Shown: in pieces, positions 1 to 57,120 of the stretch
Layout: the number at the start of each line of letters is the position of its first letter
Numbering within the stretch: position 1 is the stretch's first letter
From: Oscillospiraceae bacterium
GTDB lineage: Bacteria; Bacillota; Clostridia; Oscillospirales; Oscillospiraceae
Length of the DNA: 57,120 nt
NCBI GenBank assembly: GCA_017432615.1
Contig: JAFRIV010000032.1
Span: 1-57,120, forward strand
Direction of reading: 5' to 3'
Made by a program: the position numbers and the translations under genes
Notes under the pieces: generated by a model
Told to the model about the DNA's origin: nothing
The model's input: only the letters and a program-made list of their open reading frames with translations
Database searches by the model: none

Positions 1-270
1 AAAAAATTCATTGCCCAGAGATCCGCATCCCAGGAACGGATTACCAGCCCGGAAGGTATTCAGCTAAGAATGAATCGGTCAATCCAGTCCGAGGGAGCAT
101 TCGGAGTTGTCAAGCAAGATTATGGATTTCGACAGTTCCTGCTCCGAGGAAATAAAAAGGTTACCACAGAAATTCTGCTGCTTGCCATGTCATACAATAT
201 AAACAAACTGCATTCCAAAATACAGAATGACCGTACAGGAACGCAGTTGTTCATAAAAGATTCGGCTTAG
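1..270 (+). mobile_element. IS1182-like transposase, C-terminal fragment (runs off the left edge)
   Basis: An open frame enters from base 1 and ends at a TAG at 268-270, giving 89 residues. It contains the block IQLRMNRSIQSEGAFGVVKQ followed by DYGFR, an RGNKKV segment and SYNINKLHSKIQ, which I recognise as the conserved tail of IS1182/IS1182-like DDE transposases. Only the end of the gene is visible, so I cannot say whether the element is intact. The frame is uninterrupted, and the presumed right end of the element lies about 130 bases downstream. It points towards the next gene, which lies on the opposite strand. Confidence 0.85.
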
Positions 271-398
271 TTTCCACAAAATCGAATATTAGGCTGTTCA
301 GGGGCAGGCTGGTTTTAGCGTGCTCTGGGTAAAGTCGCGGTAGTTTTCGCTGAAAGCGCGAATTCTATCGCTTTTTTCACGTTTTTGGCCGTAGAAAA

Positions 399-433
399 GG
401 AGCTGTGCAAAATTCTTATTTTGCTACAGCCCC
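399..433. repeat. Probable right terminal inverted repeat of the IS, able to form a hairpin
   Basis: GGAGCTGTGCAAAAT, a 4-base loop, then ATTTTGCTACAGCCCC forms a long stem with one bulge and one mismatch. It lies just after the transposase and 16 bases before the stop of the neighbouring minus-strand gene. This fits an IS end that also blocks transcription. The left end is outside the window, so the pairing with a second terminal repeat and any target duplication cannot be tested. Confidence 0.5.
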
Positions 434-449
434 TTATCAATACCATTTT

Positions 450-1424
450 TTATTGTGCTAAACGCATTGGAAGGTTCATCAAAAACCACTCACCTTTGTC
501 AAATATCAGGCGATATAATTCCTTAAATCCATCAGTGTCCATCAGAAAGTTCCCATTTCTATCAAAAGAAATATCCGAGTATGCAAACTCCTGGATATAG
601 GCATAGACAACGCCATTCTGCTCACTCAGGAATATTCTGCTGGGAACTGCTTCTCCTCTAAGTTCAACGATGCACTCCAACTGCCCATCTCCATTGGTAT
701 CCGAATAAACCTTACTCCCAATTTCATGCCTTTTGCTTTTTAGCTTTTCAAATTTACACTGATAATCAGGATAATATGAAGACATACCAGGTATAACCTG
801 AACTACACCCTTGCCGGCAATCAATTCATCAAAAAAAGAATCATTAAATTCAGGAAAATGGACAGATTCAGATAAAGGGAATTCTCCTCCAACGAAGCCA
901 ATTATTTCTTCATATAACGAAATTGGAAGACGATTATTCAATCCGACCAACTTCAGATATCGGTATTGAGTATCTGAAACAGGTGTTTTTACCGATTTCT
1001 CTATCAGCTGTTTTTCTTTCAGAAGTATTTGCTTACAGGATGCTTCTTCATCTAAGGAACGATGTATGATAAGTCCTTCTCCGGTGTCATCTGCTTCAAA
1101 ATCCACATATCCGGTCTTACTTTCACCGACCCAAACAAGTTTATCATCTTCACAGGTATAAAACTCAGCTTTTCGCTCTGCATCACTAAGTCCTTTCATA
1201 ATAATAAGTTCAGGGGTATCATTTCCATCCATATCATAGATAAGATATGTGCTTGTCCGCGATATATTATAAGGTTCATGTTTTTCTATGTTATCAAGTA
1301 CTTCTTCATATACCATTTTCCATACGGAATTTTCTTCGTCAGCGAAGGAAGAACATGATAAACATATGATAAGGCAGATGAATCCTATTACAACAATTAC
1401 TCTTTTTGCTTTATCAGTATCCAT
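450..1424 (-). CDS. Secreted or membrane-anchored protein of unknown function
   Basis: A 324-residue protein. I placed the start at 1424 because an AGAGGAG ribosome binding site sits 7 bases upstream; the frame itself extends 22 codons further. Residues 5-30 are a basic then hydrophobic signal sequence with a likely signal peptidase I site after SSFA. The mature part is acidic and has two short segments that read like calcium- or repeat-type D-x-D-G motifs (YDMDGNDTPEL near residue 65, YSDTNGDGQLE near 245, plus DRNGN near 295). Such DxDGDG-like segments are common in secreted Clostridia proteins of the VCBS/EF-hand-like kind. I do not recognise a catalytic domain. It is a single gene with the IS end immediately downstream of its stop. 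Confidence 0.65.
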   Translation of the reverse strand: MDTDKAKRVIVVIGFICLIICLSCSSFADEENSVWKMVYEEVLDNIEKHEPYNISRTSTYLIYDMDGNDTPELIIMKGLSDAERKAEFYTCEDDKLVWVGESKTGYVDFEADDTGEGLIIHRSLDEEASCKQILLKEKQLIEKSVKTPVSDTQYRYLKLVGLNNRLPISLYEEIIGFVGGEFPLSESVHFPEFNDSFFDELIAGKGVVQVIPGMSSYYPDYQCKFEKLKSKRHEIGSKVYSDTNGDGQLECIVELRGEAVPSRIFLSEQNGVVYAYIQEFAYSDISFDRNGNFLMDTDGFKELYRLIFDKGEWFLMNLPMRLAQ

Positions 1425-1538
1425 ATTTTCTCCTCTGTTAGAATAGACCAGTCCTATAATAATTTTACCATTCAACCTTAAACAATACAATAGCGTTTCG
1501 GTTGATATTGTTCAAAAAAAGGCTTTTTCTGGACATCA

Positions 1539-1589
1539 ATCAGACCGCATCCCTTCTTCAAAAACTGACTGTTAGGGATGAGGTCTGAT
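1539..1589. repeat. Long intergenic inverted repeat
   Basis: ATCAGACCGCATCCCT (1539-1554) and AGGGATGAGGTCTGAT (1574-1589) pair over 16 positions with one mismatch around a 19-base loop. It lies between the tRNA terminator and the start of the secreted protein gene. No T-tract follows on either strand, so a simple intrinsic terminator is unlikely. It could be a folded leader, a protein-binding site or the remnant of a small mobile repeat. Confidence 0.6.
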
Positions 1590-1610
1590 CGATTTCACAA
1601 AGATACAGCA

Positions 1611-1643
1611 AAAAGCCCTAAAATCCGTGGACTTCAGGGCTTT

Positions 1644-1644
<1 letters not shown>
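1611..1644 (-). terminator. Intrinsic terminator of the tRNA operon
   Basis: Read on the minus strand, AAAAGCCCT and AGGGCTTTT form a stem directly after the CCA of tRNA-Thr, followed by a run of five T. Confidence 0.75.
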
Positions 1645-1719
<75 letters not shown>

Positions 1720-1750
1720 AAATTTTATGCCCCTTGAATAAGGGGCATTG

Positions 1751-1827
1751 TGGCGACCGAGAAGGGACTTGAACCCTCGACCTCCGGCGTGACAGGCCGG
1801 CGTTCTAACCAGCTGAACCACTCGGCC
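1751..1827 (-). tRNA. tRNA-Asp (anticodon GUC)
   Basis: A 77-base cloverleaf with encoded CCA. Acceptor GGCCGAG/CTCGGTC has one G-T pair, the anticodon stem is CCGGC/GCCGG around CTGTCAC (anticodon GTC), and the T arm is GAGGG-TTCAAGT-CCCTT. It is the first tRNA of the two-tRNA minus-strand unit. Confidence 0.95.
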
Positions 1828-1838
1828 ACAGCGGAATT

Positions 1839-1867
1839 ATATTAGCAAATCTCCTGCCGTTTGTCAA
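1839..1867 (-). promoter_or_regulatory. Promoter of the tRNA-Asp/tRNA-Thr operon
   Basis: On the minus strand TTGACA (1867-1862), a 17-base spacer and TAATAT (1844-1839) lie just upstream of tRNA-Asp. A perfect TATAAT overlaps it with a 20-base spacer. Confidence 0.7.
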
Positions 1868-1977
1868 CAGTTTTTTTCTGGGATTTCATTTTTTTGAAGT
1901 CGGGAAGAACAGCGCTAGCCGACATGGGGGCCGGGCGCAGTCAAAAAGCGGATGTCGCCTGCAGCAAAAAGAAATGG

Positions 1978-2006
1978 TTGCGAATGCCGCTTCTGCGTGG
2001 TAAAAT
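1978..2006 (+). promoter_or_regulatory. Promoter of thyA-folA
   Basis: TTGCGA, 17-base spacer, TAAAAT, 30 bases before the thyA start. Confidence 0.6.
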
Positions 2007-2036
2007 AAGCAAGTTATTACAGAATTGGAGAACATT

Positions 2037-2867
2037 ATGAGCAGAGCTGATGAGATCTTTATCCAAAACTGCCGGGATATTATCGATAACGGCACATGGG
2101 ATACAGCGCTGAATGTGCGCCCACACTGGGAGGACGGGACCCCTGCCCATACCGTCAAGCGCTTCGGCATTGTGAACCGGTATGACCTTTCCAGGGAATT
2201 TCCGATCCTTACGCTGCGGCAGACCTATTGGAAGTCGGCCATTGATGAGCTTTTGTGGATCTGGCAGGCGAAGAGCAACAACGTCCGCGAACTTCGTACA
2301 AGAGTATGGGACGCATGGGCGGACGAAAACGGATCCATCGGCAAGGCATACGGGTATCAGCTTTCGGTGAAACACCATTATCCCGAAGGAGACATGGATC
2401 AGGTGGATAAGGTCCTGTATGATCTGAAGCATAACCCGGCGTCCCGCAGGATCATGACGAACCTTTACAATTTCGCGGACTTAAGCGAAATGGCCCTGTA
2501 TCCCTGCGCCTATTCCATGACGTTTAACGTATGCGGGAATAAGCTCAATGCCATTCTGAATCAACGGTCGCAGGACATGCTGACGGCCAACAACTGGAAT
2601 GTGGTACAGTACGCCGTGCTGACGATGATGATCGCTCAGGTATCCGGCTTTGAGGCGGGGGAACTGGTGCATGTGATCGCGGATGCCCATATCTATGACA
2701 GGCATGTACCCATGGTGGAAGAGATGTTGAACAATGTGCCGAAAAAGGCTCCCGTCTTCAGCATCGATCCGGATGTAAAGGACTTCTATGCCTTTACCAG
2801 GGAGAGCTTTTCGATGACAGATTACGAGTTTTCCTCGTTTGATCACAAGATCCCTGTCGCTGTATGA
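2037..2867 (+). CDS. thyA: Thymidylate synthase
   Basis: Converts dUMP to dTMP using methylenetetrahydrofolate and releases dihydrofolate. The 276-residue length matches the compact ThyA family. The catalytic cysteine is in ALYPCAYSM, the phosphate-binding block is NQRSQDM, and DAHIYDRH is the conserved substrate-binding segment near the C-terminus. The usual LPPCH around the nucleophile reads YPCAY here. I chose the ATG at 2037, which has GGAG 7 bases upstream, over an in-frame TTG at 2025. The stop overlaps the next start (ATGA), so folA, which recycles the dihydrofolate produced here, is translationally coupled. Confidence 0.95.
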   Translation: MSRADEIFIQNCRDIIDNGTWDTALNVRPHWEDGTPAHTVKRFGIVNRYDLSREFPILTLRQTYWKSAIDELLWIWQAKSNNVRELRTRVWDAWADENGSIGKAYGYQLSVKHHYPEGDMDQVDKVLYDLKHNPASRRIMTNLYNFADLSEMALYPCAYSMTFNVCGNKLNAILNQRSQDMLTANNWNVVQYAVLTMMIAQVSGFEAGELVHVIADAHIYDRHVPMVEEMLNNVPKKAPVFSIDPDVKDFYAFTRESFSMTDYEFSSFDHKIPVAV

Positions 2868-3361
2868 AGCTGGAAGCTGTTGTTGCCGTTTATGAGGACT
2901 GGGGGATCGGAGACGGGCGCACGCAGCCGGTCACGCTGAAAGCAGACAGGGCACATTTCCGGGCCCTTACACAAGGGGCGGCGGTAATCGTCGGCAGAAA
3001 GACGATGGAGGACTTCCCCGGCGGGAAGCCTCTGCAAGGAAGGCACAACATTGTGGTGACGGGGCAGAACACGGAGATCCCCGGAGCCGAGGTCGTGCAC
3101 AGTGCGGAAGAAGCCCTGGCGTGTGTGAAGGCGGACGAGAAATGCCTGGTGATCGGCGGAGCCAGTATTTATGAACTGTTCTTTCCGGAGATCGAGGGCG
3201 TTTATGTGACGAAAATAGGCTGCTGCCCGGCCAGCAAAAGATTTTTCCCGAATCTCGATGAAGATCCGGCATGGCAGTGCGTGGAAGCTGGGCCGTGTGA
3301 GGAAGAAGAGGGGATCCCCTACCGGTTCCTCACGTATCGGCGCCATAATGTAAAGGAGTGA
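2864..3361 (+). CDS. folA: Dihydrofolate reductase
   Basis: Reduces dihydrofolate to tetrahydrofolate with NADPH, closing the cycle opened by ThyA. The protein has 165 residues, the usual length for a bacterial DHFR. The WGIG loop is at residues 13-16. The catalytic acidic residue is Asp28 in KADRAHFRALT, aligned with E. coli Asp27. GRKTME and IGGASIYELF supply the NADPH-binding segments. The start overlaps the thyA stop by 4 bases. A membrane protein gene follows after 6 bases and probably shares the transcript. Confidence 0.95.
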   Translation: MKLEAVVAVYEDWGIGDGRTQPVTLKADRAHFRALTQGAAVIVGRKTMEDFPGGKPLQGRHNIVVTGQNTEIPGAEVVHSAEEALACVKADEKCLVIGGASIYELFFPEIEGVYVTKIGCCPASKRFFPNLDEDPAWQCVEAGPCEEEEGIPYRFLTYRRHNVKE

Positions 3362-3367
3362 TGTTTT

Positions 3368-4213
3368 ATGGGTAAAGACAGCAAATCTCTGGAAGTAAGC
3401 TGCTACGTCCTCGGTGCGGGGGCGTTCGGCGTGTTTTTCCGCTGGATGCAGCTCCAGCTGGCATATGACAAAGGGCTGCCCGACAAGAGCGTCTGGCACT
3501 TCTTCGTCGTGCTGCTGGTTTGTGCGGGAGCAGGCGTTTTTCAGTATTTTACCCGGAAGCAGGCAAAGGAGAAGCTGGCTGTTCCGGAAGATTTTTTCGA
3601 GGCGCTGCAGAATGAAGGAAAGCTCTATGCGGTGATCCGCTGGGCGATCGCTCTGGTAATGATCGCGGGCGGAGTGCTGCTGTTTTCCCAGAGTGAAGTG
3701 GATGCGGATGCAACATTCCTTCGGGTACTTGCCGTTCTGGGAATTCTGACGGGGATCGCTTTTCCGCTTACGCTGGTATGTGCCAACAAGCCGCATGTGG
3801 TGAAAAATTCGACGATCACCCTGCTGGCTCTGATCCCCATCCTGTTTTTCGCCTGCGGATTGCTGACGGCTTATAAACAGAATTCCATTAACCCGATCAT
3901 GTGGAACTACCTGATCGAGATCCTGACGCTGATCGTAGATGCCGTGGCATTCTTCCGCCTGGCCGGATTTGCCTATGGGGTGCCGGACGGGAAAAAGACG
4001 ATGTTCTATTGTATGTGGGGCGCCATGCTGAGCCTGATGACGCTTGCGGACAGCCGTTATCTCGGACAGCAGATCATGTTCTTTGCGGTTGCCCTGATGC
4101 TTACGCTGGCAAACTGGATCCTGATCGCCAACCTGCAGAAGCGGGAGATCGCGGAAGACGCTGCGGATCAGGAAGAGACGAAAAAAGAAGCGGAGCCTGT
4201 GGAAAGGCTTTGA
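3368..4213 (+). CDS. Polytopic membrane protein of unknown function
   Basis: A 281-residue protein with about seven or eight hydrophobic segments (for example residues 12-30, 40-58, 78-96, 108-128, 136-156, 160-185 and 205-260). It ends in a charged cytoplasmic-looking tail rich in E, D and K. Its ATG has AAGGAGTG 9 bases upstream. It sits 6 bases after folA and is closed by a terminator, so it is the last gene of the thymidylate operon. I recognise no enzymatic or transport signature. The link to folate metabolism is positional only. Confidence 0.75.
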   Translation: MGKDSKSLEVSCYVLGAGAFGVFFRWMQLQLAYDKGLPDKSVWHFFVVLLVCAGAGVFQYFTRKQAKEKLAVPEDFFEALQNEGKLYAVIRWAIALVMIAGGVLLFSQSEVDADATFLRVLAVLGILTGIAFPLTLVCANKPHVVKNSTITLLALIPILFFACGLLTAYKQNSINPIMWNYLIEILTLIVDAVAFFRLAGFAYGVPDGKKTMFYCMWGAMLSLMTLADSRYLGQQIMFFAVALMLTLANWILIANLQKREIAEDAADQEETKKEAEPVERL

Positions 4214-4243
4214 GAGAAAAAACGGAAAATCGGCGGGATCATG

Positions 4244-4274
4244 CGCTGCAGAAGGGATTTCTGCAGCGTTTTTT
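4244..4274 (+). terminator. Intrinsic terminator after the thyA-folA-membrane protein operon
   Basis: CGCTGCAGAA, loop GGGAT, TTCTGCAGCG, then TTTTTT. Confidence 0.85.
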
Positions 4275-4307
4275 ATGAAAAAAACATGAACAATTTCCGG
4301 GAGTCTG

Positions 4308-4336
4308 TTGCAAAAGGGTGACAGGTGATGTATAGT
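4308..4336 (+). promoter_or_regulatory. Promoter of the LysM-repeat gene
   Basis: TTGCAA, 17-base spacer, TATAGT, about 55 bases before the GTG start. Confidence 0.65.
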
Positions 4337-4391
4337 AGGCTCATTAAAAAACAGTAAGAGACAGCTGCCGCAGGAGAGGAGGAAGAAAAGA

Positions 4392-5372
4392 GTGAAGAAG
4401 AGTGTTTTGCAGGTATTGTTCCTGCTGTGCCTGATGATCCCGCTTTTTTCCGCAAACGCCCGGGCTGCCAAGGACTATACGCCCTATATCGTTGAAATAG
4501 AGGTCGGGCAAGGGGATACCATCAGTGATATCTGCGACGGTTACAGCATTGATTACTATGCGGTCAAACAAGCGATCCTGGTGGTAAACGGCATGGGCAG
4601 CGAGGACGCGCTGAACGCCGTGCGCCCGGGGCAGAAGCTGTACATCCCGAAGTCAAGAGCGGATGCCGATTCCATCATGGCTCTTTATGAAGCGACGATC
4701 TCGGCGGTGATCCCGGAGAGTTATGTGATCCGGTATACCGTAGAAAAAGGAGATACGCTCTACAGTATCTGCGACGGCCTTCAGCTGGATTACAACACCT
4801 GCAAAGAGGCGATCAAAAGCCTGAACCTGTGGTCGGGGGAGTTTCGTCTCAACGCGATCTATGCCGGGCAGGAGATTCTTCTGCCGGTGACAAATGAAGC
4901 CGCGAAAGAAATCACCGAGACGGTTGCCAAGGCGGTCGATGCCAATGTGAATGTGAGCACCGTGACGGGAGACCGGTTCGAGTATTATCTGATCGCACAC
5001 ACCATGCAGTCGGGAGAAACGGTGCGCGGAGTGTGTGATACCCTGGGGATCAAATACTCCAATGACGTTGAGCAGCTGCTGAAGACCATCAACGGGCTGA
5101 CCGCTCTCGGCAGCGTGCAGGCAGGGAAGGATTATCTGTTCCCTGCGAGAACGGCGAATAATGCGGTCTATGCCGTGTATTCCCACACGGTTGCAACAGG
5201 AGACACGACCGGAAGCCTATGCACTGCATACGACGTGAAATACGAAAACGTGAAAGCGGTCCTTCAGGGGCTGAATCCGAAGATCACCCTGACCGCTATC
5301 CCGAAGGGGGCAACGATGATGCTGGTCGCCCCGTGCGGAACCGGGGCAGAAACCCCTCTGATCATCAAATAA
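4392..5372 (+). CDS. Secreted protein with four LysM-like repeats
   Basis: A 326-residue protein starting at GTG behind a GGAGAGGAGG site. Residues 1-26 form a signal peptide ending in NARA. Four LysM-like units follow, beginning near residues 34, 116, 202 and 262. Each has a GDT or GET turn, an aromatic/valine strand before it, and a PGQKLYIP- or AGQEILLP-like end. LysM modules bind glycan chains of peptidoglycan. No hydrolase domain is attached, so this is a binding protein or an orphan wall-anchoring factor. Unusually, every unit has a cysteine in the position normally filled by a small residue (SDIC, YSIC, RGVC, GSLC), and the units are longer than the usual 44 or so residues. Its own promoter lies upstream. 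Confidence 0.8.
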   Translation: MKKSVLQVLFLLCLMIPLFSANARAAKDYTPYIVEIEVGQGDTISDICDGYSIDYYAVKQAILVVNGMGSEDALNAVRPGQKLYIPKSRADADSIMALYEATISAVIPESYVIRYTVEKGDTLYSICDGLQLDYNTCKEAIKSLNLWSGEFRLNAIYAGQEILLPVTNEAAKEITETVAKAVDANVNVSTVTGDRFEYYLIAHTMQSGETVRGVCDTLGIKYSNDVEQLLKTINGLTALGSVQAGKDYLFPARTANNAVYAVYSHTVATGDTTGSLCTAYDVKYENVKAVLQGLNPKITLTAIPKGATMMLVAPCGTGAETPLIIK

Positions 5373-5388
5373 TCAAACGATTTCCCTC

Positions 5389-5438
5389 CTCTGCGCAGAG
5401 TAGAAATTTTCCCGAAGACGGTTCTACTCTGCGTAGAG
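5389..5438. repeat. 17-bp inverted repeat between the LysM gene and degV
   Basis: CTCTGCGCAGAGTAGAA (5389-5405) pairs with TTCTACTCTGCGTAGAG (5422-5438) with one mismatch around 16 bases. No T-run follows. It could end the LysM transcript with help from a factor, or be an operator for the degV promoter 33 bases downstream. Confidence 0.6.
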
Positions 5439-5470
5439 CATTTCAGTAGACCCGCGAAAGCCTTAGTAGA

Positions 5471-5499
5471 TTGCAATAAACCGAATCTGCGGATAAAAT
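5471..5499 (+). promoter_or_regulatory. Promoter of degV
   Basis: TTGCAA, 17-base spacer, TAAAAT. The degV ATG is 39 bases further on. Confidence 0.65.
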
Positions 5500-5538
5500 G
5501 AAAAAAGATCCGAACAAGCGAACAAGGAGGAAGCAAAC

Positions 5539-6513
5539 ATGAGTTTTGCCGTTATGACAGATACTTCAGCGAATCTTCCAACCACGATGCTGCAGGAAAA
5601 AGAGATCGGTGTGATTGCCTTTCCCTATATGATCGGCGGGGAAACATTTCATTGCACGGATACGGACGCCTTCCCTGCGGATGAGTTTTATACTTCCATC
5701 AAAAAAGGCGCGGTCGTAACCACATCACAGATCGCCCCCCGGGATTATATGGACTTCTTTGAACCGTGCCTGAAGCAGGGAAAAGATATTCTCTTTGTGG
5801 CGATGTCTTCCGGTATTTCCGGCTCCTGCGGATCGGCGCATATCGCGGCAGGGGAACTTTCGGAAGACTATCCCGAGAGGAAGATCGAGATCGTGGATGC
5901 TCTCGGGGCCTCTCTCGGGGAAGGCCTGCTTGCCCTGCAGGCGGCGGAACTGAGAGATCAGGATCTGTCGGTAGAAGATGCCGCGGCACGCCTGAGGGAA
6001 GCGGTCGAGCGGATGTTCAATGTCTTTACGGTAGATGATCTGATGCATCTGAAACGCGGAGGGCGGCTTTCCAACCTGTCGGCGGTGATCGGCACGGTGC
6101 TGCAGATCAAGCCCATTCTGAAAGGGAATGAGGAAGGCAAGATCGTCGCATTTGCCAAGGTGCGGGGCAGAAAACAGTCGATCCTCACCCTGGCAGAGAT
6201 GTATGACAAACTTGTAAAGGACCCCGAAAAGCAGACGGTAGGCATTGCGCAGGCATTGTGCCGGGAAGACGCGGAGATGCTTGCCTCCCTGCTGCAGAAA
6301 AACAGACCGCCCAGGCAGATCCTGACCGTGGAGTATGAACCGGTAACAGGATCTCATGTGGGCCCCGGCGCGCTGGCGCTGTTCTTTGAAAGCGAAGCGG
6401 GCGTTCGGACTTATGACGGCAGGAGCGTGATAAGCGCAGTCAGGGAAGCTGTCAGCAAAGTGGGAGAAAGGCTGCCGCATCCGAAGCTGCCTCATTCCAG
6501 AGCGGGAAAATGA
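5539..6513 (+). CDS. DegV family fatty-acid-binding protein (FakB-like)
   Basis: DegV proteins bind a fatty acid and, where studied (FakB of Staphylococcus aureus), present it to the kinase FakA for phosphorylation. The 324 residues show the family pattern: the N-terminal TDTSANL block, the TSQ loop near residue 60 that contacts the carboxylate, SSGISGS near 92, DDLMHLKRGGRLS in the middle and HVGPGALALFF near the end. AAGGAGG lies 9 bases before the ATG. A DAK2-domain protein of the FakA type is encoded 10 kb downstream (15952-17649), and PlsY at 49.5 kb could use the acyl-phosphate. Which fatty acid it binds cannot be read from sequence. Confidence 0.88.
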   Translation: MSFAVMTDTSANLPTTMLQEKEIGVIAFPYMIGGETFHCTDTDAFPADEFYTSIKKGAVVTTSQIAPRDYMDFFEPCLKQGKDILFVAMSSGISGSCGSAHIAAGELSEDYPERKIEIVDALGASLGEGLLALQAAELRDQDLSVEDAAARLREAVERMFNVFTVDDLMHLKRGGRLSNLSAVIGTVLQIKPILKGNEEGKIVAFAKVRGRKQSILTLAEMYDKLVKDPEKQTVGIAQALCREDAEMLASLLQKNRPPRQILTVEYEPVTGSHVGPGALALFFESEAGVRTYDGRSVISAVREAVSKVGERLPHPKLPHSRAGK

Positions 6514-6525
6514 TTTCCGTTTTGC

Positions 6526-6554
6526 TTGACGGAAGAGCGCTCTTGTGAGATAAT
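6526..6554 (+). promoter_or_regulatory. Promoter of the zinc-ribbon gene
   Basis: TTGACG, 17-base spacer, GATAAT, 40 bases before the GTG start. Confidence 0.65.
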
Positions 6555-6594
6555 GCCCGAAGAATATCAGAGACGAAACGAGGGATAAAAGCCG

Positions 6595-6864
6595 GTGATC
6601 TGTCAGGCCTGTGGAGCATATGCAGACGAAGATGCAAGATTCTGCCCCTATTGCGGGGAACCTTTGGAGTACGAGGAACCGGAGGACGAGATGCCGGAAG
6701 ACGGGGAGCCGGAGGATCTGTCTACTCCGTGGCGGCATGATCCGGGAAATGAGGAAAAAGGACACAGCCTGCTTTATAAGATCACTGCCGCAATAACCGG
6801 GGTGCTGCTGGTTACGGCGGTCGTCGCCGTGATACTCGCCTGGCGTCTTACGGGCGGGATCTAA
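6595..6864 (+). CDS. Small zinc-ribbon membrane protein
   Basis: An 89-residue protein starting at GTG. Residues 3-21 hold two CxxC knuckles (CQAC and CPYC), a zinc ribbon. A strongly acidic Glu/Asp/Pro linker follows (about 25-50). A single membrane helix near the C-terminus (about 63-85) would leave the ribbon in the cytoplasm. Tail-anchored zinc-ribbon proteins are common in Clostridia and have no assigned role. It has its own promoter and a strong terminator after it, so it appears to be a monocistronic gene. Confidence 0.75.
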   Translation: MICQACGAYADEDARFCPYCGEPLEYEEPEDEMPEDGEPEDLSTPWRHDPGNEEKGHSLLYKITAAITGVLLVTAVVAVILAWRLTGGI

Positions 6865-6883
6865 GCCGTCGAAATAGCAGGAT

Positions 6884-6924
6884 AACACAGCCTGCGGAGG
6901 TCACGAACTTCCGCAGGCTGTGTT
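6884..6924. terminator. Convergent (bidirectional) terminator hairpin
   Basis: AACACAGCCTGCGGA and TCCGCAGGCTGTGTT form a perfect 15-bp stem around 11 bases, between the plus-strand zinc-ribbon gene and the minus-strand trmO. The plus side continues TTTAATTATTT. Confidence 0.75.
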
Positions 6925-6943
6925 TAATTATTTGGAGAAAGTT

Positions 6944-7621
6944 TCAGATGACTTCCAGAACGGTCAGGATATGATCTCTTACCCGGAAACGGACATCCCG
7001 CCCGGCATAGGAAAGGCCGTAAACACGTTCCGGATCGTCATGATAACGGGGGCGGGGGTCACAGCGGAGGATGCCTTTTAAAGCTTCCAGCTTTTCCGGA
7101 GAAAAGGATCTTTCCGTGCCCGGAGTAAAGTTCACGTCAAGCGTGAAATCCGGCCGGGGAGCGAAGACGGTGGTCGCTTCCAGGATGCAGTCAGAATAGG
7201 GGAGATAGGGTTTGATGTCAAAAATCGGCGTGCCGTTCATCAGATCGGCCCCCGAAACAGTCAGCACCGGGCCGAGAGACGGGTCTTCCTCCACTTTCTC
7301 CAGAGCGACACAGGAAAGGCCGAGACTGTTCGGACGAAAAGGAGAACGGGTGGCAAACACCCCCATGCGCACATTCCCGCCGAGACGCGGCGGACGTACG
7401 GTAGGAGACCAGTCAGACCGCAGATTCTCTGAAAACTGCCAGATCAGCCAGAGATGAGAATAAGCCTCAATGCCGCGCAGCGCATCGATGTTCCGGTAAT
7501 CCGGCTCAAAGAGGATGCGGCTTTTCAGCGCATTCACCAGAAGCGACTGGCGCGGGATGCCGAATTTGGTATCAAAATCATTTTCAATATGGGCAATGGG
7601 GGCAATAACGGTTTCGTTCAT
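6944..7621 (-). CDS. trmO: tRNA (t6A37)-N6-methyltransferase, TrmO/TsaA family
   Basis: TrmO enzymes methylate N6-threonylcarbamoyladenosine at position 37 of threonine tRNAs using S-adenosylmethionine. The 225 residues show GIEAYSHLWLIW, RPPRLGG and the diagnostic VFATRSPFRPNSLGLS block. An additional C-terminal part contains DPRPRYHDDP and YGLSYAGRDVRF, typical of full-length TrmO. I placed the start at 7621, where ATGA overlaps the stop of the upstream protease gene; an in-frame extension upstream lies wholly inside that gene. It is the last gene of the mutS operon. The tRNA-Thr(GGU) in this window would be a plausible substrate. Confidence 0.88.
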   Translation of the reverse strand: MNETVIAPIAHIENDFDTKFGIPRQSLLVNALKSRILFEPDYRNIDALRGIEAYSHLWLIWQFSENLRSDWSPTVRPPRLGGNVRMGVFATRSPFRPNSLGLSCVALEKVEEDPSLGPVLTVSGADLMNGTPIFDIKPYLPYSDCILEATTVFAPRPDFTLDVNFTPGTERSFSPEKLEALKGILRCDPRPRYHDDPERVYGLSYAGRDVRFRVRDHILTVLEVI

Positions 7622-8340
7622 AGCAGCTGCTCCAGTATCAGAAGGGCCCGGATAGAGATCCAGTTGACCAGCATATGGAAAAAGATGCTGCACCAGATGG
7701 AGTCGGTGCGTTCATAACAGCGGCATAAAAGCCAGGCTGCGGGGAGATACTGCAGGAGATAGATCCAGTAGGTGGCGTCATAGAGGGCAAACCCCCATAC
7801 GTGATACAGAGAGAAGAGCAGTATGGTAAGCAGGTATGCCGCCAAACGGTTCCTGCGCCGAAGGGTACCGAAGAGGAGGCCGCGAAACAGCACTTCTTCG
7901 GTAAGCGGTGCAAGGAAAACGGCCATGGCCGTAATGGGGCCGGAGTCCTGCATCGCCAGGGAGATGATCGAGGCGTTGTTCTGGTTGGAAACCGTTCCGT
8001 CCAGGAAAAGACCGGACAGCAGAGACAGGAGGCCGGAAGCGATCAGGTTGAACGCCATCATGGTGCAGTAGGAAAGCGCAATTTCCGCAAAGCATCTCAG
8101 AGGATGGTCACAGAGCGGGTCAAAATCGCGGCGGAGAAAGGGAAAACAGGTGACCGCGAGAAAAAGAGCACCGAGACCGTAGAGCAGCAGATTTGCCTGA
8201 AGCTCGCTGATCACGCCGCGTTCCATCAGCGAAACAGCCAGGCGGGGCAGGAGCCAGAGATGCATCGGCATCCACAAAAGAGCGCAGACAGCCTCGCGCC
8301 TGTCCATCCGGCTGGTGAAAGAGATCGGATCCGTTCTCAC
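7618..8340 (-). CDS. CPBP family intramembrane metalloprotease (ABI family)
   Basis: A 240-residue membrane protein with about seven hydrophobic segments. It carries the three CPBP/Rce1-like motifs: EExxxR in PLTEEVLFRGLLF near residue 140, an FxxxH-type motif in LFSLYHVWG near 170, and HxxxN in FFHMLVNW near 220. The two His and the Glu pair are the expected active-site residues. Bacterial members are mostly of unknown substrate; some relate to bacteriocin immunity or protein sorting. It starts at GTG, overlapping the mutS stop by 4 bases (GTGA), and overlaps trmO by 4 bases at the other end, so the three genes are tightly coupled. Confidence 0.88.
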   Translation of the reverse strand: MRTDPISFTSRMDRREAVCALLWMPMHLWLLPRLAVSLMERGVISELQANLLLYGLGALFLAVTCFPFLRRDFDPLCDHPLRCFAEIALSYCTMMAFNLIASGLLSLLSGLFLDGTVSNQNNASIISLAMQDSGPITAMAVFLAPLTEEVLFRGLLFGTLRRRNRLAAYLLTILLFSLYHVWGFALYDATYWIYLLQYLPAAWLLCRCYERTDSIWCSIFFHMLVNWISIRALLILEQLL

Positions 8341-10937
8341 GCGCGGGCCTTCTTCTGCAGTTCGTAGAGCAGGCTGAGGGCTTCCAGCGGCGTAAGGGTG
8401 TTCAGGTCAGTCCCTTCCAGGATGCGGCGCACCTCATCGGTGCCGATGTCAGAGAAAGAGATCTGATCCGATTCCGCCCGGCCTTCCGGAAGAACAGCAG
8501 TGCCCTGGGTTTCAAATTCCTTCAGGTAGTTCTTCGCCTTGCTGACGATGGCGTCCGGCAGCCCGGCGAGCTTAGCCACTTCAATACCGTAACTGTCGTC
8601 TGCAGCACCGCGGATGATCTTGCGCAGGAAGACGAGCGTCCCGCCCTGCTTTTTTGCGGAGATGCTGTAATTGCGGACGCCGTCGATCTCGCCTTCCAGC
8701 GAGGAGAGTTCATGATAGTGTGTGGCAAACATGGTCTTGGCCCCGAGCTTCTTTCTGTCGGCACAGAATTCCAGAACGGCACGGGCGATGGCCATCCCGT
8801 CAAAAGTGGAAGTGCCCCGCCCGATCTCGTCGAGGATCAGGAGGGAAGAGGAGGTGGCATACTTCAGGATATTTGCCATCTCATTCATTTCCACCATAAA
8901 GGTGGAATGGCCGGAAGCCAGGTCGTCCGAGGCACCGATGCGGGTGAAAACGCGGTCTACGATGCCGATGACGGCACTTTTTGCCGGGACAAACGAACCC
9001 ATCTGCGCCATCAGAACGATCAGGGCGGTCTGCCGCATATAAGTGGATTTTCCCGCCATATTTGGCCCCGTGACAATGGCAACGCGGTCCTCGGAAACGT
9101 TGAGGAAGGTATCATTCGGCACAAAGAGCACCTCTTTCATCGTCTGCTCGACGACGGGATGGCGCCCCTCCGTAATGGAGATCGTGCCGGAGGTGTCGAT
9201 CTCAGGGCAGGTATAACGGTTGCGTACGGCCACTTCCGCCAGGGAGCAGAGAACATCCAGCCGTGCAACGGCATCGGAGGAAGCCTGGATGCGGCTGACT
9301 TCGGCGGCAACGCGGTCACGCAGAGAGGCAAAGAAGTTGTATTCCATTTCGTTGATCTTCTCACGGGAGGTGAGAAGGGTGTTTTCCAGCTCCTTCAGCT
9401 CCTGGGTGAAGTAGCGCTCATTGGAGACCAGCGTCTGCTTGCGGATATAGTCGGAGGGAATGCCGCCTTCTCCGGCGGAGCGCGGCACATCGATATAATA
9501 CCCGAAGACTTTGTTGTAGCCGACTTTGAGCTTTTTGATGCCGGTGCGCTCCCGTTCGCGTTCTTCCAGGTCCTTGACCATCTGTGCGCCGTTGTCACGG
9601 ATGGAGCGCAGACGATCCAATTCTTCGGAAAATCCTTCCCGGATCAGGCCGCCTTCCCGCACGGAGAAGGGAGGATCGTCGCAGATCGCGGCATCGATGC
9701 CTGCACGCAGATCTTCCAGAAGATCCATGGAGCGGATATCTTTCAGCTCCATGCAGGAAAAACTCTCCAGAATGGAGCGAATGGAAGGGAGAACGGCAGC
9801 ACAGTTGGCAAGCGTACGCAGATCCCGGCCGCCGGCCGTACCGTACACACACCGGCCGACCAGACGCTGCATATCACGGATGTTTTTCAGCTGATCGATC
9901 AGTTCTCCGCGGCGCACGTTGTCTTCCGCAAGCTCCGCCACGGCAGAAAGACGCCTGCGAATGGCTACGGCGGAAAGAAGCGGGCGCTCCACCCAGGAGC
10001 GAAGCAGGCGGGACCCCATCGGCGTCTTCGTGCGGTCAAGCACCCACAAAAGGGAACCGCGTTTTTCGCCGCTGCGCAGTGCTTCGGTCAGTTCCAGGCT
10101 TCGGCGCGTCGACCAGTCCATCTCCATATAGCGGCCGCCGTGGAATACATCCAGACGGTTGACATGGCTGAGGTCAAATTTTTGCGTTTCATCAATATAC
10201 TGCAGAAGCGAGCCGACGGCGCAAACGGCCTCGTCAGCGTCCTGCAGACCGGCAGCGGCCGCCGAGGAATACCCGAACTGGGCACACATCCTTTCCGTGC
10301 ACCCGGGTAGAGAAAACTTCTCTTCCCCCGTTTCGGGCATGGCACCGAGTTTTTCCGAGAGAAATTCCGTCACGGCCTCACAGGAGGCGGCTTCGCGGGA
10401 AAGCAATGCTTCGCAGGGAGTGAAACGGCCGAGTTCATTCAGAATATGATTGGGAGCATCATTTTCGAAAAAGGCACAGCACATTTCCCCGGTGGTGATA
10501 TCGCAGAACGCAACACCGCCTTTGCGGCCGGTCAGGCAAACGGAGCAGATATAGTTGCTGCGGTTTTCTTCCAGCATGGCAGTGTCTGTGACGGTGCCCG
10601 GCGTGATAATACGGATCACTTCCCGCTTGACGATCCCTTTTGCGAGGGCAGGGTCTTCCATCTGCTCGCAGATAGCCACCTTGTGGCCTTTCGCGATCAG
10701 TTTGGCAATATAAGATTCCGCAGCGTGATACGGCACGCCGCACATGGGGGTGCGTTCCTCCGGGTTTTCCACATTTCTGTCACGAGTGGTAAGCGCAATA
10801 TCCAGATCGCGGGAGGCGACATAGGCGTCCTCATAGAACATCTCATAAAAGTCACCGAGACGGAAGAACAGAAGACAGTCCTGATACTGTTCCTTGATCT
10901 CCAGATACTGGCGCTTCATCGGGGTCAGTTCAGCCAT
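8337..10937 (-). CDS. mutS: DNA mismatch repair protein MutS
   Basis: MutS recognises mispairs and small loops and starts mismatch repair. The 866-residue length fits MutS1. The mismatch-reading motif GDFYEMF is at residues 28-34. The connector, lever and clamp regions follow. The C-terminal ATPase has Walker A GPNMAGKST, Walker B LLILDEIGRGTSTFDG and the TMFATHYHEL block. The C-terminus keeps a short helix-turn-helix tail. A strong promoter lies directly upstream and shares its -35 region with the divergent MATE gene. No mutL is visible nearby. Confidence 0.97.
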   Translation of the reverse strand: MAELTPMKRQYLEIKEQYQDCLLFFRLGDFYEMFYEDAYVASRDLDIALTTRDRNVENPEERTPMCGVPYHAAESYIAKLIAKGHKVAICEQMEDPALAKGIVKREVIRIITPGTVTDTAMLEENRSNYICSVCLTGRKGGVAFCDITTGEMCCAFFENDAPNHILNELGRFTPCEALLSREAASCEAVTEFLSEKLGAMPETGEEKFSLPGCTERMCAQFGYSSAAAAGLQDADEAVCAVGSLLQYIDETQKFDLSHVNRLDVFHGGRYMEMDWSTRRSLELTEALRSGEKRGSLLWVLDRTKTPMGSRLLRSWVERPLLSAVAIRRRLSAVAELAEDNVRRGELIDQLKNIRDMQRLVGRCVYGTAGGRDLRTLANCAAVLPSIRSILESFSCMELKDIRSMDLLEDLRAGIDAAICDDPPFSVREGGLIREGFSEELDRLRSIRDNGAQMVKDLEERERERTGIKKLKVGYNKVFGYYIDVPRSAGEGGIPSDYIRKQTLVSNERYFTQELKELENTLLTSREKINEMEYNFFASLRDRVAAEVSRIQASSDAVARLDVLCSLAEVAVRNRYTCPEIDTSGTISITEGRHPVVEQTMKEVLFVPNDTFLNVSEDRVAIVTGPNMAGKSTYMRQTALIVLMAQMGSFVPAKSAVIGIVDRVFTRIGASDDLASGHSTFMVEMNEMANILKYATSSSLLILDEIGRGTSTFDGMAIARAVLEFCADRKKLGAKTMFATHYHELSSLEGEIDGVRNYSISAKKQGGTLVFLRKIIRGAADDSYGIEVAKLAGLPDAIVSKAKNYLKEFETQGTAVLPEGRAESDQISFSDIGTDEVRRILEGTDLNTLTPLEALSLLYELQKKARA

Positions 10938-10972
10938 ATGATCTCACTTTCCGGCAGAAAAAATTTTTTCTT

Positions 10973-11023
10973 ATTATACGCTAAAAAACTCATATTGACA
11001 ACCGAAAACGACAGTGATATCTT
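10973..11023. promoter_or_regulatory. Overlapping divergent promoters of mutS (-) and the MATE gene (+)
   Basis: Minus strand: TTGTCA (11001-10996), 17 bases, TATAAT (10978-10973). Plus strand: TTGACA (10995-11000), 17 bases, TATCTT (11018-11023). The two -35 boxes occupy the same seven bases, so the two promoters cannot be bound at the same time. Confidence 0.7.
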
Positions 11024-11073
11024 GTCATGCGCGTTGAAAAACTTGTGGAAAGCAGGGGCAGGCAGGAATAAAA

Positions 11074-12513
11074 ATGAACGGAACATTTGCCGAGACAGGA
11101 ACCGGCCGTCAAAAGCTGAAGGAACGGATCGCGCATCTTTTTCACCGGGACCATAAAGGACTTCCCAAAAAGGATCTGACAACGGGCGTCGTCTGGAAAC
11201 GCCTGCTGGTGTTTTTCCTGCCGATCGCTGCCGGGACCTGCATCCAGCAGCTTTATAATGCGGTTGACGGGATGATCGTAGGCCGGTTCGTAGGAACAAG
11301 AGCGCTGGCCGCCGTCGGAGGAAGCTCTGCCCAGATCATCAATTTGCTGATCGGGTTTTTTGTCGCCATCACTTCGGGGGCTTCCGTTGTGATCGCCCAG
11401 GTCTACGGCGCCGGGCGGGAGAAGGACGTACAGAATGCCGCCGGGAATGCCATCACGGTTTTTGCCCTGATGGGGGTCGTTCTGATGGGATTCGGGCTGG
11501 CGGCTTCTCCCGGCATGCTTTCTCTGCTGAAAACGCCTGCCGATACCCTGGCGGATGCAGTGCTGTACCTGCGGATCTACTTTATCGGGGTGCCGTTTGT
11601 GCTGGTGCTGAATATGGAATCCAACATGCTGCGCGCGGTGGGCGATTCTCTGAGCCCCTTCCTTTTCATGGTGGCCGGATGCCTCACCAATATTGTGCTG
11701 GATGTGGTGTTTGTGGTAGTTTGCCGCTGGGGGATCGCCGGGGTAGCCATAGCGACGGTTTTGTCGCAGGTGCTGAATATGGCGCTTCTGACCGGAAAGC
11801 TGCTGACCGCCAAAGAGGCATACCGCCTCAGCTTCCGTCAGCTGAGGCTGAAGGGAATGTATCTCGTCAATATGATGCGGCTCGGTGTGCCTTCGGGGCT
11901 TCAAAGCTCGATGTATGCCGTTTCCAACATGATCATCCAGGTTGGGGTAAATACGCTGGGGACGGTCGTCGTCGCCTCCTGGGCCATGACGTCCAAAACA
12001 GACGGGATCTACTGGGCCGTCAGCAATGCGATGGGCGCGGCGATCACCAGCTTCGTCGGGCAGAATCTCGGCGCCGGAAAAACGGACCGGGTGAAGACGT
12101 GTGTCAGGCAGGGGATGCTCATGGCGCTGGGCATTACCGTGGGACTGAGCACCCTGATCATGCTCTGCGCAAAGCCGCTGCTGCATATTCTCACCAACGA
12201 TCCCGCCGTAATTGACACGACCTATGAGATGATGACCTATTTCGTTCCCTTCTATTTCACCTGGACGGCCATTGAAGTGCTCTCCGGTGTTCTGCGCGGA
12301 GCCGGCGATGCGATCCGGCCGGTGATCATTATCGGGATAGGGATATGCCTGTTCCGGATCATCTGGATCCTGACAGTATTTGCCGCATTCAGAAGCCTGC
12401 CGGCGCTTTGCCTGTGCTACACGGCCTCCTGGACGGTTACTAGTGCGGTGATGATCCTGTACTTCCGAAAAGGGAGCTGGCTGAAAAGGCACAGCATGGT
12501 GATGACGAAATAA
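11074..12513 (+). CDS. MATE family multidrug/metabolite exporter
   Basis: A 479-residue protein with about 12 hydrophobic segments in two similar halves, as in MATE cation-coupled exporters. The first helix region reads LPIAAGTCIQQLYNAVDGMI, followed by VGRFVGTRALAAVGGS, the characteristic first-half block. The second half repeats it as VPSGLQSSMYAVSNMI. The N-terminal 45 residues are hydrophilic and longer than usual. The ATG has GGCAGGAAT as a ribosome binding site. It stands alone, divergent from mutS. Its substrate cannot be inferred. Confidence 0.9.
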   Translation: MNGTFAETGTGRQKLKERIAHLFHRDHKGLPKKDLTTGVVWKRLLVFFLPIAAGTCIQQLYNAVDGMIVGRFVGTRALAAVGGSSAQIINLLIGFFVAITSGASVVIAQVYGAGREKDVQNAAGNAITVFALMGVVLMGFGLAASPGMLSLLKTPADTLADAVLYLRIYFIGVPFVLVLNMESNMLRAVGDSLSPFLFMVAGCLTNIVLDVVFVVVCRWGIAGVAIATVLSQVLNMALLTGKLLTAKEAYRLSFRQLRLKGMYLVNMMRLGVPSGLQSSMYAVSNMIIQVGVNTLGTVVVASWAMTSKTDGIYWAVSNAMGAAITSFVGQNLGAGKTDRVKTCVRQGMLMALGITVGLSTLIMLCAKPLLHILTNDPAVIDTTYEMMTYFVPFYFTWTAIEVLSGVLRGAGDAIRPVIIIGIGICLFRIIWILTVFAAFRSLPALCLCYTASWTVTSAVMILYFRKGSWLKRHSMVMTK

Positions 12514-12593
12514 AACCGGAAAACGAAGCCGAATTGTGAGATAACCACAGTTTTCTTCACGGGCAGCAGCGATTATTTGTGGATCATTACTGC

Positions 12594-12622
12594 TTGACGG
12601 AACCGATTTAGCGTGATAAAGT
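12594..12622 (+). promoter_or_regulatory. Promoter of the lysine-riboswitch leader
   Basis: TTGACG, 17-base spacer, TAAAGT, placing the transcript start just before the riboswitch. Confidence 0.7.
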
Positions 12623-12631
12623 ATGTACACC

Positions 12632-12806
12632 GAAGCAAAAATAGAGGCGCGGGGTGCATGAGTAACCGGGAGGAGATCCTCAAAGATCGTTGAGAACCGG
12701 GGAAAGGGTAACTCGCCGAAACTGAAAACTGTTTGAGCAGTTGGATGTTGGGCGGCCGGAAAAGATCCTGCCGACTGTCGCAGCAATGCGGAGTGCTATT
12801 TGCTCG
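12632..12806 (+). promoter_or_regulatory. Lysine riboswitch (L-box)
   Basis: The leader carries the conserved L-box core: AGAGGCGCGG near 12643, ATGAGTAA near 12658, then GGGGAAAGGGTAACTCGCCGA near 12699 (one of the most conserved stretches), GGCGGCCGG near 12751 and GACTGTCGCAGCAATGCGG near 12772. The closing stem P1 can form between AGCAAAAATAG (12634-12644) and CTATTTGCT (12796-12804). A terminator follows at 12839. In known members, lysine binding favours termination. The operon behind it is therefore predicted to import lysine or a related basic amino acid. Confidence 0.88.
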
Positions 12807-12838
12807 CTGATGAATTTCTTTCCCGGAAGGAATACGGC

Positions 12839-12870
12839 GGCCGAAGCACAACGCTTCGGTCAAATTTTTT
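12839..12870 (+). terminator. Riboswitch expression-platform terminator
   Basis: GGCCGAAGC, loop ACAAC, GCTTCGGTC, then an A-rich linker and TTTTTT. It lies 27 bases before the start of the solute-binding protein gene, so it can act as the lysine-controlled attenuator. Confidence 0.85.
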
Positions 12871-12896
12871 ACCCGATCAGGGAAAGGAGATTCATC

Positions 12897-13748
12897 ATGA
12901 ACCGCAGAAATCTACCAGCAATCCTTCTCATCGCAGCATTTGTCTTTGCATTTTCCGCAAGCGCGGCAGCAGCTCCGGCCCAGGTAGAAGACGGCGTACT
13001 TACCATCGCTATGGAATGCGCGTATGCCCCCTACAACTGGACACAGGGAGACGACGCCAACGGCGCTGTTCCAATCGCCAATGTCCCCGGCTCTTTTGCC
13101 AACGGCTACGATGTAATGATCGGCCAGCGCATCTGTGAAGCCAACGGCTGGGAACTGGAAGTGATCCAGTCTGACTGGGATTCCCTTGTACCCGGCGTGC
13201 AGACAGGTACTTTCGACGCCGTGATCGCGGGTCAGTCCATGACGGCGGAACGGTCGGAAGTAGTTGATTTTGCCGGCCCCTACTTCTATGCTACCATTGT
13301 CTGCCTCACGAGAGCGGACAGCCCCTTTGCCAATGCGACCTCCATCGCCGAGCTTTCGGGCGGCACCTGCACGGCACAGCTTGCCACCATCTGGTATGAC
13401 ACCTGCCTGCCCCAGATCGAGGGTGCAAACATTCTGCCCGGTTCGGAATCAGCTCCCGCTATGCTGATGGCACTGGAGACCGGCGCGGTGGACTTCATCT
13501 GCACCGACATGCCCACGGCACAGGGTGCCCAGGCCGCCTATCCCGATGAGTTTGTGATCCTCGACTTCTCCGGCACCGACGGCGATTTCCAGTTCACGGA
13601 AGAAGAGCGGGCAGAAAATGTCAATATCGGCGTCTCCCTTATGAAGGGCAGCGACGAACTTCGGGAAGCGATCGACAGCGTTTTGTCTGAGATGACGGTA
13701 GAGGACTTCAATGATCTGATGGCTTATGCGATCTCCATCCAGGAATAA
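12897..13748 (+). CDS. ABC transporter solute-binding protein, predicted lysine/basic amino acid
   Basis: A 283-residue family 3 periplasmic-type binding protein. Residues 1-25 form a signal peptide with a signal peptidase I site (SASAAAA) and no lipobox cysteine. The mature part opens with LTIAMECAYAPYNW, has NGYDVMIGQRI, FDAVIAGQSMTAERSE near the hinge and DFAGPYFY, all typical of the amino-acid-binding family. I start at 12897, which has AAAGGAG 9 bases upstream; an upstream extension of the frame is riboswitch sequence. A hairpin terminator separates it from the permease, which would give an excess of binding protein. The lysine assignment rests on the riboswitch. Confidence 0.9.
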   Translation: MNRRNLPAILLIAAFVFAFSASAAAAPAQVEDGVLTIAMECAYAPYNWTQGDDANGAVPIANVPGSFANGYDVMIGQRICEANGWELEVIQSDWDSLVPGVQTGTFDAVIAGQSMTAERSEVVDFAGPYFYATIVCLTRADSPFANATSIAELSGGTCTAQLATIWYDTCLPQIEGANILPGSESAPAMLMALETGAVDFICTDMPTAQGAQAAYPDEFVILDFSGTDGDFQFTEEERAENVNIGVSLMKGSDELREAIDSVLSEMTVEDFNDLMAYAISIQE

Positions 13749-13780
13749 GCGGCCGGGCAGATTGATCAAATAAAGTATTC

Positions 13781-13809
13781 GGCGGGAGAGACGCCTCTCC
13801 CGCCTTTTT
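13781..13809 (+). terminator. Intra-operon terminator after the binding-protein gene
   Basis: GGCGGGAGAG, loop ACGC, CTCTCCCGCC, TTTTT. It lies between the binding-protein and permease genes and probably reduces read-through. Confidence 0.8.
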
Positions 13810-13837
13810 ACGGCATTTAAGGAAAGAGAGATTCAAC

Positions 13838-14686
13838 ATGAACAAGTTTGCGCAGCTCGGTACGGATATTGCCAAGCTCTGGACAAAATACGGCAGCGCC
13901 TATATCAGCGGGATCGAGAATACCCTGATCCTGGCCCTTGTCGGAACAGTGATCGGGTGCCTGATCGGCTTCCTCTGCGGTGTATTGAATACGATCCCCT
14001 ACGGAAAGAATGATCCGCCGATCAAACGGTTCGTGCTGGGACTTGTGCGGGTCATCATCCGGATCTATGTTGAAGTGTTCCGAGGTACCCCCATGGTGCT
14101 GCAGGCAGTATTCCTTTACTACGGCCTGCCGTATTTTTCCAACAATTCCATCCGCTTCACCTCCGTGTGGGCGGCGGCTATTGTGGTCGTTTCCATCAAC
14201 ACGGGTGCCTATATGGCTGAATCCGTCCGCGGCGGGATCATTTCCGTGGATCCGGGGCAGACGGAGGGCGCCAAGGCGATCGGAATGAACCATGTGCAGA
14301 CCATGACAAGCGTGATCCTCCCGCAGGCTCTGCGCAATATTATGCCCCAGATCGGCAATAACTTTATTATCAACGTGAAAGATACTTCCGTGATGTTCAT
14401 CATCGGCTTTCCTGACTTTTTCGCCGCTCACCGCTCCGCCGTCGGGGCAAGTTATCTGTACTTTCCGTCTGCAACGGTAGAGATGGCCGGCTACCTGACG
14501 ATGACGCTTCTCGCCTCCTTCCTCCTGCGCTGGGTGGAAAAAAGGATGGACGGAGGGAGCAGTTATGAGCTGGTGCAGGCTGATCAGCTGACTATGACGG
14601 CCGGGACCTACAGTCACCCTGACAGGGGAAGCCCCTTTGACGAACGCAGCACCGAGCTGTATTCCGAAGGGGAAAAGGAGGCTTGA
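13838..14686 (+). CDS. Amino acid ABC transporter permease (HisM/GlnP type)
   Basis: A 282-residue inner membrane protein with about five membrane segments. [14 protein letters not shown] and the EAA loop [14 protein letters not shown] followed by [11 protein letters not shown] are the hallmarks of polar amino acid permeases. The EAA loop is where the ATPase docks. The C-terminal 40 residues after the last helix (from about 240) are hydrophilic and longer than usual. AAAGAGAG precedes the ATG. A single permease gene suggests a homodimeric channel. It is followed after one base by the ATPase gene. Confidence 0.92.
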
Positions 14687-14687
14687 G

Positions 14688-15428
14688 ATGGATCAGAATA
14701 TTTTGGAGATCCGCCATCTTTCCAAAAGTTTCGGAAAACAGGAAGTTCTGAAAGACATTGATTTTTCCGTGCGGGAGGGGGATGTGATCAGCATTGTCGG
14801 CAGTTCGGGTTCGGGGAAATCGACCTGTCTGCGCTGCATCAATCTCCTGGAAACGCCTACCAGCGGCGAGATCGTTTTTCGCGGCGTAAATGTGGCGGGG
14901 AGAGGAACCAACGCCAATGCCTACAGAGCAAAGGTGGGGATGGTGTTCCAGTCCTTTAATCTGTTCAACAACATGACGGTATTGGAAAACTGTATGGCAG
15001 GGCAGATCAAAGTGCTCAGGCGCAGCAAGGCGGAAGCCAGAGAGCATGCCCTGAACTTCCTGGGGAAAGTAGGCATGGCACCCTACATCAATGCAAAACC
15101 CCGTCAGATCTCGGGCGGACAGAAACAGCGGGTAGCCATTGCCAGAGCGCTTGCGATGGATCCGGAAGTGCTGCTGTTTGACGAGCCGACCTCTGCGCTG
15201 GATCCGGAAATGGTGGGAGAGGTGCTGGCCGTCATGCGGTCCATTGCCAAAGAAGGAATGACCATGCTGGTGGTGACCCATGAGATGGCTTTTGCCAGAG
15301 ACGTTTCCAACCGGGTGATCTTTATGGCGGATGGAGTGATCTGCGAACAGGGGACCCCGGAGCAGATCTTTACAGCCCCGCAGCAGGAGAGAACGAGAGA
15401 ATTCCTGTCCCGCTTTAACGCCGGCTGA
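14688..15428 (+). CDS. Amino acid ABC transporter ATP-binding protein (GlnQ/HisP type)
   Basis: A 246-residue ATPase that powers the importer. Walker A is GSSGSGKST near residue 37, the Q-loop is VFQSFNLF, the signature is [15 protein letters not shown], Walker B is [14 protein letters not shown], and the switch His is in VTHEMAFA. I start at 14688, where AAAAGGAGG lies 9 bases upstream and the gap to the permease stop is one base. It is the last gene of the lysine-riboswitch operon and is followed by a strong terminator. Confidence 0.95.
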
Positions 15429-15456
15429 GCGGCTCCTCCTCGTTTTGTATTTCACG

Positions 15457-15504
15457 GAAAAGACCCGAAACCGGTCAAAAAAACCGGAAAAGGGTCTTTT
15501 TTTG
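15457..15504 (+). terminator. Terminator of the lysine transporter operon
   Basis: AAAAGACCC (15458-15466) pairs with GGGTCTTTT (15492-15500), with an inner CCGG/CCGG stem, followed by more T residues. Confidence 0.85.
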
Positions 15505-15518
15505 TTTGAATTCAAGGC

Positions 15519-15547
15519 TTGTGCTTTCCGGGAGAATATATTATAAT
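15519..15547 (+). promoter_or_regulatory. Promoter of the Gls24-like/DAK2 operon
   Basis: TTGTGC, 17-base spacer, perfect TATAAT, 38 bases before the first start codon. Confidence 0.7.
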
Positions 15548-15585
15548 AGACTATTGCATAAGCTGAACGAGAGGAGCCATCCTTT

Positions 15586-15936
15586 ATGATCAAAATGGAA
15601 AACACGCTTGGAATGATCAGTATAACAGACGAAGTATTCACAAACCTGGCCGGAGAGGCGGCAACGGGCTGTTTCGGCGTGAAGGGCATGGTTGCCTGCC
15701 CGAAGGAGGGCGGACCATGGCAGCTGCTGCGCAGGGAATCCATGAGCAAAGGAGTCCGCGTGAAACATGAAGCGGACGGATCGGTCTCTCTGGAACTGCA
15801 TATCGGAGTCGATACGGGAGTCCCGATTCGGACGATCGTCAGCAGCATCATCAATGAGGTGAGTTATAAACTGGAAAAATCCACCGGGATTCCCCTCAAT
15901 AGCATCGATGTTTTTGTTGATGCGATTATTGCGTAA
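15586..15936 (+). CDS. Asp23/Gls24 family protein (YloU-like)
   Basis: A 116-residue protein of the Asp23/Gls24 family, small cytoplasmic proteins found throughout Bacillota and often paired with a DAK2-domain gene (yloU-yloV in Bacillus subtilis). GMISITDEVFTNLAGEAAT at the N-terminus, the GVRVKHEADGSVSLELHI strand pair and the PIRTIVSSIINEVSYKLEK helix fit the family. GAGAGGAG precedes the ATG. The next gene starts 15 bases after the stop. The family is linked to envelope stress in some species, but its molecular role is unclear. Confidence 0.88.
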   Translation: MIKMENTLGMISITDEVFTNLAGEAATGCFGVKGMVACPKEGGPWQLLRRESMSKGVRVKHEADGSVSLELHIGVDTGVPIRTIVSSIINEVSYKLEKSTGIPLNSIDVFVDAIIA

Positions 15937-15951
15937 GGAGAAAGTTTTGTT

Positions 15952-17649
15952 TTGAGAGATTATATCGATGCCGCGGCATTTAAAGAAATGATCCTTTGTG
16001 CCCAGGCGGCTCTTCATGCCAATATCAAGCCCATCAATGAACTGAATGTTTTCCCTGTCCCCGACGGGGATACCGGCACAAACATGTGCCTGACCATGCA
16101 GAATGCTGCCGATGAATTGAGGAAAAAGGACTTTGATACGATTTCCGCCGCAGCAGACTGCACGGCCAACGCTTTGCTCCGCGGGGCTCGCGGAAACTCC
16201 GGGGTGATCTTATCCCTGCTGTTTCGCGGGATGTCCCGGCGGATGAAGGGGCTGGAAACGGCCGGCTCGGTCGAGTTCGCCGGCGCAATGAAGGACGGAG
16301 TAGACGCCGCCTACAAGGCTGTGATGAAGCCGGCGGAGGGGACGATCCTGACGGTTTCCCGGCTCGCTTCCAAAGCGGCCAACGATGCAGCCCAGCTGGG
16401 CGCCGATCTGGAAGGCGTTTTCATCTGTGCCCTGAAAGCCGGCCGCAATGCTCTGGCAGAGACGCAGAATCAGAACCCGGTACTGAAAAAGGCCGGCGTG
16501 ATCGATGCGGGCGGCATGGGATATATCGTGATCCTGGAAGCGATGCTGGCGTCACTGAAAGGGGAGATCGTCTCCGGAGAGGCCGCTGCCCCTGCAGAGC
16601 CTGCAGAAGAAGGGAATGTTTTCGGCGTATTTGATCCGTCTGAGATTACCTTTGCCTATGATACGGTTTACATTGTGCGCAAAAGCGATCCTGACGTCGA
16701 CCTGATGCCGCTTCGGGAATATCTGGATTCCATCGGGGATTCGCTGGTGATCAGCGAGGGGGATGAAGAATTCAAAGTCCATGTGCATACCAATATCCCC
16801 GGGGTGGCGCTGACGGAGTCTCAGAAGTACGGCACGCTGGAACTGGCAAAAATAGAAAACATGCGTACGCAGCATGAGGATGTATCTGCCGGCAGGAAAG
16901 CGCGCACCACCGATGATCTGGCAGCGGTGGAAGATGAACTGGAGCAGATGGAGCAGCAGGAAGAGGTACCCGAAGTCGCCGAAGCGGAAAAGCAGTACGG
17001 CACGGTGGCAGTATGCGCCGGAGCCGGTCTGGAAGAGTTGTTTTACGAGCTGGGCACGGACAGGATCGTTACAGGCGGACAGACGATGAATCCTTCCACC
17101 GATGACATCCTCCGGGAGATCAATCATACCCCGGCTTCCACGGTTTTTGTGCTTCCCAACAATAAAAACATTATCATGGCGGCAGAGCAGTGCATTCCGC
17201 TGACGGAGAAAAAGGTGATCGTGCTGCCGACGAAAACGGTCCCGCAGGGGATCACGGCAATGCTGAACTTCAATCCGGACAATGAGGATGCCGAAGAGCT
17301 GCGCGGCGAGATGCAGACTGCGGTGGAAAAAGTGCATACGGCGATGGTGACGTATGCTGCCCGCGACAGTGATTTTGACGGGCATTCGATCCATGCGGGA
17401 GAATATCTTGCCCTGCTGGACGGAGCGCTCCTCGGAAGCTACAGCAATATCCCGACCCTTTTCAAAGAACTCAGCTGGGCGCTGGATGAATTTTCTCCCG
17501 AGTTTATCACAGTATATTATGGGGAAAATGTTCAGGAAGAAGAAGCCAATGCTGCCAGCGAAACCCTGTCCGGCAATTTCCCGGATGCGGAGGTCAGTGT
17601 ATTCAGCGGCGGCCAGCCGGTATATTATTATATGATCTCGGCAGAGTGA
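15952..17649 (+). CDS. DAK2 domain protein, FakA/YloV-like fatty acid kinase component
   Basis: A 565-residue protein. The N-terminal DakL-like kinase domain has NVFPVPDGDTGTNM near residue 28, whose Asp residues bind Mg-ATP in this family, and RGARGNSGVILSLLFRG near 80. A variable acidic linker (about 310-345, EDELEQMEQQEEVPEVAEAE) leads to a C-terminal DegV-like region. In Staphylococcus aureus FakA phosphorylates a fatty acid held by a DegV-type FakB; a DegV gene occurs at 5539-6513 here. The start is TTG, supported by AAGGAG 10 bases upstream and by alignment with YloV. No nearby ATG would keep the conserved N-terminus. Confidence 0.9.
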   Translation: MRDYIDAAAFKEMILCAQAALHANIKPINELNVFPVPDGDTGTNMCLTMQNAADELRKKDFDTISAAADCTANALLRGARGNSGVILSLLFRGMSRRMKGLETAGSVEFAGAMKDGVDAAYKAVMKPAEGTILTVSRLASKAANDAAQLGADLEGVFICALKAGRNALAETQNQNPVLKKAGVIDAGGMGYIVILEAMLASLKGEIVSGEAAAPAEPAEEGNVFGVFDPSEITFAYDTVYIVRKSDPDVDLMPLREYLDSIGDSLVISEGDEEFKVHVHTNIPGVALTESQKYGTLELAKIENMRTQHEDVSAGRKARTTDDLAAVEDELEQMEQQEEVPEVAEAEKQYGTVAVCAGAGLEELFYELGTDRIVTGGQTMNPSTDDILREINHTPASTVFVLPNNKNIIMAAEQCIPLTEKKVIVLPTKTVPQGITAMLNFNPDNEDAEELRGEMQTAVEKVHTAMVTYAARDSDFDGHSIHAGEYLALLDGALLGSYSNIPTLFKELSWALDEFSPEFITVYYGENVQEEEANAASETLSGNFPDAEVSVFSGGQPVYYYMISAE

Positions 17650-17679
17650 ACGGTTTTAAGAAAATCAATAATAACAAAG

Positions 17680-17710
17680 CGGGGCTGCCTTGCAGAAGGC
17701 AGCCCCGTTT
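17680..17710. terminator. Bidirectional terminator between convergent genes
   Basis: CGGGGCTGCCTT, loop GCAG, AAGGCAGCCCCG, followed by TTT on plus and CTTTGTTATT on minus. Confidence 0.8.
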
Positions 17711-17733
17711 CAGATGGCTTTTGGAAGAACGCT

Positions 17734-18831
17734 TCAGCGGTTCACACGGGCACCTGCGCCGCCCATGATCGCTTCCACTTCTTTTTTGGAGGCCATTGTG
17801 GTGTCACCCGGCGTTGTCATGGCAAGAGCGCCATGCGCCGCCCCGTAGTTGACAGCTGTTTCGGCATCACCCGTGGTCATGAGGCCGTATATAAGGCCGG
17901 AAGCAAAGGAATCCCCGCCGCCGACACGGTCCATGATCTCCAGACCGTCATACTGTTTGGCTTTGTAGATCTCACCGTCAGCCCAGCAGAGAGCACTCCA
18001 GTCGTTCACGGTGGCGGTTTTCACGGTGCGAAGGGTCGTCGCGACAACTTTAAAGTTCGGATACGTCTCAGCGGCCTTGTTGATCATCTTCTTGTAACCC
18101 TCAATGTTGAGCGTTTTGAGGTTCGCATCGTTGCCTTCCACTTCAAAACCGAGGCAGGCGGTAAAGTCTTCTTCGTTGCCGATCATCACGTCGACGTATT
18201 TGGCGATCTCCTTGTTGACTTCCTGCGCCTTTTCCTTGCCGCCGATGGCGCTCCACATAGAGGGGCGGTAGTTCAGGTCATAGGAGATCACGGTGCCGTA
18301 TTTCTTGGCCGTCTTGATACACTCCACGATCGTTTCACAGGACTGCTCGGAGAGCGCTGCGTAGATACCGCCGGTGTGGAGCCAGCGAACGCCGGCTTTG
18401 CCGAAGATGTATTCAAAGTCAAAATCTTCCGGCTTTGCCTTGGAAATGGCCGTGTTTGCACGGTCGGAGCAGCCGACGGCACCGCGAATGCCGAATCCTC
18501 TCTCCGTGAAGTTCAGCCCGTTGCGGCAGATCCTGCCGATTCCGTCTGTCGGCATCCATTTGATAAAGGAAGTATCCACACCGCCCTGCAGAATGAAGTC
18601 TTCCATCAGCTTGCCGACTTCGTTGTCGGCAAAAGCCGTGAGGACAGCTGTGCGCATACCGAAGCACCGGCGCAGGCCGCGGATCACGTTATATTCGCCG
18701 CCGCCTTCCCAGGCTCTGAACTGGCGTGCCGTGCGGATCCTGCCCTCGCCCGGATCAAGCCGGAGCATCACTTCACCGATGGAAGCTGCGTCAAAGGCGC
18801 ATTCTTCTCTGGGACGTAAATTGAGCTGCAT
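17734..18831 (-). CDS. kdgK: PfkB family sugar kinase, probable 2-keto-3-deoxygluconate kinase (copy 1)
   Basis: KDG kinase phosphorylates 2-keto-3-deoxygluconate to KDPG, the step before the aldolase. The 365 residues show the ribokinase fold: GEVMLRLDPGEG at the N-terminus, YDLNYRPSMW near residue 190 (a segment typical of KDG kinases), and DRVGGGDSFASGLIYGL with the catalytic Asp near the C-terminus. The anion-hole reads GGGD rather than GAGD, which is common in this subgroup. I start at the second Met (18831), behind GGAGG; a Met 5 codons upstream would put the binding site inside the gene. It follows the cyclase gene by 74 bases on the same strand. Substrate is inferred from context. Confidence 0.82.
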   Translation of the reverse strand: MQLNLRPREECAFDAASIGEVMLRLDPGEGRIRTARQFRAWEGGGEYNVIRGLRRCFGMRTAVLTAFADNEVGKLMEDFILQGGVDTSFIKWMPTDGIGRICRNGLNFTERGFGIRGAVGCSDRANTAISKAKPEDFDFEYIFGKAGVRWLHTGGIYAALSEQSCETIVECIKTAKKYGTVISYDLNYRPSMWSAIGGKEKAQEVNKEIAKYVDVMIGNEEDFTACLGFEVEGNDANLKTLNIEGYKKMINKAAETYPNFKVVATTLRTVKTATVNDWSALCWADGEIYKAKQYDGLEIMDRVGGGDSFASGLIYGLMTTGDAETAVNYGAAHGALAMTTPGDTTMASKKEVEAIMGGAGARVNR

Positions 18832-18905
18832 AATAGTTTCCTCCATTATTTAAAGTTATCTATGCCTATTATTGTATCGAATTTCCGGAATTTGTCAACG
18901 GAAAA

Positions 18906-19589
18906 TCAGGAAAAATCCGGCATTCCTTCAATCGCGTATACGCGCACCGGGCAGGAATCCAGCCCCTTGATGTACATGGGTGCAAAAGAAATGAAGAAGG
19001 TATCAGTGTTCAACTCATCCAGGTTTTTGAGAACTTCCAGAAAGGTGATATTCTCTGCCATGCAGACATCATGGAAGGGTTTAACGTCTTCATTCCGGTT
19101 TTCAATGGATACTCCGTCGCCAAAGCCGACGCATTTTACTTTGTGGTCGACAAACCATTGGGCAGTATCTCCGTTGACGAACATCCGTTTGTCTTCCTCC
19201 GTATTCGTCTTCTGCGTAAAGGGGGCCAGAGGATACACCGAATCCAAAATCACGGTATCGCCGTCATGAATTTTGCTCCCCAGGTATTGATCAAGTAAAG
19301 CGGGGGTCACATAACTGTTTGGTGCAACATCGGTAAATTTGACGTAGACCCCTCTGCCCATAAAAGCTGTCAGGGGAAGTGCAGATACATCCGGCCAGTC
19401 TTCGCTGTGATGATAGGGGCATTCACAGTGCGTACCGAGATGGCTCATCAGGTCCATATTGGTGTGAAAATCAGGGATCGGCCCGCCGGTGTTGAAACGG
19501 TAAAGCGTGCAGCGCCGGGTCTCTGTTGCGGGATCCACCAGTTTGGTGAGATCCACTACGCGGAATTTTCCAAAGGGATAGCTGTTCAT
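18906..19589 (-). CDS. Cyclase family metal-dependent hydrolase
   Basis: A 227-residue member of the cyclase/kynurenine-formamidase-like family (PF04199). The metal-binding signature HLGTHCECPYHH lies near residue 50, corresponding to the family pattern HxGTHxDxPxH with Glu in place of Asp. The family includes formamidases, isatin hydrolase and enzymes of unknown substrate. It is transcribed from its own promoter, divergent from uxaC, and is followed by a KDG kinase, which suggests a role in uronate use, for example opening a lactone. That is inference. The start at 19589 has GAAAGG upstream. Confidence 0.8.
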   Translation of the reverse strand: MNSYPFGKFRVVDLTKLVDPATETRRCTLYRFNTGGPIPDFHTNMDLMSHLGTHCECPYHHSEDWPDVSALPLTAFMGRGVYVKFTDVAPNSYVTPALLDQYLGSKIHDGDTVILDSVYPLAPFTQKTNTEEDKRMFVNGDTAQWFVDHKVKCVGFGDGVSIENRNEDVKPFHDVCMAENITFLEVLKNLDELNTDTFFISFAPMYIKGLDSCPVRVYAIEGMPDFS

Positions 19590-19635
19590 AAAGTTCATCC
19601 TTTCGACAATAATGGTGGTTGCAGACAGGATAACC

Positions 19636-19665
19636 ATTATAACAGGAACAGGAGGAAATTGTCTA
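19636..19665 (-). promoter_or_regulatory. Promoter of the cyclase-KDG kinase operon
   Basis: Minus strand TAGACA (19665-19660), 18-base spacer, TATAAT (19641-19636). Confidence 0.6.
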
Positions 19666-19742
19666 TTGTATTTGTGCAAAAGAGAAGAAAATCAAAAAAA
19701 CAAAGGAAGTCGTCACAGTCTGCAGGATCGCTGAAAAAGTGC

Positions 19743-19771
19743 TTGCAAAAGCATCGGTTTCAGGATATTAT
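19743..19771 (+). promoter_or_regulatory. Promoter of uxaC-eda
   Basis: TTGCAA, 17-base spacer, TATTAT, 45 bases before the uxaC start. A TATAAT overlaps with a longer spacer. Confidence 0.55.
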
Positions 19772-19816
19772 AATTAACTGTAGGAAACTGATTTTAATTC
19801 TGCTTGGAGGCAAAGA

Positions 19817-21253
19817 ATGAAATATTTTATGGACAAGGACTTTCTCCTTGAAACAGAAACTGCAAAGCACCTGTTTCATACCTATGCGGAAAAACTTCCC
19901 CTGGTGGATTATCATTGCCACATTCCGCCAAAGGATGTGTATGAAGACGTCCGCTTTGACAATCTTGCCGAAGTGTGGCTCGGCGGAGAAAATCCTGACG
20001 GCACCTATTTCGGCGACCACTACAAGTGGCGCGTTATGCGGTCCAATGGGGTCAATGAGCATTTTATAACCGGGAATGCTGACAACAAGGAACGCATCAG
20101 AAAATTTGCCGAAGCGCTGGAACTGGCTATCGGCAACCCGATGTACCACTGGTCAAATTTCGAACTGCATAAATTCTTCGGGGTGGAAGAACCTCTCACC
20201 CCGGAAAATGCCGATCGGATCTATGACCTGTGCGCCGAGAAGCTCCGTAATGACCCGAATATGTCCGTCAGAGGGCTGATCCGCCAGTCCAACGTGGCTT
20301 TTATCGGGACGACGGATGACCCGATCGATTCTCTGGAATGGCATAAGAAGCTCGCAGATGATCCAAGTTTTACCACCAAAGTCTGTCCTTCCTTCCGGCC
20401 GGACAAAGCGCTGAATATCACAAAACCCGGTTTCAAAGAGTATATTGAAAAGCTTGCGGAAGTAACCGGAAAAGAAATCAAATGTGCCCGCTGTGTATGC
20501 GATGCGCTGACGGATCGTCTGGAGTATTTTGCTTCTCTCGGCTGCCGTGCAAGCGACCACGGTCTGGATTATATTCCTTATCGCCCCGGCACCATGCAGG
20601 AAGCCAGTGCGGCTTTCCAGAAGGCAATGGCAGGAGAGGAACTGACGCTGGAAGAGGCCGAGAAGTATCAGACAGCGATCCTCCTTCATCTCGGCAGAGA
20701 ATATCATCGATTGAATATTGCCATGCAGCTGCATTACTCCTGCAAGCGCAATGCCAACGAACGGATCTATCGCCAGATGGGCCCGGATACGGGGGTGGAT
20801 ATGATTTCGCAGAACACCTGCGGCGGCGCCATCGCGGACCTGCTCTCCGCACTTGATCTGACCGGCGAGTGCCCGAAGACGATCCTTTATTCTCTCAACC
20901 CTGCCGATAATGAACAGCTCGATACGATCCTTGGCTGTTTCCAGACGGATGAGATCCCCGGGAAGATGCAGCATGGCTCCGGCTGGTGGTTCAACGACAC
21001 CAAGTCCGGCATGGAGGCACAGCTGACGTCTCTTGCCAACCTCAGTTTGCTCGGTAATTTCGTCGGCATGCTGACGGATTCCCGCTCGTTCCTTTCTTAT
21101 CCCCGGCATGACTATTTCCGCCGGATCCTCTGCAACCTGATCGGCAAGTGGGTGGAAAACGGGGAATATCCCAACAATGAAGCTTCCCTGAAAAAGATCG
21201 TGGAAGGGATCTGCTATTACAATGCCGCCCGCTACTTCGGTATCGAAGAGTAA
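19817..21253 (+). CDS. uxaC: Glucuronate isomerase
   Basis: Converts D-glucuronate to D-fructuronate (and galacturonate to tagaturonate), the first step of hexuronate catabolism. The 478-residue length fits UxaC. [13 protein letters not shown] near residue 29 holds the HxH metal ligands of the amidohydrolase fold. [33 protein letters not shown] and [21 protein letters not shown]-like segments near the C-terminus are family landmarks. TTGGAGGC precedes the ATG by 7 bases. A KDPG aldolase gene follows in the same direction after 57 bases. Fructuronate reductase and mannonate dehydratase, needed to reach KDG, are not in this window. Confidence 0.95.
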   Translation: [478 protein letters not shown]

Positions 21254-21310
21254 AGCACGCGGGAAGGATCAATCATTTCCGATTAATATTTTTTAAAGGA
21301 GTATAATATT

Positions 21311-21940
21311 ATGGATGTTCTTGCAAAAATGGCGGAATCCGGCATCGTCCCGGTCGTCGTGCTGGAAAATGCAGAGGACGCCGTCCCGACTGCAAAAGCG
21401 ATGCTTGCCGGCGGTATCTGTGTGATGGAGATCACCTTCCGCACAGCAGCTGCGGCTGACAGCATTCGCGCTGTAGCGAAAGAAGTACCCGATATGGTCG
21501 TAGGCGCGGGCACGGTCGTGAATGTTGAACAGGCAAAGCTTGCGGTGGAATGCGGTGCAAAGTTTATTGTTTCCCCGGGTTACGATGAAGAAACAGTTGT
21601 CTGGTGCTGCGAGAACAATATTCCCGTAACGCCCGGCTGCGCCACTCCTACCGAGATCATGATGGCCCTCAAGCACAATCTCAAGGTCGTCAAATTCTTC
21701 CCGGCCAATGTTTACGGCGGGTTGAAAGCCCTCAAGGCACTCTCCGGTCCCTTCGTCGGGCTGAAGTTTATCCCCACCGGCGGCGTCAGCCAGGAAAATC
21801 TGGCAGAGTTCATTGTAGCGCCGTTTATCCATGCTGTCGGCGGCAGCTGGATCTGCCCGAAAGCGGATATTGCCGCACATGACTTTGAAAAGATCACCCG
21901 TCTCTGCCGTCTGGCACATGACACTGCCATGCACGCCTGA
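21311..21940 (+). CDS. eda: KDPG / 4-hydroxy-2-oxoglutarate aldolase (copy 1)
   Basis: Cleaves 2-keto-3-deoxy-6-phosphogluconate to pyruvate and glyceraldehyde-3-phosphate. The 209 residues form the small class I aldolase barrel: Glu in VMEITFRT near residue 43, GAGTV near 66, and the Schiff-base lysine in VVKFFPANVYGG near 131. TGGVSQEN supplies the phosphate-binding loop. AAAGGAG precedes the ATG. It is downstream of uxaC and convergent with a minus-strand operon that carries a second, different aldolase and kinase. Confidence 0.92.
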   Translation: MDVLAKMAESGIVPVVVLENAEDAVPTAKAMLAGGICVMEITFRTAAAADSIRAVAKEVPDMVVGAGTVVNVEQAKLAVECGAKFIVSPGYDEETVVWCCENNIPVTPGCATPTEIMMALKHNLKVVKFFPANVYGGLKALKALSGPFVGLKFIPTGGVSQENLAEFIVAPFIHAVGGSWICPKADIAAHDFEKITRLCRLAHDTAMHA

Positions 21941-21969
21941 GGCGCAGAAACAGAAATTACAGGAACAAT

Positions 21970-22005
21970 ACAGCCGGTGCAATCCGAACAGACTGCACCG
22001 GCTGT
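21970..22005. terminator. Convergent terminator hairpin
   Basis: ACAGCCGGTGCA and TGCACCGGCTGT form a perfect 12-bp stem between the plus-strand aldolase and the minus-strand kinase. No long T-run follows. Confidence 0.65.
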
Positions 22006-22033
22006 GATCGTAATGCCGGAAAGGACAGCGGGT

Positions 22034-23065
22034 TTATCTCTGAACGCGGCCGGAAGCATTTCCGCCGGCAAGAGAGGCGACTTCCGATGTGCTCATCAGG
22101 TTGAAGTCATGCTCGATGCTGTGCTTGAGGCAGGATGCCGCAACGGCAAAGTTGATGGCTGCCTGGTCATCGTAACCGTTCATCAGCGCGTAGATGAGCC
22201 CGCCGCCGAAACTGTCTCCGCCGCCGACGCGGTCTACAATGTGGATATGGTAGGAAGGAGAAAAACAGGAGGTGTCTTTTTCCGCATCATAGAGCATCCC
22301 TGCCCAGTCGTTGTCGGAGGCGGAGAGGGAAGTGCGCAGGGTAAAAGCAATTTTCTTACAGCCAAAGCGCCCGGAAAGTTGGCGTGCAACGCTGAGATAG
22401 CCTTCCTGATTGAGTTTGCCGCCTTCGATATCCGTGTTTTCCGCCTCAATGCCGAAAACATCTTTTGCATCCTCTTCATTGGCAATGCATACGTCCACAT
22501 AAGGAAGAAGCTTCCCCATCGTTTCGCCGGCCTGCTCTCTGGACCAGAGTTTTTTGCGGTAGTTCAGATCGCAGGAGACAGCGAGGCCGTTTTCTTTTGC
22601 TGCCCGGCATGCAGCCAGCGTGATTTCGGGGAGGCAGCCGCCGAGAGCCGGGGTGATCCCTGTCCAGTGAAACCAGCCGGCCCCGTGAAAGATCCTGTTC
22701 CAGTCAAAGTCTTCGGGAGATGCCTCTGCGATGGAAGAGTGCGCCCTGTCATAAATCACCTTGGAAGCCCGCTGAGAGGCTCCCTTTTCACAGTAATAAA
22801 CGCCGATGCGTTCTCCGCCGCGTACGATCTCAGAGATATCCACCCCGTAGCGGCGCAGTTCATTGACGGCACACTGCCCGATCTCGTGAGCGGGAAGTTT
22901 GGTAACAAATGCGGCATCCATGCCGTAGTTGGCAAGCGACACCGCCACATTGGCCTCCGCCCCGGCGTATGTGGCTTCCCATCTGGTCGCCTGTACAAAA
23001 CGCAGATATCCTTCCGGATTCAGGCGCATCATGATTTCTCCAAAGGTCACGATTTTCTTTGCCAT
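22034..23065 (-). CDS. kdgK: PfkB family sugar kinase, probable 2-keto-3-deoxygluconate kinase (copy 2)
   Basis: A 343-residue kinase of the ribokinase family. TFGEIMMRLNPEGYLRF at the N-terminus, SCDLNYRKKLW near residue 180 and DRVGGGDSFGGGLIYAL near 285 parallel the first copy, but overall sequence differs clearly, so this is not a recent duplicate. The start at 23065 follows GAGGAGAAG; an in-frame upstream Met is preceded by no ribosome binding site. It lies 13 bases after the second KDPG aldolase and forms the last gene of the glutaredoxin-aldolase-kinase operon. Confidence 0.85.
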   Translation of the reverse strand: MAKKIVTFGEIMMRLNPEGYLRFVQATRWEATYAGAEANVAVSLANYGMDAAFVTKLPAHEIGQCAVNELRRYGVDISEIVRGGERIGVYYCEKGASQRASKVIYDRAHSSIAEASPEDFDWNRIFHGAGWFHWTGITPALGGCLPEITLAACRAAKENGLAVSCDLNYRKKLWSREQAGETMGKLLPYVDVCIANEEDAKDVFGIEAENTDIEGGKLNQEGYLSVARQLSGRFGCKKIAFTLRTSLSASDNDWAGMLYDAEKDTSCFSPSYHIHIVDRVGGGDSFGGGLIYALMNGYDDQAAINFAVAASCLKHSIEHDFNLMSTSEVASLAGGNASGRVQR

Positions 23066-23078
23066 GATCTTCTCCTCC

Positions 23079-23729
23079 TTATGAGATCGCCGCAAGCAGG
23101 GCTTTGGCGGCTTCTGTCAGCTTCGCATAATCACCTTCCGCAATCGCCTTTTTGTTGGCGAGTCCGCCTCCGACGCCCAGCCCGACGGACCCTGCCTCCA
23201 GAAAAGCTCTGGCGTTGGTTTCATTGATCCCGCCGGTCGCCATCAGTTTTACATGGCTGATAGGTGCGCGGATGGCTTTGAGATACCCGATCCCCAGCTC
23301 CGAGGCCGGGAAGAGTTTGACATAGTCCGCTCCTGCATCATGGGCGGTCAGGATCTCCGAAGGAGTCATCGCGCCGGGGATCGATACCAGTCCCAGTTCT
23401 TTTGTGCGGCGGATCACCTCCGCATTGGTGTTGGGCGAGATGATATACCTTCCGCCTGCCTTTGCCGTCATTTCGACCAGGCGGGTATTTGTTACCGTTC
23501 CGGCTCCCGCAAACATCCTGCCCCGGAAGGCTTCCGCCACTTCTCCGATGGCGGCTGCCGTCTGTTCCCAGGTTTCCGGAGCACTCTGGTTATAGGTGAT
23601 CTCCATCAGGCGGATCCCGCCGGCATAGAGCGCTTGCGCGACCGGCATGCAGACGTCGGCCGAGACGCCGCGTACAATGGCTATGATCTTATACTGCTCG
23701 ATGGCAGAACAGATATCTTCATGCAACAT
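23079..23729 (-). CDS. eda: KDPG / 4-hydroxy-2-oxoglutarate aldolase (copy 2)
   Basis: A 216-residue class I aldolase. KIIAIVRGV near residue 14 has the conserved Arg, LMEITYNQ the catalytic Glu, AGAGTVTN the loop, and YVKLFPASELG near 137 the Schiff-base lysine. It ends in GVGGGLANKKAIAEGDY, typical of this subfamily. It differs from the copy at 21311 (VRGV versus VVVL at the N-terminus), suggesting a distinct origin or substrate, for example the galactonate-derived analogue. AGGAGGAGAGG precedes the ATG. It is 20 bases downstream of the glutaredoxin gene. Confidence 0.9.
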   Translation of the reverse strand: MLHEDICSAIEQYKIIAIVRGVSADVCMPVAQALYAGGIRLMEITYNQSAPETWEQTAAAIGEVAEAFRGRMFAGAGTVTNTRLVEMTAKAGGRYIISPNTNAEVIRRTKELGLVSIPGAMTPSEILTAHDAGADYVKLFPASELGIGYLKAIRAPISHVKLMATGGINETNARAFLEAGSVGLGVGGGLANKKAIAEGDYAKLTEAAKALLAAIS

Positions 23730-23749
23730 AGGCCTCTCCTCCTGTCCTG

Positions 23750-24037
23750 TCAGGCAAGGGCATAATCCAGCACGCGCTTTACTTCATCCCGGATTTCCTC
23801 ATAACTCATAAAGAGATGCGCTTCAAACAGTTTTTCTTTGCCGTCGAAGAAGGTCGGCACGGCATAATAGTCATATTGCTCGGCAACCTCCGGATGTCTG
23901 GATTCCTCAATTTTTTCAATTTCCACTTCGCGATAGCGGGGATCCTCCGCATATAATTCGTCCAGTGCCTTCCGCGCCTTGGCGCAGTATCCGCAGTCTT
24001 CCAGATAGAACATCGTCAGTTTTTTCACGGTTTTCAC
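23750..24037 (-). CDS. Glutaredoxin/thioredoxin-like protein
   Basis: A 95-residue thioredoxin-fold protein. The redox pair is CGYC at residues 15-18 (YLEDCGYCAKARKALDEL), and the cis-proline is in YAVPTFFDG near residue 61. The CxYC arrangement resembles glutaredoxin and NrdH-type proteins. It is first in the operon with KDPG aldolase and KDG kinase, behind a good promoter. There is no obvious metabolic reason for the association, so it may simply share the promoter. Confidence 0.82.
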   Translation of the reverse strand: MKTVKKLTMFYLEDCGYCAKARKALDELYAEDPRYREVEIEKIEESRHPEVAEQYDYYAVPTFFDGKEKLFEAHLFMSYEEIRDEVKRVLDYALA

Positions 24038-24069
24038 TCCTTCATGCTGTTTTTGTTTCCTATGAATGG

Positions 24070-24098
24070 ATTTTAGCGTACAAAATTCCCCGCGTCAA
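24070..24098 (-). promoter_or_regulatory. Promoter of the glutaredoxin-aldolase-kinase operon
   Basis: Minus strand TTGACG (24098-24093), 17-base spacer, TAAAAT (24075-24070). Confidence 0.7.
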
Positions 24099-24160
24099 GC
24101 GGTAACATCAAAAGCTTGCGCATAAACGCATCCCGCTTCCGTTACGGGCTGAACATCCAC

Positions 24161-24189
24161 TTGATTTGTCGGCGCTCTGCCTTTATAAT
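24161..24189 (+). promoter_or_regulatory. Promoter of the DUF3990-like/fRMsr operon
   Basis: TTGATT, 17-base spacer, TATAAT, 33 bases before the start. Confidence 0.65.
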
Positions 24190-24222
24190 TGAAGTCATTC
24201 GATCCGGAAGGAGACAGACAGG

Positions 24223-24792
24223 ATGCCCACAGAGAAAAACAACAGAATCCTCCTCTATCATACCGGCCGGCTGGAGATCCGAAAGCCGGATATTCACTTC
24301 GGGAGGAAAAATGCAGATCTCGGACAGGGCTTTTACCTGACGCCGGACGAAGCTTTCGCCAGGCGGTGGGCAAAGGAACAGAAAGACGGGCAGGCGGTTA
24401 TGAACACCTATGAAATGGATCTTTCCGGGCTGAAGGTTTTCCGCTTTACCCGTGACCTCGCCTGGTATGATTACCTGTTCGCAAACCGTTCGGGAAGGCC
24501 GGATAACCTGGAAAACGATGTGATCATCGGTCCGATTGCCAATGACACCCTTTACGATACCCTCGGAATCATTACAAGCGGGTTTTTAAGCCGGGAGGAG
24601 GCACTGAAGCTGCTGCAGATCGGCCCGGAATATACGCAGGTGGTCGTCAAAACGGAAAAGGCGGTGCAGCAGCTCACCTGGCTTTCTGCACAGAAATTGG
24701 AGAAAGAAGAGACGCTTCATTTTCAGGAAGTTCTGAAAAGAGAACAGGAAGCCTATCAGGAGGCTGTCGGCCGGGCATTGGAGACAGAGTAA
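24223..24792 (+). CDS. DUF3990-like protein, possible ADP-ribosyltransferase fold
   Basis: A 189-residue cytoplasmic protein. LLYHTGRLEIRKPDIHFGRKN near residue 10, then LGQGFYLTPDEAFARRWA, is the pattern of DUF3990, a family related to the ART (ADP-ribosyltransferase-like) fold in which the YHG and FGxGFYxT elements line the NAD site. VIIGPIANDTLYDTL near 106 and SREEALKLLQIGPEYTQVV near 125 are also typical. No catalytic activity has been shown for most members. AAGGAGAC lies upstream of the ATG. The gene for free methionine sulfoxide reductase follows after 14 bases. I see no toxin-delivery domain or signal peptide. Confidence 0.75.
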   Translation: MPTEKNNRILLYHTGRLEIRKPDIHFGRKNADLGQGFYLTPDEAFARRWAKEQKDGQAVMNTYEMDLSGLKVFRFTRDLAWYDYLFANRSGRPDNLENDVIIGPIANDTLYDTLGIITSGFLSREEALKLLQIGPEYTQVVVKTEKAVQQLTWLSAQKLEKEETLHFQEVLKREQEAYQEAVGRALETE

Positions 24793-24806
24793 AGGGGGAG
24801 AGTATT

Positions 24807-25259
24807 ATGACAGATTATCAGCAGCTGCAGAAAGAACTGGCGGCATTGGTCGAAGGGGTGCCCTATCCGATCGCAAATCTGGCAAATGCCTCGGCTTTGA
24901 TCTTTCAGATGATGGAGGATCTCAACTGGGCGGGGTTTTATCTGAGAGAAGGAGAAAGGCTGATCCTCGGGCCGTTTCAGGGGAAGCCCGCCTGTATTCG
25001 TCTTTCTTTCGGAAAAGGCGTGTGCGGGACGGCGGCAAAAGAAGACCGTACGGTTCTGGTGGAGGACGTTCATGTATTCCCGGGGCACATTGCCTGCGAT
25101 GGGGCGAGCAATTCCGAAATCGTTGTTCCGATCCATCAGAACGGAACAGTTTACGGAGTGCTGGATCTTGACAGCCCCGTTTTCAGCCGCTTTACGCCGG
25201 AGGATGCTGCAGGCCTGGAGGGCGCAGTCCGGATCCTGGAAAAAGCACTTAATAGCTGA
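24807..25259 (+). CDS. msrC: Free methionine-(R)-sulfoxide reductase (GAF domain)
   Basis: Reduces free L-methionine-(R)-sulfoxide back to methionine in the cytoplasm. The 150-residue single GAF domain has the three conserved cysteines of fRMsr: GKPACIRLSF near residue 71, GKGVCGTAA near 81 and FPGHIACDGAS near 105. LNWAGFYLREG and SEIVVPI also fit. GGGGGAGAG precedes the ATG. It is followed by a terminator. Coupling to the DUF3990-like gene implies joint expression, although that partner's role is unknown. Confidence 0.92.
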   Translation: MTDYQQLQKELAALVEGVPYPIANLANASALIFQMMEDLNWAGFYLREGERLILGPFQGKPACIRLSFGKGVCGTAAKEDRTVLVEDVHVFPGHIACDGASNSEIVVPIHQNGTVYGVLDLDSPVFSRFTPEDAAGLEGAVRILEKALNS

Positions 25260-25272
25260 AAAAAACACAAAA

Positions 25273-25318
25273 GAAAAGCCGGATCTTCCCGTATGCGAGG
25301 AGAAGATCCGACTTTTTT
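25273..25318 (+). terminator. Terminator after msrC
   Basis: AAAAGCCGGATCTTC and GAAGATCCGACTTTTTT form a 9-bp perfect core stem (CGGATCTTC/GAAGATCCG) with a T-run at 25313-25318. Confidence 0.8.
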
Positions 25319-25335
25319 ACTGTGTTTTGCGGATA

Positions 25336-26688
25336 TCATCCGAGAAAAGCACCGTCTGCCAGGAGAGCATTCTGCAGTACAGCAACGTCAATTGCCGTCG
25401 GAAGGCTGCCGCTCTCTGCAGCGAGTGCAGCGGCACATCCGGCAGCCTGGCCGAGAGCTGCACAGCAGGGACTGACGCGTGTGCTGGCTTGAGCCTCAAA
25501 GGTACAGGAAATATCTCTGCCGGCCGCCATCAGATTCGGAACGGCATTGTTGATCAGGCAGCGATAAGGAATGGTATAGTAAGTGCCTTCGGCGAGGAAT
25601 GTGGAATTCGTCCCGGCATCGTCAGCGGAATGGATGTCGATCGGATAGCCGAAGGCTGCGATACGGTCATTAAAGATCCGATTGGAAAGAATGTCTTCCG
25701 CTGTCAGTGTATAACAGCCGACCATCTGCCGGGAGGAGCGTATTCCGACATTCGGCCCCGAAAAAAGCAGCCGTGCCTTTTCGTAGCCGGGGACATTCTT
25801 CTTCAGGTAATCCAGCAGCTCGAATACCTGCCGCCGCCCTTCTGTTTCTGCGCGGGAAAGGGAGAGAGGATCGGTCGGATTTTCCCCGTTGATGCGGGAC
25901 ATGTTGACGATCATTTCTCCCGGTACGTCCGTTTCAAAAGTGAGGACGATATCCCTGTCAAAACTGATGGAACCGTCCTGAATGCCGCGGCGCATGATCT
26001 CCTGAAAACCGGAAACGGAAAGCCTGGAAGCGTTTTTTTCAATTCCGGGTTTCCCGGCAAGGAAAGGAAAGAGTTCCGGCCGCGTTTCCATGATGGAACG
26101 AATGGCTGCCGTGTCGACCCCGTCGATCTTAAAATTCATCGTCATAGGCTGGCTTTTTCCGTCGGAGAGCCGTCCGGAAGTCACCGGGACGCCGGAAACT
26201 GTCAGCAGATCGCCGTCTCCTGTGGCATCGATAAATACAGACGCACTGACGGAAAAGGATTCTCCGCAGGAGAAGCAGAGGATACGCTTTAATTCTCCGC
26301 TCTGTACTTCTGCTCCGGTCACAACGGTGTGATACAGCAGCGTTACGCCGGCTTCCAGCATCATCTCTTCCAGGATGCGTTTCATGCCTTCGGCAGAAAA
26401 AGGAGTAACGGTATAGGTATAACCGGTGGAATCCACCGTGTGGCCGGGAGAAAAACCCCGTGCCATGAGCCGGTCGATCAGCTCTTGCGGCAAACCACGG
26501 ACCACCTGGGTTTTTCCTGCATGGAATGTCATCATGGGTCCCGTTCCCATTGCGGTCAGAGCGCCGCCCGGATAGCCTGCCTCATCGATGGCAAGGACAC
26601 GCCTGCCGCGGCGGGCTGCGGTGACGGCAGCCATAGAGCCTGCGATCCCGCAGCCTGCGATTGCAATATCAAAGTCTGGAAGATTCAT
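25336..26688 (-). CDS. FAD-dependent oxidoreductase
   Basis: A 450-residue flavoprotein of the FAD_oxidored type. The dinucleotide fold DIAIAGCGIAGSMAAVTAARR opens the protein, with EAGYPGGALTAMG close behind. VFIDATGDGDLL near residue 148 is the second FAD-contact motif, and AAGRDISCTFEAQASTRV near 390 the C-terminal FAD-binding block. Such enzymes often accompany sugar ABC importers in Clostridia, where the substrate is usually unknown. It starts 4 bases after the stop of the MalG-like permease, so it is the last gene of the ABC operon. Confidence 0.85.
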   Translation of the reverse strand: MNLPDFDIAIAGCGIAGSMAAVTAARRGRRVLAIDEAGYPGGALTAMGTGPMMTFHAGKTQVVRGLPQELIDRLMARGFSPGHTVDSTGYTYTVTPFSAEGMKRILEEMMLEAGVTLLYHTVVTGAEVQSGELKRILCFSCGESFSVSASVFIDATGDGDLLTVSGVPVTSGRLSDGKSQPMTMNFKIDGVDTAAIRSIMETRPELFPFLAGKPGIEKNASRLSVSGFQEIMRRGIQDGSISFDRDIVLTFETDVPGEMIVNMSRINGENPTDPLSLSRAETEGRRQVFELLDYLKKNVPGYEKARLLFSGPNVGIRSSRQMVGCYTLTAEDILSNRIFNDRIAAFGYPIDIHSADDAGTNSTFLAEGTYYTIPYRCLINNAVPNLMAAGRDISCTFEAQASTRVSPCCAALGQAAGCAAALAAESGSLPTAIDVAVLQNALLADGAFLG

Positions 26689-26692
26689 TTTT

Positions 26693-27529
26693 CTACCCCT
26701 TTAATCCGGAATTGACCATTGCATCGGTCACCTTTTCCTGGAAGAAGAGATAGACCAGCATGATCGGAAGGATCGAAATCGTGGTTGCAGCCATCTGGAG
26801 GTTCCATTGCGGTTGACCGTATACGTCATTAAAATTGTTCAGGGAGAGAGGAAGCGTGAAATTGCCGATGCTGCTGGTGAAAACCAGCGGCTCGAGATAG
26901 GTATTCCACGCAGCGAGAAAGGCAAGAATAGCGGTCGCACTGATGACAGGCCCGGCGATCGGCAGCATGATCCTTCGGAAAATGCCGAACGTGCCAAGCC
27001 CGTCCAGCCTGGCCGCCTCCTCCAGTTCCTTGGGAATGGTGATAAAGAACTGCCGGAACATAAAAGCGGAAAACGCGCCTTGCGCCCCAAAGATCGGGAT
27101 GAGCATCAACGGTTTGAGGGAATCATTAAAACCCCAGTCGCGCATCTGGAAAAACAGGGGGATAATAATCACTTCAATCGGCATCATCAGCGCTGTCAGC
27201 AGAAGAATAAAAAGCACTTCTCTCCCGGGGAAGCGGATGCGCGCGAAGGCATAGCCGCTGAAAGCCGAGATGAGTACATTCCCCGCAGTCCCGATCAGTG
27301 CCACAAGGATACTGTTGAACAGATGCCGCCCAAAGGGTTGGATCTGAAAGATTTCTTTATAATTTTCCCACCGCCAGGAGACCGGCAGCAGGGTAGGCTT
27401 CCCGAACACCTGGGCAGAGGTGTTGAGGGAATTGACGACCATCCACCAGAAGGGATAGACGAAGAAGATCGTGACTGCCGCGATCAGAAAGGTACGAAGC
27501 ACAAACTGACCGACCTTACGCATCTTCAT
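26693..27529 (-). CDS. Carbohydrate ABC transporter permease, MalG type
   Basis: A 278-residue inner membrane protein with six predicted helices. The EAA loop EEAARLDGLGTFGIFRRIMLP near residue 175 is the ATPase docking site. MMPIEVIIIPLFFQMRDWG and YVFFQEKVTDAMVNSGLKG-like C-terminus (IAAGLVKG in classical members) are typical of the MalG branch. Its start overlaps the end of the upstream permease gene by 14 bases. No ATPase gene is present in the operon, so a shared MsmX/UgpC-type ATPase encoded elsewhere must energise it. Confidence 0.93.
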   Translation of the reverse strand: MKMRKVGQFVLRTFLIAAVTIFFVYPFWWMVVNSLNTSAQVFGKPTLLPVSWRWENYKEIFQIQPFGRHLFNSILVALIGTAGNVLISAFSGYAFARIRFPGREVLFILLLTALMMPIEVIIIPLFFQMRDWGFNDSLKPLMLIPIFGAQGAFSAFMFRQFFITIPKELEEAARLDGLGTFGIFRRIMLPIAGPVISATAILAFLAAWNTYLEPLVFTSSIGNFTLPLSLNNFNDVYGQPQWNLQMAATTISILPIMLVYLFFQEKVTDAMVNSGLKG

Positions 27530-28436
27530 AGTGAGACACCTTCTTTCTCAGCGTCCACTGCAGAATGGTCAGCAGCAGCACAATAATAAACAGAATCACA
27601 GCAATAGCAGATGCATAACCGGTATTAAACATCTTAAAAGCCTGGTGATAGATATAATATACCAGAACCATGGTGCTGCCCTCCGGGCCGCCATCCGTCA
27701 TCAGGCGGATGGTGTCAAAAACACGCATCGAGCCGATCATCGTAACGATGGTGACCATCAGCACCGTCGGCATCAGAAGCGGCAGCTTGATCCTGCGGAT
27801 TACTGCCCACTCGTTTGCCCCGTCCAGACGGGCTGCTTCGATCACATCCTGCGGCATGTTCATCACCGCCCCGAGGAAGATCAGCACGTTGGTACCGAGA
27901 TTTTTCAGCACGCGGTTGATCACAACACTGATCATAGCCCAGTTTTTGTCAGTCAGCCAGTTGGGACCTGTAATGCCGACTTTGGACAGAAAATAGTTGA
28001 TAGGCCCGGCAGTTCCGCTTTGCAGAAGGTACTTCCATACGATGGCCCAGGCAACACCGCTTGTTACAACGGGAAGGAAGATCACGGTACGGATATAGCG
28101 ACTGCCAAAAAGCCGTTCCCCGAGATACAGTGCCAGCAGAAAAGACAGAACAAGATTCAGAGGCACCAGCAGGATGCTGAACCGGAATGTATTGCCCAGT
28201 GTTTTCCAGAAAAGCTTATCGCCGGTAAAGAGCTTCTCATAGTTGGAGAGACCAACATAGAGATTGGTGCCGTAAAGCATATTTTTGTTGTGGAAAGAGT
28301 AGATGAATACATTGATCAGAGGGATCAGGACCAGCAGAATAAACCCGATCAGCTGCGGGGTTACAAAGGCATAACCGGTCAGCGCCTCCAACCGCCTCTG
28401 CCGGGTAATATGTTCTCTTTTTTTCAAAAACACCAT
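27516..28436 (-). CDS. Carbohydrate ABC transporter permease, MalF type
   Basis: A 306-residue permease with six helices. The N-terminus YAFVTPQLIGFILLVLIPLI and the EAA loop VIEAARLDGANEWAVIRRIKLP near residue 205 place it in the MalF/UgpA group. FDTIRLMTDGGPEGSTMVLVYYIY near 250 is the conserved segment after the loop. It pairs with the MalG-type permease to form the heterodimeric channel. Between it and the binding-protein gene lies an 8-bp GC-rich hairpin. Confidence 0.93.
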   Translation of the reverse strand: MVFLKKREHITRQRRLEALTGYAFVTPQLIGFILLVLIPLINVFIYSFHNKNMLYGTNLYVGLSNYEKLFTGDKLFWKTLGNTFRFSILLVPLNLVLSFLLALYLGERLFGSRYIRTVIFLPVVTSGVAWAIVWKYLLQSGTAGPINYFLSKVGITGPNWLTDKNWAMISVVINRVLKNLGTNVLIFLGAVMNMPQDVIEAARLDGANEWAVIRRIKLPLLMPTVLMVTIVTMIGSMRVFDTIRLMTDGGPEGSTMVLVYYIYHQAFKMFNTGYASAIAVILFIIVLLLTILQWTLRKKVSHYEDA

Positions 28437-28453
28437 CTCCTTTAGATTGAGAA

Positions 28454-28477
28454 AGCCCGGCAGCGAGCCGCCGGGCT
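28454..28477 (-). terminator. Intra-operon hairpin after the sugar-binding protein gene
   Basis: Minus strand AGCCCGGC, 8-base loop, GCCGGGCT, then TTCTC. It sits between binding protein and permease genes, as in the lysine operon, and probably attenuates read-through or stabilises the upstream mRNA. Confidence 0.6.
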
Positions 28478-28516
28478 AGAGAGAACAATGACGAAGACGA
28501 GATATTACAGAAGAGA

Positions 28517-29758
28517 TCAGCCGACGTAGGTACGGTAGATGTCGCCTACTTCGTGCATCACAGCGGCAACATCAGCATCTGCATTCCACAGCTTGTCATA
28601 GGCGATCTGAGCTTCCACACTGATCTGCGGATACAGCTCATGTGCCGGGAGGACACGGCCGGAGGCGATAGAAGCGGCGACAGCGTCTTTCATCTGCTCT
28701 GCTGTGATACGGCTGTTGGAGGTAAGAAATTCCTCGCTTTCAAGCACAGACTGACGGGCGGGCGGCCAAATGCCGGCAATGCGGGCGACGCATTCTTTGT
28801 TCGTCATATAGGCAGCCAGCTCTGCAGCCAGGTCTCCGTTCTTGCTGCGGGAGAAAGCACCGATTGCTGCCTGTCCGATGACCGGATTGTTGCCGGGCAG
28901 TGTGCACATGCCCCACTTCCAGGTCACTTCATCCAGGTTGGAAACACGGCTGATCTGGCTGACCGTCATAGCTGCCGCACCGGTGTAGAAGCTGCTTTCA
29001 TCTCCGGGAGGCACAACAGACTGATCCACATAGACCATATCATGGAAAAGCTGTACAGCCTCGATGGCGCCTTCGTTGTCGATCATCACATTGCCGTCGG
29101 CATCCCAGGCATCTCCGCCGTAGGTGCGGATGATGGGCAGGAGATTCTGCAGAACGCTTGTGGTATAGCCTGCACCGTCAACTGTCTGGAAGCCCCATAC
29201 ACCGGTAGCATCTTTGATCTGCTTGCAGACCTCACGGAAGGTCTCCCAGGTCCAGCTGCCTTCGGCTATGTATTCCTCAGGCGTCTTTACACCGGCCTGC
29301 GCGAAAAGATCGGCGTTGTAGAGAATAATAAACGGAGAAGTGGAGAAGGGAATGGCATACACATCGTCCCCCTTCTTCCAGAGAGACATGGCGCCTTCTG
29401 CAAAGTCAGCCGGGTCATATTCTGCCATGGCGTCGTTCAGCACAGCAAGGTTGCCGGAGGCAATAAATGCCGGGGCGGAAGTCTCTGTGACCCAGTAAAC
29501 ATCCGGCGCATCAGAACCCTGCAGCTCAAGAAGCAGCTTGGTGGTGAATTCCGCATAAGCGATGGACTCGAACGTCGCGTTGATGGTGATGCCTTTCTTC
29601 TCTGCAAATTCCTGTACGAAGCTGTTGAGAAGTTCCAACTGACCTTCATTGCTGGTCCATACAGCGATCTTCATATCGACCGCATCGTCCGCAAAAGCAA
29701 CGGAGCCGAGGGCGAACATCATGATCAGTGCCAGGACAAGTGCCAAAAACTTTTTCAT
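28517..29758 (-). CDS. Extracellular sugar-binding protein of an ABC importer
   Basis: A 413-residue family 1 solute-binding protein. Residues 1-24 (KKFLALVLALIMMFALGSVAFA after the first Met, split here for length) are a signal peptide cleaved before DD; there is no lipobox cysteine. The mature part begins with a strand like KIAVWTSNEGQ, and has PDVYWVTETSAPAF near 80, DVYAIPFSTSPFIILYNADLF near 140 and the usual hinge and C-terminal helices. I start at 29758, with AAAGGAG 10 bases upstream. It has its own promoter after the AraC regulator gene. Substrate unknown; its neighbours suggest a mono- or oligosaccharide. Confidence 0.9.
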   Translation of the reverse strand: MKKFLALVLALIMMFALGSVAFADDAVDMKIAVWTSNEGQLELLNSFVQEFAEKKGITINATFESIAYAEFTTKLLLELQGSDAPDVYWVTETSAPAFIASGNLAVLNDAMAEYDPADFAEGAMSLWKKGDDVYAIPFSTSPFIILYNADLFAQAGVKTPEEYIAEGSWTWETFREVCKQIKDATGVWGFQTVDGAGYTTSVLQNLLPIIRTYGGDAWDADGNVMIDNEGAIEAVQLFHDMVYVDQSVVPPGDESSFYTGAAAMTVSQISRVSNLDEVTWKWGMCTLPGNNPVIGQAAIGAFSRSKNGDLAAELAAYMTNKECVARIAGIWPPARQSVLESEEFLTSNSRITAEQMKDAVAASIASGRVLPAHELYPQISVEAQIAYDKLWNADADVAAVMHEVGDIYRTYVG

Positions 29759-29815
29759 GGGGTGTGCTCCTTTCAAAATGTACAATGGGAGTTGAGAAGC
29801 AACTCTCTGCTTACC

Positions 29816-29845
29816 ATTATACCGCGGAGCACTTTCTCCTGTCAC
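29816..29845 (-). promoter_or_regulatory. Promoter of the sugar ABC operon
   Basis: Minus strand GTGACA (29845-29840), 18-base spacer, TATAAT (29821-29816), between the AraC regulator and the binding-protein gene. The weak -35 is consistent with activator control. Confidence 0.55.
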
Positions 29846-29863
29846 TTCACAAACAAATCATTT

Positions 29864-30790
29864 TTATAGTACATTCTGAACATTTTTGCTTTCTTTGTGC
29901 ATGGATGAATATCTGTCACGATATTCCAAAGGCGTCATACCATAGGATGCTTTAAAGATTCGGCAGAAATAGTTCGGTTCGTTATAACCGACCTCTTCTC
30001 CGATTTCGTAAATGTGTTTTTCTGTCTGAACAAGCGCTTTGGAAGCACTTTCCAGGCGCAGGTGCTTGAGATAGGAGATAGCCCCCATGTGTACTTCCTT
30101 CCGTACCAGCCGGTCAATATGCCCTTCACTGATCAGGAAACGCTGGGAGAGCATTTTCAGGGTGATATGCTTTCGATAGTTCTCCTCCAGATAATTCACC
30201 AGAATGGCTGACATGCCGGAACGCCAGGTACGCACCGATTCTACGGGATATTTATCCTGCGCCGGCACCACCCGATGGGAACTGCCCTGCGCAGCATGCA
30301 GGATCTGATCCCGTACCAGCACTGCAAAAAAGCGGAGGCGGGCTTCAGTCGTGAGAGCATGTTCGGCAAAGCAGGCATAATCCTCCAGCAGTCCCGGATC
30401 TGCCCTGTGCCGGGTCAGTTCCTTTTCCAGGCGGTTCCTTGCATCATCCAGCTTTTCGTAGATCACACCGCTGGCAAAGATTACGGCAATCAGCCGACCA
30501 TCCAGCTTTACAGGCTCAATGTAGTCGCATACCCCCATCCTGCAGATACCGCAGTAAGGTTTGCCGCCGTTTCGCTGCAGCACATAAAGGGCAATTTCCT
30601 TCTGATGCATACACGACTGTTCGGAAATGGCATTTTTTGCCTGCGTACAGTATGTGCCGCCGTGGGTCTTCCAGAGGTACGGCAGTTCCAGTGAGCGCAC
30701 GGTAAAAGTGATGCCGGAGACATCGTGGACGCATATCCTGATACCGAATGTAGATTCGATCTGTTCCAAAAGCGTTTGCAATTCACTCAT
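29864..30790 (-). CDS. AraC family regulator with PocR-type sensory domain
   Basis: A 308-residue regulator. Residues 1-165 match the PocR ligand-binding domain pattern: a cysteine-rich stretch with YCTQ, SCMH and KPYCGICRMGVCDYIEP near residues 45-90 that often binds small molecules or a metal/haem. Residues 205-300 form the double helix-turn-helix of AraC proteins: ITLKMLSQRFLISEGHIDRL, then YEIGEEVGYNEPNYFCRIFK and the closing YGMTPLEYRDRY. It precedes the sugar importer and most likely activates its promoter. Its start overlaps the CYTH gene stop by 8 bases. Confidence 0.88.
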   Translation of the reverse strand: MSELQTLLEQIESTFGIRICVHDVSGITFTVRSLELPYLWKTHGGTYCTQAKNAISEQSCMHQKEIALYVLQRNGGKPYCGICRMGVCDYIEPVKLDGRLIAVIFASGVIYEKLDDARNRLEKELTRHRADPGLLEDYACFAEHALTTEARLRFFAVLVRDQILHAAQGSSHRVVPAQDKYPVESVRTWRSGMSAILVNYLEENYRKHITLKMLSQRFLISEGHIDRLVRKEVHMGAISYLKHLRLESASKALVQTEKHIYEIGEEVGYNEPNYFCRIFKASYGMTPLEYRDRYSSMHKESKNVQNVL

Positions 30791-31334
30791 ATAGTCTGTT
30801 TTCTTTCAGGGCAAGGGAGGAATTACGAAAAGAGAGATCCTCCGTTACCTCCCGCAAAATCGTGATCTCGGGCGGGAAGAGGATCGCTTCCTCTTCCGAA
30901 TCAAGTTCCACTTCCAGGACAGCCTGCTTTTTCCAGAAGGGATAGACATCGATTTCGAACAGCTTGCCGGCATAGGGGAGGCAGTACCGTGTTTTTCGGA
31001 TGGGATTTTTCGCTGGATCGGCAAGGAGAATAAGCCGGCGGTATTCCTCGGCCGAAATGGCATCCTCCTCTTCGATGCGTGTCACACTGGTCACGGCGCG
31101 CTTCCTGGTGTAAAAATAACAAAAGGAGCCGTTTTCTTCTATGCGCCGGATGCGGGAACTCTCTCCTGCGTCCGACAGAAGATAGATCTGTTCTATCTGC
31201 AGTACTCTGCAGAACGGAACAGAGAGAAGACGATCGATATCGGGCATGGAGATCAGATATTTTCGCTCGATCTCCAGCGGCAGGGATGCGCTTTCCCGCG
31301 GAGAAAGCGGCTGTATGTTTTCTCTTTTCTGCAT
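30783..31334 (-). CDS. CYTH domain protein (triphosphate tunnel fold)
   Basis: A 183-residue protein. LEIERKYLI near residue 22 is the ExExK signature of CYTH/ThTPase/adenylate cyclase class IV proteins. SSRIRRIEENG, FYTRKR and EIDVYPFWKKQAVLEVEL supply the alternating charged strands that form the tunnel. TRYCLPYAGKLFEID is typical of bacterial members that hydrolyse inorganic triphosphate or thiamine triphosphate. I placed the start at 31334, 13 bases after the upstream stop; no good ribosome binding site is visible and an upstream start inside the preceding gene is possible. It overlaps the AraC gene. Confidence 0.8.
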   Translation of the reverse strand: MQKRENIQPLSPRESASLPLEIERKYLISMPDIDRLLSVPFCRVLQIEQIYLLSDAGESSRIRRIEENGSFCYFYTRKRAVTSVTRIEEEDAISAEEYRRLILLADPAKNPIRKTRYCLPYAGKLFEIDVYPFWKKQAVLEVELDSEEEAILFPPEITILREVTEDLSFRNSSLALKENRLYE

Positions 31335-31347
31335 GTCAGGAGTATTC

Positions 31348-31710
31348 TCAGGGCATAAAGATGAATTCGGGGCGATCCCAGTGATCCAGAATACGGTCGT
31401 CGTTGAAAGAGACCTGCATCTGACCGTCCGGCTCAACGAGAAGAGCCACGGCATCCCACTGGTCCGTACTGGCAGGATCTGTCCGCAGGGCAGAAAATTC
31501 TTCCCGCAAAGCGGCCAGAATTTCCGCTACCTTTCTGTTGGTATATACCGGCAGGTACAGGCAGTCCTGATACCCGTCCGGCTGCTGTGCCAGGAGGCGG
31601 ATCCTTTCGTCATTCGGTTTGGCCACCAGCAGCAAAAGGAGAGCATCCTTTCTCTCCGGGAAGTTTTCCTGAATCAGGGAAAGCGTTTTCTGAAAAATAT
31701 TCTGTTCCAT
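31348..31710 (-). CDS. Small protein of unknown function, faintly YezG/DUF600-like
   Basis: A 120-residue soluble protein. The C-terminal part, WDAVALLVEPDGQMQVSFND followed by DRILDHWDRPEF, recalls the strand-turn-strand end of YezG-like immunity proteins, but the match is weak and I would not assign the family. The first 30 residues are helical and leucine-rich. AAAGGAGC precedes the ATG. It is followed by the CYTH protein and the AraC regulator and may start their transcript. No toxin gene is visible next to it. Confidence 0.6.
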   Translation of the reverse strand: MEQNIFQKTLSLIQENFPERKDALLLLLVAKPNDERIRLLAQQPDGYQDCLYLPVYTNRKVAEILAALREEFSALRTDPASTDQWDAVALLVEPDGQMQVSFNDDRILDHWDRPEFIFMP

Positions 31711-31818
31711 GGATAAAGCTCCTTTTTTGTTCAGATTACGGGGCCGATCATGACGGTTATTCTATACCATAGCATAAAATCGGGAAAAAACCAATGAAAA
31801 ACTCCTGGCCGAATAAAA

Positions 31819-31847
31819 TTGACAATCCTAACCGGCCGCTTTATAAT
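31819..31847 (+). promoter_or_regulatory. Promoter of the interrupted GPH symporter gene
   Basis: TTGACA, 17-base spacer, TATAAT: a consensus promoter, 47 bases before the start codon. The gene is therefore still likely to be transcribed. Confidence 0.8.
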
Positions 31848-31894
31848 GAAAACAGGATCAACCAAATACTTCCCACTGCAAAGGAGGACAAAGC

Positions 31895-33268
31895 ATGCAA
31901 GAAACCAAACAGGGAAAGCTTCCTGTAAAAAACTACGTCGGGTATGCCATGGGGGATATGGCGGGAGTGATCACCTTCGGAACCATCGGGTCATTTCTGC
32001 AAATGTTCTATACGGATATTCTTCATATCTCGCTTGGCAGCATCACGATCCTGATGATGGTGGCAAGGATCTGGGATGCCGTCAATGACCCGATGTGCGG
32101 AGCTCTGATCGATTCCAGAAAACCGACCAAATACGGGTGATTCCGGCCTTATGTGTGGGCATTCTCCATTCCGCTGGCTCTTGCATTTATCGCGACTTTC
32201 TATAAAGTGCCCGGCCTGTCGGAAAAAGGATATCTGGCCTATGCCTACATTACATATATCCTCTACGGCATGATGTATACTGCGGTCAATATTCCATACG
32301 GTTCCATGGCTTCTGTTATGACGACGGATCAGTCGGAGCGCTCTACCCTTTCAGTGATCCGTTCCCTGGGCGCAGGGCTCGGCACAGCCCTGTCGCAGAT
32401 GGTGCTGCCCCTGTTTGTCTATTCCACGGTGGCGGGCGGAGCAAAGATCCTGGATCAGAATAAACTTTTTCGCGGCGTCGTGATCCTGGCGGCACTCAGT
32501 GTTCTGATCTATTATCTGTTTTTCAGACTGACCAGGGAATATGTGGAACCGGTGAAGGGCCAGCAGAATGAAAACCTGCTCCGGACCTTCCGCAAGCTGA
32601 TGAGGAACAGGCCTTTTGTCACGCTGTGCCTTGCTTCCATGCTGCTGATTGCAGGCTCCATGTATACACAGACGGTCTTTAACTATCTGTTCAAAAACTA
32701 TTTTGGGAAGCCGGGACTGTTTGCACTGGTCACAGTAGCCACTTATCTTCCCATGCTGCTGCTGATGCCTTTCGTCGGCAAGCTGGTGCGACGCTACAGC
32801 AAGAAAGGGATCTGCGCCGCGGGCAGCCTCGCCGCCGCCCTGGCCTTCCTGGTTTTGTATTTTATCCGCACGCAGAATGCAACGCTGTTCCTTGCTGTTG
32901 TGGTGCTGAGCGGGTTCGGCCTTTGTTTCTTCACACTGGAAGTCTGGGCAATGGTGACCGACGTGATCGATTACCACGAAAAACTCCATCACCGCCGGGA
33001 TGAGGGCACAACGTATGCCAGCTTCTCCTTCTTCCGGAAACTCGGGCAGACGCTGGCCGGGATCGGAGCTTCCATGGCATTGGCTGCGGTCGGCTACAGT
33101 ACGGCACAGGATGCCGTTACACAAACGCAGGCCGTCAACGAAGGCATTTACTCTATCGCAACCATCGTTCCTTTCGTGATGTATCTGTGCATGTTCCTGC
33201 TTCTCCAGTTCGGCTATCCGCTGACAAAGAAAGCGCTGGAACAGCTGCATAAGGAACTGGGAAAATAA
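31895..33268 (+). pseudogene. GPH family sugar:cation symporter, interrupted by an in-frame TGA
   Basis: The two parts are in one frame and together make a 457-codon glycoside-pentoside-hexuronide (GPH) symporter, about the usual length. Part one (81 codons) includes NYVGYAMGDMAGV, FYTDILHISLG and WDAVNDPMCGALIDSRKPTKYG. A TGA at 32138-32140 follows, then FRPYVWAFSIPLALAF. Family members usually read W/YG-(R/K)-FRPY at this place, so a single C-to-T or A-to-T change in an Arg codon explains it. All later helices and DVIDYHEKLHHRRDEGTTYAS are intact. AAAGGAGG precedes the ATG. GPH proteins take up glucuronides and other glycosides, which would suit the nearby uronate genes. Confidence 0.85.
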
Positions 33269-33292
33269 AGAATACAGACGATAATAAAATGT

Positions 33293-33326
33293 GATCCCCT
33301 GCCGGAGAAAGATCCGACAGGGGATC
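33293..33326. terminator. Convergent hairpin between the symporter and a membrane protein gene
   Basis: GATCCCCTG and CAGGGGATC form a perfect outer stem with an inner CGG/CCG. No T-run on plus; the minus side continues into CACATTTTATTAT. Confidence 0.6.
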
Positions 33327-33345
33327 GCTGGTTCATGATCAGAAA

Positions 33346-33990
33346 TCAGACCCGGCAGAGAAGCCGGAGAATAACGCAGACCAGAAACGCACCGACGATC
33401 ATCGCTGTAAAACTCATACGCCATTTTCCGCCCTTGTTGAAGCCGTAAAAATCTTCCCAGCGGGATTCTTCCGGCACAAGCACCACCTTGTACAGATACA
33501 AAGCGCCGTAGAGCACCACCGGCAGCATCCCCAGCAGGGAAACGGCAAAGGAGAGCGGGTATGCTCTTTCCAGAAAACAGAAGGAGAGAATTGCAAGCAC
33601 CGGGCAGATCAGATGCAGGAAAAGCCCCCAGCCTTTCAGCTGTTCTTTATATCCCTGTGTCGGCCCAAGGAAGAACATCACCGTGAGGAAAGTGACGGCA
33701 ACCGAGGAGGCGGCAACATACTTGAGCAGCCAGATCCCGTGCGGGATCGTGCCTTGCAGGGAGGAGAGAGCAACAGCCAGAGAAGCGCAGGCACAGAAAA
33801 GGTTGGAGAGGATCGTAAAAAAACGCAGGGAACGAATCCCGCTTTTCCAGCTCCATATACCATCCCGGTCACGAAAACAGAAAATAAAAGAGACTGCGGT
33901 GGCAAGAAAAACCAGCAGATTCAAAAAAACATCCATAAGCGGCAAACAGGTTTTGCCGTGGCACACAAAAAGGATCTTTGTCAAATGCAA
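33346..33990 (-). CDS. Integral membrane protein, FAR-17a/AIG1- or Pr6Pr-like
   Basis: Up to 214 residues with six hydrophobic segments. SLRFFTILSNLFCACASL near residue 55, FFLGPTQGYKEQLKGWGLFLHLICPVL near 105 and YGALYLYKVV near 165 match the Pr6Pr/AIG1-like group of small six-helix membrane proteins; some eukaryotic relatives are lipid hydrolases, while bacterial ones are uncharacterised. The start is uncertain. TTG codons at 33990 and 33984 lie behind AGGAGG, and the Met at residue 19 (33936) also fits. It is a single gene; a perfect palindrome lies 74 bases upstream. Confidence 0.65.
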   Translation of the reverse strand: MHLTKILFVCHGKTCLPLMDVFLNLLVFLATAVSFIFCFRDRDGIWSWKSGIRSLRFFTILSNLFCACASLAVALSSLQGTIPHGIWLLKYVAASSVAVTFLTVMFFLGPTQGYKEQLKGWGLFLHLICPVLAILSFCFLERAYPLSFAVSLLGMLPVVLYGALYLYKVVLVPEESRWEDFYGFNKGGKWRMSFTAMIVGAFLVCVILRLLCRV

Positions 33991-34063
33991 TCAGCCTCCT
34001 GAAAAGCCGGTTTCTGCCCCGTTTTGCCGCGATTTGCCGGGCAGAAAAAGTCGTGAATAATCT

Positions 34064-34077
34064 GTGACTTAAGTCAC
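34064..34077. promoter_or_regulatory. Perfect 14-bp palindrome, possible CRP/FNR-family site
   Basis: GTGACTTAAGTCAC inside TGTGACTTAAGTCACG has the TGTGA-N6-TCAC shape of Crp/Fnr-family operators. It lies upstream of the minus-strand membrane protein gene. The flanks (33995-34140) also contain several CGGCAA/TTGCCG repeats. Confidence 0.4.
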
Positions 34078-34205
34078 GGAAAAAGCAAAATACGGCAAGA
34101 TGCGGCAAGTCAATGCCGTCAATAGTAGTAAAATGGTAGTAAAACTGAGGGGTTCTTACTACCGTCGGGTGAAGGGAAAGAAGTGAAGTAGACTGGTAAT
34201 ATAAT

Positions 34206-34394
34206 TTATTTGATAATCAAGACAATTCCCACAATAACAAGGATAATGCCTTGAACTCTGGTAGTGTACCTGTAAGAACCAGAAGGCTCGGAGCTATTAC
34301 CATGTTTCCAGCTTTGCGTAATGTTAAACACCAGGTCCGGTACAACCGCTAAAACAACACCTGCTATTATCAGCATTATTGCAAAAAAGGTCAT
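34206..34394 (-). CDS. Small two-helix membrane protein
   Basis: A 62-residue protein with two hydrophobic segments (residues 4-24 and 48-62) joined by a polar loop reading SWKHGNSSEPSGSYRYTTR. This S/ESWK-x-EPS-x-Y-x-x-x-x-R-x-x-G arrangement between two helices recurs in small Bacillota membrane proteins of the DUF6199 kind, with no known function. GAGGGAATAG precedes the ATG. It stands alone. Confidence 0.6.
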   Translation of the reverse strand: MTFFAIMLIIAGVVLAVVPDLVFNITQSWKHGNSSEPSGSYRYTTRVQGIILVIVGIVLIIK

Positions 34395-34569
34395 TTCTAT
34401 TCCCTCAACATAGTTGCCTGATTCTTCCTGCTGTAATTTTGCCAGAATTTCCTGTCACACCCGTAAAAATTAAGTAGTTTATTATACACTATCACCACGG
34501 ATTTTTCCACTATAAAAAAACGGCACTCTGCAGCTCGCATTCGCTTTTTCGGATTTGCGTGAAAGCCTA

Positions 34570-34599
34570 TTGAAAAACTGTGCAATAAAGTTGTATAAT
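34570..34599 (+). promoter_or_regulatory. Promoter of the nitroreductase gene
   Basis: TTGAAA, 18-base spacer, TATAAT, 65 bases before the start. Confidence 0.65.
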
Positions 34600-34664
34600 A
34601 TCTGTCAGCATAAGAAAAATACCGGTATACCGGAAATGCAATGATGAAAAGAAAGGAAAACAGT

Positions 34665-35177
34665 ATGGAATTTAAAGAAGTCCTGACAGCCAGATATTCA
34701 TGTAAAAAGTATTCAGACCGTCCGGTGGAGAAGGAGAAGCTGGAAGCGATCCTGAATGCCGGCCGGCTGGCCCCCACAGCGAAGAACCTGCAGGAACAGC
34801 GTGTGTATGTGGTGCAGAGTCCCGAGCTGTTGGCAAAGATCGATGCCGTTACCCCCTGCCGTTACGGCGCATCCACGGTGCTCGTGGTGGCGTTTGATGC
34901 GAATAACGTCTTCACCTATCCGGGAGGAAAGCGTGATTCCGGTGTGGAGGATGCAACGATCGTCGCAACGCACATGATCCTTGCTGCGGCAGATGAAGGC
35001 GTAGACAGCTGCTGGATCAACTTCCTCGATCCGCAGAAGCTGGCGGAGGCACTCGGTCTCCCGGAGAATGAAGAAGTTCTGATGGTTATGGATCTGGGCT
35101 ATGCCGCAGAAGGCGCCGGGCCGCTGCCGAACCACACAAACAGGAAAGATCTGTCAGAGACCGTTTGTTATCTCTGA
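34665..35177 (+). CDS. Nitroreductase family FMN enzyme
   Basis: A 170-residue NAD(P)H-dependent FMN oxidoreductase. It opens with a block reading F-K-E-V-L-T-ARYSCKKYSDRPV, the FMN-phosphate Arg/Ser motif, and LNAGRLAPTAKNLQEQRVYVV follows as in all nitroreductases. EDATIVATHMILAAADEGVDSCWI and LPNHTNRKDLSE are the later conserved segments. The short length is typical of the minimal subgroup. I start at 34665 behind AAAGGAAAAC; an in-frame ATG eight codons upstream lacks a site. It is monocistronic. Confidence 0.88.
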   Translation: MEFKEVLTARYSCKKYSDRPVEKEKLEAILNAGRLAPTAKNLQEQRVYVVQSPELLAKIDAVTPCRYGASTVLVVAFDANNVFTYPGGKRDSGVEDATIVATHMILAAADEGVDSCWINFLDPQKLAEALGLPENEEVLMVMDLGYAAEGAGPLPNHTNRKDLSETVCYL

Positions 35178-35213
35178 GTGCAGCAGGAAATAAGAGAATA
35201 GGATAATGGAGAT

Positions 35214-35325
35214 ACAAGCACAGGATGCACGATGACCGTACCCCAAAACTGTACGGCCGGGGAACTCCTGTGCTTGTTCGGATTTCGGCGTAAAATGAGC
35301 GCCCCTTCACGGAGAAGCGGCGCTC
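35214..35325. repeat. Tandem inverted repeats downstream of the nitroreductase gene
   Basis: Two hairpins: ACAAGCACAGGA (35214-35225) with TCCTGTGCTTGT (35266-35277), enclosing CCGTAC/GTACGG, and then GAGCGCC (35297-35303) with GGCGCTC (35319-35325), extended by CTTC/GAAG. They lie between two convergent genes and probably end both transcripts. Neither has a long T-run. Confidence 0.6.
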
Positions 35326-35340
35326 GATCCGGTTTATGAA

Positions 35341-38300
35341 CTACGGCTGCGGCGAAGGAGGAACGACCTGAACATCATTACCCGGCCAGAACGGTGTAAG
35401 AACGGAAATGGCTGTAATCCGAAGATTTTCCTCCGTAGGTTCATTTCCAACACGGGAAAAAGCAATCAGATGATCCAGACAGGTATTGCCGAAGACGCAG
35501 GAACCATATTCAGAGGGTTCCGCGTTGGCGATACGCTCCCGGAAACGGAATGTGTCGGTGAAGAGTTCGTTCATGAAGTAGCCGTCCCTGGCCATTTGCA
35601 TATATTCTTCACGATCATGAATCACAAAGCTATAATTGTCAGTAAAGAACTGAAGCGGGAAAGAAATCCTGTCCGCCAGCGCTTCCCAGTCATCACCGAC
35701 AATAGCCTTCTGAACGGCAGCGGTAAATTTTGCACCTGCCGGAAAAGCATCCTCAAAAAGACGTACAGGTTCATTGGCAAAGGGATTTTCCAAATCATTC
35801 ACTCCACCGTGGAATTCAGATTTTTCTCTGGAAGCGCCATCCTCATACATGGGTGCAGAAAGAGTCCCGTCCGCGTTTACATCATACATTCCGTTGAGGC
35901 CAGAGAGGGGCTCGCCGTTCCATGTCTTGTCGCCGCATTCGGTGAAAAGGAAGGCGGGAGAGGGCACATCGTGCACATCGCAGTCTGTAAAGCTGATCCC
36001 GTCGGTCTGGAAGAATTGGCCCGCGCCTTGCGAGCACTCATAGATCTCGGTACGAAGGACGGACAAGCCGGAGCAGTACGACGCCTGAATGCCGAGAATG
36101 CCGCAGCCGTACAGGCGCATTTTCTCGATCATGACCTGATCACAGTTCTGGAAATACAGCACTCCGCCGGAGCAGGCGCCCGGTTCCTTCGTATGCCCCG
36201 CGGTGAAGCCTCCGAGGAAGAGATTGCTGCAGTTTTGGAAGCTGAGCACATTGGCAAAGCGCGGGATCGCAGCGAGAGTCGTAGCTCCGGAAGCGGTATT
36301 GCCCGCGCGGATCGACAGGCCGCTTACATCGTGAATAACAAGAGCCGGGCCGTCCGGGCTTTCCTGCCAGTAGTAATACGCCGTGCCGATTCCGCCGTAA
36401 TTGGATGCTGAGGAAAGATCAAAGAGGTCACCGTCGAGGATGACGGTGCGATCGGGGCCCAGACAGGCGAGAAGTTCATCTACGGTCTTGACCGTAACCT
36501 CACCGCCGACAGGGACATCCGTCGTCTGAGCGTGATCAGCGGGCTTAGGGTTGACACTCTCCGGCGGGATATCACGCAGCATCATTTCTGCCAGCTGTGC
36601 GCCTTCAATAAGAGCATTGCCGTTTGTATCGGCAGCATAGATGCCGCTCCCGGCATACCAGCCGTGGCTTACGTCGTTGCCCTCAAAACGGCAGCCGTCC
36701 ACTGTTGCCCCGTACTGCCGGAAAGTGAAAACCTTGGCAGCGAAGACGTTGCTCAGCACTTCATTGGAGAGGAAGAGCACATTTTTCGTAAAGCTGCTGT
36801 TCAGCAGATACTGGGCCCGGTTGTCATGGATATGGCAGTTATAGACTGTGAAACCCTCGCCGTAGCTTATGCTGAAGAGGTTCATGGCCTCACCCTGGCC
36901 TTCGCGTGTTCCGTGATGATGAATCTCACAGCCGCTGACAACCACGTCCCGACATTGGTGAACCTCTACTGCACCGTAGCTGCATTCGTAGAGGTTTGAA
37001 TTCGTGACCGAGAGCTGAGAGCAGCTCTGCGCACGGACGCCGATCGTGCCGCAGCCATAGAGGCTGCAGGTATCAATGCTGACATTCGTACAGTCTTCCA
37101 GACACAAAACGCCGCCTGCGCAAAGGCCGGGTTCCATCGTATGCCCCGCGGTGAGATTTGAGACCGTCAGATTCCGGCAGTTGACGAAGTTGATCACGTT
37201 GGCATAGCGCGGCACGGCAGCGATGGTAGTCTCTTCTAGCCCTGCGCCGCGGAGTGTGAGACCGTCGACGTTATGAATGACCAACTCTGCAGCCACCTCG
37301 TCATTGCTGTAGACACCGTTCCAGGAGTAATAAGAGCTGTGGGTATCTGCCCCGTAATTTGCAGCTGTACTGAGATCGTATAGGCCTTCGGTAAGCTCAA
37401 TGACCGCGTTCGGAGCGATGGCGGCCAGCAACTCGTCCACGTTCGTAACACGGATAGCGTCACCATCCGTCTGGACGGCAGACAATTCGACTGCTGAAGC
37501 GGCAGGTCCGGCGGCCATCCCGCAGCCTGCCAGAAGCACAAGAGCCAGCACTGCGGCCAGCATCCGTGCTCCGCTCTTCTTATAATTCATGATCTGAATC
37601 AGTCTTTCTTTCAAATTGCGCTTCTCGGTGGCAAACGTTGTGGCAACTACCCCTGCGGGAAGCGGCGAAGCTGCCGCCATGGACAACAGCGTATTGCCAT
37701 AGGCCTGCTTCTCACCTCGCGTCATGGATCGCAGCAGCATCTCGTCACAGCTCAGTTCGCAGGCGCGATTCAGCTCTTTCCGAATGATCCGGCTGAGAGG
37801 ATTGAACCAGTGCGCCGAGAGGACCGCAACGGCAACCCATTTGTAAAGTGTGTCACAGCGCCGATAATGCATAAGCTCATGGCGGAGAATATTGAGCAGA
37901 AGTTCTTCGTCATACTCTCGCTCCGGCAGGATGATCTTTGGGGAAAACACGCCGAACATCAAAGGTGTTCTTATCGCACCAGAGCGGAAGAGAGCTGGCT
38001 TGTGCCCGGGGATAGAGGCATAGAGTTCACGGGTGAAGCGGTCAGGTCTGTGAAGTTCATGCCGCAGACGAATGGTGAAGCGCACATAAGCAAGCACAGT
38101 CAGCCCCAGACTCATCACAGTCCCAAGCCCCCAGACAGAAAGCCAGAGCCATTGTGAGTGCCAGTCCACAGAACGGGCAGTGTTTCGGGCAGGCACCATG
38201 GTGTGCACCTCGGATATTCCTGCTGCCTGAAGGGAGGGCTGAGATTTGGGTGCGTCAGTTGTCGTGCTCTGCGGAAGAACTGGGTCCTGTTCCTTATGAT

Positions 38301-38520
38301 CCCGTATGGTGGTTCCGCTGTAAACAGGTGTTTCGGCAGCTTCCGTCTCGAATGTGGTCGGAATCAGCCCCGGAAGAGGCAAAGTGAAACGCAGCAGCAC
38401 CAGAAGCCAGGCATAGTAATAAACCGTACTCGGCATCCGGCGCAGTGCGACATAACGCAGGCCCAGAAGAAGCAGCGCAACGATACTGCCGCTGAGGGTC
38501 ATTACCAACAGCGTTTTCAT
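35341..38520 (-). CDS. BlaR1-like M56 metalloprotease fused to two beta-helix modules
   Basis: A 1059-residue membrane protein. Residues 1-55 hold two membrane helices and 120-150 a third. The M56 zinc protease motif HELMH is at 214-218, with NRACELSCDE near 251-260 providing the downstream Glu ligand. A further helix ends in LAGCG near 331. Then come two homologous modules, about 355-640 and 675-890. Each starts VDELLA, has LYDLSTAANYG or LFDLSSASNYG, and continues as short Asn/Cys-rich turns (NCRNLTVSNLTAGH, NCSNLFLGGFTAGH) typical of right-handed parallel beta-helix proteins. The last 120 residues resemble a SnoaL/NTF2-like fold. BlaR1 relatives cleave the BlaI repressor, encoded 3 bases upstream. 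A penicillin-binding sensor domain is absent. Confidence 0.88.
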   Translation of the reverse strand: MKTLLVMTLSGSIVALLLLGLRYVALRRMPSTVYYYAWLLVLLRFTLPLPGLIPTTFETEAAETPVYSGTTIRDHKEQDPVLPQSTTTDAPKSQPSLQAAGISEVHTMVPARNTARSVDWHSQWLWLSVWGLGTVMSLGLTVLAYVRFTIRLRHELHRPDRFTRELYASIPGHKPALFRSGAIRTPLMFGVFSPKIILPEREYDEELLLNILRHELMHYRRCDTLYKWVAVAVLSAHWFNPLSRIIRKELNRACELSCDEMLLRSMTRGEKQAYGNTLLSMAAASPLPAGVVATTFATEKRNLKERLIQIMNYKKSGARMLAAVLALVLLAGCGMAAGPAASAVELSAVQTDGDAIRVTNVDELLAAIAPNAVIELTEGLYDLSTAANYGADTHSSYYSWNGVYSNDEVAAELVIHNVDGLTLRGAGLEETTIAAVPRYANVINFVNCRNLTVSNLTAGHTMEPGLCAGGVLCLEDCTNVSIDTCSLYGCGTIGVRAQSCSQLSVTNSNLYECSYGAVEVHQCRDVVVSGCEIHHHGTREGQGEAMNLFSISYGEGFTVYNCHIHDNRAQYLLNSSFTKNVLFLSNEVLSNVFAAKVFTFRQYGATVDGCRFEGNDVSHGWYAGSGIYAADTNGNALIEGAQLAEMMLRDIPPESVNPKPADHAQTTDVPVGGEVTVKTVDELLACLGPDRTVILDGDLFDLSSASNYGGIGTAYYYWQESPDGPALVIHDVSGLSIRAGNTASGATTLAAIPRFANVLSFQNCSNLFLGGFTAGHTKEPGACSGGVLYFQNCDQVMIEKMRLYGCGILGIQASYCSGLSVLRTEIYECSQGAGQFFQTDGISFTDCDVHDVPSPAFLFTECGDKTWNGEPLSGLNGMYDVNADGTLSAPMYEDGASREKSEFHGGVNDLENPFANEPVRLFEDAFPAGAKFTAAVQKAIVGDDWEALADRISFPLQFFTDNYSFVIHDREEYMQMARDGYFMNELFTDTFRFRERIANAEPSEYGSCVFGNTCLDHLIAFSRVGNEPTEENLRITAISVLTPFWPGNDVQVVPPSPQP

Positions 38521-38523
38521 CCT

Positions 38524-38901
38524 TTATTCCTCCACCCTGAACATCTGCTGCAATTCATCCAGATCCTCCTGCGTGAGACCATCCGAATTGACGAGAGCGG
38601 CGATCAGTTCCCGTGCGCTGCCGTTATAAAGGCGGGTGATCAGATCTTTTGTAGCCCAGGTACCGTATTCATTTTCCGAGATGATCGGAGAATAGAAATA
38701 AACATTTCGCTTTTCCTGCCGGACAACGCCTTTTGCAACAAGCCGGGAAATCAGCGTCTTGATCGTCGCAGGCTCCCAGCCTTTAGCCTGCTGCAGCTTT
38801 TCGCGAATCTCCGTAACGGGCAGAGCATCCTCTGCATGCCACAGGAGCTTCATGATTTCCAGTTCAGAACCGGTTATTTTGCAGGCAAGATTATCGGACA
38901 T
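38524..38901 (-). CDS. blaI: BlaI/MecI family repressor
   Basis: A 125-residue winged-helix repressor. SELEIMKLLWHAEDALPVTEIREKL, WEPATIKTLISRLVAKGVV and the wing EKRNVYFYSPIISENEY are classical for the family. The C-terminal helices (about 80-120) form the dimer and contain the region cut by the partner protease. AGGAGGATATAG precedes the ATG. Two TACA-N2-TGTA-like dyads overlap and follow its promoter, so it is probably autoregulated together with the M56 gene behind it. Confidence 0.92.
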   Translation of the reverse strand: MSDNLACKITGSELEIMKLLWHAEDALPVTEIREKLQQAKGWEPATIKTLISRLVAKGVVRQEKRNVYFYSPIISENEYGTWATKDLITRLYNGSARELIAALVNSDGLTQEDLDELQQMFRVEE

Positions 38902-38925
38902 AACTATATCCTCCTGAGAATAGTT

Positions 38926-38978
38926 TACATTTGTAGCTCGAGCGCCCTCAATATAACATGGGAGGCTACAATTGTCAA
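38926..38978 (-). promoter_or_regulatory. Promoter and two BlaI-type operators of blaI-M56
   Basis: Minus strand TTGACA (38978-38973), 17-base spacer, TATATT (38955-38950). Two dyads of the BlaI box type lie here: TACAATTGTC (38967-38976 on plus), overlapping the -35, and TACATTTGTA (38926-38935), downstream of the transcription start. Their centres are 41 bases apart. Confidence 0.75.
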
Positions 38979-39087
38979 CTGAAAAAATGACGGTTTATCG
39001 TATTCACAAAAAAAGTTCTGCCGGATCCTTACGGTGTACGGTTTCCCGCTCCATGGAGGAAGGCATCTGCAGGAAATCGTCTTTTTC

Positions 39088-39116
39088 TTGACATTCTGCC
39101 TGGATTCTGTTAGGAT
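39088..39116 (+). promoter_or_regulatory. Promoter of the second MATE gene
   Basis: TTGACA, 17-base spacer, TAGGAT, far upstream (about 230 bases) of the coding start. Confidence 0.65.
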
Positions 39117-39207
39117 ACGGAGGCCTCGGAGGGCAAATCATTCATCGGAAATGAGAAGCCGGATAAGAGAGCGAGCTGAGATGCCTGCTTCCTTATCCGG
39201 TTTTTTT
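39117..39207 (+). promoter_or_regulatory. Attenuator-like leader, candidate riboswitch of unknown class
   Basis: The RNA from about 39123 folds into a small domain (TCATT/AATGA hairpin at 39138-39154 between GGCC and AGCC strands). It is followed at once by a strong terminator: CCGGATAAG (39159-39167) and CTTATCCGG (39192-39200), then TTTTTTT. The coding start is 139 bases beyond the terminator. A further perfect hairpin AGACCGA/TCGGTCT lies at 39240-39256. I cannot match the leader to a known riboswitch class. Confidence 0.5.
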
Positions 39208-39345
39208 AAGAGGACTTAACAGATCAGGGTTTTACAGAAAGACCGAGTATCGGTCTGCTGCGGGCTTATGGCATGGATCGCGTGTTGACGCGTTTTCTGT
39301 TTATGTTTTCTATGTGCAGGTACGGAAAAAGGAGAGGATGGAACA

Positions 39346-40707
39346 ATGAACCGCGAGAGCAGAAATAACAGGATCCTGTTTGAGGAAATGCCTCCGCTGA
39401 AGGCACTTTCCACCATGGCGATTCCGATGGTGATCTCTCAGCTGATCATCCTGATCTATAACATGGCGGACACGTTTTTCCTCGGGAAAACGAATAACCC
39501 GTATATGGTAGCCGGAGCGTCATTGATCCTGCCTGTTTTTAATGTTTCCATTGCGTTTGCCAACATCGCGGGGACGGGCGGAGGGACGCTGATTGCCCGT
39601 CTGCTCGGGAAGGAGAGGACAGAGGACGCGCGGCGGGTGGCCGCTTTCAGCTTCTGGTTTTCCATACTGGCGGGGCTTGTGTTCTCTCTTGCCACCCTGT
39701 TTCTGATGCATCCGCTGCTGACGGCGCTCGGGGCCAGTACGGAGACATTTTCCTATGCACGGCAGTATGTGACCTGTGTGATCGTCATCGGCGCGGTACC
39801 GACGATCCTTTCCATGACACTGGGAAATCTTCTTCGCAATACCGGCAACGCAGCACAGGCGGGGTTCGGGGTCTCCATGGGCGGAATGCTGAATATGCTG
39901 CTGGATCCGCTTTTTATGTTTGTTCTTCTCCCCAGAGGCAAGGAGATCCTCGGTGCGGGTATGGCTACCGCACTTTCCAACGTTGTGGTATGCATCTATT
40001 TTCTGTATACTGTGCATCACCTCCGGAATCCGGTACTGAATTTTACCCCGAAAGATGCTTTGCCGGAGAGAGAGGAGATCGCCTCCTTCTTTGCGGTGGG
40101 AGTACCCGCCGCCATCGGCCCCTTCCTTTTCGATCTGGATTATGTTGTGATCGACCGGCTGATGTCCTCCTACAGCGATATTGCACTGGCGGCAATGGGG
40201 ATCGTGCTCAAGGCGGAAAGGCTGCCGCTGAACATCGGTATCGGCCTGTGTCTGGGCATGGTGCCGCTGGCGGCTTACAACTACTCCTCGGGAAATCTGA
40301 AGCGGATGGAAGAGTTTTTGAAGCTGACCCGGCGCATTGGCACATTGGTGTGCATAGTCAGTATTGCTCTGTATGAGTTTTTTGCACCGATGCTGATGCG
40401 CCTGATGATCGGGGAAGAGCAGACCATTGCTCTTGGCTCCCGCTTTCTCCGTATTCGTGCCCTGGCAACCATCGTGATGTTTCTGAGTTTCAGCTATGTG
40501 CACTTTTTCCAGGCTGTCGGACAGGGGAAATATGCCTTTTTCCTCGCGGTCATGCGCTGGGGGATGGTCAATATCCCGATGCTCTTTCTGCTCAATGCAC
40601 TCTTTGGAATGTACGGGATCGTCTGGTCACAGCTCGTGAGCGATATTATTGTTGCTTCCGTTTCCTGGATCACCTATCGCCATTTTCGGAAAAGGCAGAT
40701 TATATAG
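39346..40707 (+). CDS. MATE family exporter (second copy)
   Basis: A 453-residue, 12-helix MATE protein. The opening LKALSTMAIPMVISQLIILI and NMADTFFLGKTNNPYMVAGAS are typical of the DinF/NorM-like branch. GTGGGTLIARLLGKERTEDAR and GNLLRNTGNAAQAGFGVSMGG follow. It differs strongly from the MATE at 11074, so the two are not recent duplicates. AAAAAGGAGAGG precedes the ATG. It is preceded by a transcribed leader with a terminator, suggesting control by premature termination. Substrate unknown. Confidence 0.9.
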   Translation: MNRESRNNRILFEEMPPLKALSTMAIPMVISQLIILIYNMADTFFLGKTNNPYMVAGASLILPVFNVSIAFANIAGTGGGTLIARLLGKERTEDARRVAAFSFWFSILAGLVFSLATLFLMHPLLTALGASTETFSYARQYVTCVIVIGAVPTILSMTLGNLLRNTGNAAQAGFGVSMGGMLNMLLDPLFMFVLLPRGKEILGAGMATALSNVVVCIYFLYTVHHLRNPVLNFTPKDALPEREEIASFFAVGVPAAIGPFLFDLDYVVIDRLMSSYSDIALAAMGIVLKAERLPLNIGIGLCLGMVPLAAYNYSSGNLKRMEEFLKLTRRIGTLVCIVSIALYEFFAPMLMRLMIGEEQTIALGSRFLRIRALATIVMFLSFSYVHFFQAVGQGKYAFFLAVMRWGMVNIPMLFLLNALFGMYGIVWSQLVSDIIVASVSWITYRHFRKRQII

Positions 40708-40749
40708 CATATAATAGAATGGGCACCGGGGAAACCTTTCAAGTGAATA

Positions 40750-40778
40750 TTTACAAGTCTGCGGCTTCATGGTATAGT
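40750..40778 (+). promoter_or_regulatory. Promoter of the PRPP synthetase gene
   Basis: TTTACA, 17-base spacer, TATAGT, 45 bases before the start. Confidence 0.6.
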
Positions 40779-40823
40779 CTCAAACAGGACCATAAAAGAC
40801 ATTTCTGAAAAGGAGAACTGGCA

Positions 40824-41915
40824 ATGGCGGGAAAGTTGGGGATTATCGCATTGCAGTCCGCTGCACATATGGGCAGCAGGGTCGACCAAATCTTATCAGG
40901 CTGGCACGAAGGAGAGCACTGCCTGATCCCTGCGGAATGCCCCCGTTTTTCCAGCGGAGAGGGGAAATGCGTGATCCATGAGTCGGTGAGGGACCGGGAT
41001 GTATATATTCTGCTGGATGTATGCAATAGGTCTCTTACCTATCAGATGTTTGGCGAAACCAATCATATGTCTCCCGATGACCATTATCAGGATTTAAAGA
41101 GGGTCATTGCTGCCTGTAACGGGAAGGCGGGCAGGATTACCGTGATCATGCCATTTCTTTATGAAGGACGCCAGCACAGGAAGATCTCCAGGGAATCTCT
41201 GGATTGCGCTGTGATGCTGCGGGAACTGGAAAATATGGGGGTGCACAGCATTTTGACTTTTGATGCACATGATCCCCGGCTGCAGAATGTGGTTCCTCTG
41301 ATGGGAGTGGAAAACATTTCTCCGGCGCTCCAATTCACGCAGGCACTGCTGACAGAATACGAGGATCTGACGCTGGACAGCGACCATTTGATGTTTATTG
41401 CTCCGGATGAAGGCGCTGCGGAACGCGTGGTGTTTCTGGCATCTCTGTTCGGGGTAAACATCGGGATGTTTTACAAACGGCGGGATTACACCCGCATTGT
41501 AAACGGTTCCAACCCGGTCATTGCCCATGATTTCTGCGGCACGGATGTGGCGGAAAAGGATGTAATTGTAGTCGATGACATGATTGCCTCCGGCGGAAGC
41601 ATTTTGGATACCGCGCGTCAGCTCAAGGGGATGGGAGCAAAACGGGTATTTCTCTTTTCCACTTTCGGGCTGTTTACCGACGGCTTGAGCAGGTTTGACA
41701 AAGCCTATGCCTCCGGCGGGTTTGACCGTGTATTCACAACAAACCTGGTGTATCAGAAACCGGAACTCAAAGAACGGGAATGGTATTTTTCTGTCAACAT
41801 GGACCGGTACATTGCGGCTTTGATCGATACGCTGAATCGTGGTATGACTATCCAGAATCTGATCAAGCCTGCCGGAAGGATCCGGGAGGTGATCAGCCTT
41901 TACCGGCATTCCTGA
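40824..41915 (+). CDS. prs: Ribose-phosphate pyrophosphokinase (atypical, longer form)
   Basis: Makes PRPP from ribose-5-phosphate and ATP. The 363 residues exceed the usual 310-320. YQDLKRVIAACNGKAGRITVIMPFLYEGRQHRK near residue 88 corresponds to the ATP-binding flexible loop, LTFDAHDPRLQNVVP near 148 to the catalytic His region, and VIVVDDMIASGGSILDTARQ near 250 is the PRPP-binding motif. The N-terminal region has extra segments and a poorly conserved start, as in a divergent Bacillota subgroup. AAAGGAGAAC precedes the ATG. It may be a second Prs copy or the only one; the window cannot tell. Confidence 0.85.
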   Translation: MAGKLGIIALQSAAHMGSRVDQILSGWHEGEHCLIPAECPRFSSGEGKCVIHESVRDRDVYILLDVCNRSLTYQMFGETNHMSPDDHYQDLKRVIAACNGKAGRITVIMPFLYEGRQHRKISRESLDCAVMLRELENMGVHSILTFDAHDPRLQNVVPLMGVENISPALQFTQALLTEYEDLTLDSDHLMFIAPDEGAAERVVFLASLFGVNIGMFYKRRDYTRIVNGSNPVIAHDFCGTDVAEKDVIVVDDMIASGGSILDTARQLKGMGAKRVFLFSTFGLFTDGLSRFDKAYASGGFDRVFTTNLVYQKPELKEREWYFSVNMDRYIAALIDTLNRGMTIQNLIKPAGRIREVISLYRHS

Positions 41916-41962
41916 AAGATCAGGCAGTGCGGCTCCTGCAAAGAATAGCAGATGGATAAGGA

Positions 41963-41995
41963 ACTTCCGGGCTGTGAAGAGATCAGCCCGGAAGT
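41963..41995 (+). terminator. Terminator-like hairpin after prs
   Basis: ACTTCCGGGCT and AGCCCGGAAGT form a perfect 11-bp stem around 11 bases, followed by GGTCTTTC. Confidence 0.65.
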
Positions 41996-42037
41996 GGTCT
42001 TTCAAGGGCTTTGGATAACATATTTTTGCAATTTCCC

Positions 42038-42066
42038 TTGCCCGCAGCGAGTGTCAATGTTATAAT
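42038..42066 (+). promoter_or_regulatory. Promoter of the GDP-fucose operon
   Basis: TTGCCC, 17-base spacer, TATAAT. The first coding start is about 230 bases downstream. Confidence 0.65.
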
Positions 42067-42304
42067 CTGGACAGTATTTTTACCGATATTCATTCAGCTC
42101 ACGGCTGACGGCACCGGAAAAACCGTATGCGCCGAACCGACAGAAGCTGCGGCAATCGAAACTGCCTTGTACGCCGGATGCTCGCCTGCGGGGATCTTGC
42201 TCTTAGCCGCGGAAGACCGAACGTGGGTTTTTGAATGTTTTGCGGTCAGACCCTTTATCCCAGTTGAATGCAGCGTAGGAAGAAGGCAATGGAGGAATCA
42301 GAAA
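42067..42304 (+). promoter_or_regulatory. Long untranslated leader of the GDP-fucose operon
   Basis: About 230 bases lie between the predicted transcript start and the gmd ATG. An in-frame reading through this stretch exists but carries no family signature. Several GC-rich paired segments are visible, for example GACCG (42215-42219) with CGGTC (42243-42247). I see no known riboswitch and no intrinsic terminator. Confidence 0.4.
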
Positions 42305-43393
42305 ATGAAGAAAGCACTGATCACCGGGGTGACCGGACAGGACGGAAGTTACCTGTCGGAATTCCTTTTGGAAAAGGGATACGACGTACATGGGATCATA
42401 CGCAGAAGCAGTGTGGATTTTCGGGAACGGATCGCACACCTGGAAGGGCATGCAAACTTCCATCTGCACTACGGCGATCTGTCGGATTCCATGTCTCTTG
42501 TAAAGGTGATCGGCAAAGTCCGGCCGGACGAAATTTATAACCTGGCGGCACAAAGCCATGTACAGGTCAGCTTTGACGTGCCGGAGTTTACGGCAAACGT
42601 GGACGCAACGGGGGTGCTGCGGGTGCTGGAGGCAGTGCGTATCTGCGGCCTGGCGGACACCTGCAGGATCTATCAGGCTTCCACCTCCGAACTTTACGGG
42701 AAGGTGGAAGAGGTGCCGCAGAACGAAAAAACACCGTTTCATCCGTATTCCCCCTATGCCGTTGCCAAACTTTACGGGTTCTGGATCACGAAGGAATACC
42801 GGGAGGCATATCATATGTTTTGCTGTTCGGGTATCCTGTTCAACCATGAATCGGAACGCCGGGGAGAGACGTTTGTTACACGGAAGATCACCCTGGCGGC
42901 TGCCCGCATTGCGCAGGGAAAGCAGGATAAGCTGTATCTCGGCAATCTGTCCGCTCTGCGTGACTGGGGGTATGCCAGGGACTATGTAGAGTGCATGTGG
43001 CTGATCCTTCAAAATGAAAAACCGGAGGATTATGTGATTGCCACCGGCGTTCAGCACAGCGTGCGGGAATTTGCCACCCTCGCCTTTCATCATGCGGGGA
43101 TCGAACTGGAATGGGTCGGAGAAGGCATGGAGGAAAAGGGCGTGGACAAAGCTACCGGCCGTGTGTTGGTGGAAGTTTCCCCCGATTTCTACAGGCCTAC
43201 GGATGTGGTGAACCTGTGGGGCGATCCCTCCAAAGCAAAGAAGGAACTGGGATGGAATCCCACCAAAACCAGTTTTGAAGAGCTGGTGGAGCTGATGGTG
43301 AAGCATGATATGGAGAAAGTGGCCGTTGAGCGGGCTGAAGAGCATATCAAAACCAATTTGGCCGAATATCTGGAGAAAGGCGTGGTGAAGTGA
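42305..43393 (+). CDS. gmd: GDP-mannose 4,6-dehydratase
   Basis: Converts GDP-D-mannose to GDP-4-keto-6-deoxymannose. The 362-residue extended short-chain dehydrogenase has the NADP fold [20 protein letters not shown] at the N-terminus, [11 protein letters not shown] near residue 58, [13 protein letters not shown] near 78, the catalytic Ser/Thr-Tyr-Lys set (STSELYGK near 124 and [11 protein letters not shown] near 150), and [12 protein letters not shown] near 220. I start at 42305, behind GGAGGAATC; an in-frame extension upstream is untranslated leader. It is first in a run of five genes making GDP-L-fucose. Its product is used by fcl, whose start overlaps its stop. Confidence 0.95.
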
Positions 43394-44340
43394 TCATGAT
43401 GGAGAAAAATGCAAAAATCTATGTTGCCGGGCACAGGGGTATGGTAGGCTCGGCCATAGTGCGGGAATTGAACCGCCAGGGGTATGAGAACCTCCTTACG
43501 AGGACGCACAGGGAACTGGATCTGGGCAGGCAGGATCAGGTGGAAGCCTTTTTTGCCGAGGAAAAGCCGGAATATGTATTTCTGGCGGCGGCGAAAGTCG
43601 GAGGGATCGTAGCCAATCAGAATGCCCTGGCGGACTTTATGTATGATAACATGATGCTGGAGATGAATGTGATCCATGCAGCCTGGAAAAACGGCTGCAG
43701 GAAACTGGAGTTTCTGGGATCCTCCTGTATTTATCCCCGCCTGGCTCCGCAGCCGATGACGGAGAGCTGCCTGCTGACGGGCGAGTTGGAGAAGACAAAT
43801 GAGGCCTACGCTCTGGCGAAGATCAGCGGGCTGAAATACTGCGAATTTTTAAACCGCCAGTACGGCACCGATTATATCTCTGTCATGCCGACGAATCTGT
43901 ACGGCCCGAATGACAATTACCATCCTATGCACAGCCATGTGCTGCCGGCGCTGATCCGTCGTTTCCACGAGGCGAAGGTGGAGGGAAAGGATTCCGTGAC
44001 CTGCTGGGGCGACGGCAGCCCTCTCAGAGAATTCCTGTATGTGGACGATCTGGCCAATCTCTGCGTGTTTCTGATGAATCACTACAGCGGAAATGAGACG
44101 GTAAACGCCGGAACGGGAAAGGAACTGACAATCAAACAACTGACTGAGCTGGTGGCAAAGGTGGTCGGTTATACAGGGAAGATCGAATGGGATACCACCA
44201 AGCCGAACGGAACACCGCGAAAACTGCTGGACGTAAGCAAGGCAACGGCGCTCGGCTGGACCTATAAGACTGAACTGGAAGACGGTATCCGGCTTTCGTA
44301 TCACGACTTTCTGACCAATCCTGTGAGGGCTGAGAGATGA
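43390..44340 (+). CDS. fcl: GDP-L-fucose synthase
   Basis: Epimerises and reduces GDP-4-keto-6-deoxymannose to GDP-L-fucose with NADPH. The 316-residue protein has [16 protein letters not shown] near residue 10, [13 protein letters not shown] near 68, [13 protein letters not shown] near 112 and the catalytic Tyr-Lys in [14 protein letters not shown] near 138. The GTG at 43390 overlaps the gmd stop by 4 bases and has GGAGAAAGG at good distance; two ATG codons at 43396 and 43399 are alternatives. The downstream manC start overlaps its stop. Confidence 0.94.
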
Positions 44341-45695
44341 ATATTCTGCTTCTGTCCGGCGGTTCCGGGAAACGCCTGTGGCCGCTGTCTAATGAGGTTC
44401 GATCCAAACAGTTTATCAAGATCTTCAAAAAGCCGGAACATCTCATTCCGGCGGGCAGCGAGGATGCGGATGCCTACGAGTCCATGGTGCAGCGGGTCTA
44501 TCGTCAGATCAGAACAGTGGATGCGGACGCTGTCGTGACCATCGCCACTTCAAAATCTCAGGTTTCTGCGATCCATAACCAGCTGGGTATGGATGTAGGC
44601 ATCAGTGTTGAACCCTGCCGCAGGGACACTTTCCCGGCCATAGCCCTGGCAACGGCGTATCTCCATGATGTGCAGAAGATCAGCCCGGAGGAGGCTGTGG
44701 TCGTCTGTCCGGTGGATCCGTATGTCGAAGAGGATTATTTTGTCGCCCTTCGCAGACTCTGGGAACTGGCCCAGGCAGGAACGGCAAACCTTGTCCTCAT
44801 GGGCATCGACCCGACGTATCCCTGCGAAAAATACGGATATATCATTCCTGCCGACAAAGAACCTGTCAGCAGGGTGTCTTCGTTCAAGGAAAAACCGGAT
44901 GTACTGACAGCCCGAAAGTATATCGATGCCGGCGGGCTTTGGAATGGCGGGGTGTTTGCCTACAAGCTGGGGTATGTGCTGAGACGTGCCCATGAAATGA
45001 TCGACTTTACCGACTATGAAGACCTCTATCGGAAGTATGATACGCTCAATAAGATCAGCTTTGACTATGCGGTCGTAGAGCATGAAAAGGACATCGCCGT
45101 GCTTCGCTTTGCCGGGCAATGGAAGGATCTCGGTACCTGGAACACCCTGACGGAGGCTATGGAAGAAACAACCGTCGGGGATGCCCGTATGAATGAGACC
45201 TGTACCAACGTGCATGTGATCAATGAACTGGATGTTCCGATCCTGGTCATGGGCGGGAAGGATCTGGTCATTTCGGCAAGCACAGACGGGATCCTGGTCA
45301 GCGACAAGGAACAGAGCAGCTATATCAAGCCCTTTGTGGATGCTATCGACCGACAGATCATGTTTGCCGAGAAAAGCTGGGGCAGCTATAAAGTGCTGGA
45401 TGTGGAAGAAGGCTCCATGACGGTAAAAGTAACACTGAATCCGGGGCATCGGATGAATTATCATTCTCACGAACATCGGGATGAGGTGTGGACGGTGATC
45501 AGCGGTGAAGGCCGCACGATCGTTGACGGGATGGAGCAGCCGGTAAAACCCGGAGATGTAATTACAATGGCCTCCGGCTGTCGGCATACGGTACTTGCCG
45601 GAGAGAAAGGCCTGCAGCTGATCGAAGTGCAGCTTGGCACAGGGATCAGTGTAACCGACAAGAAAAAATACGAAATGCCCTACGAAGCAAGATGA
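44337..45695 (+). CDS. manC: Mannose-1-phosphate guanylyltransferase
   Basis: Makes GDP-mannose from mannose-1-phosphate and GTP. The 452 residues comprise the nucleotidyltransferase domain with ILLLSGGSGKRLWPLSNEVR at the start, FIKIFKK, and VCPVDPYVEEDYF and FKEKPDVLTARKYI further on. A C-terminal cupin (about 355-450) has NPGHRMNYHSHEHRDEVWTV, the type II phosphomannose isomerase-like domain of bifunctional enzymes. A separate type I isomerase gene follows, so the cupin may be redundant or structural. ATGA overlaps with fcl and with manA show tight coupling. Confidence 0.93.
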   Translation: MNILLLSGGSGKRLWPLSNEVRSKQFIKIFKKPEHLIPAGSEDADAYESMVQRVYRQIRTVDADAVVTIATSKSQVSAIHNQLGMDVGISVEPCRRDTFPAIALATAYLHDVQKISPEEAVVVCPVDPYVEEDYFVALRRLWELAQAGTANLVLMGIDPTYPCEKYGYIIPADKEPVSRVSSFKEKPDVLTARKYIDAGGLWNGGVFAYKLGYVLRRAHEMIDFTDYEDLYRKYDTLNKISFDYAVVEHEKDIAVLRFAGQWKDLGTWNTLTEAMEETTVGDARMNETCTNVHVINELDVPILVMGGKDLVISASTDGILVSDKEQSSYIKPFVDAIDRQIMFAEKSWGSYKVLDVEEGSMTVKVTLNPGHRMNYHSHEHRDEVWTVISGEGRTIVDGMEQPVKPGDVITMASGCRHTVLAGEKGLQLIEVQLGTGISVTDKKKYEMPYEAR

Positions 45696-46666
45696 ATAAA
45701 CCTTTTTTGCTGAAAAGTGCTGCCAAGAATTACCTCTGGGGAGGGTCAAGGCTGAATGATGAGTTCAACCTCGCTGTTCCTGTGTATCCTCTTGCAGAAG
45801 CATGGATGTGTTCCACGCATCCGGACGGCGTGTCGCGGCTTCTGACCGGCGAGACCCTGGCGGAAGTGCTCGCCCGGCACCCGGAGTTTCTGGGAACACA
45901 TGCCCTTCAGCTTACCGGAGGGAAGGCGGAACTCCCCGTGCTTGTTAAGCTGATCGATGCAAAAAAGGACCTGAGTGTACAGGTCCATCCGGATGATGCC
46001 TATGCCGCACGCGTGGAGAGAGAACGGGGCAAAACAGAGATGTGGTACGTCCTTTCAGCGCACAAAGAGGCAAAACTGATTTACGGATTTCGGGAGGATA
46101 TGGATGCCCGAAAGGTCAGAAATGCGGTGGCGGACGGGAGCATAGGCTGTTATCTGAATTATGTCCCGGTCCGGAAAGACGATGTCTTTCTGATCGAACC
46201 GGGAACGGTCCATGCAATCGGAGAAGGATGCCTGATCGCCGAAATCCAGGAGAGCAGCAACATTACCTATCGCCTGTATGACTATGACCGGACGGACTCA
46301 TTCGGCAAAAGAAGACCGCTGCATCTGGAAAAGGCGCTGGAAGTGGCAAACCTGACGTCTTCTGCGGCGCCCCGCCAGCCTATGAGGGTGTTGAACTATC
46401 GCAACGGCTCTGCCTCGGAACTGCTGGCGCAGTGTAAATATTTTCAGGTGAAAAGGCTGCTGCTGAACACGGAAAACCGGAAGCTGGCTGCGTTTCAGAC
46501 GGGAGCAAACAGTTTTCATGCGTTGCTGTGTGTGGAAGGCTGCGGCCTGCTTTACGGTGAGGAAGTTACCATTCCCTTTTTTAAAGGAGACTGTATCTTT
46601 GTCCCTTCCTGCAGTATCCCGCTGATGCTTCACGGAAGAGCGCAGGTCCTCAATATCAGTTGCTGA
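45692..46666 (+). CDS. manA: Mannose-6-phosphate isomerase, type I
   Basis: Interconverts fructose-6-phosphate and mannose-6-phosphate, feeding the GDP-mannose route. The 324-residue zinc cupin has the ligands in VQVHPDDAYA near residue 97, EMWYVL near 115 and EPGTVHAIGEGCLIAEIQES near 172. The start AKNYLWGGSRLNDEF is typical of the Bacillota ManA group. Its ATG overlaps the manC stop by 4 bases. The phosphohexomutase gene begins 41 bases after its stop. Confidence 0.94.
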   Translation: MNKPFLLKSAAKNYLWGGSRLNDEFNLAVPVYPLAEAWMCSTHPDGVSRLLTGETLAEVLARHPEFLGTHALQLTGGKAELPVLVKLIDAKKDLSVQVHPDDAYAARVERERGKTEMWYVLSAHKEAKLIYGFREDMDARKVRNAVADGSIGCYLNYVPVRKDDVFLIEPGTVHAIGEGCLIAEIQESSNITYRLYDYDRTDSFGKRRPLHLEKALEVANLTSSAAPRQPMRVLNYRNGSASELLAQCKYFQVKRLLLNTENRKLAAFQTGANSFHALLCVEGCGLLYGEEVTIPFFKGDCIFVPSCSIPLMLHGRAQVLNISC

Positions 46667-46707
46667 AATACTGGACGATCCCATGGCCGGGAAAAGGAGA
46701 ACAGGAT

Positions 46708-48372
46708 ATGGATTACAGAGCAGAATATGAAAGATGGCTGAAAAACACCAGCGGAGACGTGCTGGAAGAACTGCAGCAGATGGATGATAAAGCAGCGGAA
46801 GATGCTTTTTATCGGGATCTCGCTTTTGGAACAGGCGGACTTCGCGGCACGCTGGGCGCGGGCACGAACCGGATGAATGACTATGTGGTTGCGAAAGCAA
46901 GCCAGGGGCTTGCCGATTTTCTCGGCAGCGGTGCAAGTGTTGTCATCGGTTATGACAGCCGGATCCGGAGCAACACGTTTGCCAAGGTCGCTGCGGGGGT
47001 TTTTGCAGCGAACGGGATCACTGTACATATCTGGCGGGAACTGCTGCCGGTTCCGACGGTGAGTTTCGCCGTGCGGGCATTAAAGGCATCTGCCGGAGTA
47101 ATGATCACCGCCTCTCATAACCCGGCTAAATATAACGGCTACAAGGTCTACGGGCCTGACGGGTGTCAGATCACGACGGAGGCTGCAGCTGCGATTCTGC
47201 AGAAGATCAACGCGCTGGATCTTTTTGCAGATGTGAAAGCGGTGGCTTTTGAGGCCGGTATTGCGGATGGAAGGATCCGCTATATCCATCCGGAGGTGCT
47301 GGATGCCTTTCTGGCCGAAGTCAAAGCGCAGAGTGTGCTGTTTGGAGATGAGATCGACCGGGATGTTGCCATCGTTTACAGCCCTCTTAACGGTACCGGG
47401 CTGAAGCCTGTAACGCGCTCTCTGGCGGAAAGCGGATTCACCAATATCACAGTAGTGGAAGAGCAGAGGGATCCGGACGGAAACTTCCCGACCTGCCCGT
47501 ACCCGAACCCGGAGATCCGGGAAGCGATGGAGCTGGGGCTCAGAGACTGCGAGAAGACGGGCGCCGATCTCCTTCTGGCGACAGACCCGGACTGTGATCG
47601 CTGCGGAATCGCAGTGAAAAGTGCAGACGGCTATCAGCTGCTGAGCGGGAATGAGGTGGGGCTGCTCCTTCTGGATTATATCTGCAGCCAGCGGACAAAG
47701 CACCATCAGATGCCTGCCCGTCCCGTGTTTGTCAAGACCATTGTAACGATGGATCTGGCGGAGAAGATTGCGGCACATTACGGCGTGGAGACGGTGAATG
47801 TGCTGACGGGCTTCAAATTCATCGGGGAAGTGATCGGACGGTTGGAAAAGGAAGGGAGAGCGCAGGATTATATCTGCGGCTTTGAGGAATCCTACGGGTA
47901 CCTGACAGGAACTTACGTACGGGATAAGGACGCCGTGAATGCCGCTTTCATGATCTGCGAGATGTTTGCTTTCTACAAAACACGCGGGATCAGCCTGCCG
48001 GAGAAACTGGAAGAACTGTATCGCCTTTACGGTTACTGCCGAAATACTCTGCATTCCTATGAGTTTCCCGGGAGCAGCGGTATGGAAAAAATGAAAGCGA
48101 TCATGAAAGTGTTCCACGTCGGGCTGGATACCGTCGGGGGAGAGAAAATCATCCGAACGGAGGACTATCTCCCCGGCCTGAACGGCCTGCCTGCCTCCGA
48201 TGTGCTGAAATTCTTCTTCCGCGGAGAGAAAGAAAACGGATCTGTGGTCATCCGTCCTTCCGGAACCGAGCCGAAGCTGAAAACCTATATCAGTGTGACT
48301 GCGGCAGACAGAGCCTCCGCAGAGAAGGTGGAAGCCGCCATCCGGGCAGACCTGGAGAAAAAACTGAGCTGA
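46708..48372 (+). CDS. Phosphohexomutase (phosphomannomutase/phosphoglucomutase)
   Basis: Interconverts hexose-6- and hexose-1-phosphates, here providing mannose-1-phosphate to ManC. The 554-residue alpha-D-phosphohexomutase has the phosphoserine loop TASHNPAKYNGYKVYGPDG near residue 134, the Mg site DPDCDRCG near 294, the sugar loop GFEESYGYLTG near 392 and the phosphate site RPSGTEPKLK near 515. FGTGGLRGTLGAGTNRMN near 40 marks the PgcA/PGM2-like subgroup, which can act on both glucose and mannose phosphates. I start at 46708, behind AAAAGGAGAAC; an upstream in-frame Met lies in the manA end. It is last in the operon and followed by a hairpin. Confidence 0.93.
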   Translation: MDYRAEYERWLKNTSGDVLEELQQMDDKAAEDAFYRDLAFGTGGLRGTLGAGTNRMNDYVVAKASQGLADFLGSGASVVIGYDSRIRSNTFAKVAAGVFAANGITVHIWRELLPVPTVSFAVRALKASAGVMITASHNPAKYNGYKVYGPDGCQITTEAAAAILQKINALDLFADVKAVAFEAGIADGRIRYIHPEVLDAFLAEVKAQSVLFGDEIDRDVAIVYSPLNGTGLKPVTRSLAESGFTNITVVEEQRDPDGNFPTCPYPNPEIREAMELGLRDCEKTGADLLLATDPDCDRCGIAVKSADGYQLLSGNEVGLLLLDYICSQRTKHHQMPARPVFVKTIVTMDLAEKIAAHYGVETVNVLTGFKFIGEVIGRLEKEGRAQDYICGFEESYGYLTGTYVRDKDAVNAAFMICEMFAFYKTRGISLPEKLEELYRLYGYCRNTLHSYEFPGSSGMEKMKAIMKVFHVGLDTVGGEKIIRTEDYLPGLNGLPASDVLKFFFRGEKENGSVVIRPSGTEPKLKTYISVTAADRASAEKVEAAIRADLEKKLS

Positions 48373-48383
48373 TCAAACAGAAG

Positions 48384-48420
48384 ATGCCGCAGGAGAGGCG
48401 GGTGCCTTTCTCTGCGGCAT
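48384..48420. terminator. Convergent terminator after the GDP-fucose operon
   Basis: ATGCCGCAGGAGAGGC and GCCTTTCTCTGCGGCAT form a long stem with one mismatch, followed by TTTAT on plus, between the phosphohexomutase and the convergent rnz gene. Confidence 0.7.
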
Positions 48421-48447
48421 TTATGGTGATGCGCATCAGACGCTGAT

Positions 48448-49371
48448 TTAAAAACACAGATCGATCTTCATCCCGTCTTTTCCGCAGACGGCATCCGGAT
48501 ATATGGCGGAGGCATAGGGAAGTGCCGATTCCGGTTCCTGCAGGATCTGGGAAAAATGCATCATCCAGAGCCGTTTAACATGGGCGTCCTTTGCCATCTG
48601 TGCGCTCTGGGCAAAAGTGCAGTGTCCGTACTGCGCGGCCTGGGGAGCATAGACATCCTCTCCGTAGGTGGCTTCGCAGAGAAACAGATCGGCATCGGCT
48701 GCAGCGTCTATCAGCGCTTTACAGGGAGCAGTATCTCCGGAAAAGACGACGCGAAGACCGGGGCGATCGTCTCCAAGAACCATATGCGGGGTGACGGTCG
48801 AACCGTCCGCCAGTGTTACACTGCAGCCGCGCTGCAGCATCCCCCACTGATTTTGGGGGACCTTCAGATGCCGAGCGGCATCCGTATTGAACTTGCCGGG
48901 ACGGCGCAGCGTAAAACAGTATCCCTGACTGGGGACTCTGTGGCAGGTCGGAACAGGAGTGAGAGAAGCATCGGGGCTCCACTGCGGAAGAAACGAGTGC
49001 AGGGAGAGTCCTTCTCCGGGCAGAAGGATCGGCTGCACGGAAAAAGGAAGTGCGCCGGCCAGTGTGAGGATCGGCTGCAGAGCATCCTCCAGCCCCTCCG
49101 GACCGGTGAGAAAAAGAGGATCCGTCCGCCCGAGACACCCGAGCGTCTGCAAAAGACCGGGCAGGCCGAACAGATGGTCTCCGTGATAATGCGTGAGGGC
49201 AATCAGATCCGTTTTCATCAGGCTGGAGTGTGCCTTGCGTGCGCTGCACTGGGTGCCTTCTCCGCAGTCGAAAAGGATGGATCGCCCGCCAAAAGCGAGA
49301 TGTGCACTGGTCAATGCCCTTTCCGGCAAGGGCATTGTTGCAGCGGTGCCCAGCAGTGTGATGGTAATCAG
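48448..49371 (-). CDS. rnz: Ribonuclease Z, apparent CTG start
   Basis: Endonuclease that removes 3' trailers from tRNA precursors. The zinc-binding motif LTHYHGDHLFGLPGLL lies near residue 60, FDCGEGTQ near 35, and FSGDTAPC, CEATYGED and MHFSQ follow as in the RNase Z family. The first ATG (49335) would cut off the beta-strand that opens every RNase Z. The frame continues upstream as ITITLLGTAAT directly before MPLPERALT, exactly the family N-terminus. There, AAAGGAGG lies 7 bases before a CTG at 49371, with an ATT next to it and no ATG, GTG or TTG. I therefore place initiation at the CTG, giving 307 residues. Confidence 0.88.
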   Translation of the reverse strand: MITITLLGTAATMPLPERALTSAHLAFGGRSILFDCGEGTQCSARKAHSSLMKTDLIALTHYHGDHLFGLPGLLQTLGCLGRTDPLFLTGPEGLEDALQPILTLAGALPFSVQPILLPGEGLSLHSFLPQWSPDASLTPVPTCHRVPSQGYCFTLRRPGKFNTDAARHLKVPQNQWGMLQRGCSVTLADGSTVTPHMVLGDDRPGLRVVFSGDTAPCKALIDAAADADLFLCEATYGEDVYAPQAAQYGHCTFAQSAQMAKDAHVKRLWMMHFSQILQEPESALPYASAIYPDAVCGKDGMKIDLCF

Positions 49372-49403
49372 GGCGAACCCTCCTTTCTTACAAACAAAAA
49401 TAT

Positions 49404-49432
49404 ATTTTATCGGACTTCAACTTCCGGGTCAA
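49404..49432 (-). promoter_or_regulatory. Promoter of rnz
   Basis: Minus strand TTGACC (49432-49427), 17-base spacer, TAAAAT (49409-49404). Transcription would begin about 25 bases before the proposed CTG start. Confidence 0.7.
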
Positions 49433-49463
49433 CCGGAAAACGGCGGGAATTTACAAATCTTTA

Positions 49464-49492
49464 TTGAAATGCATGCTCTGCAGTGATATGAT
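49464..49492 (+). promoter_or_regulatory. Promoter of plsY-amidase
   Basis: TTGAAA, 17-base spacer, TATGAT, divergent from the rnz promoter. Confidence 0.6.
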
Positions 49493-49525
49493 ACACAAAC
49501 TGATTCTTGAATGTCGAGGCAGCTT

Positions 49526-50128
49526 ATGAAAATCGTATTATGCTGTGTGATAGCTTATGTGCTCGGATCTGTCAGTTTCTCCATTGTTCTGAGCAGAGGG
49601 TTTTTCGGCGGAGATGTGCGGGAAGGCGGAAGCGGGAACGCGGGAGCCACCAATATGGGACGCCGTTACGGGAAACTGGCAGGTTTTCTCACATTGGGGA
49701 TGGACGTTCTCAAAACTGCTGCCGCCATGCTCATCGGCCGGGCATTGGCAGGGGACTGGGGGGTAGTAACAGCCGGCTTCTGCTGCCAGCTGGGTCACTG
49801 CTTCCCGGCATACTACCATTTTAAAGGCGGAAAAGGCGTTGCTGTCGGGCTGGCTCTGGCGTTTGCCGTCGGCTGGCAGGTAGGGGTATGCGTACTGGTG
49901 GTTTTTGTTATAACAGTGATGCTTACCAGAAGAGTATCTCTTGCCTCACTTCTGGCAACTGTTTCGGCAATTCCTGCCGTGTGGATCGTAAACCCGGACA
50001 GACGTTACTGCTGGATGGTGGTGGCTGCAGCATCTCTAATCGTGTTGCGTCACAGCGCCAATATTGAAAGACTCACCAAGGGGAAGGAAGAAGAATTCCA
50101 TTTTGCCGATGAAAAGCAGAAGAGGTAG
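49526..50128 (+). CDS. plsY: Glycerol-3-phosphate acyltransferase PlsY
   Basis: Transfers an acyl group from acyl-phosphate to glycerol-3-phosphate, the first step of phospholipid synthesis. The 200-residue membrane protein has the three PlsY motifs: GGSGNAGATNMGRRYGK near residue 36, FKGGKGVAVGLAL near 104, and RHSANIERLTKG near 177. I start at 49526, with GAGG 8 bases upstream; an ATG five codons earlier lacks a site. The acyl-phosphate donor can come from the DegV/DAK2 fatty-acid kinase pair in this window or from PlsX, which is not seen here. The amidase gene begins 3 bases after its stop. Confidence 0.94.
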   Translation: MKIVLCCVIAYVLGSVSFSIVLSRGFFGGDVREGGSGNAGATNMGRRYGKLAGFLTLGMDVLKTAAAMLIGRALAGDWGVVTAGFCCQLGHCFPAYYHFKGGKGVAVGLALAFAVGWQVGVCVLVVFVITVMLTRRVSLASLLATVSAIPAVWIVNPDRRYCWMVVAAASLIVLRHSANIERLTKGKEEEFHFADEKQKR

Positions 50129-50131
50129 AAT

Positions 50132-50944
50132 ATGAAATTTCAGACTGCGCTCTGCCAGATGAGAACGGAACTGGACGATGCTCTCACTATGGACAAAGCA
50201 GAGGATATGGTGCGCAAAGCCGCGCAGAACGGCGCGCAGGTCGTCTGCCTGCCGGAAATGTTTTCCTGTCCGTATGACAATGCGTATTTCGCCGGGGGAA
50301 AAGCCCGGCAGAGAGAAACCGTAGCATCTCTGTCTGCCTGGGCCAGAGCAAACAGGGTGATCCTGATCGGGGGATCGATCCCGGAGGAAGAAAACGGCCG
50401 CCTTTATAACACCTCTTTTATTTTCAACGGATCGGGAGAGATGATTGCACGGCACAGGAAGATCCATCTTTTTGATGTGGATCTGCCCGGTATGCGTTTC
50501 CAGGAGTCGGCATCGTTTTCCGCGGGGGAGGAGATCACGGTATTTGATACGCCCTTCGGCAGATTCGGCGTGGCGATCTGCTTTGATGTACGTTTTCCGG
50601 AACTGTTTCGGGCTATGGCCCGGCGCGGCGCAGAGATGATTTTTCTGCCGGCGCAGTTTAACGGAAAAACCGGGCCTGCCCACTGGGAGATCACCCTGCG
50701 CATGCGTGCGCTGGATAACGAAATCTTTGTTGCAGGGGCATCAGCGGCACGGTACGAAGGCTTTTCCTATGAATGCTGGGGCCATTCTCTGGTTGCGGAT
50801 CCTTATGGAACGGTTATCGCCTCCTGTGATGAAAAGGAGCAGATCCTGACGACGGAGATCGATCTGGATAGGATCCGCCAGGTACGCGCACAGCTGCCAA
50901 CCTTCCTGCACCTGCGCCGGCAGATTTATTCTGTAGCAGAGTGA
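50132..50944 (+). CDS. Carbon-nitrogen hydrolase, omega-amidase (Nit2)-like
   Basis: A 270-residue nitrilase-superfamily enzyme. The Glu-Lys-Cys triad is seen in LPEMFSCPYDNAYF near residue 42, HRKIHLFDVDLPG near 110 and VAICFDVRFPELFR near 150. The GKTGPAHWEITLRMRALDN segment near 177 and LVADPYGTVIA near 217 fit the Nit2/omega-amidase branch, which hydrolyses alpha-ketoglutaramate or similar amides and repairs deaminated glutathione in some organisms. It begins 3 bases after plsY and is convergent with the next gene, 4 bases away. Confidence 0.88.
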   Translation: MKFQTALCQMRTELDDALTMDKAEDMVRKAAQNGAQVVCLPEMFSCPYDNAYFAGGKARQRETVASLSAWARANRVILIGGSIPEEENGRLYNTSFIFNGSGEMIARHRKIHLFDVDLPGMRFQESASFSAGEEITVFDTPFGRFGVAICFDVRFPELFRAMARRGAEMIFLPAQFNGKTGPAHWEITLRMRALDNEIFVAGASAARYEGFSYECWGHSLVADPYGTVIASCDEKEQILTTEIDLDRIRQVRAQLPTFLHLRRQIYSVAE

Positions 50945-50948
50945 TGCC

Positions 50949-51815
50949 TTATAACGTCTCCTGATACAGCCGTCTGATCAGTTCTCTTGATCGGACGGCA
51001 TTTTCATTGGTGGTGTTCTCCAGAGTAGCCTGAATGTAGGGTTTGCGTGCACGGAGAAAGCGGAGAATAGAGGAATACTCCATTTCACCGTCCCCGGCTG
51101 CAACACTCACAAGCTTCCCGTCGCGGCGGACAAAGTCTTTCAGGTGAACCATGGCAATGTGCTCACAGAGCTTTTCCATCGCCTCACGGATCACGGCCTC
51201 GCGGTCATCTGCATTGTCCGGAGAGAGCAGATTGACGGGATCGAAAATGATGCGAAGGTTGGGGCTGCCTACGCTTTTGAGTACTGCAAGAGCCCGATCC
51301 GCATCATACACGATGTGATTCCATACCGGTTCGATGGCAAAGGACACACCGTAATGCTCGGCAGCGTCGATGACGGGTTCCAGATTGTATAGAAAAGTTT
51401 TCAGTGCAGCGTCGCTGTGGGTGTTGGCATCCAGCTTATAGGCAATATTGGGAGCACCGGTTTCCGTACCGACGAGTCCTGCACCGCACAGGGAGGCTAC
51501 ACGCATATGGGCAATATAGCGCCGCTGGAATTCCCGCAGCTTTTCCGCATCCGGGGTAGCAAGATTCAGGTAACAGCCGAGAACAGCAATATTCAGGCCG
51601 TACCGGTCAAACAGCCTTCTAAGCTGGTGGGCAAGCCCTTCAGTCAGGGAAGAATCGTCAAATGTTACGCCCTGAATGACCTTTTGCAATGCGAGATGTA
51701 CACAGGAAAAACCTTCTTCCTGCGCTTTTTTTGCACGAGCCTCGATCGTTTGGTCCTCCTCTGAAAGAGAGGCATTCACATCGTGCAGGCGAATGCCGAT
51801 CTGCAATAAATCCAT
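50949..51815 (-). CDS. Sugar phosphate isomerase/epimerase family TIM-barrel protein
   Basis: A 288-residue AP-endonuclease-2-like TIM barrel. LQIGIRLHDVN at the start, YGLNIAVLGCYLNLATPD near residue 80, GTETGAPN near 125, FAIEPVWNHIVYDAD near 168 with the metal-binding Glu, RIIFDPVNLLSPDN near 195, and HIAMVHLKDFVRRDGK near 225 are the expected metal and sugar-contact strands. The substrate is unknown. I start at 51815 behind AAGGAGC; the frame upstream is non-conserved. It is a single gene, divergent from the peroxidase operon. Confidence 0.83.
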   Translation of the reverse strand: MDLLQIGIRLHDVNASLSEEDQTIEARAKKAQEEGFSCVHLALQKVIQGVTFDDSSLTEGLAHQLRRLFDRYGLNIAVLGCYLNLATPDAEKLREFQRRYIAHMRVASLCGAGLVGTETGAPNIAYKLDANTHSDAALKTFLYNLEPVIDAAEHYGVSFAIEPVWNHIVYDADRALAVLKSVGSPNLRIIFDPVNLLSPDNADDREAVIREAMEKLCEHIAMVHLKDFVRRDGKLVSVAAGDGEMEYSSILRFLRARKPYIQATLENTTNENAVRSRELIRRLYQETL

Positions 51816-51906
51816 CTTCCGTAAAGCTCCTTTGCTTCTTTTTTGAAAAAGTATACCATGTTTTACCCGTGGTGAAAAGAATCTTTTCAAAAAGAAAAAT
51901 TAATAG

Positions 51907-51934
51907 TTGACAATTCAAAAATATTTGATAAAAT
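51907..51934 (+). promoter_or_regulatory. Promoter of the glutathione peroxidase-OhrR operon
   Basis: TTGACA, 16-base spacer, TAAAAT, in a very AT-rich stretch. The AT-rich imperfect dyads across 51907-51958 are a likely site for the OhrR-type repressor of the same operon. Confidence 0.65.
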
Positions 51935-51971
51935 ATAATTTACTAAAATAATTTTGAAAAGGAGATTATCT

Positions 51972-52514
51972 ATGGGTTTTTACGATTATTCTGTTCTGAC
52001 GCCAAAGGGAGAGGAAGTCTCCATGAAGGATTTTGAAGGCAAGGTCGTGCTTGTCGTCAACACAGCTACCGGCTGCGGGTTTACGCCGCATTACAAGGAT
52101 CTGGAAGAGATCTATGAAAAATGCCACGACAAAGGGTTTGAAATCGTCGATGTGCCCTGCAATCAGTTTGCCGGCCAGACGCCCGGTACTGATGATGAAA
52201 TTCATGAGTTCTGCACACTGAAGTACAATACGCAGTTCCCGCAGATGAAGAAGAGTGACGTCAACGGGGAAAATGCGCTTCCTCTTTTCCAATATCTCAA
52301 GAGCCAGAAGGGGTTTGAAGGATTTGGGCACGGTCCGATGGCTCTGGCAATGAGCGCAATGCTCAAGAAGATCGATAAGGATTACAAAAATAACCCGGAT
52401 ATCAAGTGGAACTTCACCAAATTTGTAGTCGACAGAGAGGGCAATGTTGTAGCACGGTTTGAGCCGACGGCCCCCATGAAGACCGTTGCTGAGTGCGTGG
52501 AGAAGCTCCTCTGA
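51972..52514 (+). CDS. Glutathione peroxidase family thiol peroxidase
   Basis: A 180-residue peroxidase that reduces hydroperoxides, in bacteria usually with thioredoxin. VNTATGCGFTPHYKDLEE near residue 30 holds the peroxidatic Cys where mammalian enzymes have selenocysteine. VPCNQFAGQTPGTDDEIHEFC near 63 supplies the catalytic Gln and a second Cys that may resolve the first. KWNFTKFVVDREGNVVARFEPT near 147 has the catalytic Trp-Asn. I start at 51972, behind AAAAGGAG. It overlaps the OhrR-type regulator by one base. Confidence 0.93.
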   Translation: MGFYDYSVLTPKGEEVSMKDFEGKVVLVVNTATGCGFTPHYKDLEEIYEKCHDKGFEIVDVPCNQFAGQTPGTDDEIHEFCTLKYNTQFPQMKKSDVNGENALPLFQYLKSQKGFEGFGHGPMALAMSAMLKKIDKDYKNNPDIKWNFTKFVVDREGNVVARFEPTAPMKTVAECVEKLL

Positions 52515-52966
52515 TGGAAGCAGACCATCAGACGCCGGAAGATCTGCCGCAATTACAGCTGGAAGGGCAGCTTTGCTTTCCGCTGTATGCAGCTTCCCGC
52601 AGGGTTGTGAATTTTTACACGCCGTATCTGAAGCCGTTTGGCATTACCTATACTCAGTATGTTGTGCTTCTTGCCCTGTGGGAGAGCGGAGAAGCCTCCG
52701 TAGGGGAACTGTGCAGCAGGCTTTATCTGGATAACGGCACGATGACGCCGCTGCTCAAAAAAATGGACAAGGCGGGATGGATCTCACGCAGCCGCTCGGA
52801 GAAGGATGAAAGGGTTGTTACTGTTGCGGTAACGGAAAAAGGATGGTTGCTCCGTGATGAGATCAAGAATGTGCCTTTTCAGGTGGGAAAGTGCATTCCG
52901 CTGAACCAGGAAGAAGCATATTCTCTTTACTGTCTGTTGCATCAGCTGTTGAGGAATATGGATTAG
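52514..52966 (+). CDS. ohrR: OhrR-type MarR family peroxide-sensing repressor
   Basis: A 150-residue winged-helix MarR protein. LCFPLYAASRRVVNFYTPYL near residue 20, then FGITYTQYVVLLALWE, is the OhrR signature, with the redox-sensing Cys in the N-terminal helix and the Tyr residues that stabilise its sulfenate. YLDNGTMTPLLKKMDKAG is the recognition helix and RSRSEKDERVVTVAVTEKG the wing. Two further Cys occur near the C-terminus (GKCIPL and LYCLL), which could form a disulfide with the sensor, as in two-Cys OhrR proteins. ATGA overlaps the peroxidase stop. It should repress its own operon until organic hydroperoxides appear. Confidence 0.88.
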   Translation: MEADHQTPEDLPQLQLEGQLCFPLYAASRRVVNFYTPYLKPFGITYTQYVVLLALWESGEASVGELCSRLYLDNGTMTPLLKKMDKAGWISRSRSEKDERVVTVAVTEKGWLLRDEIKNVPFQVGKCIPLNQEEAYSLYCLLHQLLRNMD

Positions 52967-52980
52967 TGATCTGAATACAA

Positions 52981-53016
52981 AATCTCCGCACGGCTTTGAA
53001 AGGCTGTGCGGAGATT
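52981..53016. terminator. Bidirectional terminator between ohrR and clpB
   Basis: AATCTCCGCAC (52981-52991) pairs with GTGCGGAGATT (53006-53016), with inner GGCTT/AAGGCT, and T-rich flanks on the plus side. Confidence 0.8.
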
Positions 53017-53028
53017 TTGTTAGTATTT

Positions 53029-55626
53029 TCAGAGATCCTGTACCGTTTCGCAGACAAGGTCTTCTCCTCTTACGTCGATCACAAGGATAGTTCCGGCGGA
53101 GAGATTTCCTGACAGGATGGTTTTTGCTATCAGGGTTTCCACACTGCTCTGCAGATACCGGCGAAGCGGCCTTGCGCCGTAAAGCGGATCGAAACCGCGG
53201 TCGATGATCAGTGCTTTTGCTTCCGGGGTGATCTCCAGCGAGAGGCTTTTCTCCTCCAGGCGTTTCCGCAGGGAAGCAACCATCAGCTCGATGATGCCTT
53301 CCAGGTTTTCCCGGGTGAGAGGCCGGAAGAGGATCGTTTCATCCAGACGGTTCAGAAATTCCGGCCGGAAGGAACGCTTGAGTTCATCCATAACGGCGCT
53401 TTGCGCGTCCGGAGTAATGTTGCCGTTTTCATCGATGCCTTCGAGCAGATACTGGCTGCCGAGGTTGGAGGTCAGGATAATGATGGTGTTTTTGAAATCC
53501 ACTGTATGGCCCTGTGAATCCGTGATGCGTCCGTCGTCCAGGATCTGCAGCAGGATATTGAAGACATCCGGATGCGCTTTTTCAATCTCGTCAAACAGCA
53601 CTACACTGTAGGGCTTGCGGCGTACAGCTTCCGTCAGCTGACCGCCTTCATCATACCCGACGTATCCCGGAGGTGCTCCGATCAGACGGGAAACGGAAAA
53701 CTTTTCCATGTACTCCGTCATATCGATGCGGACGATATTGTGCTCGTCATCAAAGAGACTTTCCGCCAGGGCTTTTGCGAGTTCCGTTTTGCCAACACCC
53801 GTTGGACCCAAAAACAGGAAGGAACCTACAGGGCGGTTGGGATCGGCAATGCCTGCGCGGGAGCGGAGAATGGCTTCCGATACTTTTTGTACGGCTTCAT
53901 CCTGACCGACGAGGCGTTTATGCAGCACTTTATCGAGATGCAGGATCTTTTCCCGTTCGCTCTCCATCAGCTTGGAAACCGGAATACCCGTCCACTTGGC
54001 GACGATGGAAGAGATCTCTTCCTCGGTAACCGTGTCGTGCACCATAGTATTGCCGCCGGCACGCTCTTCAGAGAGCTTTTCGGCTTCGGCAAGCTTCTTT
54101 TCCAGGGCAGGAAGATCAGAATATTTGAGCTTTGCAGCTTTTTCATATTCGTAGGCGAGTTGGGCGTTTTCAATATCGGCGTGCATCTTTTCCAGATCCG
54201 CCTTAAGCTGTTTCACGGTATCAACACTGTTTTTTTCTTCTTCCCAGCGGGCTTTCCTGGCGTTGAAATCGTCCTTCAGGTTGGCAAGATCTTCCCGCAG
54301 TTTCTGGAGGCGATCCTGAGAGAGCCGGTCATCCTCCTTCTTCAGCGCCATTTCCTCGATCTCCAAGCGCATGATCTCCCGGCGGATGTCGTCCAACTCG
54401 GCAGGCATGGAATCGATTTCAGTGCGGATCATGGCGCAGGCCTCATCCACAAGATCGATGGCTTTGTCCGGGAGGAAACGGTCGGTAATATAGCGATTGG
54501 AAAGAGTGGCTGCAGCAACCAGAGCGTTGTCATGGATACGCACACCGTGATAGACTTCGTAGCGTTCCTTCAGCCCGCGAAGGATCGAGATGGTATCTTC
54601 CACCGTCGGCTCGTCGACCTGGACCGGCTGGAAACGCCTTTCCAGTGCGGCATCTTTCTCAATATATTTTCTGTATTCGTCCAGTGTTGTTGCACCGATA
54701 CAGTGCAGCTCACCCCTTGCCAGCATCGGCTTAAGGAGGTTGCCGGCATCCATGCTGCCTTCTGTCTTGCCTGCACCCACAATGGTGTGCAGTTCGTCGA
54801 TGAAGAGAATGATGCCGCCTTCGCTCTTTTTGATCTCGTTGAGAACGGCCTTGAGACGCTCCTCAAATTCTCCGCGATATTTGGCGCCGGCAATCAGGGC
54901 TCCCATGTCGAGAGAGAAGATCGTCTTGTCCTTCAGACCTTCCGGCACGTCTCCGCGCACGATACGCTGGGCAAGCCCTTCTGCAATGGCCGTTTTGCCT
55001 ACCCCCGGTTCTCCGATCAGAACCGGGTTGTTTTTCGTTTTCCGAGAGAGAATGCGGATCACATTACGGATCTCTGCGTCACGCCCGATGACAGGGTCAA
55101 GTTCGTTTTCCCGCGCCCGCCGTACAAGATCAGTGCCGTATTTGGCAAGCGCGTCATAAGTGCTCTCCGGGTTATCTCCCGTTACGGGAGAAGTCTTGAT
55201 TTTGGACAGCTCTGCCGTAAAAGCGGATTTTGTAATGCCGTGGTCAGCAAAGATGCGTTTGATGGAGGGCGTCGGGGAGGCAAAGATGCCGATCATCAGG
55301 TGTTCAACGGAGGTATACTCATCTCCCATTGACTTTGCGGCTTTCTCTGCCGCGGTGATGATACGGTTGGCTTCCGAAGAGAGATACACTTCTGCTCCCG
55401 GACCGACTTTCGGAAGGGTGGAGATGGCGGAGTCCAGCTCTGAGAGAACGGCATTGCAGTCAACTCCCATCTTCCCGAAGAGGGAAGGGATCAGCCCGCC
55501 GTCCTGATCAACAAGAGCGTAGAGAAGATGCTCCGGCATCAGGTAGTTGTTATTGTTTTCCTGTGCCATAGCCTGTGCGGTCTGTACGGCTTCCAGGGAT
55601 TTCTGTGTAAGATTTTGAGCATTCAT
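53029..55626 (-). CDS. clpB: ATP-dependent disaggregase ClpB
   Basis: Hexameric AAA+ chaperone that extracts polypeptides from aggregates with DnaK. The 865-residue length is standard. The N-domain has two Clp-N repeats (about 1-145). NBD1 holds Walker A GEPGVGKT near 204 and Walker [15 protein letters not shown] near 275. The long coiled-coil M-domain spans about 400-520. NBD2 has [15 protein letters not shown] near 602 and [16 protein letters not shown] near 670. The M-domain and lack of a ClpP-binding loop separate it from ClpC. GGAGATAC precedes the ATG. It lies 25 bases after a ribbon-helix-helix gene. No CIRCE or CtsR box is visible upstream. Confidence 0.97.
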
Positions 55627-55651
55627 AATGATTGTATCTCCTTTCAGAGGA

Positions 55652-56296
55652 TCAGAAAGTTAAGGGAACGCTGCGAAGATAGGAAAAGTAAGCAGCTTCC
55701 ACCGCATGCGCATCATATCGGCCGGAAAGCCACCCTTTCATGAGCTTGTCAAACAGACGGATGTATTCCGCCAGTGCGCCTGCCAGCTCATCGCTGGTAC
55801 AGTTTTTATTCGGAGCCGCAATACTTCGCACGAATTTACCGTCGTACAGCGCATAATCGATCCTGCTGCCGACATGAGGGGCCAGATGCCGGTCTTCCAG
55901 CAGCTTCCAAAGACGGAAGAAATCCGTCATCCCTTCAATCAGGGAAGGAGACTGGGTGCGGAACAGTACTGACAGGGAACCGATACTCTCCTCACCGCCT
56001 TTATACAGTTCCACCTCGTATTTGATGGTGGGGCGGTATTTGTATTCCAGAGAGCTTTTCAGGGATAGGGAATAAGTATGCGGCGCGAAAAACGGCACAA
56101 GATCTCCGGAAGGCTGCATCAGCTCAGAAATGGCAGAGAGCACATCATTGATGCGGCGCTCCGGGGTAGTATAGTGAACATATTCAGCCAGGATCTCATT
56201 GATCAGGTTGGAGCGGTTTGTGCCCAGCCGATGGGCAAGGGCGTCAACTTCCTGCACCACTTCATCATTGAGCATGAGGCTGTAAAGTGTTTTCTT
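55652..56296 (-). CDS. Ribbon-helix-helix DNA-binding protein upstream of clpB
   Basis: A 214-residue protein. Residues 1-45 (TLYSLMLNDEVVQEVDALAH, then RLGTNRSNLINEILAEYV) read as a CopG/MetJ-type ribbon-helix-helix with the typical turn and Asn/Ser contacts. The remaining 170 residues are mixed alpha/beta with no family I recognise, so this may be a sensor or oligomerisation part. AGAGGTGAT lies 7 bases before the GTG at 56296, which I prefer to a GTG five codons upstream that sits in the ribosome binding site. It shares a transcript with clpB, whose start is 25 bases after its stop. A TTGTATACAA palindrome lies in its promoter region. Control of clpB by this protein is inference. Confidence 0.75.
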   Translation of the reverse strand, partial: KKTLYSLMLNDEVVQEVDALAHRLGTNRSNLINEILAEYVHYTTPERRINDVLSAISELMQPSGDLVPFFAPHTYSLSLKSSLEYKYRPTIKYEVELYKGGEESIGSLSVLFRTQSPSLIEGMTDFFRLWKLLEDRHLAPHVGSRIDYALYDGKFVRSIAAPNKNCTSDELAGALAEYIRLFDKLMKGWLSGRYDAHAVEAAYFSYLRSVPLTF

Positions 56297-56368
56297 CACG
56301 GCTTCAATCACCTCTTTCTCTTTCTTGGATCCTATTATAACGCTTTTGCGGGAAAAGTTGTGAATAAT

Positions 56369-56420
56369 TTGTATACAATTATATATAAATTATTATACGA
56401 ATTATATTTTGTAACTGCAA
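56369..56420 (-). promoter_or_regulatory. Promoter and possible operator of the RHH-clpB operon
   Basis: Minus strand TTGCAG (56420-56415), 17-base spacer, TATAAT (56397-56392). About 10 bases past the predicted start lies the perfect palindrome TTGTATACAA (56369-56378), a suitable site for an RHH dimer pair. Confidence 0.7.
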
Positions 56421-56433
56421 ATTACGGTAGTGC

Positions 56434-56462
56434 TTGCTTTTTCCTTGGAAAGTGAGTATAAT
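56434..56462 (+). promoter_or_regulatory. Promoter of tRNA-Ser
   Basis: TTGCTT, 17-base spacer, TATAAT, 14 bases before the tRNA 5' end, back to back with the RHH-clpB promoter. Confidence 0.75.
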
Positions 56463-56476
56463 ACATCTTACTGTAC

Positions 56477-56571
56477 GGAGGTGTATCGAAGTGGTCATAA
56501 CGGCCCCGACTCGAAATCGGGTAAACCGGTGAATAGCCGGTCCGTGGGTTCGAATCCCACCGCCTCCGCCA
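56477..56571 (+). tRNA. tRNA-Ser (anticodon CGA)
   Basis: A 95-base tRNA with encoded CCA. Acceptor GGAGGTG/CGCCTCC has one T-G pair, the anticodon stem is CCCGA/TCGGG around CTCGAAA (anticodon CGA, reading UCG), and a long variable arm is built on CCGG/CCGG as in class II serine tRNAs. T arm: GTGGG-TTCGAAT-CCCAC. Confidence 0.95.
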
Positions 56572-56608
56572 TATTTGTGATATCTGATGATATATCACAA
56601 CCCACATG

Positions 56609-56641
56609 AAAAGTCCTCTGTAAACAGGGGTCTTTTCTATT
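56609..56641 (+). terminator. Terminator after tRNA-Ser
   Basis: AAAAG-T-CCTCTG, loop TAAA, CAGGGG-T-CTTTT, then CTATTTTC. A separate hairpin, TTGTGATAT/ATATCACAA, lies just after the tRNA at 56575-56600. Confidence 0.65.
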
Positions 56642-56660
56642 TTCAGGCTCACGCCAGAAG

Positions 56661-56729
56661 CAAACGATACGGCATCGAAGACGGCAAAATGGGTTTTGTC
56701 GGTTTTTCGGTGCCGTCGTTTGTTTTTTT
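56661..56729 (+). terminator. Large folded terminator-like element
   Basis: CAAACG-AT-ACGGCA-T-CGAA (from 56661) pairs with TTCG-G-TGCCGT-CGTTTG (to 56722) around a 23-base loop that itself contains CAAAAT and TTTTG. It is followed by TTTTTTT. No gene ends here, so it may terminate a small RNA begun at the tRNA promoter or in this gap. Confidence 0.55.
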
Positions 56730-56777
56730 CTTACGCTTTTGTTTTTTTCTAATCTCGTTAAAAAACATTTTAAAGCG

Positions 56778-56878
56778 TTTCCTTCCCTGACGCCCGGGAC
56801 TCCGGTTTGAACAAATAGGAGATCCAAGAGTGGAAACATTCCGGGATCTGATGGAGACCCGGGCGTCAAGGACGGAAA
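56778..56878. repeat. 26-bp inverted repeat with nested stem; candidate structured RNA or element
   Basis: TTTCCTTCCCTGACGCCCGG continuing to ACTCC (56778-56803) pairs with the 26 bases at 56853-56878 at 23 of 26 positions. The central part CTGACGCCCGGG is the most GC-rich. An inner stem AGATCC/GGATCT (56820-56825 with 56844-56849) leaves an asymmetric internal bubble. No T-run follows at once. It matches neither SRP RNA (no GGAAGGAAGCA motif) nor, as far as I can judge, 6S RNA. Confidence 0.6.
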
Positions 56879-56987
56879 ATGGAAAGTGCGACTATATATT
56901 ATATATATTATCATGGTTTTTCCGAGTTTGTATAGAAAATATGAAAAAAGTTTGAGATTTCCAGAAAAAATAGAGGTTATGGCTTGT

Positions 56988-57017
56988 TTGACAACAAATA
57001 AATGCCTATGCTATAAT
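56988..57017 (+). promoter_or_regulatory. Promoter of the gene leaving the window
   Basis: TTGACA, 18-base spacer, TATAAT, 26 bases before a start codon with a strong ribosome binding site. Confidence 0.8.
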
Positions 57018-57043
57018 GGATAACGAACAATAGAAGGAGGTTT

Positions 57044-57120
57044 ATGGTAACTAAAAACCATTGGGGGATTTTTACAGAAAGGAAAGTCGCACAGACCAGC
57101 TTTTTGGCTTCTTTGGCCGG
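57044..57120 (+). CDS. N-terminus of an unidentified gene, cut by the window end
   Basis: An ATG with AGAAGGAGG at 7 bases opens a frame of 25 codons to the window edge, MVTKNHWGIFTERKVAQTSF then LASLA. The basic, hydrophilic start turning hydrophobic suits a membrane protein. The wording faintly recalls TrkH-type potassium transporters, but too little is visible to name it. The promoter and ribosome binding site make it a real gene start. Confidence 0.55.
   Translation, partial: MVTKNHWGIFTERKVAQTSFLASLA

Follow-up and report, generated by a model that had tools for sequence, protein, structure and literature searches.

The window, a stretch of DNA of 57,120 nucleotides analysed as a whole, contains an operon in which a BlaI-type repressor is paired with a membrane M56 zinc protease carrying two beta-helix modules. 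The reading favoured here, with middling confidence, is that the operon is autoregulated and encodes a BlaI/M56 receptor-protease system, an outward-facing double beta-helix standing in for the penicillin sensor and the ligand most likely being a glycan. The evidence supports a BlaI/M56 core whose sensor is not of the penicillin type. An antibiotic is probably not what the switch senses, its outer antenna being a pair of domains resembling the beta-helices of sugar enzymes; the fold prediction makes a glycan ligand a reasonable guess, a shared fold showing no function. The features of the locus are as follows.

38973..38978 (-): -35 box of the blaI promoter, TTGACA, read from sequence
38950..38955 (-): -10 box of the blaI promoter, TATATT, read from sequence, 17-bp spacer
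38967..38976 (no strand): putative operator dyad 1, TACAATTGTC = GACAATTGTA, one mismatch, overlapping the -35 box
38926..38935 (no strand): putative operator dyad 2, TACATTTGTA = TACAAATGTA, exact, downstream of the -10 box
38524..38901 (-): blaI-type repressor gene, 125 aa (open reading frame; Penicillinase_R; MecI/BlaI structures 1okr and 1sd4)
35341..38520 (-): M56 protease/double beta-helix fusion gene, 1059 aa (open reading frame, domains; full-length relatives L001 and L002)
37591..38514 (-): M56 membrane protease domain, residues 3-310 (PF05569, 1.4e-40; alignment to BlaR1 8exp)
37867..37881 (-): HELMH zinc motif, residues 214-218 (alignment to BlaR1)
37633..37638 (-): Thr295-Phe296, aligned with the BlaR1 self-cleavage site Ser283-Phe284 (8exp)
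37507..37563 (-): predicted fourth transmembrane segment (TM4), residues 320-338, with lipobox-like LLAGC (hydropathy 2.28; Cys333 at 37522-37524)
36916..37455 (-): beta-helix module 1, residues 356-535 (profile boundaries; model strands run on to about residue 613)
35968..36498 (-): beta-helix module 2, residues 675-851 (homology to module 1)
35344..35865 (-): C-terminal tail, residues 886-1059 (fold unproven; 63% identity to L001, 48% to L002)

Both genes described in the earlier note are real open reading frames on the minus strand, separated by 3 bp. Genes on the opposite strand flank them (34641-35177 downstream and a MATE-like gene, 39346-40707(+), upstream, both named by eye), and the pair seems to stand alone. 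The repressor was found to match Penicillinase_R over residues 9-120 (Pfam, 103.2 bits against a cut-off of 22.6, 1.4e-29), and the larger protein to match Peptidase_M56 over residues 3-310 (139.8 bits, cut-off 31) and Beta_helix (69.9 bits, cut-off 25.9). A gene-calling artefact, which the earlier note had raised against its own proposal, was ruled out, since the fusion is one continuous open frame in several genomes.

Full-length relatives were found at 72% identity (L001, a yak duodenum record) and 65% (L002), both in one scan of species genomes, and further fused loci came to light among 300 same-family genomes and 391 class genomes. Some relatives come from animal guts. Together these give at least 11 fused loci (the window, L001, L002, L035, L036, L037, L039, L045, L046, L050 and L152), the family-scan counts being lower bounds because at most two candidates were scored per genome and part of the matches read. 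L035 is a second copy in the same genome as the window, L046 is cut at a contig end and L050 is divergent. Homologues of the modules, which the earlier note had proposed to seek, do occur beside other blaI genes, in fused M56/beta-helix operons. The genome itself (87% complete, 50 contigs) was found to contain two M56 and two BlaI genes, which are paired. The module is present in 30 of the 391 class genomes, including this one, and in a phylum-wide draw of 299 genomes only in this one. Among 29 class loci (L064-L092), a single one is an M56 fusion (L064, the same operon as L152), while the other 28 have the appearance of exported proteins or of incomplete frames. A search for viral relatives of the paired beta-helices gave 28 stretches that fitted a pattern, none of which encoded a relative.

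The protease half aligns with that of staphylococcal BlaR1. Alignment to S. aureus BlaR1 (8exp) spans residues 4-311, and places H201, H205, E242, D246 and R294 of BlaR1 on H214, H218, E255, D259 and R306, the role of E242 in BlaR1 being assumed here. HELMH indeed lies at residues 214-218, as first read, and a domain match above cut-off, together with the HExxH, Glu and Asp residues, identifies the protein as a peptidase of family M56. In BlaR1, roles have been described for H201, H205, D246 and R294, as well as self-cleavage at Ser283-Phe284 (PMC9834060, seen in part). Hydropathy indicated four hydrophobic segments, with Lys and Arg richer on the presumed cytoplasmic sides, which fits the layout of BlaR1. 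The part of the chain that follows TM4 is therefore predicted from hydropathy to lie outside the cell, so that the beta-helix modules would face outward, rather than into the cytoplasm as the earlier note had allowed for.

TM4 ends in LLAGC, and this motif opens a second reading, in which the beta-helix pair is the product of the system and not just its sensor: TM4 would act as a lipoprotein signal, lipoprotein signal peptidase would cut before Cys333, and the operon would regulate its own surface lipoprotein. This reading is considered unlikely. In 121 M56 proteins (three of 124 frames, lacking TM4 or the zinc motif, were dropped), the lipobox core occurs within TM4 in 6 of 11 fused proteins, 33 of 80 other same-family proteins (the top of a similarity ranking, not a random sample) and 5 of 30 proteins from the phylum draw. 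Shuffling of TM4 gave expectations of 1.4, 10.5 and 0.7, respectively, although the shuffle is a weak control because the same-family rows share ancestry. Under a stricter rule with a preceding Lys or Arg the counts are 6, 28 and 5, and if the Cys must fall in the final third of TM4 or directly behind it they are 6, 31 and 5. L041, where the protease domain is missing while the end of the protease, a TM4 with LLSGC and the beta-helices remain, has the appearance of a fusion from which the protease was lost; at L050, the M56 fusion is followed by a separate, lipoprotein-like beta-helix gene. Signal peptidase I of S. aureus is also described to cleave BlaR1 after Gly331, directly behind TM4 (PMC9834060, seen in part), and the internal lipobox could, by analogy, be a local version of that step. 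However, the motif is lacking in 5 of the 11 fused proteins, including L002 (LLALC) and the paralogue in the same genome (LLFSC), and cleavage at a lipobox is thus not essential everywhere, since close relatives do without it.

In the favoured reading, the beta-helices of the outer half are the sensor. With a mean pLDDT of 42.4, the model of the whole protein was too poor to give the geometry between domains, and module 1 was then modelled separately. Residues 350-668 were modelled as a beta-helix, with further strands after module 1, and the fold search placed module 1, as a predicted right-handed beta-helix, near polysaccharide lyases and epimerases. A curated profile match and the matching predicted fold agree on a right-handed parallel beta-helix, the outcome that the earlier note had expected of such a prediction. 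No penicillin-binding domain was detected in the M56 protein, either by Pfam at E <= 1 or by comparison of the sequence with solved structures. BlaR1-type penicillin sensing was rejected on these searches, and the penicillin-binding fold that would have spoken against the proposal did not appear in the modelled residues 350-668. Against Pfam and NCBIfam, the beta-helix region drew only general beta-helix names or names below cut-off.

Modules 1 and 2 share 82 of 181 residues (45%, E 9e-54). The duplication first proposed is therefore genuine homology, with homologous units of only about 180 residues each. It had been taken to point to selection on the sensor, a view that found no support: the counterparts in L001 match module 1 at 82% identity and module 2 at 87%, compared with the 45% between the two modules, and the doubled form is also found in stand-alone proteins. 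Judged from these sequences, recent selection on the sensor cannot be read from the duplication. Identities of the beta-helix and protease regions to those of relatives (83/59% for L001, 69/64% for L002, 64/56% for L037, 56/64% for L036, 49/54% for L039 and 46/49% for the paralogue) likewise appear to give no pointer to a fast-evolving sensor. In a tree of 52 modules, most forks inside the two-module family, including the direction between fused and stand-alone forms, were left undecided, L041 being the exception.

Conservation within the module bears on a third reading: conserved His and Cys residues would let the module respond to metal or to redox state, with the beta-helix as a scaffold only. 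The comparison covered 51 modules, 36 of the family set and 15 distant ones, with the divergent row of the L050 fusion left out. Gly459, His460, Cys467, Gly489 and Gly491 are the same in all of them, and Cys490 and Cys513 are present in 98%. The three Cys are spaced 23 residues apart, which suggests that they lie on neighbouring coils. The repressor, moreover, scored equally with the CopY model and the best BlaI model (81.4 each, NCBIfam), each under its cut-off, and the operators presumably fit the CopY box. Set against this, stacks of cysteines also serve as core packing in beta-helices, no copper gene was recognised by eye among the open reading frames of the window, and the repressor lacks the C-terminal cysteine motif in which CopY ends. 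Metal or redox sensing is accordingly rated as decidedly unlikely.

For the tail, the SnoaL/NTF2-like identity suggested earlier could not be confirmed: no Pfam family matched it at E <= 0.01, and it was modelled at pLDDT < 50 in the full-length model. At E <= 10, the tail gave a single, unrelated Pfam match (0.024), and that of L001 gave two (0.05-0.07).

Upstream of blaI, TTGACA, the 17-bp spacer and TATATT read as a standard promoter. The two putative BlaI-type operators noted there are both present, 41 bp apart, as halves of a 16-nt, 88% inverted repeat; these TACA-N2-TGTA-type dyads are candidate binding sites on sequence grounds. Within the window, single dyads with one mismatch allowed occur about as often as chance predicts (9 against 6.86 expected). 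The spaced pair, by comparison, was sought in 10 genomes and gave 13 matches, at 12 places spread over 7 of them, and none for the reversed control. M56/beta-helix operons account for half of these places, with the pair at their blaI promoters; the other six comprise a gene in three genomes, with other half-sites, which we take to be of DUF134 type, and single places in G084, G174 and G292. In the genome of the window, the pair marks its two blaI promoters and the DUF134-type gene. Among the fused loci, the exact pair is found in 8 of 11, at a spacing of 39-41 bp, and is missing in L045, L046 and L050. Autoregulation of the blaI/M56 operon is well supported by these sequence patterns, because the dyad pair marks the operon's own blaI promoters.

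Exact TACANNTGTA sites number 10 in this genome, compared with 26 for the reversed control, and two of the 10 lie at the blaI promoters. A further two are found no more than about 60 bp upstream of likely gene starts, one before an adhE-like gene (L057) and one before an ABC substrate-binding gene (L060), both named by eye. In three genomes of relatives, 31 sites were found, and the genes beside 15 of these were compared with those at the sites in this genome; shared kin were limited to blaI operons and a weak, 25% match of a permease fragment. The neighbouring MATE gene was rejected as a target, with neither an exact dyad nor a pair near its start. The operators before wall or glycan genes predicted by the earlier note were not found in this genome by either the exact dyad or the pair pattern. 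No target outside the operon is convincing among the sites found. That the operon itself is the only convincing target also suits the reading of the beta-helix pair as a lipoprotein product.

The genes flanking the fused operons differ from locus to locus, and thus no partner pathway is evident. One neighbour bears on a fourth reading, in which the system still answers cell-wall antibiotics, via products of wall damage rather than the drug: a D-Ala-D-Ala dipeptidase gene (Peptidase_M15, 5.4e-26) adjoins the L039 operon in G264, and the system is kin to BlaR1/BlaI. However, this neighbour occurs at L039 only among the loci read, neighbours being mostly named by eye, and no beta-lactamase or penicillin-binding gene was recognised by eye among the open reading frames of the window. 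This reading is regarded as very improbable.

For the favoured reading of a beta-helix sensor, we infer the following sequence of events. BlaI would sit on the two dyads that bracket the promoter and hold the operon low. An outside ligand, most likely a polysaccharide or a wall or surface glycan fragment, would bind the beta-helix pair, and the resulting movement would be passed via TM4 to the cytoplasmic zinc protease, which would clip BlaI near Ala102-Leu103 and release the operon. By alignment, Ala102-Leu103 takes the place of Asn101-Phe102 of staphylococcal BlaI, and Asn-Phe is absent at this place in the repressor; the description of the repressor as a canonical BlaI therefore holds for its family, not for this bond. 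Asn101-Phe102 is the site cut by BlaR1 and is termed almost invariant (PMC9834060, seen in part). Across the 11 fused loci, the bond is Ala-Leu in nine, Ser-Leu in L152 and Ala-Phe in L046. This unlike cut site counts against the favoured reading, as do the lack of a convincing target beyond the operon, the six pair places that are not such blaI promoters, the three loci without the exact pair, and the alternative that the operon exists to produce its own outer domain. A bolder proposal, which we hold to be decidedly unlikely, is that in Clostridia the BlaR1-like TM4 is an internal lipoprotein signal, and that a lipid-anchored His/Cys3 beta-helix pair is both the sensor and the only regulated product; if so, the receptor would mature into a membrane protease and a lipoprotein, forming a closed circuit. 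In the titles and abstract openings among the matches listed, which covered few subscription papers, neither an M56/BlaI beta-helix fusion nor a lipobox in BlaR1 was found.

How does the operon compare with known systems? Like staphylococcal BlaR1/BlaI and MecR1/MecI, it combines a repressor with a membrane M56 zinc protease, and by alignment shares with BlaR1 the zinc site, the Asp/Arg pair and the self-cleavage loop. Its dyads are of the same TACA-N2-TGTA type as the staphylococcal operators. Unlike BlaR1 and MecR1, the protein has the double beta-helix and tail in place of a penicillin-binding sensor; it scores 94.5 with the NCBIfam model blaR1_generic (cut-off 400), over residues 8-333 only, and its repressor has Ala-Leu where the staphylococcal one has Asn-Phe. 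CopY/TcrY copper repressors are profile relatives (81.4 bits) with a TACA-N2-TGTA box, whereas the repressor here falls below their cut-off (TIGR02698, 121.95) and has no C-terminal cysteine motif. The likeness to alginate lyase 6kfn and AlgE4 2pyg is one of predicted fold, with 9-18% identity in the best 50 rows. The BlaI_0696 and BlaI_1845 operons of Clostridium thermocellum also pair BlaI with BlaR1-type genes, with small regulons centred on their own operon and ordered four-protomer sites, but different half-sites (GTCTAT/GACTAT; PMC8457756, seen in part). Other M56 proteins share the protease half and carry non-penicillin outer halves without the module. Of 107 such outer domains, 9 matched M23 peptidase in Pfam, 5 matched DUF4825 and a few matched other families, leucine-rich and BNR domains among them; the first one scanned matched no Pfam family. 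The beta-helix module was absent from them at E <= 1e-3, and a penicillin-binding domain was absent among the best 25 of 30 Pfam families. Since these outer domains are a mix of kinds, sensor exchange looks common in the M56 family. The BlaR1/BlaI switch is known mainly as a trigger of antibiotic resistance; here, its protease-repressor core is wired to a conserved beta-helix family. This suggests a broad class of one-step receptor proteases with penicillin sensing as one of its branches, and the BlaI/M56/beta-helix operon is one clear, conserved example of such sensor exchange.

At two loci of related genomes that carry the fused blaI/M56/beta-helix operon, L036 and L039 (the latter in G264), the neighbouring genes were read as follows:

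L036 3296-4975, minus strand: ORF encoding a UDP-glycosyltransferase domain (UDPGT, 9e-17)
L039 10062-11518 and 5580-6380: ECF sigma factor gene, membrane-protein-like gene and D-Ala-D-Ala dipeptidase gene

The UDP-glycosyltransferase-domain ORF lies downstream of the M56 fusion and on the same strand; its open frame begins 22 bp from the fusion, and its likely start codon is about 300 bp from it. At L039, the ECF sigma factor and membrane-protein-like genes are upstream of the blaI/M56 operon and share its strand; the dipeptidase gene and the operon are arranged tail to tail. At L043, a stand-alone two-module beta-helix ORF (7703-11086) was observed 3 bp after a LytR-CpsA-Psr ORF.

BlaI-like sites were also found away from blaI promoters, next to genes named here by eye. 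A dyad pair spaced as in the blaI promoter occurs in a related genome (L202; G174 contig C22, 2542-2593), with a Lon-like gene nearby. In three genomes, including this one, a TTGACATATGT pair is located at the start of a DUF134-type gene (L200, L201 and L203). Single TACANNTGTA sites in this genome stand immediately 5' of an adhE-like gene (L057) and of an ABC substrate-binding gene (L060), an arrangement that did not recur beside the 15 sites read in relatives.

This genome's other copy of the blaI/M56 system (L035, contig C31) has a C-terminal tail that, judged from sequence, appears unrelated to residues 886-1059 of the window protein: these gave no BLAST match to L035 at E <= 1e-4, and Pfam named no family for the L035 tail.

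Among M56 proteins lacking this beta-helix (those of L015-L034, L093-L151 and L153-L182), a lipobox-like motif, resembling a lipoprotein signal and ending in Cys, was observed in TM4, the last membrane helix of the M56 half, in 38 of 110, against about 11 expected from shuffled TM4 sequences.
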